Origin: Burkholderiaceae bacterium
GTDB taxonomy: Bacteria; Pseudomonadota; Gammaproteobacteria; Burkholderiales; Burkholderiaceae_E
NCBI GenBank assembly: GCA_024643785.1
Contig: JAHEMI010000003.1
Location: 1-50,196, forward strand
Length of the DNA stretch: 50,196 bases
Direction: 5' to 3'
Shown here: piece after piece, positions 1 to 50,196 of the stretch
How positions within the stretch are numbered: the stretch's first letter is position 1
Layout: each line of letters begins with the position of its first letter
Made by a program: the position numbers and the translations under genes
Notes under the pieces: model-generated
What the model saw: the letters and a program-made list of their open reading frames with translations, nothing else
What the model was told of the DNA's origin: nothing
Databases searched by the model: none

Positions 1-46
1 TGGCAAGATCGGTCAACCGCGATCAACCATAACGGGAGTGATCAGG

Positions 47-1108
47 ATGCCCAGCAACAGGCGATGGCAGCAGCGACCACCAGGTGCGAATTGGGGTGAC
101 TTTGGAGCCGACGATCAGTGCGGCAGGATGAATCTGCTGACCCCGGAGAAGGTCCGGGAAGGCATCGCCGAAGCGCGCGCGGGTTTGACCTTTTGCCTTA
201 GCCTGCCGCTCGACTACCCCGGCGGTAACGTCCTGAATCCGCGCCGCATGCCGCCGGCGCTGCGGCCAACGCTGCGCGATGGTCATCCGAATCTGAACTA
301 CCAGCTGCAACGCGACAACCCCAACTGCACCGATGTAGTCAACGACGACCTGGCGGTGTTGCATCTGCAGTATTCGACCCAGTGGGACGGGTTGGCTCAC
401 ATTGGCCAGATGTTCGACTGCGACGGTGACGGGGTGCCAGAGGCGGTTTACTACAACGGTTATCGTGCCGGCATCGACGTAGTGGGGCCGCTCGACGGTG
501 CTGATGGCGGCGCTCCTGAGACCGGCGGCATCGCTCAGCCATCGACCTCGGCGGCGAAGGCGCTCGGCATCGAGAAGATGGCCGAGCGCTGCGTCCAGGG
601 CCGCGCGGTGATGATCGACCTGTACCGTCATTTCGGCAGGCAGCGCAGCCTGGTTGGTTACGATGCGCTGATGAGGGTGCTGGAATCCGATCACGTCGCA
701 GTCGAGAGCGGCGATATGGTGTGCCTCCACACCGGATTTGCCGCGATGATTCTGGAGATGAACCGTGCGCCCGATTCCCATGCGCTTGAGAACAGCTGCG
801 CCGTGCTTGACGGGCGCGACGCCCGGCTGCTGCAATGGATCACCGACTCGGGCCTGGCAGCATTGATCGCCGACAATTACGCGGTCGAGGCGCTTCCCGC
901 CAGTAGCCAGCCGGCGCACTGTGCCGCCTTGCCCCTGCACGAGCACTGCCTGTTCAAGCTGGGAGTACATCTGGGAGAGCTCTGGCACCTGACGCCTCTG
1001 GCCGATTGGCTGCGCGCGCACGATCGCAACCGTTTCCTGCTGACCGCTCCGCCGCTGCGTCTGCCGGGAGCCATTGGATCGCCAGTGACTCCAATTGCGA
1101 CGGTCTGA
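47..1108 (+). CDS. cyclase family protein (kynurenine formamidase-like fold)
   Basis: ORF MPSNRRWQQRPPGANWGDFGADDQCGRMNLLTPEKV... with TQWDGLAHIG motif typical of the cyclase (PF04199-like) family; alternative GTG start at 38. Confidence 0.8.
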   Translation: MPSNRRWQQRPPGANWGDFGADDQCGRMNLLTPEKVREGIAEARAGLTFCLSLPLDYPGGNVLNPRRMPPALRPTLRDGHPNLNYQLQRDNPNCTDVVNDDLAVLHLQYSTQWDGLAHIGQMFDCDGDGVPEAVYYNGYRAGIDVVGPLDGADGGAPETGGIAQPSTSAAKALGIEKMAERCVQGRAVMIDLYRHFGRQRSLVGYDALMRVLESDHVAVESGDMVCLHTGFAAMILEMNRAPDSHALENSCAVLDGRDARLLQWITDSGLAALIADNYAVEALPASSQPAHCAALPLHEHCLFKLGVHLGELWHLTPLADWLRAHDRNRFLLTAPPLRLPGAIGSPVTPIATV

Positions 1109-1155
1109 GCAGATCAACCTGATCGCCGCCCTATTCTGATTCGGGAGTCGACGCC

Positions 1156-2292
1156 ATGAAGCCAGCGATGACCATTGCCTGCTTGGCGATAATCGCCGGA
1201 TTGAGCGTGGGTTGCGCCTCCACCGAGGAGCGTCGTGGAGAGTTCCTGCCCGGCTATGCGCGGGCCCTCGCATGGTCTCCCGACGCCAAACACATACTCG
1301 CGGTGCGCGCATGGGACCTGGTGGTCCACGATGCCGCAACATTGCAGCCGCTGGTCACCCGGGAGCCGAGACAACGTCCGTTGCAGGTGAGCCGGCCGGC
1401 GGCCGCGATCGCCTTTGCTCCTGATGGCAAGACCTTCGCCACGGCCGGTTTCGACGGCGGAGTCGTACTCTGGGATGCGGCCAACTGGTCGCAGAAGACG
1501 TGGTTCGCCGGTGCCCAAGGAGCAACTGCTCTGGCCTTCGCCCCGGATGGCAAGGCGCTGGTCGTGGCCGGCCCGGACACTGCGCTGATGGTCTTCGATG
1601 TCGCCTCCGGCAAGCCCTCGGCCACCATGCTGGCCGCTCCGTCGGCGACGATGTCGCTGGCGATTTCACCTGACGGCAGCCAGCTCGCGACCGGGGAAAC
1701 GACTCGCCAAGTGCGTCTCTGGAAGCTGCCTGGGAAGGAACCATCGGTCACGGTGAAGGGGCTCGTTGGCCCGGTTCTTTCGGTCGCGTATTCGCCCGAT
1801 GGAAAGTGGTTGGCCACGTCTGCTGGCGGCCGCGAGGTTCGTCTACTGGCGCCGCTGGATTCAGATCAGACCCGCAAGCTTGTTGATCCTCAAGCGCTTA
1901 CCGCCGAACAGCGTTCGAAGGAAGCGACGGCTTCCGCTGTGCTCGGAGTCGTTTCGGTAATCGGGATGGTGCGCTCGTTCCAACTAGTAGGCGCCCCGGC
2001 GATTGTTCCCGCGGCCGGCGTCAGCCACCAGGAATGGCCGCCGATGAACTGCCCACTGGTTTTCTCCGCGGATGGGAAGTTGCTCGCGGCAATCCACCAC
2101 TCGTTCGACTGGTCGAGTGATTTTCACGTCGAGGTCTTTGAAGTCGGGAGCGGCGCGCGGATAAGTTCATATAGCGGTGGCATCTCGTCGCTGGCATTTT
2201 CGCCCGATGGCAGTCGTCTCGCGGTCAGCGGCATCCTCGGCATCATTCTTCTTGACCCGCAGACGGGTCGGGAAATAGCTGTTGGCCGGTGA
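1156..2292 (+). CDS. WD40 repeat-containing lipoprotein
   Basis: Signal peptide with lipobox-like LSVGCAS; repeated (L/I)AFAPDGK / SVAYSPDGKWLATS WD40 signatures. Confidence 0.8.
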   Translation: MKPAMTIACLAIIAGLSVGCASTEERRGEFLPGYARALAWSPDAKHILAVRAWDLVVHDAATLQPLVTREPRQRPLQVSRPAAAIAFAPDGKTFATAGFDGGVVLWDAANWSQKTWFAGAQGATALAFAPDGKALVVAGPDTALMVFDVASGKPSATMLAAPSATMSLAISPDGSQLATGETTRQVRLWKLPGKEPSVTVKGLVGPVLSVAYSPDGKWLATSAGGREVRLLAPLDSDQTRKLVDPQALTAEQRSKEATASAVLGVVSVIGMVRSFQLVGAPAIVPAAGVSHQEWPPMNCPLVFSADGKLLAAIHHSFDWSSDFHVEVFEVGSGARISSYSGGISSLAFSPDGSRLAVSGILGIILLDPQTGREIAVGR

Positions 2293-2354
2293 CGATATTC
2301 GGCGCTGGCGACGAAGAATTGGTTCCCGGAAATCGCTGAAGACTCCGGGCCGGT

Positions 2355-3611
2355 TCAGTACTTCCAGCCGTAACCGACTCCGAGAATATTCTCGGACAGG
2401 TGCAAGCTCGCGACACCACCACCGTAGTTTGCCGGAATCGGCCCGTCGACAGCCTTCCTGAAAGCGTGGGTGAAGTAGACGCTCAGTTCGCCGTGCTTGC
2501 CCTGTTTCCAGGTTGCCCCGACGCTCAGGTGGTCCTGCACCACGCCCGGGGCGAGGATGTTCAGGAGAATCTCCGCGGCCGGAACTGGTTGTGTGACATG
2601 ACTGTAGCCACCCCGCAAGGTCAGCTTGGGACTCGCGTCGTAGCTCACGCCGATCTTCAAGACCGAGACATCGCGCCACCCAAAACCGGGGCCATTGGAC
2701 GAGCCGAACTGGGTGCCGGTAAAGAGCGTATTTCCCACCGACTTGACGCTGCCGAACTCGATGCGCTGGATATCAGCGGCCAGCGTCAGCGCCTCGGTTG
2801 CCTGCCAGGCGATGCCGACGCCATAGTTGGCGGGGATATCGAACCCGCCCTGCTCTGCGAACAGGCCCTTGTACTTGTCGAATTTGCCCATCCTCGTTGT
2901 GGTGGCGTAGGTCGCGCCAACGGTCAGTTCGGGTGTGAGCTTGCCGGTATAGCCGATGCGCAGCCCCCATCCAGTCGCCGAGTCGGAACCATGGTTGGAG
3001 AAGTCTCCCGGTGACTCGGACGCGCCATTGCCGGCAAAGAGTCCGATGCCCTTGGCTGCGAAACGTTGGTAGGCAAGATTGACGGCAATTCCCAGCGCGT
3101 GATCTTCGTTCACCTTGTAGGCGAGCGTGGGCGAGATGAACAATTGCTCGAGGTTGACTCCGGCGGCTCCGCTGGCGCCGAAGCCACTCCAGGGGTTCAC
3201 CGCGTAATCGGTATTCATACCGCCGTTGCCGTACACGGCTACACCGGCCGACCACTGCGTGTTCAACTGCCTGACGTAACCGAGTTCGGGAATCAGGAAG
3301 TTCCTGGTGTCATTGCCGTCATAACTGCCGTTCAGGGTGCTGCCGCCCGGGCCGGCGTTGCCGCTGATGTCGGCGCCGCGTCTGGGCTGGAACAGGGTCA
3401 AGCCAAGGTCGGCACGGTCACCGACAAATGCTGTGCCGGCAGGGTTGGTCGCTGCAGCCAGGCCGTCCTGAGGCAACGCGATGCCAATGCCGGCAATGCC
3501 CAAAGACTTCGCGCCGTAGCCGTGGGCGAAGTAACCGTTGGTTGCTGAGGCGGTGTTGGTGGCAAGCAGTCCGAGCAGGACAATGGCGGGGAGTGCTTTG
3601 GGGCTGATCAT
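2355..3611 (-). CDS. OmpP1/FadL/TodX family outer membrane transport protein
   Basis: Signal peptide, then ATNGYFAHGYGAKSLGIAGIGIALPQDGLAAATNPAG typical of FadL-like porins; beta-rich with aromatic C-terminus. Confidence 0.85.
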   Translation of the reverse strand: MISPKALPAIVLLGLLATNTASATNGYFAHGYGAKSLGIAGIGIALPQDGLAAATNPAGTAFVGDRADLGLTLFQPRRGADISGNAGPGGSTLNGSYDGNDTRNFLIPELGYVRQLNTQWSAGVAVYGNGGMNTDYAVNPWSGFGASGAAGVNLEQLFISPTLAYKVNEDHALGIAVNLAYQRFAAKGIGLFAGNGASESPGDFSNHGSDSATGWGLRIGYTGKLTPELTVGATYATTTRMGKFDKYKGLFAEQGGFDIPANYGVGIAWQATEALTLAADIQRIEFGSVKSVGNTLFTGTQFGSSNGPGFGWRDVSVLKIGVSYDASPKLTLRGGYSHVTQPVPAAEILLNILAPGVVQDHLSVGATWKQGKHGELSVYFTHAFRKAVDGPIPANYGGGVASLHLSENILGVGYGWKY

Positions 3612-3615
3612 TAGT

Positions 3616-3674
3616 TTTGGTCTCGGAGGTTTGCTGGAGGCGCGCAGACTAGCACCCCCAAATGCGAGACCAAA
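3616..3674. repeat. 10-bp perfect inverted repeat TTTGGTCTCG / CGAGACCAAA with 39-nt spacer
   Basis: Read directly: 3616-3625 and 3665-3674 are reverse complements; immediately upstream of the fadL-like start codon (minus strand). Confidence 0.85.
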
Positions 3675-3723
3675 CCAACTTATTCAGCTTTGCTTATGCG
3701 GTTTATAGTCATTGTGTCGGTGA

Positions 3724-3771
3724 GGCCAGGACTCGAACGGGAAACGCACCATCTGGTGCGTTACACTGGCC
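3724..3771. repeat. nested stem-loop: outer GGCCAG/CTGGCC and inner AACGCACCA-TC-TGGTGCGTT; tRNA-like sequence on the minus strand
   Basis: Inner arms 3743-3751/3754-3762 and outer arms 3724-3729/3766-3771 are perfect; reverse complement contains AACGCACCAGAT and GTTCGAGTCC as in tRNA D/anticodon and T arms. Confidence 0.7.
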
Positions 3772-3803
3772 GTCGGCCCCCGGCATGAAGCCCCTGATCC
3801 ATC

Positions 3804-4199
3804 GTGTTGACAAACGAAATCCCAGCCAAGGCAAGACTGTTTCTCGTTGCCGGTTGCATCGCTGCCCTGCTCGCGGTAGCCGCTGGCGCCTTCGGCGCGC
3901 ATGCGTTGAAGATGCGCCTGACGCCAGACCTGCTGGCGGTCTTCAGAACCGGCGCCGACTATCACTTCTATCACTCGTTCGGCCTGATCCTCGTCGGCTT
4001 GGCAGCCTTGCACCGGCCCGAAAGCAGGCATCTGCGCGCCGCCGGCTGGGCAATGCTCGTCGGCATCGTCCTGTTCTCCGGCAGCCTCTACCTGATGGCA
4101 CTGAGCGGCGCCACCTGGCTGGGAGCGCTAACCCCGCTGGGCGGCGTGTCCTTCATCGCCGCCTGGGCGCTCTTCGCCCTGGCCTTCATCAAGCATTGA
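3804..4199 (+). CDS. DUF423 domain-containing small membrane protein
   Basis: ARLFLVAGCIAALLAVAAGAFGAHALK...FRTGADYHFYHSFGLILVG is the DUF423 signature; GTG or adjacent TTG start. Confidence 0.88.
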   Translation: MLTNEIPAKARLFLVAGCIAALLAVAAGAFGAHALKMRLTPDLLAVFRTGADYHFYHSFGLILVGLAALHRPESRHLRAAGWAMLVGIVLFSGSLYLMALSGATWLGALTPLGGVSFIAAWALFALAFIKH

Positions 4200-4239
4200 A
4201 GCTTGCCCCTCGCGCGCGCCAGCGCCGGCGTTCTCGAGG

Positions 4240-5391
4240 TCAGTCGCAGCGATCAACACCATCGCCGCTGGTGCTGAAATTCCAGCTGTAGTCGGCGAGG
4301 GTGGCGTTGCCGGAATAATCCTTCAATCCGGCGGCCACGGTGGCGCTATAGGTGATCCCCGGGTTCAGTTCATCGAAAGCATGGAAGCTCCAGAGCAGCG
4401 TGCCTCCCTGGTGACTGACCGATCCGGCAACCGGCAGACCGTCAGGACCCTTGACGGTCAAGAACAGCGTGATCGGAACGATGTCTTCGCTCAGTGTCAC
4501 GGTCACCACCGTGGCGGCGCCAGCGCAATTGCTGCCCGCTGCGGGGCTGACCGCGACCACGGCTGGCGGAAAGATGTCGGGAGCCCCGGCGGTGGTGAAG
4601 CTGATGCTCGGGGTCGCCGACAATGGGTTGCCAGCCACGTCACGGGTCGCGGAAGTGACGGTGAAACTATGGCTGGTCGCGTAGGCCAGGGGCGAGTTCG
4701 GTTTCAGCGTCCAGGTGTTGGCGTACGGGCCGATGGCCACGGTGGCAGGAATGACGCTGCCAATGCCATCGAGGAGCACGAGATTGGTCGCATTGACGCT
4801 GGCCGGGTCCATCGCTTCGCTGAACGTTACCGTGACGCTGCTGTTCACGTCGACATTGGTAGCGCCGTTGGCCGGCGAGATGCCCGCGACCTGAGGCGGC
4901 GTGGTGTCAAGCAGGCGGGTGACCGTCAGGGTTGCCGCCCCGGTGTTGCCGCTGCTGTCGCTGGCGTTTATGCGGATGACGTTGATGCCCGGGGCCAGCG
5001 GCACGACCGCATCCCAGATGACCCGCACCTGGAGCAGGCAGTTCAGGTAGAACTGCCAGGCGCTGCCGCTCTGGCCGGTAGTGGCATTGACCCAGGTCAC
5101 CTGGTAACCGGGGGGCAGCGTGCCATGACCAAAGAGACACGCGAGTCCGACGCATGCGCAGCTTGAACCCGCTGGTACGAATGCCGATCCCGACAGCGCC
5201 ACCCCGGCGCCGTCGGTTTCATAGGTGGGATCCCAGGTCGGGCTGGCAATGCTCACCGGGTAAGGGTCGGGCGGCGGACCTTCCTCGTCTGCGCCACCGC
5301 CCCCGCAAGCGGCGAGGAACGCGGCGAGCAGGAACACGGCAATACCCCGCGACCATCTCGCGCGGAGCTCCGATGGTGATTTGACAGTCAT
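4240..5391 (-). CDS. lipoprotein with SbsA-type Ig-like (Big_5) domains
   Basis: Lipobox LLAAFLAACGGGG; TTPPQVAGISPANGATNVDVNSSVTVTFSEAMDPASVN is a classic Big_5 pattern; start trimmed from the ORF-track 5472. Confidence 0.75.
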   Translation of the reverse strand: MTVKSPSELRARWSRGIAVFLLAAFLAACGGGGADEEGPPPDPYPVSIASPTWDPTYETDGAGVALSGSAFVPAGSSCACVGLACLFGHGTLPPGYQVTWVNATTGQSGSAWQFYLNCLLQVRVIWDAVVPLAPGINVIRINASDSSGNTGAATLTVTRLLDTTPPQVAGISPANGATNVDVNSSVTVTFSEAMDPASVNATNLVLLDGIGSVIPATVAIGPYANTWTLKPNSPLAYATSHSFTVTSATRDVAGNPLSATPSISFTTAGAPDIFPPAVVAVSPAAGSNCAGAATVVTVTLSEDIVPITLFLTVKGPDGLPVAGSVSHQGGTLLWSFHAFDELNPGITYSATVAAGLKDYSGNATLADYSWNFSTSGDGVDRCD

Positions 5392-5616
5392 CTGCTGCTC
5401 CCCGAACGGGTGTCGTGGTGTCGCTACCGGCTGCAATACTGGGCCACGCCGATGTTGCAGTAAACCCCCCACGCAGGGAAGCCTCCAGTCGCTCTGGCAG
5501 GCCGCTCGGGAGGGCCATGTCCCGCGGATGGTTTAGGGCCGCATGGCGGTTGCCGTCACTGCGCTATGATCGAACTTCCACTTCCAGCGCCGCCGCACCG
5601 GCTTGGCGAGACCTGA

Positions 5617-5958
5617 ATGGCAGATTTGGCGAACATCGGCAACGACACCGATTCGATCGCGATCGGCGAAGTGCAGCTGCTGCTCTCCGAGAAGCGCACC
5701 TCGCTGGCCGTGATGCGCACCGGCATCGCGGTACTGGCCTTGCCGCTGTCGGTGCTGAGCGTGCTGGTCGCCACTTCGCGGTACTACGATGTCGGCGAGG
5801 TGCTGTATCTGGTCGTGCCGCTGGGCGCGCTAACTCTTGCCCTGGTCATCTTCGGCTCATACCTGATAGTCCATGCGATCGGACACATGCGACGCTACGA
5901 CCGCTTGATTCTCAAGATCAAGTCCGAGCACAGCATAATCGCCGAATACATCGATTAG
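5617..5958 (+). CDS. DUF202-like small membrane protein
   Basis: 113 aa with EKRTSLAVMRTGIAVLALPLSVLS and two hydrophobic segments. Confidence 0.6.
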   Translation: MADLANIGNDTDSIAIGEVQLLLSEKRTSLAVMRTGIAVLALPLSVLSVLVATSRYYDVGEVLYLVVPLGALTLALVIFGSYLIVHAIGHMRRYDRLILKIKSEHSIIAEYID

Positions 5959-5988
5959 CCGCGCCGGCTCCGGACCGCGAGATTTCCC

Positions 5989-6666
5989 ATGTGTACCCAC
6001 TACCTGTCAGTGCCAAGCCCCGAGCGGCTGCGCGAGGCGTTCCACATCAACCCGCCGGCCGAGCTCGGACGCCATGACATGTGGCCGGGCTACTTCGGGC
6101 TGTTCATCCGCCGCGCCGACGAAATCGACGAATCGATCGGACTCGAATCGCGGCGCGAGGCGGTGCTGGGACGCTGGGGCCTGGTGCCGCACTGGTCGAA
6201 GGATGGCAAGGAGCGCAATACCGTCAACGCCCGCAGCGAGACCGCGGCGATCAAGCCCAGTTACCGGGACGCGTGGCGGCGCAGCCAGCGCTGCATCATT
6301 CCGGCGCAGGCAGTGTTCGAGCCTGACTGGCGCTCGGGCAAGGCGGTCGCCACCCAGATCGTCAGGGCGGACGGCCAGCCGTTGGGGATCGCCGGACTCT
6401 GGTCAGCCTGGCGCTCGCCCGATGGCTGGCTCGAAAGCTACACCATGCTGACCATCAACGCCGATGAGCACGAACTGATGCGCAATTTCCACCGCCCCAA
6501 GGAAGAGAAACGGATGGTGGTGATCCTGCCCGAGGACAGCTACGAGGATTGGCTGGGCGCCAGTCCCGAGCGCGCCGCCGGATTCATCCGACCCTACGGC
6601 GCGGAGCTGTTGCGTGCCGCCGCGCCGCCGCCGCGCGGCCAGCTCGATCTGGTGTCCGGGCAATAA
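5989..6666 (+). CDS. SOS response-associated peptidase family protein (HMCES/YedK-like)
   Basis: Starts MC (catalytic Cys2); NARSE motif; WSAW; LTINADEHELMRNFHRP block. Confidence 0.82.
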   Translation: MCTHYLSVPSPERLREAFHINPPAELGRHDMWPGYFGLFIRRADEIDESIGLESRREAVLGRWGLVPHWSKDGKERNTVNARSETAAIKPSYRDAWRRSQRCIIPAQAVFEPDWRSGKAVATQIVRADGQPLGIAGLWSAWRSPDGWLESYTMLTINADEHELMRNFHRPKEEKRMVVILPEDSYEDWLGASPERAAGFIRPYGAELLRAAAPPPRGQLDLVSGQ

Positions 6667-7023
6667 ATGGCCAAAGCCAGGAAATCAGCCGCGCCGGCGC
6701 CAGCTGCGGACGCCGCAGCCGGACCACACCCGGACGGGCGCTTCTTCCACTGGGAAGGCGAGGTGCTGGTCGTAAATATCCTCGGGACCCCTTCTGCCAA
6801 ACTGGACAAGATCGGCAAGCCCAAGGACAAGCAACTGAAGGTGTCGGTGACCGCAGACCCGGTGGGCGGCAAGGCCACCGATCACATGGTGAAGTTCCTC
6901 GCCAGGGAGTTCGGGGTCAGGACGAGCGACGTGGAAGTGGTCTTCGGCCGCATGAGCGTCAACAAGCAGTTGCGGATTGCCAGCCCGACGAAGTTCCCGC
7001 GGGCCTTCAAGCTCGGGGAATAG
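6667..7023 (+). CDS. DUF167 (YggU-like) family protein
   Basis: LVVNILGTPSAKLDKIG...LKVSVTADPVGGKATDHMVKFLAREFGV...VEVVFGRMSVNKQLRI fits DUF167. Confidence 0.75.
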   Translation: MAKARKSAAPAPAADAAAGPHPDGRFFHWEGEVLVVNILGTPSAKLDKIGKPKDKQLKVSVTADPVGGKATDHMVKFLAREFGVRTSDVEVVFGRMSVNKQLRIASPTKFPRAFKLGE

Positions 7024-7039
7024 CCGCGCCTCCGGCGCC

Positions 7040-7927
<888 letters not shown>

Positions 7928-7939
7928 TCAGGAGCCGGT

Positions 7940-9076
7940 TCACTGCACCCGCCGCACCACGACGCAGCCGATCGAATAGCCGGCGCCAAACGAGCAGATC
8001 ACCCCGATATCACCGGCGGCCAGACCCTCGCGGTTGCGATGGAAGGCGATGATCGAGCCCGCCGAGGCGGTGTTGGCGTATTCGTCGAGGATCACTGGGG
8101 CACGTTCCGGTCCGGGATCGGCGCCCAGCAACTTGCGGGTAATGAACAGGTTCATGTTCAGGTTCGCCTGGTGCAGCCAGTAGCGCGCGACCGAATGCGG
8201 CTCGATGCCCAGTTGCGTCAGGTGCCCGCCGATGTGTTCGACCACCATCGGGCAGACTTCCTTGAACACCTTGCGGCCTTCCTGCACGAAGAGCTGGTCG
8301 TGGGCGTTGCGGTCGACCTCTTCGCAGCGCCCCAGGAACCCGGCGTTGTTGCGGATGTTGTTCGAGAACTTGGTCGCCAGTTTGGTGCCGAGGATGTCGA
8401 AGCGTTCGCTGACCTTGGCCTTGGCGGCGTCCTCGACCACCACCGCGGTGCAGACGTCGCCGAAAATGAAGTGGCTGTCGCGGTCGCGCCAGTCGAGGTG
8501 CGCCGAGGTGATTTCGGGGCTGACCACCAGTGCCGCGCGCGAGGTGCCGGCGCGGATTGCGTTGGCGGCCTGCTCGATGCCGAAGGTCGCCGACGAGCAG
8601 GCGACGTTCATGTCGTAGGCATAGCCCGAGGCGCCCAGCGCCTGCTGCAGTTCGATCGCCATCGCGGGGTAGGCGCGCTGCATGTTGGCGCAGGCGATGA
8701 TCACCAGGTCGATGTCGGCGGCTTCGCGCCGGGCCATCGCCAGGGCGTCGCGCGCCGCTCCCAGGGCGATCTCGACCTGCAGCGACATTTCCTCGTTGGG
8801 GCGGGGGGCAAAGTACGGGCGCATCCGCGTCGGGTCGACCACGCCGCGGCGATCGAGGACATAGCGCTGGCGGATTCCCGAGGCTTTCTCGATGAACTCG
8901 ACGTTCGAGGGCTCGAGGGCGACCGCCTCGCCGCGACTGATCGCGGCGGCATTGCGCGTGTTCTCGAGCTCGACGTACTCGTTGAACGAAGCCACCAGTT
9001 CATCATTGGTAATGACGTCGGGGGCGTTCCACAGGCCGGTGCCGGTGATGGCTGCAACGACAGGGCTAGGCGTCAT
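7940..9076 (-). CDS. beta-ketoacyl-ACP synthase III-like (FabH family)
   Basis: MTPSPVVAAITGTGLWNAPD...; Cys in MNVACSSATFG, His in WLHQANLNM, Asn in YANTASAGS; start trimmed to 9076. Confidence 0.88.
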   Translation of the reverse strand: MTPSPVVAAITGTGLWNAPDVITNDELVASFNEYVELENTRNAAAISRGEAVALEPSNVEFIEKASGIRQRYVLDRRGVVDPTRMRPYFAPRPNEEMSLQVEIALGAARDALAMARREAADIDLVIIACANMQRAYPAMAIELQQALGASGYAYDMNVACSSATFGIEQAANAIRAGTSRAALVVSPEITSAHLDWRDRDSHFIFGDVCTAVVVEDAAKAKVSERFDILGTKLATKFSNNIRNNAGFLGRCEEVDRNAHDQLFVQEGRKVFKEVCPMVVEHIGGHLTQLGIEPHSVARYWLHQANLNMNLFITRKLLGADPGPERAPVILDEYANTASAGSIIAFHRNREGLAAGDIGVICSFGAGYSIGCVVVRRVQ

Positions 9077-9198
9077 GGTGCTCGGTACTCCCGGAAATGC
9101 TGGCGCCGCTGCCGGGACTCTGGCTGCCCCGACGCTGGCATGGGCGCCCATTGTACGGCAGCAGGTCGGTGGAATCCTTACGGATGGAGGTGATTCCT

Positions 9199-9218
9199 GC
9201 CGGCGCGCCGACGCCGGT
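9199..9218 (-). terminator. GC-rich hairpin downstream of ackA (CCGGCG-cgccga-CGCCGG)
   Basis: Perfect 6-bp arms in the ackA-fabH-like intergenic gap; no U-tract. Confidence 0.3.
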
Positions 9219-9237
9219 GGAGCAATCAGCCCACTGG

Positions 9238-10461
9238 TCAGGAAAGGCGGCAGAACCGGGCGGTATCACCGGCGATCATCATTTCCTCGTCGGTCGGTAT
9301 GACCCAGGCTTGCACCCGCGACGCTTGCGTGGTGATGCGCACCGCCGCCGACCCGTCGCAGGCGCGGTTGGCCGCCAGGTCTGGCGTGACACCGAGCCAG
9401 TCCAGCCCGGCCAGAATGCGTTCGCGAATCGGCGCCGCGTGCTCGCCGATGCCGCCGGTGAAAACGATCCCGTCGATGCCCTCCAGCACGGCCGCGAGCG
9501 CACCAATTTCGCGCCGGACGCGGGCCACGAAGAAGTCGACCGCTTCCCGCGCGCCAGTGGTGGTGCTCGCCAGCAGCCGACGCATGTCGGCGCTCACCCC
9601 GGAGAGTCCCTTCAACCCCGACTCGCGATAGAGCAGGTCGGCCAGTCCGGCCGCGTCGAGTCCGTCGTTTTGCATCAGCCACAGCAGCACGCCGGGGTCG
9701 ATGCTGCCGCAACGCGTCCCCATCGGCAGGCCGTCGAGCGGCGAGAACCCCATGGTCGAACTCACCGAGCGTCCGGCGCGCAGGGCGCACAACGAGGCGC
9801 CGTTGCCCAGATGGGCCAGCACCGTGCGGCCCTTGGCGAGGACGGGCGCGACCAGCGGCAGTTGCGAGGCGATGTACTGGTAGGAGATGCCGTGGAAGCC
9901 GTAGCGGCGAATGCCCCGCTCGTAATAGGAGCGCGGCAGCGCGTAGACGTCTTCGACAAAATCGTGGCTGCGATGGAAGGCGGTGTCGAAGCAGGCCACC
10001 TGCACGGCCTGCGGAAAGGCGCCGCGTGCCGCCCTGATCCCGGCGAGGTTGTGCGGCTGGTGCAACGGCGCCAGCGGCGTCAACGCATCTAGTTGTGCCA
10101 GGACGCCTTCGTCGACCACGGCCGGGGCGCTGTATTGCGCGCCGCCATGGACCACGCGGTGCCCGACGCCGCGCACCGCCATGGCGGGCACCGCTTCGTG
10201 CAATGCCGCCAGCGCATGTTCGAGCGCGCCCCGGGGGTCGGCCACCAGGCCCAGGTCGCGCGGCGCCATGAGTTCGCCACGGCGCCCGTCACGCACCTGC
10301 AGCGAAGCGGAGCCGCCCGCCCCGTCGACGTCGCCGCGCACCACCAGGCGCAGGGGAGCGCCGGGGTCGTTCTCCCCCGGCGCGCCAGTCGCCGCGATTT
10401 CGAAGAGCGCGAACTTGAGCGACGAGGACCCGGCGTTCAACGTCAGCAGGTGCCCGTTCAT
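9238..10461 (-). CDS. ackA: acetate kinase
   Basis: MNGHLLTLNAGSSSLKFALFE; RYGFHGISYQYIA; LAHLGNGASLCA; IVFTGGIGEHAAPIRE. Confidence 0.96.
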   Translation of the reverse strand: MNGHLLTLNAGSSSLKFALFEIAATGAPGENDPGAPLRLVVRGDVDGAGGSASLQVRDGRRGELMAPRDLGLVADPRGALEHALAALHEAVPAMAVRGVGHRVVHGGAQYSAPAVVDEGVLAQLDALTPLAPLHQPHNLAGIRAARGAFPQAVQVACFDTAFHRSHDFVEDVYALPRSYYERGIRRYGFHGISYQYIASQLPLVAPVLAKGRTVLAHLGNGASLCALRAGRSVSSTMGFSPLDGLPMGTRCGSIDPGVLLWLMQNDGLDAAGLADLLYRESGLKGLSGVSADMRRLLASTTTGAREAVDFFVARVRREIGALAAVLEGIDGIVFTGGIGEHAAPIRERILAGLDWLGVTPDLAANRACDGSAAVRITTQASRVQAWVIPTDEEMMIAGDTARFCRLS

Positions 10462-11912
10462 AGGCCGGCGCCGTCCTGGTCGATGACCTCCGCTGGCGCG
10501 GCCGGAGCCTTCACCGCCGTGACGCCGGTCTTGGTCCAGTGGACGTAGAGGTGGGCCAGCGCGCACGACATCAGCCGGCTCTGCGCATCGTCGGCCCGGC
10601 TGGTCAGGATGATCGGCACGCTTGCCCCCAGTACCAGCCCGGCGGCCAGTGAACTGGCCACGAAGGTGAGTTCCTTGGCCAGCATGTTGCCGGCTTCCAT
10701 GTTGGGGACGATCAGCACCTGGGCATGGCCGGCAACCAGTGACTGGATTCCCTTGGAGCGGGCCGCCGCCAGGTTGACGGCGTTGTCCATCGCCAGCGGA
10801 CCGTCGACGATGCCGCCGACGATCTGGCCGCGCTCGGCCATCTTGGCCAGCACCGCGGCATCGATCGTCGAGGGGATGGCGGGGTTGACGGTTTCAACCG
10901 CCGAGAGGATTCCCACCTTCGGCACTGCGATCCCGCAGGCGCGCGCCAGGTTGATCGCGTTCTGGGTGATGTCGGCCTTGGCGGCGAGGTCGGGGGCGAT
11001 GTTGATGGCCGCGTCGGAAATGAACAGCGGATGTTCGAGTCCGGGAGTGTCCATCACGAACACATGGCTGATCCGCCGGCCGCTGCGCAGCCCGCCGTCG
11101 CGGCGCACCACTTCGGCAAGCATCACGTCGGTGTGCAGGTGGCCCTTCATCAAGGCCTGGACCTTGCCTTCGCGCGCCATCCGGACCGCCGCTGCCGAGG
11201 ACGCAAAATCGCTGTCGGCATCGATGCGCTGGAATTGCGCCAGGTCCGCTCCGAGGCTCGCCGCGGCAGCGTCGACGCGCCGCCGGTTGCCAATGAGCAC
11301 GGGCTCGATCAGCCCCGCGGCGTGGGCGCGCAGCGCGCCCTCCAGCGCCTGTGGTTCCTCCGGGCAGATGACCGCCATCGCGATCGGCTTGAGCCCGGCG
11401 CAGGATGCCACCAGGCGCTCGCAGTGGCGATGCTTGCGCAGCATTATTCCGGGCGCCTCGAGGCGCACATCGGTGACCTTGTGCAAGGGCGCGAACACTT
11501 CGGCGAAGCCGTCGGCCACCAGGTCGCCGGAGCTCTTGACCACGCGGGTCTCGAGGATGATCAGTTGCGGCTCGCGCTTGTCGATCACCTCCACTGAAAC
11601 TTCCACTTCGTCGCCGACCCCGACCCGGGCATGGAAGTTCAACGACTGCGAGCGGTAGAGAGTTCCCGGACCGGGTAGCGTGGTTCCCAGCAAGTTGGCG
11701 ACGAGAGCCGCGAACCACATCGATGGCGCGACTGCGCCGCCCTTGACTTCGCCTTGGCCGAGGCCGGGTTCGTCGGGCAGGTGCAGCGGATTGAAGTTGC
11801 CGGTGACGCTCGCGAACAGGTAGAGATCGTGCTCGGTGCAGACACGGTCCATCGACACCCGGTCGCCGACCTTGATCTCGTTGAACAGCTTGTTGGAAAC
11901 GACGATTTCCAT
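10458..11912 (-). CDS. bifunctional enoyl-CoA hydratase (MaoC-like)/phosphate acetyltransferase (PTA_PTB)
   Basis: N-terminal MaoC domain (FASVTGNFNPLHLPDE) fused to a phosphotransacylase domain (KGHLHTDVMLAEVVRR...DAAINIAPDL); 4-nt ATGA overlap with ackA. Confidence 0.93.
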   Translation of the reverse strand: MEIVVSNKLFNEIKVGDRVSMDRVCTEHDLYLFASVTGNFNPLHLPDEPGLGQGEVKGGAVAPSMWFAALVANLLGTTLPGPGTLYRSQSLNFHARVGVGDEVEVSVEVIDKREPQLIILETRVVKSSGDLVADGFAEVFAPLHKVTDVRLEAPGIMLRKHRHCERLVASCAGLKPIAMAVICPEEPQALEGALRAHAAGLIEPVLIGNRRRVDAAAASLGADLAQFQRIDADSDFASSAAAVRMAREGKVQALMKGHLHTDVMLAEVVRRDGGLRSGRRISHVFVMDTPGLEHPLFISDAAINIAPDLAAKADITQNAINLARACGIAVPKVGILSAVETVNPAIPSTIDAAVLAKMAERGQIVGGIVDGPLAMDNAVNLAAARSKGIQSLVAGHAQVLIVPNMEAGNMLAKELTFVASSLAAGLVLGASVPIILTSRADDAQSRLMSCALAHLYVHWTKTGVTAVKAPAAPAEVIDQDGAGL

Positions 11913-11923
11913 GGCTTCACCCA

Positions 11924-11947
11924 GACTAGATTATATTTAATATAGTC
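11924..11947. promoter_or_regulatory. imperfect 24-bp AT-rich palindrome containing a minus-strand TATAAT
   Basis: GACTAGATTATATTTAATATAGTC, about 12 nt upstream of the MaoC-Pta ATG; minus strand reads TATAAT. Confidence 0.5.
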
Positions 11948-11973
11948 TTAATGATAGCAAAATCAGAGCAGTT

Positions 11974-11990
11974 TTGCTGCTATGCAGCAA
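11974..11990. promoter_or_regulatory. 17-bp perfect palindrome TTGCTGC-TAT-GCAGCAA (PhaR-box-like operator)
   Basis: Read directly; matches the CTGC-N3-GCAG pattern reported for PhaR; lies upstream of the MaoC-Pta gene. Confidence 0.5.
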
Positions 11991-12001
11991 CGAGAATATG
12001 G

Positions 12002-12607
12002 TTATTGTTCGGGCGCCGGATTGGGCCTGGTGTGCAGCTTCATGGTCGCCGCGGCGAACTCCCCGGCCAGCATGTCGGGCAGGATCCCGAGCGCACGGTT
12101 GATCTCGTCGACGATCAGGCTCATTTCCTCGAGCCGCGGGGAGTGCAGCACGTAGTCGGCCACGTCCTGTTCGGCCTGGACGTCACGCGGGTGGCCGATT
12201 CCCAGGCGCAGGCGCCAGAAGTCGGGGCTTCCGAGGTGGGACTGGATGTCGCGCAGGCCGTTGTGGCCAGCGTGTCCGCCGCCGCACTTGAGCTTGGACT
12301 GCCCGGGGGCGAGGTCGAGCTCATCGTGGATAACGAAGATTTCGGCGGGTTCGATGCGGTAGAAATTGGCCAGTGCGGCCACTGCGCGCCCGGAACGGTT
12401 CATCAGCGTTCCCGGCTTGAGCAACCAGAACGACTTGCCGCGCAGGTTGGAGCGCGCAATCTCGCCATGGAACTTGGCTTCGCTGGCGAAGCTGGCACCG
12501 GTCAGCCGCGCCACGCCGTCGGCGAACCAGAAACCGGCGTTGTGACGCGTGTACTGGTACTCCCGGCCAACGTTGCCGAGACCAACTATCAGGCGGATGG
12601 CGGACAT
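12002..12607 (-). CDS. pth: peptidyl-tRNA hydrolase
   Basis: [51 protein letters not shown]. Confidence 0.96.
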
Positions 12608-12628
12608 CGCGGCGCGCTGTAATCGATG

Positions 12629-12659
12629 CGTGCCCGTCGCGTGCGAGGCGACGGGCACG
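12629..12659 (-). repeat. 12-bp perfect hairpin between rplY and pth
   Basis: CGTGCCCGTCGC / GCGACGGGCACG with 7-nt loop; no U-tract. Confidence 0.7.
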
Positions 12660-12700
12660 AAGTCCGGACCGCGACACTCGGTCGCAACCCGGGCCGGTGA

Positions 12701-13360
12701 TTACTTCTTCTCGGCAGCGGGCTTGGCGACCGCTTCCACCGGAGCGGCTTCGGTCGGTTCGGCTGCGGCCTCGACTTCCTCCTGGTCGGTGGTCTCAGCC
12801 AATGCCGGCATCGTGGCGGTGACCACCAGCGGGTTTTCCTTGCCACGGGGAACCGGCTTGACGCCCTCCGGGAAGATCACGTCGCTGAGATGGATGGCGT
12901 CGCCGAGCTTGATCTCCGAGAGATCGATGGCGATGAACTCCGGCAGGTGGCGCGGCAGGCAGCTGATCTCGACGTCAACCATCGGATGGTTGATCAGCCC
13001 GCCCGAGAGCTTGACCGCCGGCGAAACTTCGGCGTTGAGGAAGTGGAACGGCACGTAGGTGTGGATCGGCTTGCCCGCCGAGACGCGCTGGAAATCGATA
13101 TGCCGGATCTGTTGCTTGAACGGATGCCATTGGATATCGCGCAGCAGTACCCGCTCGGTGGCGCCGTCAAGCTCCATCTCGAGGATCGACGAATGGAACG
13201 CCTCGACGCGCAGTGCGTGGAAGAGCGGGTTGTGGTCGATCTCGATGCTCACCGGTTCGCCTTCGCCGCCGTAAACGATGCCAGGCACCTTGTTTTGGTG
13301 ACGCAGGCGGCGGCTCGCACCCGTACCATGCAGTTTTCTCGTGGTGGCAATGAATTTCAT
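12701..13360 (-). CDS. rplY: 50S ribosomal protein L25/general stress protein Ctc
   Basis: MKFIATTRKLHGTGASRRLRHQNKVPGIVYGG; PVEAVAKPAAEKK low-complexity tail. Confidence 0.94.
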   Translation of the reverse strand: MKFIATTRKLHGTGASRRLRHQNKVPGIVYGGEGEPVSIEIDHNPLFHALRVEAFHSSILEMELDGATERVLLRDIQWHPFKQQIRHIDFQRVSAGKPIHTYVPFHFLNAEVSPAVKLSGGLINHPMVDVEISCLPRHLPEFIAIDLSEIKLGDAIHLSDVIFPEGVKPVPRGKENPLVVTATMPALAETTDQEEVEAAAEPTEAAPVEAVAKPAAEKK

Positions 13361-13449
13361 TGCATGCTCCTTGTAAAACTCCGCGGACCGCGACCAGTCT
13401 CTTGGAGAGTCCATCAAACCCGGCGCGACGTGCGACGGGTGCTCGTGCA

Positions 13450-13467
13450 GCGGCGCCGGGGCGCCGC
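13450..13467 (-). repeat. GC-rich hairpin downstream of prs
   Basis: GCGGCGCC-GG-GGCGCCGC perfect arms in the prs-rplY gap. Confidence 0.5.
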
Positions 13468-13488
13468 CGCGGAAAGTAGTTCAGCCGG

Positions 13489-14439
13489 TCAGTCGACGAA
13501 GAGTGACGAAACCGAATCGGCGCGGTTGATCCGGCTGATGGTTTCGGCAAGCAACTGCGCGCAGCCCACGACCCTGATCTTCTTGGCCGTGCGCGCATCG
13601 CGCGGCAGCGGGATCGAGTCGGTGACCACCAGTTCGTCGAGATCAGAGTGCTCGACGCGGGCGACAGCCCCGCCGGAGAGCACCGGGTGGGTGCAATAGG
13701 CCAGCACCCGCTTGGCGCCGTGCTGCTTGAGGGCCGACGCGCCCTTGACCAGCGTGTTGGCGGTGTCGACCATGTCGTCCATGATCACGCAGGTGCGCCC
13801 CTCGACGTCGCCGATGATGTTCATCACCTCGGCGACGTTGGCCTTGGGACGGCGCTTGTCGATGATCGCCAGTTCGGAGTCGAGGCGCTTGGCGATTGCC
13901 CGCGCCCGGACCACGCCGCCGACGTCGGGCGACACCACGATCAGCTTGTCGAGGTCCTGCTTGTGCAGGTCGGCGAGCAGCAGCGGGGTTGCGTAGATGT
14001 TGTCGACCGGGATGTCGAAGAATCCCTGGATCTGGTCGGCATGCAGGTCCATCGTCAGGACCCGGTCGATGCCGGCGATCTGCAGCATGTTGGCGACGAC
14101 CTTGGCGCTGATCGCAACCCGCATCGAACGCACCCGGCGGTCCTGGCGGGCGTAACCGAAGTAGGGCAGGGCCGCGGTGATGCGCAGTGCCGAGGCGCGC
14201 TTGAGCGCGTCGGCCATGATCATCACTTCCATCAGGTGATCGTTGGTCGGGGCGCAGGTCGATTGCAGGATGTAGACGTCGCGGCCGCGGACGTTTTCCA
14301 GGATCTCGGCCATCACTTCGCCGTCGGAAAATCGGCCTACCGTGGCCCGGCCGAGCGTCGTGCCGAGATGGCGCGCAACATCGGCGGCCAGCTGCGGGGT
14401 GGCGCTACCGGCGAATATGACCGGCGCGTCATCCTTCAT
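13489..14439 (-). CDS. prs: ribose-phosphate pyrophosphokinase
   Basis: [57 protein letters not shown]-track start 14529 runs into the tRNA so trimmed (14472 also possible). Confidence 0.96.
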
Positions 14440-14497
14440 GCTCTCGGCCGCGCGTCTGTTCAACTGCTGCATTGCAAGAACCCCGCCCTGGTGAAGT

Positions 14498-14574
14498 TGG
14501 CTGGGGAGGAAGGATTCGAACCTTCGCATGCCGGAATCAAAATCCGGTGCCTTAACCAGCTTGGCGACTCCCCA
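14498..14574 (-). tRNA. tRNA-Gln (anticodon TTG)
   Basis: Reverse complement TGGGGAGTCGCCAAGCTGGTTAAGGCACCGGATTTTGATTCCGGCATGCGAAGGTTCGAATCCTTCCTCCCCAGCCA folds as a full cloverleaf with encoded CCA. Confidence 0.97.
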
Positions 14575-14580
14575 ACTGCG

Positions 14581-15492
14581 CTAGGTAGATGAGCGTTGCC
14601 GCTCAAATGCCCAATTCCTAAGCGGGTGGCTGGCAAGCGACCTGACCACGAACGCCTTGCCGACCCCGAGCGCTGCGATCCGGGCACGGATCGCCTCGCC
14701 GCGCCGGCGGTCAGCAACAGGGAGAAACACGCAAGAACCGGATCCGGTCATTCGCGCGGTGTCGGGGTCTTGCGCGGCTGCGAGCGCTTCGCGACGCAGC
14801 GCGGCCAGAGCCGCAGCGACCTCGGGAAAGCGTGCGCATACCACGGGTTCGAGGTCGTTTCTCCCCTCAGAGACCGCCAGGCCCCGAGAAAGACCCGGAA
14901 TTTTGATGAGTTTCGTGTCTCGTGTCAATTCGGGGGCGGCGAAAACCTCTGCCGTCGACACCGTCACCCCGGGCGCGACAACGACGAAAAACCGTTCCGG
15001 CAGGGGCAGCGCGACCAGTTGTTCGCCGATGCCGGTGGCATAGGCATTGTTGCCGTGCACAAAGACCGGCACGTCGGCGCCGAGACGCAGGGCGAGACGT
15101 GCCAGCCGCGCTGGCGTCCAGCGCAGGCGCCAGAGCCGGTTGAGCGCCAGCAGCGTGGTGGCCGCGTCGGAACTGCCGCCGCCCAGCCCGCCGCCCACCG
15201 GGATGCGCTTGACGATCGCGATGTCGACCCCGAGCGCGGTGCCCGACTCCTGGGCGAGCAGACGCGCGGCCCGCACGCTCAGGTCGTCGACTCCCGCGGC
15301 CAGTTCCGGGATCGCGCCGTGGCGCACGATCCGGGCGTCTTGGCGGATGCTGAAGTGCAGCAGGTCGCACAGGTCGATCATCTCGAAGACCGTTTCGAGA
15401 AGGTGATAGCCGTCAGAGCGCCGCCCGGTCACGTGCAGGAAACGGTTGAGCTTGGCCGGTGCGGGACAGTTGCGCAGCGCGACGATCATCAC
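14581..15492 (-). CDS. ispE: 4-(cytidine 5'-diphospho)-2-C-methyl-D-erythritol kinase
   Basis: CPAPAKLNRFLHVTGRRSDGYHLLETVFEMID; RIPVGGGLGGGSSDAATTL. Confidence 0.96.
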   Translation of the reverse strand: MMIVALRNCPAPAKLNRFLHVTGRRSDGYHLLETVFEMIDLCDLLHFSIRQDARIVRHGAIPELAAGVDDLSVRAARLLAQESGTALGVDIAIVKRIPVGGGLGGGSSDAATTLLALNRLWRLRWTPARLARLALRLGADVPVFVHGNNAYATGIGEQLVALPLPERFFVVVAPGVTVSTAEVFAAPELTRDTKLIKIPGLSRGLAVSEGRNDLEPVVCARFPEVAAALAALRREALAAAQDPDTARMTGSGSCVFLPVADRRRGEAIRARIAALGVGKAFVVRSLASHPLRNWAFERQRSST

Positions 15493-16091
15493 CGCTCCCG
15501 GCCATCGATGACCAGCAACAGCGCCAGCTCCGGCTGGCCCGGGCTGGGTGGCTCGGGCCAGCGCAGCGCCAGCCGCCGGGGACGCTCGTCACGCAGCTCC
15601 TCGACCCGCACCCGCCAGCCCTGCGCGACGATGACCGTGGCCGGCGCCGGCCCGGCCTGTTCCCCGGCCGCGCTGCCAAAGCGTCCCTCCAGCCAGTCAG
15701 GCAGGAGCGAGACCGGAATGCGCCAGCCAAACACGCGCTCGAGCAGTTCCTCGGCGCTCGCCGCGGTGAATATCTTGCCGTCGGCGGTTTCGAGACGGGC
15801 GCCGGCCGGACCGCTGTGCGCGACTGCCATGGTCTGGCCCAGCACGCTGGAGATTTCGATCACCGACTCGCCGGGCGTTCGCCGCAGCAGGAAGCGGCCC
15901 GAAAAGCGCTCTTCGCGAGCAGTTTCGCCGGCAACGGCGCTGGTCGCCGAGAAGCGCCCATACCAGCCGTTCACCTGCGTGTCCGCTGCCGGGCCCGGCG
16001 CCGGCGCGCTCGCCTCGGGCGTCGCACAGGCGCCCAGGACTAGCACCAGCACCACGGCCAGCAGCCGCAGGGCGGAGCCGGCAGGCAGCAT
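15489..16091 (-). CDS. lolB: outer membrane lipoprotein LolB
   Basis: Lipobox VLVLGACATPE; NGWYGRFSATSAVAG; position next to ispE. Confidence 0.85.
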   Translation of the reverse strand: MLPAGSALRLLAVVLVLVLGACATPEASAPAPGPAADTQVNGWYGRFSATSAVAGETAREERFSGRFLLRRTPGESVIEISSVLGQTMAVAHSGPAGARLETADGKIFTAASAEELLERVFGWRIPVSLLPDWLEGRFGSAAGEQAGPAPATVIVAQGWRVRVEELRDERPRRLALRWPEPPSPGQPELALLLVIDGRER

Positions 16092-17887
16092 CAGGGCGTC
16101 GCCCCGAGCCGCTTGAGCGTCTCGTTGAGGACTTCGTTGTCGGCCTCTTCGCGCAGCGCACCGCGCCAGATGTTCCTGGCCTCTTCCTTGCGCCCGCTGG
16201 CCCAGAGAACCTCGCCGAGATGGGCCGCGATTTCCGCTTCGGGCGCCAGCTCATAGGCCTTGATCAGGTGGCGCAACGCCTGTTCGATCTGGCCGCGGCG
16301 AAACATCACCCAACCCATGCTGTCGATGATGTGGGCACTCTCCGGTTGCAGCCTGAGGGCCTCCTCGATCAGCTGCTGGGCCTCGGCGAGGCGCAGCTTG
16401 CGGTCGGCCAGCGAGTAGCCCAGCGCGTTGTAGGCGTTGGCGTTCTTGGGGGCGAGGGCGATCAGCCGGCGCAGGCTCTTTTCCATCGCGTCCATGCGGT
16501 TGATCCGCTCGGCCGCCATGCCCTGTGCGTAGAGCAGATCCTGATCGTCCGGGTACTTGGCCAGCCCGTCGTCGAGGATCTTGAACGCCTCTTGCTGCTG
16601 GCCCAGTTCGCGCAGGACGCCGGACTCGATGGTGAGCAGGCGCACCCGTTGGGCGTTGCTGGTGACCGGAACCGCGTGCAGGATCTGCCGGGCCTCGGCG
16701 AGACGGCCCATTTTCGCGGTCAGCGATGCCCGCCGCGCCGCCGCGGGGATCAACTGATCGCCCGGCTGCACCTGTTCGTACCAGCGCAAGGCCTGCTCGG
16801 GATCGTCGCGGTCCTCGGCGATCAGTCCGAGCATGAGGCGCGCCGGATCAGGATTGCGCAGTTGCCCCGGCAGCTCGAGATACCTCTTGAGCAGCTGTTC
16901 GGCCTGCTCCAGGTCCTTGTTGCGGTAGTCGAACTGGGCGACGGTCATCAGGATGCGCGGGTTGTCAGGGTCGAGCTTCAGTGCCCGTCCGAATTCATCC
17001 CGGGCCCGGGCGGTCTGGCCGTCGGCGGCCAGGGTCTGGGCATGGACAAACCACAGCTCGGCATCGTCGGCATGCCTCTCGAGGTAATCGGCCAGCCGCC
17101 GGCGGGCCCGCTCTGCTCCTTCCTTGTCAGGATTCGAGTAGGCCAGCGTGGCGAGCAGGGTGCCGCGATCGTCGGGGCGCATCCGCAGCGCAGCGATGGC
17201 TTCCTGCTCGGCCAATTCGTGGTTGCCGGCGGCGTGGGCTACCGCGGCGATCGCGAGACGCGCCTCGGCAAGTGCGAGATCCGGTGCGGCCAGGCGCTGG
17301 ACCATTGCGAGCGCGGCGCCGGGATCGCGCACTGCCGGCAGGTTGCGCCTGAGCTGGGCATAGAACTCGTCGAGCTTGTCGCCGGCACGCGCCTGGGCCA
17401 GTCGGGTGGCGAGCAAGGGCTCGGCCTCCGCGACCTGGCCATCGATCAGCAGCAGGCTCTCGAATGCCTGTGCCGCCTGCTCCGAATCCGCCGCCAGCTC
17501 GTGCCAGAGACGGGCCGCCTCCAGCGCCGTCGGCGCGCGCGCCGCCACCCCCAGTTCGGTGGCGCGGCGCGCGAAACGCGGGTCCCTGGTGTCGCGGGCC
17601 AGACCCAGGTAGGTGAGCGCCGCACTGGCGATCTCGCCGCGCTGCACGGCTATCTCCGAGGCGAGCACCCGGAACAGCAGTTGCGGGGTCAGCTCGACTT
17701 CGGGCAGCACTTCGGCGTCGTCGGCGGCAGCTCGCGAGCGGTGCGGATTGATCTGGGTCGTCGCCTGAGCGATCATGACCGCCGGCCATGGCGCCGCGGC
17801 TGACCAGGCGCCCTGGCAGGTAAGCGCGGCCATGGCAAGAACGACTGCCCGCAGGGCTGAAAGGCTGGGAAATTCAGAGTTTTTCAT
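16091..17887 (-). CDS. tetratricopeptide repeat protein
   Basis: Multiple TPR motifs (e.g. [64 protein letters not shown]). Confidence 0.9.
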
Positions 17888-17932
17888 GCGACGATGTTAG
17901 GTGTTATCCAAACCTGCTTCAAGGAAACCACG

Positions 17933-18778
17933 TTGCCCGAACTGCCCGAAGTCGAAGTTGTCCGTCGCGGTCTTGAAGCCACGATCGTTGGCCGGCGCCT
18001 TCAGCGCGTTATTGTGCGCGCACCGCGGTTGCGCTTCCCGCTGGCCAGCGATCTCGACCTCAGCATGGCCGGCACCCGCCTGGTCGGCGTCAGCCGCCGC
18101 AGCAAGTACCTGCTGCTCGATTTCGCAAGCCAATCGGCGGCGGACGACCGGGCGGGGACGCTGCTGGTGCACCTGGGCATGTCCGGCACGCTGCGTTTCG
18201 AGCCCGCTGCCCCGCCGCCGGGTCGCCACGACCACGTCGACCTGGTCTTCGAACATGGAACGCTGCGCTTTCGCGACCCCCGGCGCTTCGGAGCCGTACT
18301 CTGGCACCCGGCACACGATGGCCCGATCGCCGAGCATCCGCTCTTCGCCAGGCTCGGCGTCGAACCACTGTCGGCTGCATTCGACGGCGACGCACTGTAC
18401 GCCGCGACGCGCGGCCGCAAGGTCTCGATCAAGCAATTCCTGCTGGCCGGCACTGGGGTGGTCGGGGTCGGGAACATCTACGCCAGCGAGAGTCTGTTCC
18501 GTTCCGGCATCCGGCCGAGCGTGGCGGCGGGCCGGATCAGCCGGGAGCGCTGCCAGCGGCTGGCAGAAGCCATCCGCGCCACCCTCAGCGAGTCGATAGC
18601 GCACGGCGGCACCACGCTGCGCGACTTTTTCGGCAGCGACGGCCAGGGCGGTTACTTCCAGAACGAGTGCCTGGTCTACGGACGCGAGGGCGAGCCGTGC
18701 CGCAACTGCGCTGCGCCGATCAGGATGATCCGCCAGCAGCAGCGCGCTACGTTCTATTGTCCGAACTGCCAGCGTTGA
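17933..18778 (+). CDS. mutM: bifunctional DNA-formamidopyrimidine glycosylase/DNA-(apurinic or apyrimidinic site) lyase, TTG start
   Basis: (M)[14 protein letters not shown] with obligatory Pro2; C-terminal [26 protein letters not shown] zinc finger. Confidence 0.96.
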
Positions 18779-18909
18779 CGAGCTGACGACCGTCCGGCGC
18801 CTCTGATCGTCCGGACAGCGGCTGCCGGTGCCGGATCCCGGCCAGGCTGCGGTTCGCGGCGCTACCCCTGTGCTAGAGTCCTCCGACACCATACGGACAG
18901 GCTCTGGGC

Positions 18910-20832
18910 ATGGCGGTTCTGGGCGAACGCATCGCGAGTTATGGCGACTGGCGCCGCGACCTCGTCGCGGCCCTGCGCCGCTATGTCGAGCGGGTTGCCG
19001 ATCTCGAGCCGGGTGAATCGGCGGTGCGCGCCGGGGTCGGCGAGCTGATCGAGCGGCTCGCCACCGAGCGGGTTTCGATCGCGCTGGTGGCCGAATTTTC
19101 GCGCGGCAAGTCGGAGCTGCTCAACGCGCTGTTCTTTTCCGACAGCAAGGAACGGATCGTTCCCTCCAGCGCCGGCCGTACCACCATGTGCCCGACCGAA
19201 ATCGGCTTTGAGCCAGGTCGTGCCGGTTCGATCAGGCTGCTGCCCATCGAGACGCGCCGGCGCAGCGAAAGCCTGCGTGAGCTGCGCGATTTCCCCGAGA
19301 TCTGGGAGGAATTCGCCATCCCCGACGGCGATGCCGAGACCTTGCGCGCGGCCTTCGCGATGGTCCAGCAGACCCGCGTGCTCGGCCGCCAGGCGGCAGC
19401 AGCGCTGGGTTTCGGCGGCGATGACGAAGATGATGATTTCGTCGAGATCCCACGTTGGCGCCATGCGGTCGTCAATTTCCACCATCCGGTGCTGGCGCAG
19501 GGACTGGTGCTCATCGATACCCCCGGGCTCAACGCGATCGGCGCCGAGCCGGAGTTGACCCTGAGACTGATCCCGGAGTCGGATGCGGTGGTGTTCGTGC
19601 TCGCCGCCGACACCGGCGTCACCGCTTCCGACCTCGAAGTCTGGCGCCGCTACATCAGCATTCACCATGGGCTGGGGCGCTTCGTGGTGCTCAACAAGAT
19701 CGACGGCCTGTGGGATGAGTTGCGCACTCCCGGCGAGATCGACGCCGAAATCGCGCGCCAGGTCGAAGCGGTCGCCGCTGCGCTCGGGATCGAGCCGACC
19801 AGGGTCTTCCCGGTGTCCGCCCAGAAAGGCCTGGTGGCGCGCATCCAGGGCGATGCCCAGCTGCTGGCGCGCAGCCGCATCAAGCGCCTGGAGGCGGCGC
19901 TGGCTTCCGAACTGGTCGGGCGCCAGCAGGAGATCATCGCCAACAAGATTCTGCGCGAGTTCGAGGCCGTGGTTTCGGCCCAGCGCACCGTGCTGGCAGC
20001 ACGCCGCCGCGGTGCTCTCGAGCAGGCGGCGGAGCTGGAGGGCCTGCGCGGCCGCAACATCGGGCGGGTGCAGTACATGCAGTCACGGATCCAGGGCGAA
20101 CGCAGCGAATTCGAGAGCAGCCTGCGCCGGCTCCACGGCGTGCGCGCGGTTTGTTCGAAGCATGCCCGCGCAGCCCTCGAGCGGCTTGGTGGCCGGCGTT
20201 TCGAGGGCGCCGCCGACGCGGCCCGCACCCAGGTCGCCGCCAGCCACTTCCTGCCCGGACTGCGGGCGGCGTCGATGACGCTGTTCGCGCAGCTGCGCGA
20301 CGACCTGAGCGCCGCCGACGGCGTTGCCACCGAGATCGGCACGCTGATGGCCACGATGTACCGTGACTTCAGCCGCGACCACGGCATCGCGCTGGGGCTG
20401 CCGGTGCTGATGTCGTTGCGCCGCCACCGCGACGAGCTCGACCGGATCGAGAAAGTGCACCTGAGGCACCTGGGCGCGCTGTGGCTGGTCAGTTTCGGAC
20501 GGCGGGAACTGATGCAGCGCTTCTTCGAGACGGTCCTGAAACAGGCCGAGGACGTCCGGCGCAGCGCCGGCCGCGAGTTCCAGTCGTGGCTGCGCACCGT
20601 ACTGGGACCGCTCGAGGCACACGTGCGCGAACACCAGTCGCAGCTGCGCCGCCGCCTCGAGTCCATCGACCGCGTCGTCGAGGCTGCCGACAGCCTCGAG
20701 GAGCGGATCGCGGAAATCGTGCAGTTGCGGCTCGCAGTCGAGCAGCGGCTCGAATTCGCCGATCAGCTCGCGGCGCCGGTGCGCAGGCTGCTGCGGGAAC
20801 TGGCCTCGACGGCCGAAGTCGCAACGGCCTGA
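18910..20832 (+). CDS. dynamin family large GTPase
   Basis: P-loop-like AEFSRGKSELLNALF; DTPG (LVLIDTPGLNAIG); NKID (VVLNKIDGLWDEL); long coiled-coil C-terminal region. Confidence 0.88.
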   Translation: MAVLGERIASYGDWRRDLVAALRRYVERVADLEPGESAVRAGVGELIERLATERVSIALVAEFSRGKSELLNALFFSDSKERIVPSSAGRTTMCPTEIGFEPGRAGSIRLLPIETRRRSESLRELRDFPEIWEEFAIPDGDAETLRAAFAMVQQTRVLGRQAAAALGFGGDDEDDDFVEIPRWRHAVVNFHHPVLAQGLVLIDTPGLNAIGAEPELTLRLIPESDAVVFVLAADTGVTASDLEVWRRYISIHHGLGRFVVLNKIDGLWDELRTPGEIDAEIARQVEAVAAALGIEPTRVFPVSAQKGLVARIQGDAQLLARSRIKRLEAALASELVGRQQEIIANKILREFEAVVSAQRTVLAARRRGALEQAAELEGLRGRNIGRVQYMQSRIQGERSEFESSLRRLHGVRAVCSKHARAALERLGGRRFEGAADAARTQVAASHFLPGLRAASMTLFAQLRDDLSAADGVATEIGTLMATMYRDFSRDHGIALGLPVLMSLRRHRDELDRIEKVHLRHLGALWLVSFGRRELMQRFFETVLKQAEDVRRSAGREFQSWLRTVLGPLEAHVREHQSQLRRRLESIDRVVEAADSLEERIAEIVQLRLAVEQRLEFADQLAAPVRRLLRELASTAEVATA

Positions 20833-20848
20833 CCGGCCGTGGCTGGCC

Positions 20849-21721
20849 TCAGTTGCCCTTGCCGGCCAGGCCCGGTGAGCGATGCCGGACCAGCACCTGC
20901 TCGCTCAGCGCGAAGCGCTTCGCCAGTTCCTCGACGCAATACACCGAGCGGTGTCGGCCGCCAGTGCAGCCGATCGCGACGCTGAGGTAGCTGCGATTTT
21001 CCTCGAGGTAGTGCGGCAGCCAGGACACCAGGAAGGCGGCCACGTCGTCGACGAAGCGGGCGACCCGCGGGATCGCGGCGAGGTATTCGATGACCGCCGG
21101 ATCGCGCCCGTCGCGTTCGCGCAGCTTGGCGACGTAGTGGGGATTGGGCAGGCAACGGGCGTCGAACACCAGGTCGGCGTCCAGCGGCACGCCATGCTTG
21201 TATGGAAAAGACTGGAACAGCACCACCAGCGGCGTGCGCACCAAACCGGCAACGTCCCTGATCCAGGTGCGCAGGGTGTTGGGATGCAGGTCGGTGGTGT
21301 CGATCCCGACCCCGAAGCCCTCGAGAACCGACATCAGTTCGCGCTCGCGTTCGATCGACTCGGTCAGCGTCGGGGTGGTGCCATCGGGATTGAGCTGCAG
21401 CGACATCGGGTGGCGGCGCCGGGTTTCGGAGTAGCGCTGCACCAGGGTTTCGGTGCGCGCGTCCAGGAAAGCGAGGCGCACGTCGTGGCCCTTGGCCGTG
21501 AGGCGCTGGATCGCTTCGCCCAGCTCATTTACCGATTCCCCGCCGCGTGCGTCGATCGAGACGGCGACCCGGTCGTGGCCCCGGTCGGGCAGGGAATCGA
21601 TGACTTCGAAGAGGAAGGAAACCGGCAGGTTGTCGATGCACAGGAAGCCGTCGTCCTCGAGCGCCTTGGTGGCGATCGATTTTCCGGAGCCCGAAATGCC
21701 GGTTATCAGGACGACGCGCAT
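20849..21721 (-). CDS. rapZ: RNase adapter protein RapZ
   Basis: MRVVLITGISGSGKSIATKALEDDGFLCIDNLPV; FDARCLPNPHYV; SVAIGCTGGRHRSVY. Confidence 0.97.
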   Translation of the reverse strand: MRVVLITGISGSGKSIATKALEDDGFLCIDNLPVSFLFEVIDSLPDRGHDRVAVSIDARGGESVNELGEAIQRLTAKGHDVRLAFLDARTETLVQRYSETRRRHPMSLQLNPDGTTPTLTESIERERELMSVLEGFGVGIDTTDLHPNTLRTWIRDVAGLVRTPLVVLFQSFPYKHGVPLDADLVFDARCLPNPHYVAKLRERDGRDPAVIEYLAAIPRVARFVDDVAAFLVSWLPHYLEENRSYLSVAIGCTGGRHRSVYCVEELAKRFALSEQVLVRHRSPGLAGKGN

Positions 21722-21747
21722 CGGTATTCGTCCTCCCCGCCCGCTGG

Positions 21748-22698
21748 CTAGATGCCTTCGTCTTCGATCATCTGGCGCTGGCGCGCGATGAACTCGCGGG
21801 TCGTGTCCAGGCCGCGCAGCTGCAGGATGGTGCTGCGCACCGCAGCTTCGGTGAGCACGGCGAGGTTGCGACCTGCCGCCACCGGCACGACCACCTTGCG
21901 GATCTGCACTCCCAGCACGTCCTGCGTCAGGGCTTCCAGGGGCAGGCGCTGATGCTCGCTCTCCATGGTGCTGCGCCGGATCAGGTCGATGATCAGCTTG
22001 AGCGGGGTCTTGCGGCGCACCGCGGTCTCGCCGAAGATCGCCCGGATGTCGAGCAGGCCAAGCCCGCGCACTTCGAGCAGGTTCTGCAGCAGTGGCGGAC
22101 AGCGACCCTCGATCGAATTGGGTCCGATCCGGCTGAGCTCGACAACGTCGTCGGCGACCAGACCGTGGCCCCGGCTGATCAGTTCGAGTGCCAGCTCGCT
22201 CTTGCCGAGGCCCGATTCGCCCGAGATCAGCACGCCCATCCCGAGTACGTCGAGCATCACGCCGTGCACCGAGGTATGGGCGGCGGAAGCCTTGCGCAGG
22301 TGCGCGAACAGGACATCGATTACCCGGGCTGCGGTCGCGTGAGCGCCGATCACCGGCAATTGCCGGTGCCGCGCCTCTTCCAGGAAACGTTCGGGGGCGG
22401 CGAGATCGTCGGCCAGGATCACGGCCGGCGGTGACGCCTCCATCAGGTCGCGCAGGATCGAGAGCCGGCGCTGGTCGTCGACCCGCTCGAAGAACTTCAT
22501 CTCGGCCTCGCCGAGCACGTGGATCCGCGCCGGGTGGATCAGGTTCAGGTAGCCGACCAGATCAGCGGGCTGGGAAGTCAGGAGTCCGACCGAACGCTCG
22601 GCGTGTTCCTCGTTGGCGATCCAGGTGAGGCCCAGCGACTCGCGATAAGCCTGAAACAGGCTGGCAACGGTGACGCCGATGTTGCCCGCGTTTGCCAT
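21748..22698 (-). CDS. hprK: HPr kinase/phosphorylase
   Basis: HGVMLDVLGMGVLISGESGLGKSELALELISRGHGLVADD; EVRGLGLLDIRAIFGETAVR. Confidence 0.97.
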   Translation of the reverse strand: MANAGNIGVTVASLFQAYRESLGLTWIANEEHAERSVGLLTSQPADLVGYLNLIHPARIHVLGEAEMKFFERVDDQRRLSILRDLMEASPPAVILADDLAAPERFLEEARHRQLPVIGAHATAARVIDVLFAHLRKASAAHTSVHGVMLDVLGMGVLISGESGLGKSELALELISRGHGLVADDVVELSRIGPNSIEGRCPPLLQNLLEVRGLGLLDIRAIFGETAVRRKTPLKLIIDLIRRSTMESEHQRLPLEALTQDVLGVQIRKVVVPVAAGRNLAVLTEAAVRSTILQLRGLDTTREFIARQRQMIEDEGI

Positions 22699-22705
22699 CA
22701 GGGCT

Positions 22706-23176
22706 TCAGGCGGCTGGCCGGTAGGGGGCCCATTGGGCGAGCGCGCCGTGAATCTGCGCTGGATCCGCCTGGTTCATCAGCGTGTCGCGGATTTCCGGAT
22801 CCGAGAGCAGTTCGGCCAGTTCCGACAGGATTTCCAGATGTTCCTCGTTGGCGCTCTCCGGCACCAGCAGGAAGACCAGCAGCCGCACGGGCTGGCCGTC
22901 GGGGGCATCGAAGCCGACCGGCTCGGCGAGCCGGACCACGGCGCCAACCGCATCGCGCAGGCCCTTGATGCGCCCGTGGGGGATGGCAACGCCTTCTCCC
23001 AGGCCGGTCGAACCGAGGCGCTCGCGCGCGAACAGCGAGTCGAAGACCTTCCCGCGTTCGATGCCGTGGTTGTTTTCAAAGAGCAGTCCGGCCTGCTCGA
23101 AAAGTCGCTTCTTGCTGGTAACCGACAGGTCGACCATGATGTCGGCCGGTGTCAGCAGCTTGGAAATTCGGTTCAT
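22706..23176 (-). CDS. ptsN: PTS IIA-like nitrogen regulatory protein
   Basis: MNRISKLLTPADIMVDLSVTSKKRLFEQAG; GVAIPHGRIKGL phospho-His motif. Confidence 0.93.
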   Translation of the reverse strand: MNRISKLLTPADIMVDLSVTSKKRLFEQAGLLFENNHGIERGKVFDSLFARERLGSTGLGEGVAIPHGRIKGLRDAVGAVVRLAEPVGFDAPDGQPVRLLVFLLVPESANEEHLEILSELAELLSDPEIRDTLMNQADPAQIHGALAQWAPYRPAA

Positions 23177-23256
23177 CGCGTCCGTGGCGCTCGGTCGGCG
23201 GCCAAGCCACCAGAGCGGGGCGGGCGGCACTGCGCCGAGGCAATCTTTAAACGCGC

Positions 23257-23280
23257 ATTATAGCCAGCCTTGGCGCTGGC
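23257..23280 (-). promoter_or_regulatory. putative ptsN-operon promoter: TATAAT abutted by the inverted repeat GCCAGC-cttggc-GCTGGC
   Basis: Minus strand reads GCCAGCGCCAAGGCTGGC-TATAAT; no good -35 visible. Confidence 0.45.
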
Positions 23281-23334
23281 GGGCCGGTCTATGTTGCATC
23301 GAAGCAATGGTTTGCCCGACCCGCCAGGGAGGAC

Positions 23335-23667
23335 TCAGGGATTGAGTTCGTTCGCCGGCTGGTTCTTGATCGAGTCGTGGCCGTGATCCTGGCGCTTGTC
23401 CTTGTGCTTGATGACGAGACGGTCGAGCTTGTCGATCAGGGTGTCGATCGCAGCGTACATGTCAGCGTTGCTCGATTCGGCAAAGAGGTCCTTGCCGCGG
23501 ACATGGAGGTTTATTTCCGCCTTGTGGATAAGTTTGTCGACCGACATCACGACGTTGACGTCGATTACCTGGTCGAAGTGCCGGATGATGCGCTCGAGTT
23601 TGCCGGCGACGTAGCTGCGCAGCGCCGGGGTGACGTCGAGATGGTGACCGCTGATCGATAGATTCAT
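23335..23667 (-). CDS. hpf: ribosome hibernation-promoting factor (short HPF/RaiA family)
   Basis: [37 protein letters not shown]; preceded by AAGGAGG. Confidence 0.95.
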
Positions 23668-23749
23668 GCGTTTCCTCCTTTATTGTTTTGGTGTGGCCCG
23701 CCCGGTTCGTGGCCGAGGGTCGGGATGTTGCCGTTGGGCAGCGAGCGGT

Positions 23750-25345
23750 TCAGAGAACCTTGCGCTGGGCAACGGGTGGAATCATGAGGGCCTCGCGATA
23801 CTTGGCCACGGTGCGCCGTGCCACGACGAAACCCTGTTCCCCGAGCAGGTCGGCGATCTGGCCATCGGCCAGCGGCCGGGAAGGGTTTTCCGCGGCGATC
23901 AATTCCTGGATCAGCGCCCGGATCGCAGTGCTCGAGGCCGTTCCGCCACTGTCGGTGCCGACGTGGCTGCCAAAGAAATGCTTGAGCTCGAACGTACCCT
24001 GCGGGGTGAGCATGTACTTGTGGGTCGTCACCCGGGAAATGGTCGATTCGTGCAGTTCGAGGAGTTCGGCGATCTCGCGCAGCACCATCGGCTTCATCGC
24101 GATCGGCCCATGAGTGAAGAACGCGCTCTGGCGTTCGACTATCGCCTCGCCAACGCGCAGGATGGTCTCGAATCGCTGATGGACGTTCTTGATCAGCCAC
24201 CGCGCCTCCTGCAACTGTCCCGACATCGCGCCCTGGGTGCCGCGATGTTGCTTCAAAACCTGAGCATACACTTCATTGATGCGCAGTTTCGGGATGACCT
24301 CGTCATTGAGAGTGACAGTCCAGCCCGAGCGCCCCCGCCGCACGATCAGATCGGGCACGATGTACACCGGCCGTTCCGCGGCATAGGCTGATCCGGGCCG
24401 CGGCGCGAGCGTGCGGATGAAGTTCTGCGCCGCCCGCAAGGCCTCGTCGTCGCAGTGCAGGACGCGGGCCAGCTTGCTGAAGTTGCCGGCCGCCAGTTCC
24501 GGCAGGTAGCGCTCGACGATCTCGCGGGCGATCCTGAACTGCTCGGCTTGGAGCCGCTCCGGCGGCGCTTCAGCACCGCCGTGAATCCGGTCGTCAGCGG
24601 CCTCGCGCCGGCGGGCGTCGATCTGCAGCAGCAGCGATTCCCGCAGGTCGCGGGCCCCGACCCCGGGCGGATCGAAGCTCTGCAACAGCCGCAGGGCGGC
24701 GTGCAGTTCGTCGCTCTCGACCGCGAGTTCCGGCGGCAGCATCTCGAGCAGGTCCGCAAGATCGCTTTCGAGCAACCCGTCGCCGTCGAGCGAATCGATC
24801 AGGCACTCGGTGAGCCCGCGGTCGCGCGCTGTCGCGTTGGTCATCGCAAGCTGCTCGAGCAGGTGTTCGCGCAGGCTCTCGTCGAGGCCGCCGAGTTCGG
24901 GGCGCTCGCCCGAGTCGCCGTCCTCGCCGCTGCCGCTGCCCGACCCCGTGCTCCAGTCCGAGAACCGGTCGTCGGCACCGTCGCCGCTGCCCTGGAAGGC
25001 CTCGTCGCCGGTGCTCTCGCTATAGGACTCCTCGGCACCGCCGTCACCATCGGCCGCGCCGGCGCCACTGGCGTCGTCGTCGGCGCGCTCGCGCGCGCCC
25101 GACTCCGGTTCGGGCACGAATTCGCCCGGCTCCGCGCGGCGGACATCGAGGCCGCCGCCGGCGTCGATCCGCACGCTGTCCTCGAAGGGGTCGTCGAGGC
25201 GTTCCAGCAGCGGATTGTCAGCAAGAATCCCCTCGAGTTCGTGGCTGAGCTCGAGGGTGGACATCTGCAGCAGGCGGATCGATTGCTGCAGCTGCGGTGT
25301 CAGCGTCAGCTGCTGGCCGAGTTTCAGCTGGAGCGAGGGCTTCAT
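23750..25345 (-). CDS. rpoN: RNA polymerase sigma-54 factor
   Basis: MKPSLQLKLGQQLTLTPQLQQSIRLLQMSTLEL; C-terminal RpoN box variant ARRTVAKYREALMIPPVAQRKVL. Confidence 0.97.
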   Translation of the reverse strand: MKPSLQLKLGQQLTLTPQLQQSIRLLQMSTLELSHELEGILADNPLLERLDDPFEDSVRIDAGGGLDVRRAEPGEFVPEPESGARERADDDASGAGAADGDGGAEESYSESTGDEAFQGSGDGADDRFSDWSTGSGSGSGEDGDSGERPELGGLDESLREHLLEQLAMTNATARDRGLTECLIDSLDGDGLLESDLADLLEMLPPELAVESDELHAALRLLQSFDPPGVGARDLRESLLLQIDARRREAADDRIHGGAEAPPERLQAEQFRIAREIVERYLPELAAGNFSKLARVLHCDDEALRAAQNFIRTLAPRPGSAYAAERPVYIVPDLIVRRGRSGWTVTLNDEVIPKLRINEVYAQVLKQHRGTQGAMSGQLQEARWLIKNVHQRFETILRVGEAIVERQSAFFTHGPIAMKPMVLREIAELLELHESTISRVTTHKYMLTPQGTFELKHFFGSHVGTDSGGTASSTAIRALIQELIAAENPSRPLADGQIADLLGEQGFVVARRTVAKYREALMIPPVAQRKVL

Positions 25346-25399
25346 CGGATCTGCGCCTGCTGCACCAGGCGCTGGTGGGGACGCAACTCGCCCGCTCGA

Positions 25400-26182
25400 C
25401 TACATCGAGAAATGTTCGCCCAGATAGTAACGGCGTACATCGTCATTCTTGACCACTTCCTCCGGCGCCCCTGAAGCAAGAACAGTACCAGAACGAATGA
25501 TATACGCGCGGTCGCAGATTCCGAGCGTCTCGCGGACGTTGTGATCGGTGATCAGCACACCGATCCGGCGGCTCTTCAGGAACTTGACGATGCGCTGGAT
25601 TTCGATCACCGCGATGGGGTCGACGCCCGCGAAAGGCTCGTCGAGCAGGATGAAGCGGGGCGAATTGGCCAGCGCGCGGGCAATTTCGACCCGCCGGCGC
25701 TCGCCCCCCGAGAGCGACAGGGCGGGGCTCGAGCGCAGGTGTTCGATCTGCAGCTCTTCGAGCAAGCCGTCGAGGGTTTCGTTGAGCACCGCGCGGCTCA
25801 GGCGGTGGCCCTGCTCGTCGAACTGCAGCTCGAGCACCGCGCGGATGTTCTCCTCGACGGTGAGCTTGCGGAATACCGATGGCTCCTGGGGGAGGTAGGA
25901 CAGTCCCAGCCGGGCGCGGTGGTGGATCGGCAAGTGGCCGATCCGGTTCTCGTCGAGTTCGATCACGCCGCCGTCCGATGCCACCAGGCCGACGATCATG
26001 TAGAAGCAGGTGGTCTTGCCCGCGCCATTCGGTCCGAGCAGGCCGACCACCTCGCCGCTGAAGACATCGAGCGAGACGTCCTGCACCACCTGCCGGCCGT
26101 GGTAGGCCTTCATCAGGTTGCGGATCCCAAGGTGACTCGGACGCTCTCCCTCCAGGGGTGCATGCAAACTCGTCTCGGGCAT
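25400..26182 (-). CDS. lptB: LPS export ABC transporter ATP-binding protein
   Basis: LLGPNGAGKTTCFYMIVGLV; LSGGERRRVEIARAL; YLGEHFSM C-terminus. Confidence 0.97.
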   Translation of the reverse strand: MPETSLHAPLEGERPSHLGIRNLMKAYHGRQVVQDVSLDVFSGEVVGLLGPNGAGKTTCFYMIVGLVASDGGVIELDENRIGHLPIHHRARLGLSYLPQEPSVFRKLTVEENIRAVLELQFDEQGHRLSRAVLNETLDGLLEELQIEHLRSSPALSLSGGERRRVEIARALANSPRFILLDEPFAGVDPIAVIEIQRIVKFLKSRRIGVLITDHNVRETLGICDRAYIIRSGTVLASGAPEEVVKNDDVRRYYLGEHFSM

Positions 26183-26823
26183 CAGCGCGACTCGGCTGGC
26201 TGGGGTTTGGAGAGCGACTCTGCAGGCTTGAGTTCGAGCGGAGCGGCGGGCGGGGTCGCCGGCTTCGCGCCCGGCTGGGCAGTCTCCGACCGGGGCTGGA
26301 TCACGATCCGGACCCGTCCGCCGGGATTGACTCCGGTCGGCGCCTTGGGTCCGGAGCCGTCGACGCTGTACGAATCATTCTTGCCGTCATAGACGATCAG
26401 CTGGCCGAAAACTTCCTCGGTGACGCGGCCCTGGGTGAGCTTGCGCAGGACCGCGTTGGTGCGGACCCGGACCACTTCGGTGGCGGCGTCATAGTCGACT
26501 TCCTGCCCCGCGCCCTCGATGAATTCCTCGGGTGTGTCGCGCTTCTGGCGGAAAGTCGCCGGATTGCCCGAGGTCATGCCCCGCTGGTTGCCCGCGCCAT
26601 CCTGGCGCAGGACCATGGTGTTGCCGCGGATCGTGATCGTCCCCTTGGTCGCGACGACGTTGCCGGTGAAGGTCGCAACCTGCTTGGAGTCGTCATATGA
26701 GAGCCGGTCCGATTCGATCTGCAGCGGTTTGTCGCGATCGGCACGCTCGGCAAATGCCGGAGCCCAGGCTGCCGCAATCAGTGCCGTGACGGCGAACAAA
26801 CGCAGGAGGTGGGGCGCGGGCAT
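26182..26823 (-). CDS. lptA: lipopolysaccharide transport periplasmic protein LptA
   Basis: Signal peptide; PLQIESDRLSYDDSKQVATFTGNVVATKGTITIRGN. Confidence 0.93.
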   Translation of the reverse strand: MPAPHLLRLFAVTALIAAAWAPAFAERADRDKPLQIESDRLSYDDSKQVATFTGNVVATKGTITIRGNTMVLRQDGAGNQRGMTSGNPATFRQKRDTPEEFIEGAGQEVDYDAATEVVRVRTNAVLRKLTQGRVTEEVFGQLIVYDGKNDSYSVDGSGPKAPTGVNPGGRVRIVIQPRSETAQPGAKPATPPAAPLELKPAESLSKPQPAESR

Positions 26824-26827
26824 GGGC

Positions 26828-27424
26828 TTAGCTCGGGGGTTGGGCGGGCTGCCAATAGCCGCGCACTCTTGATTCGAGCCGGAGGTGGCGCGTTGCATTA
26901 TCGAATTCCATGCCGACGCCCGTCAAGCTGGTGGTGCCGTGCTTGATCTCCACCGGATGATTGGTATGGGCGACCTCGGACTTGGTCTCGATCACCAGGA
27001 ATTCGGATTTGACGACCAGGTCGGGGTCGGCGCCGCTGCCGTGGCGCACCAGGACCACCCCGCCACTCAACTCGGTCTCGTCGCCCTGGGCGTCGGTGCT
27101 GCCGCTGGTGGCGCGCAATTCGATCCGCGGCCGGTCGGTATCGAGGCTGACCATCCGCGGCTGGGTAAATTCACTGCTGCCGTCATCGGGGTAGTGAACC
27201 ATGCGTTCGGCCGAGAGGCGGAACGCCGGCTCGCCGCGCTCGTTGACCTTGGTCAGGACGAGGCCGTCGACAAAATAGTCCGGCTCGTGGGTGATCTTGC
27301 GGATGCCGGCCGGCCCGCCCCGGTCGGCGGCGAACTCGGCCAGGAAATAGCTTCCGCCCGCCAGGGTCAGCAGCAGGACTAGCGACACCGCCGCTGCGAG
27401 CCGGTCCTCGGTGCGCCCTTTCAC
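26828..27424 (-). CDS. lptC: LPS export ABC transporter periplasmic protein LptC
   Basis: Single TM N-terminus; EPDYFVDGLVLTKVNERGEPAFRLSAERMVHYPDD; likely GTG start overlapping kdsC stop. Confidence 0.9.
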   Translation of the reverse strand: MKGRTEDRLAAAVSLVLLLTLAGGSYFLAEFAADRGGPAGIRKITHEPDYFVDGLVLTKVNERGEPAFRLSAERMVHYPDDGSSEFTQPRMVSLDTDRPRIELRATSGSTDAQGDETELSGGVVLVRHGSGADPDLVVKSEFLVIETKSEVAHTNHPVEIKHGTTSLTGVGMEFDNATRHLRLESRVRGYWQPAQPPS

Positions 27425-27996
27425 TGGCGCTCGCTCCCGGACGCCGGCGGCGCCCCGAAACTGGCCAGCAACTCCTCCCACTGGCCTTTCGCGCGCAGTA
27501 CAAACTCTGCCAGTTCGCGCACCGCGCCGTTGCCCGGCCCAAGGGTCGAGACCCAGTGCGCCCGGGCGCGGATCTCGGCCGGAGCCCCGGCGACCGTGGC
27601 GCAGAAGCCGGACTGGGCCATCGCCGCCAGGTCGGGCCAGTCATCGCCGACGAAGCCGCAGTGAGCCATCGACACGCCGAAACGGGTCCCCAGCTCACGC
27701 ATTGTCGCGGCCTTGTCGTGGGCGCCCTGGATCACCGCGTCGAAACCGAGCTCGGCGGCGCGCAGCGCGACGATGCTCGACTCGCGGGCGGTAACGATCG
27801 CAATCCGCACTCCGGCCCGGCGCAGCAGCGTGAGCCCGAAGCCGTCGCGCACCGAGAACGACTTCATCGCTTCGCCCGCCGGTCCGATGAAGATCCGGCC
27901 GTCGGTCAGGGTGCCGTCGACGTCGAAGCCGATCAACGCGAGCGGCGCGGCGCGGCGTCGTGCCTCGGCCAGGTGGAGTTCATTGGCCGCGCTCAT
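27421..27996 (-). CDS. kdsC: 3-deoxy-D-manno-octulosonate 8-phosphate phosphatase
   Basis: LIGFDVDGTLTDGRIFIGPAGEAMKSFSVRDGFGLTLL HAD motif. Confidence 0.94.
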   Translation of the reverse strand: MSAANELHLAEARRRAAPLALIGFDVDGTLTDGRIFIGPAGEAMKSFSVRDGFGLTLLRRAGVRIAIVTARESSIVALRAAELGFDAVIQGAHDKAATMRELGTRFGVSMAHCGFVGDDWPDLAAMAQSGFCATVAGAPAEIRARAHWVSTLGPGNGAVRELAEFVLRAKGQWEELLASFGAPPASGSERQ

Positions 27997-28988
27997 CAGA
28001 CGACCTTGGCGCTCAGCAGGTCGTGGATGTGCAGCGCCCCGACCAGTTTGCCCTGGCCGTCGATCACCAGCAGCTGGCTTACCAGTCGCTCTTCCATCCG
28101 GCGCACCGCCTCGACCGCCAGGGCCTCGGCTTCGATGGTTACCGGATGGCGGCTCATGACCTCGCCGACGGTCGCGGTGCGGGGGTCGTCGCCATGTTCG
28201 AGGAAGCGGCGCAAGTCGCCGTCGGTGAAGATGCCCGCCAGTTGCCCGGCGCCGTCGAGCACCGCGGTCATGCCCATGCGTTTGCGGGTGATCTCGAGCA
28301 CGGCGTCGACCAGCCGCGCATCGGATCCCACTACCGGCAGGCTGGCGCCGCTGCGCATCACGTCGCCGACGTGGGTGAGCAGCGCGCGTCCCAGCGCGCC
28401 GCCGGGATGGGAGAGCGCGAAATCGTCGGGGCCGAAGCCGCGTGCCTCGAGCAAGGCCACCGCCAGGGCGTCGCCGAGCGCCAGCATCGCCGTCGTACTG
28501 GCTGTCGGGGCCAGGTTCAGGGGGCAGGCTTCGCGATCGACCGCCGCATTGAGGTGGACGTCGGCGAGCCGTGCCAGTTCCGAATCGGGGTTGCCGGTAA
28601 CCGCCACCAGCCGCGCGCCCGAGCGCTTGATCAGGGGCACGATGTTGAGCAACTCGGCGGTCGTTCCGGAGTTCGAGAGGGCGATCACGACATCGTCGCG
28701 GGTGACCATGCCGAGGTCGCCGTGACTGGCTTCGCCCGCGTGGACGAAGAAGGCCGGGGTGCCGGTCGAGGCCAGCGTCGCCGCGATCTTGCGCCCGATA
28801 TGGCCGGACTTGCCGATCCCGCTGACCACCACCCGCCCGCCGCAGCCGAGAATCAGCCGGCAGGCGTCAACGAAGGACGAATCGATCCGGCTGGCCAGCG
28901 CCGCCACGGCATCGGATTCGATGCGCAGCACGGTAACCGCCCGCGAGAGCAGATTTTCAATATCCACGTCTGTAATGCTTTTGTTCAC
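27996..28988 (-). CDS. kdsD: KpsF/GutQ family arabinose-5-phosphate isomerase
   Basis: GRVVVSGIGKSGHIGRKIAATLASTGTPAFFVHAGEASHGDLGM; two CBS domains; GTG start 28988 preferred over ORF-track 29081. Confidence 0.94.
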   Translation of the reverse strand: MNKSITDVDIENLLSRAVTVLRIESDAVAALASRIDSSFVDACRLILGCGGRVVVSGIGKSGHIGRKIAATLASTGTPAFFVHAGEASHGDLGMVTRDDVVIALSNSGTTAELLNIVPLIKRSGARLVAVTGNPDSELARLADVHLNAAVDREACPLNLAPTASTTAMLALGDALAVALLEARGFGPDDFALSHPGGALGRALLTHVGDVMRSGASLPVVGSDARLVDAVLEITRKRMGMTAVLDGAGQLAGIFTDGDLRRFLEHGDDPRTATVGEVMSRHPVTIEAEALAVEAVRRMEERLVSQLLVIDGQGKLVGALHIHDLLSAKVV

Positions 28989-28996
28989 GGCGTCGA

Positions 28997-29006
28997 GTAT
29001 ATATAC
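28997..29006. promoter_or_regulatory. palindromic GTATATATAC between kdsD and the antiporter gene; possible bidirectional -10
   Basis: Self-complementary AT-rich 10-mer in the short divergent gap of a GC-rich genome. Confidence 0.4.
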
Positions 29007-29031
29007 GCAAACGCAATCTTCCACGCCAACC

Positions 29032-31029
29032 ATGCTATCAGCACTCGAACTCACGCTGGTCCTCCTGAGCGCCGCGGTCATCGCGGTGGTCGCGCTGCGC
29101 GCACTCGGGCTGCCCCCGCTGGTCGCCTACCTGGCGGTCGGGGTGGTGCTCGGCCCCCACGCTGCCGACCTGGCGGCCAACACCGAAGCGGTGCACGGAC
29201 TGGCCGAGATCGGGGTCGTCTTCCTGATGTTCTCGCTCGGGCTGGAATTCAGCCTGCCCAAGCTGATGACCCTGCGCCAGCACGTTTTCGGGCTGGGTGC
29301 GGCGCAGGTCGGGTCGACGCTGGTGCTGACGGTGCTGGCGTTGCTGGTGCTGCCGGCGTTCGCCGGGAAATGGCTGTTTCCGGGCGGGATCGACTGGCGC
29401 GGTGCGCTGGCGCTGGGAGGCGCCGTGGCCATGTCCTCGACCGCGCTGGTGATCAAGCTGCTCTCCGAGCGGCGCGAACTGGAGACCGAGCACGGCAAGC
29501 GGGTGTTCAGCGTGCTGCTGTTCCAGGACCTCGCGGTGATCCCGCTCCTGATCCTGATCCCGGCGCTCAGCGGCGGGGACGACTGGTGGCGCGGGATGCT
29601 GCTGGCGGTGGTCAAGGCCACGATCCTCCTGGTGCTGTTGCTGCGCTTCGGGCCGCCGCTGATGCGCAGCTGGTTCAATATGGTCGCGCGCCAGCGCTCC
29701 CACGAGCTGTTCACCCTCAACGTGTTGCTGGCGACGCTGTTCTTCGCCTGGCTGACCAAGATGGCCGGCCTGTCGATGGAACTGGGGGCCTTCGTGGCCG
29801 GGATGCTGATCGCCGAGACCGAGTTCCGCTACCAGGTGGAAGAGGACATCAAGCCCTACCGGGACGTGCTGCTCGGGCTGTTCTTCATCACGATCGGCAT
29901 GCAGCTCAACCTGCGCGTGGTTCTCGAGTCCTGGGAGCAGGTGCTGCTGTTGCTGACGCTGCCGGTCGTCGCCAAGTTCTTCCTCGTGGCCGCGCTGGTG
30001 CGCGGTTTCGGCGGGACCCCGGGAGTCGCGGTGCGCACCGGCATCTGGCTGGCGCAGGCCGGCGAGTTCGGCTTCGTGCTGCTGACCCAGGCGCTCGGGG
30101 CGTCGCTGCTGGGTAACGAGGCCGTCCAGCCGGCACTGGCAGCGATGCTGCTCTCGCTGATGCTCAGCCCGCTGCTGATTGCCCAGGCCAACCGCATCGC
30201 CTTGCGCACTACCGCCCAGGAGTGGCTGCAGCGTTCGTTGCAGATCCAGAAGATCGCCACCGCCAGCCTGGCGCGCAGCAAGCACGTGCTGATCGCCGGC
30301 TACGGGCGTTCGGGTCAGGGCCTGGCCCACGTGCTCGAAGCGGAGAAGGTCCCGTATGTCGCGCTCGACCTTGACTCCGACCGGGTGCGCGAGGCCGCCG
30401 CCGCCGGTGAGTCGGTGGTCTATGCCGATGCGACCCGGCGCGATGCCCTGGTGGCTGCCGGCGTGCACCGCGCGCGTGCGCTGGTCATCACCTTTGGCGA
30501 AGTGCCCGATTCCCTCAAGCTGCTGGCGGTGGTGGGTGACCTGGCACCGCAGCTGCCGGTGCTGGTCCGCGCGGCCAGCGAGAGTGATATCGAACGCTTG
30601 CGCTCGGCCGGGGCGACCGAAGTGGTGCCGGAGATCGCCGAGGGCAGCCTGATGCTCGCATCACACGCGCTGGCGCTCGCCGGAATCCCCGCCGGCAAGG
30701 TGATGCAACGGCTGAGCACGGTGCGGCACGAACGCTACGCGATCCTGCGCGGGTTCTTCCACGGTGCCGATGACCACGAACACGAATCCATCGAACAGGA
30801 GCACCTGCACCTCCACGCGGTTGGCCTGCTCGCCGACAGCGCGGCGATCGGGCGCGCGATTGGCGACATCAATCTGGAGGGCGCCAGGATCACCGCGGTA
30901 GTGCGGGCTCAGGGCCGCCTGCTGGCGCCGCCACCGGAACTGGTGCTCGCGGTCGGCGACACCGTGGTGCTCTCGGGTACCGTCGACCAGGTTGGTGCGG
31001 CCGAGGCCGGGCTGCTCGGGGGCGGCTAG
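29032..31029 (+). CDS. CPA2 (KefB/YbaL-like) cation:proton antiporter with TrkA-N and TrkA-C domains
   Basis: Multi-TM start LGLPPLVAYLAVGVVLGPHAADL; HVLIAGYGRSGQGLAHVLE Rossmann motif. Confidence 0.93.
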   Translation: MLSALELTLVLLSAAVIAVVALRALGLPPLVAYLAVGVVLGPHAADLAANTEAVHGLAEIGVVFLMFSLGLEFSLPKLMTLRQHVFGLGAAQVGSTLVLTVLALLVLPAFAGKWLFPGGIDWRGALALGGAVAMSSTALVIKLLSERRELETEHGKRVFSVLLFQDLAVIPLLILIPALSGGDDWWRGMLLAVVKATILLVLLLRFGPPLMRSWFNMVARQRSHELFTLNVLLATLFFAWLTKMAGLSMELGAFVAGMLIAETEFRYQVEEDIKPYRDVLLGLFFITIGMQLNLRVVLESWEQVLLLLTLPVVAKFFLVAALVRGFGGTPGVAVRTGIWLAQAGEFGFVLLTQALGASLLGNEAVQPALAAMLLSLMLSPLLIAQANRIALRTTAQEWLQRSLQIQKIATASLARSKHVLIAGYGRSGQGLAHVLEAEKVPYVALDLDSDRVREAAAAGESVVYADATRRDALVAAGVHRARALVITFGEVPDSLKLLAVVGDLAPQLPVLVRAASESDIERLRSAGATEVVPEIAEGSLMLASHALALAGIPAGKVMQRLSTVRHERYAILRGFFHGADDHEHESIEQEHLHLHAVGLLADSAAIGRAIGDINLEGARITAVVRAQGRLLAPPPELVLAVGDTVVLSGTVDQVGAAEAGLLGGG

Positions 31030-31050
31030 GCAGGGACGGGACCGTTCTGG

Positions 31051-31066
31051 ATACCCGCATGGGTAT
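31051..31066. repeat. inverted repeat ATACCC-GCAT-GGGTAT upstream of mlaF
   Basis: Perfect 6-bp arms, 4-nt loop, between the antiporter stop and the promoter-like motif. Confidence 0.5.
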
Positions 31067-31091
31067 ACGGGCGATCCCCGGCAGGCCCGGA

Positions 31092-31106
31092 TACAATTTA
31101 GGGTTG
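31092..31106 (+). promoter_or_regulatory. promoter-like motif TACAATTTAGGGTTG upstream of the mla operon
   Basis: TACAAT -10-like hexamer; 14/15 identical to 49162-49176 upstream of petA. Confidence 0.45.
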
Positions 31107-31149
31107 GTGCACGATTAGGTGCGGCATCGCGAAGGCGAAGGTTCCCAAA

Positions 31150-31950
31150 GTGGGCGAAGACGATTTCCTGTTTCTCGACCAGGTTCGTTTTGGATATGGT
31201 GAGCGGACCATTCTCCAGGACGTTTCCGCGCGGTTCCGGCGGGGCTCGGTCACGGCCCTGATGGGCGGCTCGGGTTGCGGCAAGACCACACTGTTGCGGC
31301 TCATCGGCGGGCAGTTGCAGCCGGCCAGTGGCCGGGTGGTGTTCGACGGCCGGGACGTCCCGCTGCTCGGGCGGGACGATCTTTACGCGCTGCGCCGGCG
31401 CATGGGCATGCTGTTCCAGTTCGGGGCGCTGTTCACCGACCTGAGCATCTTCGAGAACGTTGCCTTCCCGCTGCGCGAGCACACCGCGCTCTCCGAGGAA
31501 CTGATCCGGGACCTGGTATTGCTCAAGCTCGAGGCGGTCGGACTGCGGGGCGCTGCCGCACTGATGCCGGCCGAGATCTCGGGCGGCATGGCGCGGCGGG
31601 TGGCGCTGGCCCGGGCCATCGTGCTCGACCCCCCGCTACTGCTCTATGACGAGCCGTTTGCGGGGCTCGACCCGATCTCGCTCGGAACGATCGCGCAACT
31701 CATCCGGCGGCTCAACGACGCGCTCGGGGCGACCACGGTGCTGGTGAGCCACGACGTCGCCGAGTCCTTCGAGATCGCCGACTACGTCTACATGCTGGGT
31801 GACGGCGCCGTCCTGGGGCATGGCACCCCGGAAGAGCTCTGGGATTCGAAAGACGAGCGCGTGCTTCAGTTCCTGCACGGCCGCCGGGACGGACCGGTGG
31901 CATTCCACTATCCGGCGCCAAAACTGGCGAACGATCTGGGGCTGGGCTGA
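31150..31950 (+). CDS. mlaF: phospholipid-transport ABC transporter ATP-binding protein MlaF (GTG start)
   Basis: [38 protein letters not shown]; operon context. Confidence 0.94.
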
Positions 31951-32732
31951 TGGCCGCCAACCGACTCGAACGTCTGGGCGGCGCGACGCGGGGAATCCTG
32001 GCGACCGCCGGGCTGGCGGCGCGCTTCTTCGTGCGCCTGTGCGTGCTCGCGGTTGGCGCGCTGCGCCGTCCGCGGCTGATCATCGACCAGATCCATTTCG
32101 TTGCCAACTACTCGCTGCCGATCATCCTGGTCTCGGGTCTGTTCGTTGGCTTCGTGCTCGGGCTGCAGGGCTACTACACGCTGCAGCGCTACGGTTCGGA
32201 GCAGGCCCTCGGGCTGCTGGTGGCGCTGTCGCTGGTGCGCGAACTCGGTCCGGTGGTAGCGGCGCTGCTCTTTGCCGGGCGCGCGGGCACTTCGCTGACC
32301 GCCGAGATCGGCCTGATGAAGTCGGGCGAGCAATTGGCCGCGATGGAGATGATGGCGGTCGATCCGCTGGCCCGGGTGCTGGCGCCGCGCTTTGTCGCGG
32401 TGCTGATCTCGATGCCACTGCTGGCAGCGTTGTTTTCGGCGGTCGGCGTGCTCGGCGGCTACCTGGTCGGGGTGCAGCTCATCGGCGTGGACTCCGGCGC
32501 TTTCTGGTCGCAGATGCAAAATGGCGTGGAAGTATTCGCGGACGTCGGCAACGGCGTGATCAAGAGCGTCGTGTTCGGTTTCATCTGCGGCTTCACCGCG
32601 CTCTTTGTTGGCTACGAGGCCCGCCCGACTCCGGAAGGGGTGGCGCGGGCAACGACGACGACCGTGGTGGCGTCGTCACTGGCAGTGCTGGGCTTTGACT
32701 TCCTGCTGACCGCGATGATGTTCGGCACCTGA
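31950..32732 (+). CDS. mlaE: lipid asymmetry maintenance ABC transporter permease MlaE
   Basis: [46 protein letters not shown]. Confidence 0.96.
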
Positions 32733-32750
32733 GCCGGAAAGGATTCACTC

Positions 32751-33218
32751 ATGAACCGAAAAACGACCGACACACTGGTAGGCATGTTCGTCATTCTGGG
32801 CCTGGGGGCGCTGCTCTTCCTGGCGCTCAAGGCCGGCAACCTCGCCAGCTTCACGTTCACCAAGGGCTACGAGGTCCAGGCGCTGTTCGACAACATCGGC
32901 GGGCTCAAGGTGCGGGCTCCGGTCAAGAGTGCTGGCGTGGTCGTCGGGCGGGTCAGCGCGATCAATTTCGACGACAAGCGTTTCCGCGCCAGCGTCGTGA
33001 TGGAACTCGACCCGCGCTACGCGTTTCCCAAGGACTCGTCGGCCAAGATCCTGACTTCGGGCTTGCTGGGCGAGCAATACGTCGGGCTGGAAGCGGGCGG
33101 CGATGTCGCCAACCTCAAGGCTGGCGACCGCATCACCATGACCCAGTCGGCGGTCGTTCTGGAGAATCTGATCGGCCAGTTCCTCTATGGCAAGGCCGCG
33201 GAAGGGGGTTCCAAGTGA
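32751..33218 (+). CDS. mlaD: outer membrane lipid asymmetry maintenance protein MlaD
   Basis: MNRKTTDTLVGMFVILGLGALLFLALKAGNL; MCE domain GLKVRAPVKSAGVVVGRV. Confidence 0.95.
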   Translation: MNRKTTDTLVGMFVILGLGALLFLALKAGNLASFTFTKGYEVQALFDNIGGLKVRAPVKSAGVVVGRVSAINFDDKRFRASVVMELDPRYAFPKDSSAKILTSGLLGEQYVGLEAGGDVANLKAGDRITMTQSAVVLENLIGQFLYGKAAEGGSK

Positions 33219-33958
33219 AACCAGCACAACGGAGCCGGGGACTCGCGAGCGCCGCGGCGCTCGCTCTGCTGGCGGCGGCGCTCGCAGCGGGCGGCTGCGC
33301 CACCACCCAGGCGCCATCGGACAACGCTGGAGCGGTCGGCCCGGCCGACCCGCTCGAATCCTATAACCGGGCGATGTTCAGTTTCAACGAGACGCTCGAC
33401 AAGGCCGTACTCAAGCCGATTGCCCAGGGCTACGAGAAGGTCGTCCCCGAGACCGGCCGCATCATGATCGGCAACGTCTTTGCCAACATCGGCGACATCT
33501 GGGTTTCGGTGAACAACCTGCTGCAGGGCCGGCTGCGCGACGGCGTCTCCGATCTTGGTCGTTTCGCGATCAACAGTACCGCGGGCATCTTCGGGCTCTT
33601 CGACGTTGCCACCGACCTGGGCCTGGAGAAGCACTACGAGGATCTCGGCCTGACGCTGGGCAGTTGGGGTGCGTCGTCAGGGCCGTACATCGTGCTGCCG
33701 TTGCTGGGGCCCTCGAGCCTGCGTGACGGCGTCGGTGTCGTGGTCGAAACCAGCTATGACCCGTTGCAGACCATCGATAGCGCCGGCCAGCGCAACAACG
33801 CGACGGCACTGCGGCTGATCGACACCCGGGCGGGCTACCTGGCCTCCGAGAACATCCTCGATGCCGCCGCCCTGGACCGCTACATGTTCGTGCGCGACAG
33901 CTACCTGCAGCGCCGCCGCTACCTGGTCAACGAGCGCAAGTCGGCGAACGGGGAGTAG
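33215..33958 (+). CDS. mlaA: MlaA (VacJ) family lipoprotein
   Basis: Lipobox LAAGGCATT; DPLESYNRAMFSFNETLDKAVLKPIAQGYEKVVP. Confidence 0.95.
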   Translation: MKPAQRSRGLASAAALALLAAALAAGGCATTQAPSDNAGAVGPADPLESYNRAMFSFNETLDKAVLKPIAQGYEKVVPETGRIMIGNVFANIGDIWVSVNNLLQGRLRDGVSDLGRFAINSTAGIFGLFDVATDLGLEKHYEDLGLTLGSWGASSGPYIVLPLLGPSSLRDGVGVVVETSYDPLQTIDSAGQRNNATALRLIDTRAGYLASENILDAAALDRYMFVRDSYLQRRRYLVNERKSANGE

Positions 33959-34051
33959 CGCCAGCGGCGTGCGCCTTGTCATCGGAGCGGCTGACCGCCG
34001 CGTTGAATCGAAACTGGCCCCTGAAACAAGACAATGGAATCAAGACCAAAG

Positions 34052-34690
34052 ATGATGAATTACTTCAAGAATTCCCTGCTGGCGCGAGTGCTCCTGGCGC
34101 TCGGCGTGACGGTGCTGATGGCAGCGCCGCTGCGCGCCGCGTCGACTCAGACTCCTGACGAGCTGATCCGCAAGCTCAGTACCGAGGTGATCGAGAAGAT
34201 CAAGGCGGACAAGGACATCCAGGCCGGCGACCCCAAGAAGGTCTCGGAGTTCGTCGACACGACGATCATGCCGAGCATCAACTTCGAGCGCATGACCTCG
34301 CTGGCCGTCGGGCGCGGCTGGCGCGAGGCCAACCCCGAGCAGCAGCGGCGCCTGATCGTGGAGTTCCGCATCCTGCTGCTGCGCACCTATTCGGGCGCGC
34401 TGAGCAAGGTCACCGACCAGACGGTGCGCCTGAAGCCGTTCCGGGCTGATCCGACCGACACCGACGTGATCGTGCGCAGCGAACTGGTAAGTCGGCGCGG
34501 ACCGCCGATCCAGTTCGACTACCGGATGCAGAAGATCGGCGAAGTCTGGAAGATCTACGACGTCAACGTACTCGGGGTCTGGCTCGTCGAGACCTACCGG
34601 AACCAGTTCGCGCAGGAGCTCAATAACGGCGGCGTCGACGGCTTGCTCAAGAGCCTGGGCGAGAAGAACAAGCAGTACGCCCAAGGCTAG
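34052..34690 (+). CDS. mlaC: MlaC/Ttg2D family phospholipid-binding ABC transporter substrate protein
   Basis: MNYFKNSLLARVLLAL signal; MPSINFERMTSLAVGRGWREANPEQQRRL; IYDVNVLGVWLVETYRNQF. Confidence 0.94.
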   Translation: MMNYFKNSLLARVLLALGVTVLMAAPLRAASTQTPDELIRKLSTEVIEKIKADKDIQAGDPKKVSEFVDTTIMPSINFERMTSLAVGRGWREANPEQQRRLIVEFRILLLRTYSGALSKVTDQTVRLKPFRADPTDTDVIVRSELVSRRGPPIQFDYRMQKIGEVWKIYDVNVLGVWLVETYRNQFAQELNNGGVDGLLKSLGEKNKQYAQG

Positions 34691-34712
34691 TTGCTGGAGG
34701 CACGGGATTGCG

Positions 34713-35018
34713 ATGACGAGCACGGCCGGTGAAGCGGGACAGGGGCGCCCCACGTTGGCGCCCGGGCGGCTGACTTTTGCCGAGGCGGAAGGCTTTCTCG
34801 CCGCCTACCGCGCCGGCCTGGCGCGCGGCGAGACTGGCGCCGACCTCGGCGGCCTGACGGCGTTCGATTCCGCGGGTGTCGGGGCCCTGGTCGCCGCGGC
34901 GCGCAGTGCAGCGGCCTGTTCCCCCCCGCTGGCGGCACGCTTTGTCGATCCGCCGGCGCAACTGCGCTCGCTTGCCGATCTCTATGGGGTGGCGGGATTG
35001 CTCTTTGGGCCGGCCTGA
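34713..35018 (+). CDS. mlaB: STAS-domain protein, MlaB
   Basis: ADLGGLTAFDSAGVGALVAAARSA STAS core; operon position. Confidence 0.8.
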   Translation: MTSTAGEAGQGRPTLAPGRLTFAEAEGFLAAYRAGLARGETGADLGGLTAFDSAGVGALVAAARSAAACSPPLAARFVDPPAQLRSLADLYGVAGLLFGPA

Positions 35019-35050
35019 GCCGCCGTCTCTGACCGGAACTGCCGCGGCCC

Positions 35051-35952
<902 letters not shown>

Positions 35953-35956
<4 letters not shown>

Positions 35957-36711
35957 GCCGCGGCTTCCTCACGCTCCTGCACAAGGAACTGCTGCGCTTC
36001 CTCAAGGTCGGCGTCCAGACCATCGCCGCACCGATCCTCACCGCCGCGCTCTACCTGCTGATCTTCGGGCACGTGCTCACCGACCGCGTGACCGTCTTCG
36101 AAGGGGTGCGCTACACCTCGTTCCTGATCCCGGGGCTGGTGATGATGTCGGTGCTGCAGAACTCGTTCGCCAACAGCTCGTCGTCGATGATCCAGAGCAA
36201 GATCACTGGCAACATCGTCTTCGTGTTGCTGCCGCCGCTGTCCCATTTCGAGATCTTCGCGGCCTACGTGCTCGGCTCCATGGTGCGGGGAATCGCGGTC
36301 GGCTCCGGGGTGTTCATCTTCACCTCCTGGTTCGCCGATCTCAGCTTCGCGGCGCCCGCCTGGATAGTGGTCTTCGCGGTCCTCGGCAGCGCCATTCTCG
36401 GTACAATGGGCCTGATGGTCGGGATCTGGGCCGAGAAGTTCGACCAGATCGCCGTATTCCAGAATTTCATCATCATGCCGATGACTTTTCTGGCGGGCGT
36501 GTTCTATTCGGTGACCTCGCTTCCTGCCATCTGGCAAAGGTTGTCCCACCTGAACCCGTTTTTTTACATGGTCGACGGTTTCCGTTACGGGTTCTTCGGC
36601 GTTTCCGACGTCTCGCCGTGGACCAGCCTGGTCGTGGTGTGCGTCGCACTGGCAGTCACGGGGGTGTTGGCGCTGCGCCTGCTCGCCAGTGGTTACCGGC
36701 TACGCAACTGA
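35953..36711 (+). CDS. ABC-2 type transporter permease (YadH-like)
   Basis: MSRGFLTLLHKELLRFLKVGVQTIAAPILTAALYLLIFG; start at 35953 overlapping upstream stop. Confidence 0.92.
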
Positions 36712-36728
36712 AGGGAAGGTCTGCCGCA

Positions 36729-38268
<1,540 letters not shown>

Positions 38269-38314
38269 CCCGGTGGTCAGGGAGTTGCTGACGGGCAGTC
38301 TGGCGAGGAATGAA

Positions 38315-38959
38315 ATGATCACACTGGCGCTTTCCAAGGGAAGGATCTTCGACGAGACCGTGCCGCTGCTGGAGGCAGTCGGCATTACGCTCGACCCGGC
38401 GGTGCTCGATTCGCGCAAGCTGATCCTGCCCACCGGCGACCCTGACCTGAGGCTGATCATCGTCCGTGCCAGCGACGTGCCGACCTACGTGCGCTATGGC
38501 GCCGCCGACATCGGCGTCGCCGGCAAGGATGTGCTCATCGAAAACGGCGACGATGGGCTCTACCAGCCGATCGACCTGGGCATCGGCCGCTGCCGGATCT
38601 GTGTGGCGGCACGCCGCGACTTCGATTACCAGGCGGCAGTGCGGCGCGGCGCCCGCTTGCGCATCGCCACCAAGTACCTGCGCATGGCCAGCGAGCACTT
38701 CGCCGCCAAGGGCATGCACGTCGACCTGATCAAGCTCTACGGTTCGATGGAACTGGCGCCGCTGGTGGGGCTGGGCGACGCCATCGTCGACCTGGTGAGC
38801 ACCGGCAACACCCTGCGGGCCAACGACCTGGTCGAGGTGGAGGAGGTCGGCGTCATCTCCTCGCGCCTGATCGTCAACCAGGCCGCGCTCAAGACCAAGG
38901 CCGCGCGCCTCCAGCCCCTGCTCGAGCGTTTCGCGGCGGCGGTGGCGGCCCAGCCATGA
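38315..38959 (+). CDS. hisG: ATP phosphoribosyltransferase
   Basis: [56 protein letters not shown]. Confidence 0.97.
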
Positions 38960-40269
38960 GCGCCACCCGGGTGATCAGTCGCCTCGACTCGACGGCGGCG
39001 GACTTCGACACCCGGCTGGGGACGCTGCTTGCCCACGAGCCCGAGCAGGACGAGCGCATCGGGCAGACGGTTGCCGAGATAGTGGCAGCCGTGCGCGAGC
39101 GTGGCGACGCGGCGCTCCTCGAATACACCCGCCGGTTCGACCGGGTCGAGGTCGACGCTGCCGCGGCACTGGAGATTCCGGTGGCCGAGTTGCGCGGCGC
39201 GCTCGCGGCGCTGGCGCCCGAGGTTCGCGCGGCGCTGGAGGCCGCTGCCGAGCGGGTGCGCGTCTTCCACGAACGCCAGCTGGCGCAATCGTGGTCCTAT
39301 TCGGAAGCCGATGGCACCCGGCTGGGGCAGCGCGTGACGCCGCTCGATCGGGTCGGAATCTACGTTCCGGGCGGCCGGGCCGCCTACCCGTCGTCGGTGC
39401 TGATGAACGCGGTTCCCGCCAGGGTCGCCGGGGTGGGTGAAATCATCATGGTCGTGCCCACTCCCGACGGGGTGCGCAACCAGGCGGTGCTCGCGGCCGC
39501 CGCGATCGCCGGGGTCGACCGGGTATTTGCCGTTGGCGGGGCGCAGGCAGTGGCGGCGCTGGCCTACGGGACGGAGACGGTACCCGGGGTCGACAAGATC
39601 GTCGGCCCGGGCAATGCCTACGTGGCCGAAGCCAAGCGGCGCGTATTCGGCAAGGTCGGGATCGACATGATCGCCGGGCCCAGCGAGATCGTCGTGATCT
39701 GCGACGGCACTACCGCCCCCGACTGGATCGCCATGGACCTGTTCGCGCAGGCGGAACACGACGAACTGGCCCAGGCGATCCTGCTCTCGCCCAGCGGCCA
39801 GTACCTCGACGCGGTCGAGGAGGCGATTGGCCGGCTGTTGCCCTCCATGCCCCGGCGCGCCGTAATCGAACGCTCGCTGGCCGATCGCGGTGCGCTGATC
39901 GCGGTGCGCGACCTCGCCGAGGCCTGCACGATCGCCAACCGGATTGCGCCCGAGCACCTCGAGATCTCCGCTGAGGACGCGCCGCGCTGGGCGGAACAGA
40001 TTCGCCACGCCGGCGCGATCTTCCTGGGCGGGTATTCCTCGGAGTCGCTCGGTGACTACTGTGCCGGTCCCAACCACGTGTTGCCGACCATGCGCACGGC
40101 GCGCTTCTCCTCGCCGCTGGGGGTTTACGATTTCCAGAAGCGCACCAGCATCATCGAGGTCTCGCGCTCGGGCGCCCGGACGCTGGGGAAAGTGGCGGCG
40201 ACGCTGGCCCGGGCCGAGGGCCTGGAAGCCCATGCCCGCAGCGCCGACATGCGCGCCGAGGGCGACTGA
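38956..40269 (+). CDS. hisD: histidinol dehydrogenase
   Basis: [50 protein letters not shown]. Confidence 0.97.
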
Positions 40270-40308
40270 TCGAGCGATCCGGCGCCCGCCGCCGGCAGGG
40301 GAAATGTG

Positions 40309-41463
40309 ATGAGCGACAACAACAGCGACCGTAACGCGGCCCAGTCCGGGGACGCGCCGCCGGCTGCCCCGCCGCGCGCCGCCGGCCCCGGCCCCGAGAC
40401 GGTGATCCGCCCCGAGGTGCTGGCGATGCGCGCCTATCAGGTCGCCGATTCGAGCGGCATGGTGAAGCTCGACGCGATGGAGAATCCCTATCGCCTGCCG
40501 ACCGAACTGCGCCAGGCCCTCGGCGAGCGGCTCGCGGAGGTTGCGATCAACCGCTACCCGGTGCCGAGCTACGCCCAACTGCGCTGCGCGCTGCGCGCCG
40601 GCTTCGGCGTCCCGGACGGCTACGACGTGGTGGTCGGCAACGGTTCCGATGAGCTGATCGCGATGCTGACCCTGGTGACGGCGCGGCCCGGAGCGGTGGT
40701 GCTCTCGCCCTGGCCGTCGTTCGTGATGTACGAGATGGGTGCGCGGCTCGCCGGCAGCCGCTTCGTCGGCGTCCCGCTGCGCGCCGATTTCACGCTCGAC
40801 GCCGCGGCGATGCTGGCAGCAATCAGGGCCGAGCGCCCGGCGCTGGTCTTCATCGCCTACCCCAACAACCCGACCGGCAACTGCTACGAGACTGCGGCAA
40901 TCGAAGCGATCATCGCAGCGGCGCCGGGACTGGTGGTGATCGACGAGGCCTACCAGCCCTTTGCGCTCGACACCTGGATGGACCGCCTGCCCGAATTCCC
41001 CAACCTGGCGGTGCTGCGCACCGTCTCCAAGCTCGGGATGGCCGGGCTGCGGATCGGCTACCTGAGCGCTGCCGCGCCCTGGCTCGCCGAACTCGAGAAG
41101 GTCCGGCCGCCGTACAACATCGGCGCGCTCAACGAAGCCGGGGCGATTTTCGCGCTCGAGCACCTCGAAGTGTTCGAGGCCCAGGCCGCCGCATTGCGCG
41201 CCGCGCGGGGCGCGCTGGCCCGGGACCTGAGCGCCATGCCCGGGATCGAGGTGTTCCCATCGCGGGCCAATTTCCTCCTGATCCGGGTGGCGGACGGCCC
41301 GGCCACGGCAGCCGGATTGCGGGAACGCGGGGTTCTGGTCCGCGACGTTGGTAAAATGCACCCGTTGCTGGGCAACTGCCTGCGGCTGACGGTGAGCGAC
41401 GAGCGGGAAAATGCCGCGCTGCTGGCGGCGTTGCGCGACACGCAGCGGGCGTTGGGCGCGTGA
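40309..41463 (+). CDS. hisC: histidinol-phosphate aminotransferase
   Basis: [52 protein letters not shown]. Confidence 0.97.
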
Positions 41464-41480
41464 ACCTGGGAGGTGAGGCA

Positions 41481-42071
41481 GTGAAACGTAGCGCAGAAGT
41501 GACCCGGAATACGGCCGAGACGCGGATCCGCGTGCGCGTCGACCTCGACGGTACCGGCCGCCGCGAACTGACCACCGGGGTGCCGTTCCTCGATCACATG
41601 CTCGACCAGATTGCGCGCCACGGCCTGGTTGACCTCGAGGTGAGCGCCGAAGGCGACCTGCACGTCGACGGCCACCACACCGTCGAGGACGTCGGGATCA
41701 CGCTCGGTCAGGCGGTTGCCAAGGCGATCGGCGAGCGCAAGGGCATCAGGCGCTATGGGCACGCCTACGTGCCGCTCGACGAAGCGCTCTCGCGCGTCGT
41801 GATCGACTTCTCGGGGCGTCCCGGGCTGGAGTGGCACGTCGAGTTTGCACGCGACATGATCGGCGCCTTCGAGGTCGACCTGGCCCACGAGTTCTTCCAG
41901 GGGTTCGTGAATCACGCCCAGGTGACCCTGCACGTTGACAATCTGCGTGGTTCCAACGCCCATCACCAGTGCGAGACGGTCTTCAAGGCGTTCGCACGGG
42001 CGTTGCGCACGGCGGTCGAATTCGATCCGCGGCGCGGCAACGAAATTCCATCCACCAAGGGAACGCTTTGA
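41481..42071 (+). CDS. hisB: imidazoleglycerol-phosphate dehydratase
   Basis: [45 protein letters not shown] start 41481 behind GGAGGTGAGG (GTG 41460 alternative). Confidence 0.96.
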
Positions 42072-42144
42072 GGGGATGGCGGCGAAGCTGCGGCGCGAAC
42101 GCAGCCGGTGAGCGTGTCGCCCCGACCGGGGCGGAGGGGGCGCA

Positions 42145-42786
42145 TTGAGCCTGATCGTGGTCGTCGACTACGGCATGGGCAATCTGCGGTCGGTCGCCAA
42201 GGCGCTCGAGCATGTTGCGCCGCAGGCTCAGGTCGAGATCAGCGGCGACCCGGCGAAAGTCGACGCCGCTGACCGGGTGGTGTTCCCCGGCCAGGGCGCG
42301 ATGCCCGACTGCATGCGCAATCTCGAAACCGCCGGGCTGCGCGAAGCGGTGCTGCGCGCGGCGGCGACGCGGCCGTTCATGGGCGTCTGCGTCGGCGAAC
42401 AGATGCTCTTCGAGGAGAGCGCCGAAGGGCCGACTCCGGGGCTCGGGGTATTCGCCGGCCGGGTGGTGCGCTTTCCGTCCGCGGCGATGGTGCGTCCCGA
42501 CGGCAGCCGCCTCAAGGTGCCGCACATGGGCTGGAACCAGGTCCGGCAGACGCGGCCGCACCCGCTGTGGGCCGGGATCGCCGATGGTTCCCACTTCTAT
42601 TTCGTGCACAGTTACTACGCCGAGCCGGCCGATCCGCAGGCGCTGACCGTCGGCGAAACCGAACACGGCGTGCGCTTTACCTGCGCAGTGGCGCGGGATA
42701 ATATTTTTGCAACCCAGTTCCACCCCGAGAAAAGCGCTGCCGACGGGTTGCGGCTCTACCAGAACTTCTGCAACTGGAATCCCTAG
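42145..42786 (+). CDS. hisH: imidazole glycerol phosphate synthase subunit HisH
   Basis: [48 protein letters not shown]. Confidence 0.97.
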
Positions 42787-42839
42787 CCGCGCGCGGCCGC
42801 AGATTCTCCTTTCCCCTCCTGATACTCAGTACCAAGACC

Positions 42840-43580
42840 ATGTTGCTCATACCGGCGATCGATCTCAAGGACGGCCACTGTGTGCGCCTGAAGCAGGGCG
42901 ACATGGATGACGCCACCACATTCTCGGAAGACCCGGCACAGATGGCGCGCCGCTGGGTGGATGCTGGCGCGCGCCGCCTGCACCTGGTCGATCTCAATGG
43001 TGCGTTTGCCGGCAAGCCGCGCAACGGTGCCGCGATCAAGGCGATCATCGAAGAGGTCGGCACCCAGATTCCGGTCCAGCTCGGCGGCGGGATCCGCGAC
43101 CTCGACACCATCGAGCGCTACCTCGACGAGGGACTGAGCTACGTGATCATCGGGACCGCCGCGGTCAAGAGTCCCGGTTTCCTGCACGACGCCTGCAGCG
43201 CGTTCCCGGGGCAGATCATCGTCGGGCTCGACGCCCGCGACGGCAAGGTCGCGACCGACGGCTGGAGCAAGCTCACCGGCCACGACGTGCTCGACCTGGC
43301 GCGCAAGTTCCAGGGCTACGGCATCGAGGGCGTGATCTATACCGACATCGGCCGCGACGGCATGCTCTCGGGCGTGAACATCGAGGCGACACAGCGCCTG
43401 GCGAGCGAGCTGCTGGTGCCGGTGTTCGCCTCGGGGGGCGTCTCGAGCATGGCCGACATCGAGCAACTGTGCGCCATTTCCTCCGACGGCGTGGCCGGGG
43501 TGATCCTCGGACGCTCGCTCTACGAAGGAACGCTCGACTTTGCCGCTGCCCAGGCGCTGGCCGACGAGTTGTCGGACTGA
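42840..43580 (+). CDS. hisA: phosphoribosylformimino-5-aminoimidazole carboxamide ribotide isomerase
   Basis: [32 protein letters not shown]. Confidence 0.97.
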
Positions 43581-43582
43581 AC

Positions 43583-44355
<773 letters not shown>

Positions 44356-44359
<4 letters not shown>

Positions 44360-44781
44360 GCACCGGGCAAGGCACCGGAGCGCCGCAGCCGGTGGGCGGC
44401 ACGGACTGGATGTCGCGGCTGCGCTGGAACGACGCCGGTCTGGTGGCGGCGATCGCGCAGGACGCGGCGAGCGGGCGGGTGCTGATGCTGGCGTGGATGA
44501 ACCGCGAGGCGCTCGAGCGCACCGTGGCGACGCGCCAGGCGGTGTATTTTTCACGCTCGCGGGCCCGGCTCTGGGTCAAGGGCGAGGAATCAGGGAACTT
44601 CCAGAACGTGCGCGAAATCAGGATCGATTGCGACGGCGACGCGGTGCTGCTGCTGGTCGAACAGGCCGGCGGCGTCGCCTGCCACACCGGGCGCGAATCG
44701 TGTTTCTATAGCCGGCTCGATGGTGAGCAGTGGCAGGTCGTCGACCCGGTGCGGGTCGATCCCGGGAGGCTCTACAAATGA
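44356..44781 (+). CDS. hisI: phosphoribosyl-AMP cyclohydrolase (GTG start; ATG 44410 alternative)
   Basis: [48 protein letters not shown]. Confidence 0.95.
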
Positions 44782-45155
44782 GTGCAGCGAAGCGCGATGG
44801 TGGTTCGGGAAGTGCCCAGGACATCCTGGAGCGGCTGGCCGACGTGCTCGAAACGCGCCGCGGCGCCGACCCGGACAGTTCTTACGTCGCGCGGCTGTTT
44901 CAGCGCGGGACCGACGCGATCCTGAAGAAGGTCGGGGAGGAGGCGACTGAAACCGTGATGGCCGCCAAGGACGGCGTGCCGGAGCGGATCGTCTCCGAGA
45001 CTGCCGACTTGTGGTTCCACACCATGGTCCTGCTCGCCCATTTCGACTTGCGTCCGGCCGACGTGCTGGCCGAACTCGAGCGGCGCGAGGGCCAGTCAGG
45101 ACTTGACGAGAAGGCACAGCGGCGGGCGCTGGAACGCGACCGCGCGCGCGACTGA
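44778..45155 (+). CDS. hisE: phosphoribosyl-ATP diphosphatase
   Basis: [51 protein letters not shown]. Confidence 0.96.
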
Positions 45156-45169
45156 AGGAGCTGAGAAAG

Positions 45170-45532
45170 ATGGGGAACACCAGCGACCAATGTCTTTTTT
45201 GCCGGATTGCCAGCGGCGAGATCCCGTGCCGCAAGGTCTACGAGGACGACGAGATCCTCGCCTTCCACGACATCAATCCGACCGCGCCGGTGCATTTCCT
45301 GGTCATCCCGAAGATGCACCTCGACAACCTCTATGACGCCGATCTGGAGCATGCCGGGATGCTGGGGCGGATGATGGGCCGGGTCGGGGAACTGGCCCGG
45401 TCGCTGGGCGCCACCGACGGTTTCCGGGTGGTGGTCAACAACGGGAGGGTCGGGCGGCAGGAGGTGTATCATCTTCACATGCATGTCATCGGCGGCCCGC
45501 AGCCCCTGGGTTCGGGAATCAAACGCACGTAG
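45170..45532 (+). CDS. histidine triad (HIT) nucleotide-binding protein
   Basis: CLFCRIASGEIPCRKVYEDDEILAFHDINPTAPVHFLVIPK; HLHMHVIGG. Confidence 0.96.
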   Translation: MGNTSDQCLFCRIASGEIPCRKVYEDDEILAFHDINPTAPVHFLVIPKMHLDNLYDADLEHAGMLGRMMGRVGELARSLGATDGFRVVVNNGRVGRQEVYHLHMHVIGGPQPLGSGIKRT

Positions 45533-45546
45533 AAGGGAGTTGAAGT

Positions 45547-45762
45547 ATGGGTTCGTTCAGTATCTGGCACTGGCTGATCGTGCTGGTCATCGTGATGTTG
45601 GTGTTCGGCACCAAGAAGCTGCGCAACATCGGCAGCGATCTCGGCGGCGCCGTCAAGGGTTTCAAGGAAGGCATGAAGGAAGGTGTCTCCGATAAACCGG
45701 CAGAGTCGGAAGCGTCGCAATCCGGAAGGACCATCGACGTCGACGCCAAAGAAAAGCACTGA
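45547..45762 (+). CDS. tatA: Sec-independent protein translocase TatA
   Basis: [43 protein letters not shown]. Confidence 0.96.
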
Positions 45763-45849
45763 CAGCGTGGCGCCACCCCGGGCACGGTTCTTCCGGGCCC
45801 GCCTGGTCGAGCGGCCTGGTCTGGTCGCTCTTTGCATTTATGAATCCCG

Positions 45850-46302
45850 ATGTTTGACATTGGCTTCTCTGAACTAGTGATCGCGGCGGTGGTCGCGCTG
45901 ATCGTGCTCGGCCCCGAGCGCCTGCCGAGGGTCGCGCGCCAGGCCGGGGAATGGCTCGGCAAGATCCAGCGCTACGTCAATGACGTCAAGTCCGACGTCG
46001 GCCGGCACATGGAAATCGAGGAGCTGCGCCGGATGCAGGCCGAAATCACCGAGGCCGCCCATGACCTCAAGAAGTCGGTCGAGAAGAACGCCGCCGAAGT
46101 GCAGCAGGAAGTGGATTCGCTCAACGCCGCCGTCGAGGGCCAGCCCGAGCCCGAGTCCGAGCCTGAATACCAGCCCACCGACTGGAATGCGATCTATGCC
46201 GTGCGCCAGACGCGCGACCGGCTGCGCGAACGGCGCGAGGAGCGTGACGCCGAGCGCGGGCGCAAACGACGCAAACTGCCGCAGCGCCAGGCGCACCTAT
46301 GA
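45850..46302 (+). CDS. tatB: Sec-independent protein translocase TatB
   Basis: MFDIGFSELVIAAVVALIVLGPERLPRVARQAG. Confidence 0.96.
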   Translation: MFDIGFSELVIAAVVALIVLGPERLPRVARQAGEWLGKIQRYVNDVKSDVGRHMEIEELRRMQAEITEAAHDLKKSVEKNAAEVQQEVDSLNAAVEGQPEPESEPEYQPTDWNAIYAVRQTRDRLRERREERDAERGRKRRKLPQRQAHL

Positions 46303-47054
46303 GCGATCAGGAGAGCTTCTTTTCGCACCTGGTGGAGCTGCGCGACCGCCTGGTCAAGTCGCTGGTCGTGGTGCTGGTGCTGTTCGCGGTCTGCTTTTAT
46401 TTCTCGGGCGAGATCATGAAGTTTCTCTCGCTGCCGCTGTACCAGGCCCTGCCAGCTGGCAGCCGGCCGATCTTCACCGACCAGGCCGGCGCCTTCTTCA
46501 CCCTGACCAAGGTGTCGTTCATGTCGGCCGTGCTGCTGGCCCTGCCGTGGATCCTCTATCAGGCGTGGGCGTTTGTCGCGCCCGGTCTCTACGATCACGA
46601 GCGCCGCTTTGCGCTGCCGCTGATCGTCTCGAGCGTGTTCTTCCTGCTGGTCGGCATCGCCTTCGCGTATACCTTCGTGCTCCCGGCCGCCTACAAGTTC
46701 TTCATCATGATGTCGGCGCGCACTGGCGCCGAAACCCTCCAGGACCTGCAGAAGTACTGGGACTTCACGCTGGCGATCTTCTTCGGTTTCGGCCTGACCT
46801 TCGAGGTTCCGGTGGTGCAGATGCTGCTGATCAAATCCGGGCTGGTAAACGTCGCGCAGATGAAGGCCGCACGGCGCTACGTCGTCGTCGCCGCCTTCGT
46901 GGTCGCGGCGGTGCTCACCCCGCCCGATGTCATCTCGCAGTTCATGCTGGCCGTGCCGCTGTGCCTGCTCTACGAACTGGGCATGGTGTTCGGGCGTTTC
47001 GTCACGGCACGCAGCGCTGCGCCGCCTGTCGAAGAGGAATCCAGCGAGGCTTGA
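46299..47054 (+). CDS. tatC: twin-arginine translocase subunit TatC
   Basis: FFSHLVELRDRLVKSLVVVLVLFAVCFYF; FGLTFEVPVVQMLLIKSGLV. Confidence 0.97.
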   Translation: MSDQESFFSHLVELRDRLVKSLVVVLVLFAVCFYFSGEIMKFLSLPLYQALPAGSRPIFTDQAGAFFTLTKVSFMSAVLLALPWILYQAWAFVAPGLYDHERRFALPLIVSSVFFLLVGIAFAYTFVLPAAYKFFIMMSARTGAETLQDLQKYWDFTLAIFFGFGLTFEVPVVQMLLIKSGLVNVAQMKAARRYVVVAAFVVAAVLTPPDVISQFMLAVPLCLLYELGMVFGRFVTARSAAPPVEEESSEA

Positions 47055-47074
47055 GCCGCCGGCACCGCGCACAC

Positions 47075-48235
47075 CTAGCGCGGCGGCAATTCCTGCGGCC
47101 GCGGCCGCTTGCCGACCACGATCCTGATATCGATCTGCTTGTTGTCGCGGATGAACCGGAAGGTTACGGTGGCGCCCGGCGAGAGCTTGGCGATCGTGTC
47201 GAGCATCGCGGTGGTGTTCTTTACCGCCACGTCGTTGACCGCGACCAGGATGTCGCCAATCCGGACCCCGGCGCGTTCCGCCGGGCCGTCGCGCACCAGG
47301 CCGGCGATCACCGCGCCTTCGTTGCGCGGCAACTGGAAGGCCTCGGCCAGTTCCGGTGTCAGATCCTGCGGCTCGACGCCGATGAATCCGCGGGTCACCG
47401 CGCCGTCGCGGACGAGCTGTTCCATCACGTGCAACGCGCTGCTCGCCGGGGTGGCGAAACCGATTCCCAGCGAGCCGCCGCTGGGCGAATAGATCGCGGT
47501 GTTGATGCCCAGCAGCCGGCCGTCGGCGTCGACCAGCGCACCGCCCGAGTTGCCGGGATTGATCGCGGCATCGGTCTGGATGAAGTTCTCGAAGGTGTTG
47601 ATCCCCAGCTGGCTGCGGCCGAGCGCGCTGATGATGCCCATCGTCACCGTCTGGCCCACGCCGAAGGGGTTGCCGATGGCCAGCACGACATCCCCGACCT
47701 TGGCGTCCTCGGACTTGCCGAACGCGATCGCCGGGAGTTCGCGGATATCGACCCGCAACACCGCCAGGTCGGTATCGGGATCGCTGCCGACCACGCTGGC
47801 CCTGGCGCGGCGGCCGTCGGAGAGCAGCACCTCGATCTCGTCGGCCGACTCGACGACATGATGATTGGTGAGAATCAGCCCGTCGCTCGAGACGATTACC
47901 CCGGAGCCGAGGCTGTAGGTCGGTTGGGGCTGGGCATACTGCTCCCCGAAAAAGCGCCTGAAGCGTGGATCGTTGCCGGGCGGATAGTCGGGCTCCTCGA
48001 GCTCCTTGCTGGTGAAGATGTTGACCACCGAGGGCGTCGCCCGCTGCGCCGCTGCGCTATATGACAGAATGGCTTGCTGGCGGCCGCTGCTGGATTGCGG
48101 CGACCAGCTCGCCGGTACCCAGGCAGGCCAGGGGCGCGCCGGCAACCATTGCGGGCGAAAGCTGGTGACGACGAGCAACACCGCCAGCGCGACCGCGACG
48201 GCTTGTGCGAAGGTCAACCAGAGCTTTCTTAGCAT
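47075..48235 (-). CDS. S1C/HtrA-type serine protease with one PDZ domain (DegS/AlgW-like)
   Basis: His in LTNHHVVESADEIEV, Asp in DTDLAVLRV, Ser in NPGNSGGALVD; one PDZ (RAGVRIGDILVAVNDV); N-terminal TM. Confidence 0.93.
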   Translation of the reverse strand: MLRKLWLTFAQAVAVALAVLLVVTSFRPQWLPARPWPAWVPASWSPQSSSGRQQAILSYSAAAQRATPSVVNIFTSKELEEPDYPPGNDPRFRRFFGEQYAQPQPTYSLGSGVIVSSDGLILTNHHVVESADEIEVLLSDGRRARASVVGSDPDTDLAVLRVDIRELPAIAFGKSEDAKVGDVVLAIGNPFGVGQTVTMGIISALGRSQLGINTFENFIQTDAAINPGNSGGALVDADGRLLGINTAIYSPSGGSLGIGFATPASSALHVMEQLVRDGAVTRGFIGVEPQDLTPELAEAFQLPRNEGAVIAGLVRDGPAERAGVRIGDILVAVNDVAVKNTTAMLDTIAKLSPGATVTFRFIRDNKQIDIRIVVGKRPRPQELPPR

Positions 48236-49016
48236 GACGACGAAGAACCGGGATGTCAGTGTGGCGGTGGTGCCGAGTGCGGCGCTGGAGGCGGCGTTTG
48301 CCCAAATTCTGGAGCCTGGCTCCTTCGAGGATTATTGCCCAAACGGCTTGCAGGTGGAAGGAAAGCCGCAGGTGCACCGGCTGGTAAGCGCGGTTAGCGC
48401 CAGCGCCGCGGCGATTCGGCGCGCTGCTGCCTTGCGTGCCGATGCGCTGCTGGTGCATCACGGGCTGTTCTGGCGCGGCGACGACCAGCGCCTCACCGGG
48501 TTGCGGTTCCGGCGGGTGCGGCTGCTGATCGAACATGGCATCAGCCTCTTCGCCTACCACCTGCCGCTCGACGCCCATCCGGAGCTCGGCAACAACGCCT
48601 GCCTGGCGCGGGTGATGGGCTGGCGGGTAGATGCCCGGGCAGGGCGCTACGGCCTGCTGTCGATCAGCGAGCTGGAGCGCAGCGTCAGCGCCCGCTCGCT
48701 CGCGACCAGCTTGCGCCAGCGACTCGGGCGCTCACCCCTGGTGGTCGGCGCGCGCGAGCGCCCGATCCGGCGGCTGATGTGGTGCACCGGGGCCGCCCAG
48801 GATGAGATCGAGGAGGCAATAGCGCTCGGGGCGGACGCCTTTGTCAGCGGCGAGATCTCGGAGCGCACCACCCACCTGGCGCGCGAAGCCGGGATCGTCT
48901 ATTTCGCGGCCGGCCATCACGCCACGGAACGCTATGGCGTCCAGGCACTAGGCGAGGCGGTCGCCGCACAATTGGGCGTCTGGCACGGGTTCGTCGACGA
49001 CGACAATCCGGCGTGA
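48234..49016 (+). CDS. Nif3-like dinuclear metal center hexameric protein
   Basis: YCPNGLQVEG; ADALLVHHGLFWRGDDQ; HLPLDAHPELGNNACLARVMG; start uncertain. Confidence 0.92.
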   Translation: MTTKNRDVSVAVVPSAALEAAFAQILEPGSFEDYCPNGLQVEGKPQVHRLVSAVSASAAAIRRAAALRADALLVHHGLFWRGDDQRLTGLRFRRVRLLIEHGISLFAYHLPLDAHPELGNNACLARVMGWRVDARAGRYGLLSISELERSVSARSLATSLRQRLGRSPLVVGARERPIRRLMWCTGAAQDEIEEAIALGADAFVSGEISERTTHLAREAGIVYFAAGHHATERYGVQALGEAVAAQLGVWHGFVDDDNPA

Positions 49017-49161
49017 ATTTGCGCTGCCGCGCGGCCGCGGCGGTGCCAAGGCTTGAAATCGGTATGCCCGCTCCGGTACAGTGGGCCGGTTGGGCCAATT
49101 CGGCGCAATCCTGGCGCGACCCCCAAACCCTTGTGAAATCAACGGGTACGGTGGAACAGGC

Positions 49162-49176
49162 TACGATTTAGGGTTG
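49162..49176 (+). promoter_or_regulatory. promoter-like motif TACGATTTAGGGTTG upstream of petA
   Basis: 14/15 identical to 31092-31106 upstream of mlaF; about 24 nt before the petA ATG. Confidence 0.45.
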
Positions 49177-49199
49177 TATCAATCAGCGGGAACGCAACG

Positions 49200-49802
49200 A
49201 TGGGTGATTCGGAACAGAAGGTCGACTCCTCCCGGCGTACGGCGATTGGAGTCACGTGCGCCATCGGCGCCGTGGGCGGCGTCGCGGCGGCAGTGCCGTT
49301 CGTGAGCACTTTCGCCCCCTCGGAGCGGGCACGGGCGGCGGGCGCGCCGGTCGAAGTGGAAATCGGCGAGATCCAGCCCGGCGAACTCAAGCGCGTCGAG
49401 TGGCGCGGCAAGCCGGTCTGGATCCTGCGCCGCACCACCGAAATGCTCGCCTCGCTCAAGAAGACCGACGACGCGGTTGCCGATCCCAAATCGGTACGGG
49501 ATCCCAACAACACCCCCGAATATGCCCGCAACGAGTACCGTTCGATCAAGCCCGAATATCTCGTGGTGGTCGGCATCTGCACGCATCTCGGCTGTTCGCC
49601 CAGCGATCGGCTCACCCCGGGAGCGCAGCCTTCGCTCCCCGACGACTGGCAGGGGGGGTTTCTGTGCCCATGCCACGGCTCTACCTTCGATCTCGCCGGA
49701 CGGGTATTCAAGAACAAGCCGGCGCCGGACAATCTCCCGGTGCCGCCATACAAATATGTGTCTGATACGCGCCTGATCATCGGCAGCGACGACAAGGCCT
49801 GA
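49200..49802 (+). CDS. petA: ubiquinol-cytochrome c reductase iron-sulfur subunit
   Basis: CTHLGCSPSDR and CPCHGSTFDLAGRVFKNKPAPDNLPVPPY Rieske motifs. Confidence 0.97.
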   Translation: MGDSEQKVDSSRRTAIGVTCAIGAVGGVAAAVPFVSTFAPSERARAAGAPVEVEIGEIQPGELKRVEWRGKPVWILRRTTEMLASLKKTDDAVADPKSVRDPNNTPEYARNEYRSIKPEYLVVVGICTHLGCSPSDRLTPGAQPSLPDDWQGGFLCPCHGSTFDLAGRVFKNKPAPDNLPVPPYKYVSDTRLIIGSDDKA

Positions 49803-49879
49803 CCACCTGGGTCTGTGCCGGGACAGCGCAGGAACGCTGACCGGGGCAGCACCCAAGACCTGATCCGAGGGACATCAAG

Positions 49880-50196
49880 ATGGCGCAGGAAAATCAAGTG
49901 GAGACCACCGGCCTGATGGGCTGGATCGATCAGCGTTTCCCGCTGACGAAGATGTTCAAGGAGCACATGTCGGAGTACTACGCTCCGAAGAACTTCAACT
50001 TCTGGTACTTCTTCGGCGTGCTGGCGATGGTGGTCATGGGACTGCAGATCGCCACCGGCATCTTCCTGACGATGCACTACAAGCCCGATTCGGCGCTTGC
50101 GTTCCAGTCGGTCGAGTACATCATGCGCGACGTGCCGTGGGGCTGGCTGATCCGCTACCTCCACTCGACCGGCGCGTCGGCATTCTTTGTCGTCGT
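49880..50196 (+). CDS. petB: cytochrome b of the bc1 complex (3' end cut by the window)
   Basis: [46 protein letters not shown]...[16 protein letters not shown]; open to window end, absent from ORF track. Confidence 0.94.

Follow-up and report, generated by a model that had tools for sequence, protein, structure and literature searches.

A perfect 17-bp palindrome lies in the short gap between pth and the gene for a bifunctional MaoC-type enoyl-CoA hydratase/phosphotransacylase (maoC-pta) of a Burkholderiaceae bacterium, and it raises the question of whether acyl-phosphate metabolism in this organism is controlled by PhaR, the regulator that responds to PHB. Combining the 50,196-nt stretch of contig JAHEMI010000003.1 that was analysed (here called the window) with the remainder of the genome and with orthologous loci from other genomes, this analysis points, with a probability of about 0.8, to an operator for the host PhaR, which would repress a maoC-pta/ackA/fabH-like unit until relieved by PHB. 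From such sequence comparisons we infer the binding, its sign (repression), the extent of the operon and its metabolic purpose.

The palindrome and the genes around it

The palindrome, TTGCTGCTATGCAGCAA, consists of 7-bp arms (TTGCTGC and GCAGCAA) around a 3-nt centre (TAT), and a reading of the sequence bears out the first-pass annotation, which had described it in these terms. The gap that holds it is 89 nt long and is bounded by two genes on the (-) strand (Table 1). The order pth-maoC-pta-ackA-fabH-like is common to all four genomes of the genus, although in G033 it is spread across two contigs. With gene order as the one basis, the FabH-like gene would be co-regulated with maoC-pta.

Table 1. 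Features of the pth/maoC-pta locus, in window coordinates
Feature	Position	Strand	Remarks
pth (aminoacyl-tRNA hydrolase)	12002..12658	(-)	upstream gene; its end (12002) bounds the gap
PhaR-box-like operator (putative)	11974..11990	(-)	5'-TTGCTGCATAGCAGCAA-3' on the coding strand of the downstream genes
Putative -10 hexamer TATCAT	11951..11956	(-)	TGC just upstream (extended -10); from alignment, spacing 17 nt in 4/4 genus genomes
AT-rich inverted repeat AGACTA-N14-TAGTCT	11923..11948	(-)	from alignment; in 3/4 genus genomes, missing in G016
Bifunctional MaoC-type enoyl-CoA hydratase/phosphotransacylase	10458..11912	(-)	start (11912) bounds the gap; NF006045 'bifunctional enoyl-CoA hydratase/phosphate acetyltransferase'
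Acetate/propionate family kinase (ackA)	9238..10461	(-)	start overlaps pta stop (ATGA)
FabH-like beta-ketoacyl-ACP synthase III	7940..9151	(-)	NF005703

Taken alone, the core of the palindrome carries no weight. The 11-mer CTGCN3GCAG occurs twice in the window against an expected 2.2, and it was rejected as standalone evidence because that frequency is at chance level. This, together with the use of 7+7 palindromes by many regulators, is what favours a chance palindrome or the operator of another dimeric regulator with a PhaR-like site, an explanation that is nonetheless judged quite improbable, since the palindrome matches two phasin boxes in the same genome as well as published consensuses, is enriched at a specific position before orthologues in several families, and co-occurs almost universally with PhaR. 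What lifts the palindrome above chance is its conserved position and the enrichment of the motif in different taxa. In a genome-wide ranking of boxes that drew on a pattern search and 185 kb of genome sequence, the full 17-mer was found as a single copy in the 2.66-Mb genome (pattern search), with only two copies elsewhere at one mismatch or fewer, one of which falls within a gene for acyl-CoA dehydrogenase. That near-match (C118:10281; L048:10281-10297), one mismatch away, was considered as a phasin/pha site and set aside as probably chance, given its place within a coding region. The window also has a GCAG at 11968-11971, with N5 and CTGC after it; the overlapping GCAG-N5-CTGC arrangement that the first-pass annotation had read into it finds no support, as the extra half-site is absent from the three other genus genomes and is therefore probably due to chance.

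PhaR and PhaR-consensus boxes in the same genome

The genome encodes one PhaR (PF07879, E=1.3e-30; C174:24157-24336), directly 3' of phaB in a phaC-phaB-phaR cluster, and one phasin gene was detected with the Phasin_2 model. When the promoters of these genes were searched for the motif, two boxes were found at the phasin gene and one at phaC. The phasin promoter reads TTGTTGCGTCGCACCAA, then TTGACA...TAAAAT, then TTGTTGCGTCGCACCAT, such that two PhaR-consensus boxes flank the -35 and -10 elements; both are also present in G025 and in G016, one being degenerate in the latter. At the phaC promoter, which reads TTGACA-AATAT-TTGCCGCAATGCAAAAT, the box falls mostly within the -35/-10 spacer; G016 and G025 have the same box. 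For G033, the short phaC locus held no box and no phasin was detected.

The PhaR consensus of Ralstonia eutropha is YTKNTGCRNYGCANMAR, with up to three mismatches allowed (PMC12849132). The phasin and phaC boxes depart from it by zero to two mismatches, and also resemble the Sinorhizobium meliloti motif (PMC12542648). The pta palindrome agrees at 16 of 17 positions, its single mismatch lying in the central triplet, where TAT departs from R-N-Y on one side, as it does in two relatives. On a scoring matrix derived solely from phasin and phaC boxes in the genus, the pta box (17.6) is like the phaC box (17.4) and well below the host phasin boxes (24.7-25.9). The known PhaR/AniA phasin operators of R. 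eutropha, S. meliloti, Bradyrhizobium and Paracoccus are likewise 17-bp palindromes with a TGC-N3-GCA core and T/A-rich ends, and their hosts, too, have PhaR, phasin and phaC. Those operators lie at promoters, and the site described here would lie at a putative one; it differs from them in having one central position off R-N-Y and in that its target is an acyl-phosphate operon rather than a granule protein.

Two further sites were seen along the way. On the (-) strand of the window at 23291-23307, approximately 60-75 nt upstream of ptsN, is a degenerate PhaR-like box (TTGCTTC-RNY-GCAACAT) that is kept in three of the four genus genomes and whose centre varies only within R-N-Y; among the listed PhaR targets of S. 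meliloti is manX (PTS EIIA) (PMC12542648). A candidate PhaR site, the intergenic TAGGTGCAATGCAGCAA at L049:14642-14658 (G000:C168:28641-28657), precedes, by about 110 nt, a gene whose putative product is an ABC-transporter substrate-binding protein.

Conservation within the genus and the probable sign of control

All four genus genomes carry a pta box in the same place in the gap (TTGCTGCATAGCAGCAA, TTGCTGCAAAGCACCAT, TTGCTGCAAAGCAGCAT and TTGTTGCAGCGCACCAA). Upon alignment, the TGC...GCA and the outer TTG/CA are constant and each arm varies at its fourth position, which is also variable among PhaR boxes generally. These changes bear on whether the palindrome might act as RNA, i.e. as a hairpin, terminator or 3'-end stabilizer of the pth mRNA. 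Its stem of 7 bp, which folds at -8.9 kcal/mol on the (-) strand, would be in keeping with such a role, but there is no U-run past the stem, and the sole stem found by a terminator scan is a different, shifted one. Moreover, the arms in relatives change on one side only, the 17-mers folding at -3.7 and -1.5 kcal/mol versus -8.2 here, and the PhaR-consensus positions stay conserved while the stem weakens. Because these stem-breaking changes are better explained by a protein site on DNA, and with neither compensatory changes nor a U-run, the hairpin or terminator was rejected on the basis of fold and conservation, and it is the least probable of the readings weighed, with hardly any weight left to it.

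Between the box and the -10 element the bases diverge among the genus genomes, and the distance from the end of the box to a conserved TATCAT/TATCCT is exactly 17 nt in all four. A hexamer scan of the gap found no classical -35/-10 pair, and TATCAT would mark a putative promoter of the extended -10 type, with transcription predicted to start about 7 nt past the hexamer. Just downstream of TATCAT, the inverted repeat at 11923-11948 has hardly changed in three genomes amid neighbouring bases that diverge, and it reads AAGACTA...TAGTCTT in two relatives; it is probably a part of the promoter or leader, and might act as a second operator or form a hairpin in the leader.

The gap has one conserved promoter-like element only, and the box lies over its -35 zone, so that control is most likely by repression that PHB relieves. 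As long as no PHB surface is free, PhaR would sit on the palindrome, overlapping the -35 region of the maoC-pta/ackA/fabH-like promoter and keeping the unit down; nascent PHB granules would then take up PhaR, the site would empty, and the unit would be expressed. In carbon surplus, its products might convert acyl-CoA to acyl-phosphate and on to carboxylate plus ATP, as an overflow during storage. PhaR is known as a repressor of phasin genes that blocks RNA polymerase there and leaves the DNA as PHB granules form (PMC12849132), and the proposed repression agrees with the phaR mutant of Bradyrhizobium diazoefficiens, in which pta (blr3457) and two ackA paralogues are up (PMC10888616). The box might instead occupy an activator position, as the -35 is poor and PhaR is able to activate. 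That PhaR binds the palindrome and activates the operon, or fine-tunes it with another factor, is unlikely. It would suit a box whose centre lies near -38 relative to the putative promoter, a poor -35 hexamer, and the fixed 17-nt box-to-(-10) spacing in four genomes that have no recognizable -35, and R. eutropha PhaR does activate phaP3 (PMC12849132). On the other hand, mutation of phaR in B. diazoefficiens raises rather than lowers pta and ackA (PMC10888616), and the host phasin and phaC boxes are on or beside -35/-10 elements, as is typical of repressor sites.

Recurrence in other lineages and the possible reach of the PhaR regulon

Among 20 full-length orthologues from the same family outside the genus, none has the box before maoC-pta. 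A second set comprised 80 orthologues from named genomes, mostly Alphaproteobacteria and including one genus member. Across the 236 kb upstream of these genes, the published consensus at one mismatch or fewer gave five matches, none of them more than 185 nt from the start, versus zero for the reversed consensus. The 15-bp inner motif TKNTGCRNYGCANMA, at one mismatch or fewer, placed a box within the final 250 nt at 15 of the 80 loci, the mean for the remaining 250-nt bins being 0.37 matches. Of 1500 palindromic column permutations, not one came to 15 loci, although near-identical ones that keep the core reached 14. Cultivated bacteria that carry a box include Roseibium aggregatum and Skermanella aerolata. 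With the Roseibium clade removed, boxes remained at 6 of 68 loci, a number matched by 3 of 2520 permutations, the motif itself included. In other families of the Burkholderiales, the box is found in the last 250 nt of 6/19 orthologues and in the next 750 nt of 0/19, and the real motif ranks best of all 2520 permutations. The orthologue sets behind these counts are non-independent samples, with several loci coming from one genus or family. The S. meliloti consensus at two mismatches was too loose for clear enrichment. Upstream of orthologous genes, the box is thus seen in the genus (4/4), other Burkholderiales (6/19) and the named-genome set (15/80), but not in the rest of the family (0/20). 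The proposal of the first-pass annotation that the palindrome is a PhaR site is, in turn, supported by the phasin and phaC boxes, by conservation in the genus and by recurrence, with the 20 boxless family members counting against it.

The regulator itself accompanies the enzyme. PhaR is present in 23/23 good-quality Burkholderiales genomes that have MaoC-pta compared to 75/117 that do not (Fisher p=1e-4, uncorrected for kinship). Absence of PhaR was uninformative as a negative control for the presence of a box, 73 of 74 MaoC-pta genomes having PhaR.

The link between PhaR and pta is partly known from one earlier report on B. diazoefficiens, where blr3456-blr3459 (pta blr3457, ackA blr3458) contains a PhaR-repressed pta-ackA, the direction being as proposed here (PMC10888616). 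That system differs in that blr3456 comes first, before pta, and in that the boxes predicted there follow a loose GC-N3-GC motif; the blr3456 promoter was outside the set of promoters tested by EMSA (PMC10888616). In S. meliloti, the PhaR regulon reaches past the pha genes to sites in central carbon metabolism (zwf, gltA, ppdK, manX and panC), the main text making no mention of pta or ackA (PMC12542648). In the literature searched, no earlier report was found of the recurrence of the box before MaoC-pta across two classes. The comparisons made here provide independent support for a PhaR-pta link from several lineages, and there is about an even chance that PhaR control of MaoC-Pta/AckA is a recurrent element of the PhaR regulon, perhaps an ancestral one, in Alpha- and Betaproteobacteria, with acetyl/acyl-phosphate formation as a direct PHB-responsive output. 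The PhaR regulon, which is usually described by way of phasins and pha genes, would then extend to acyl-phosphate metabolism, and polymer status would be tied to acetyl-phosphate signalling and ATP supply. Given that acetyl-phosphate is both a source of ATP and a phosphodonor for response regulators, a PHB sensor could thereby let the state of storage affect both energy and signalling.
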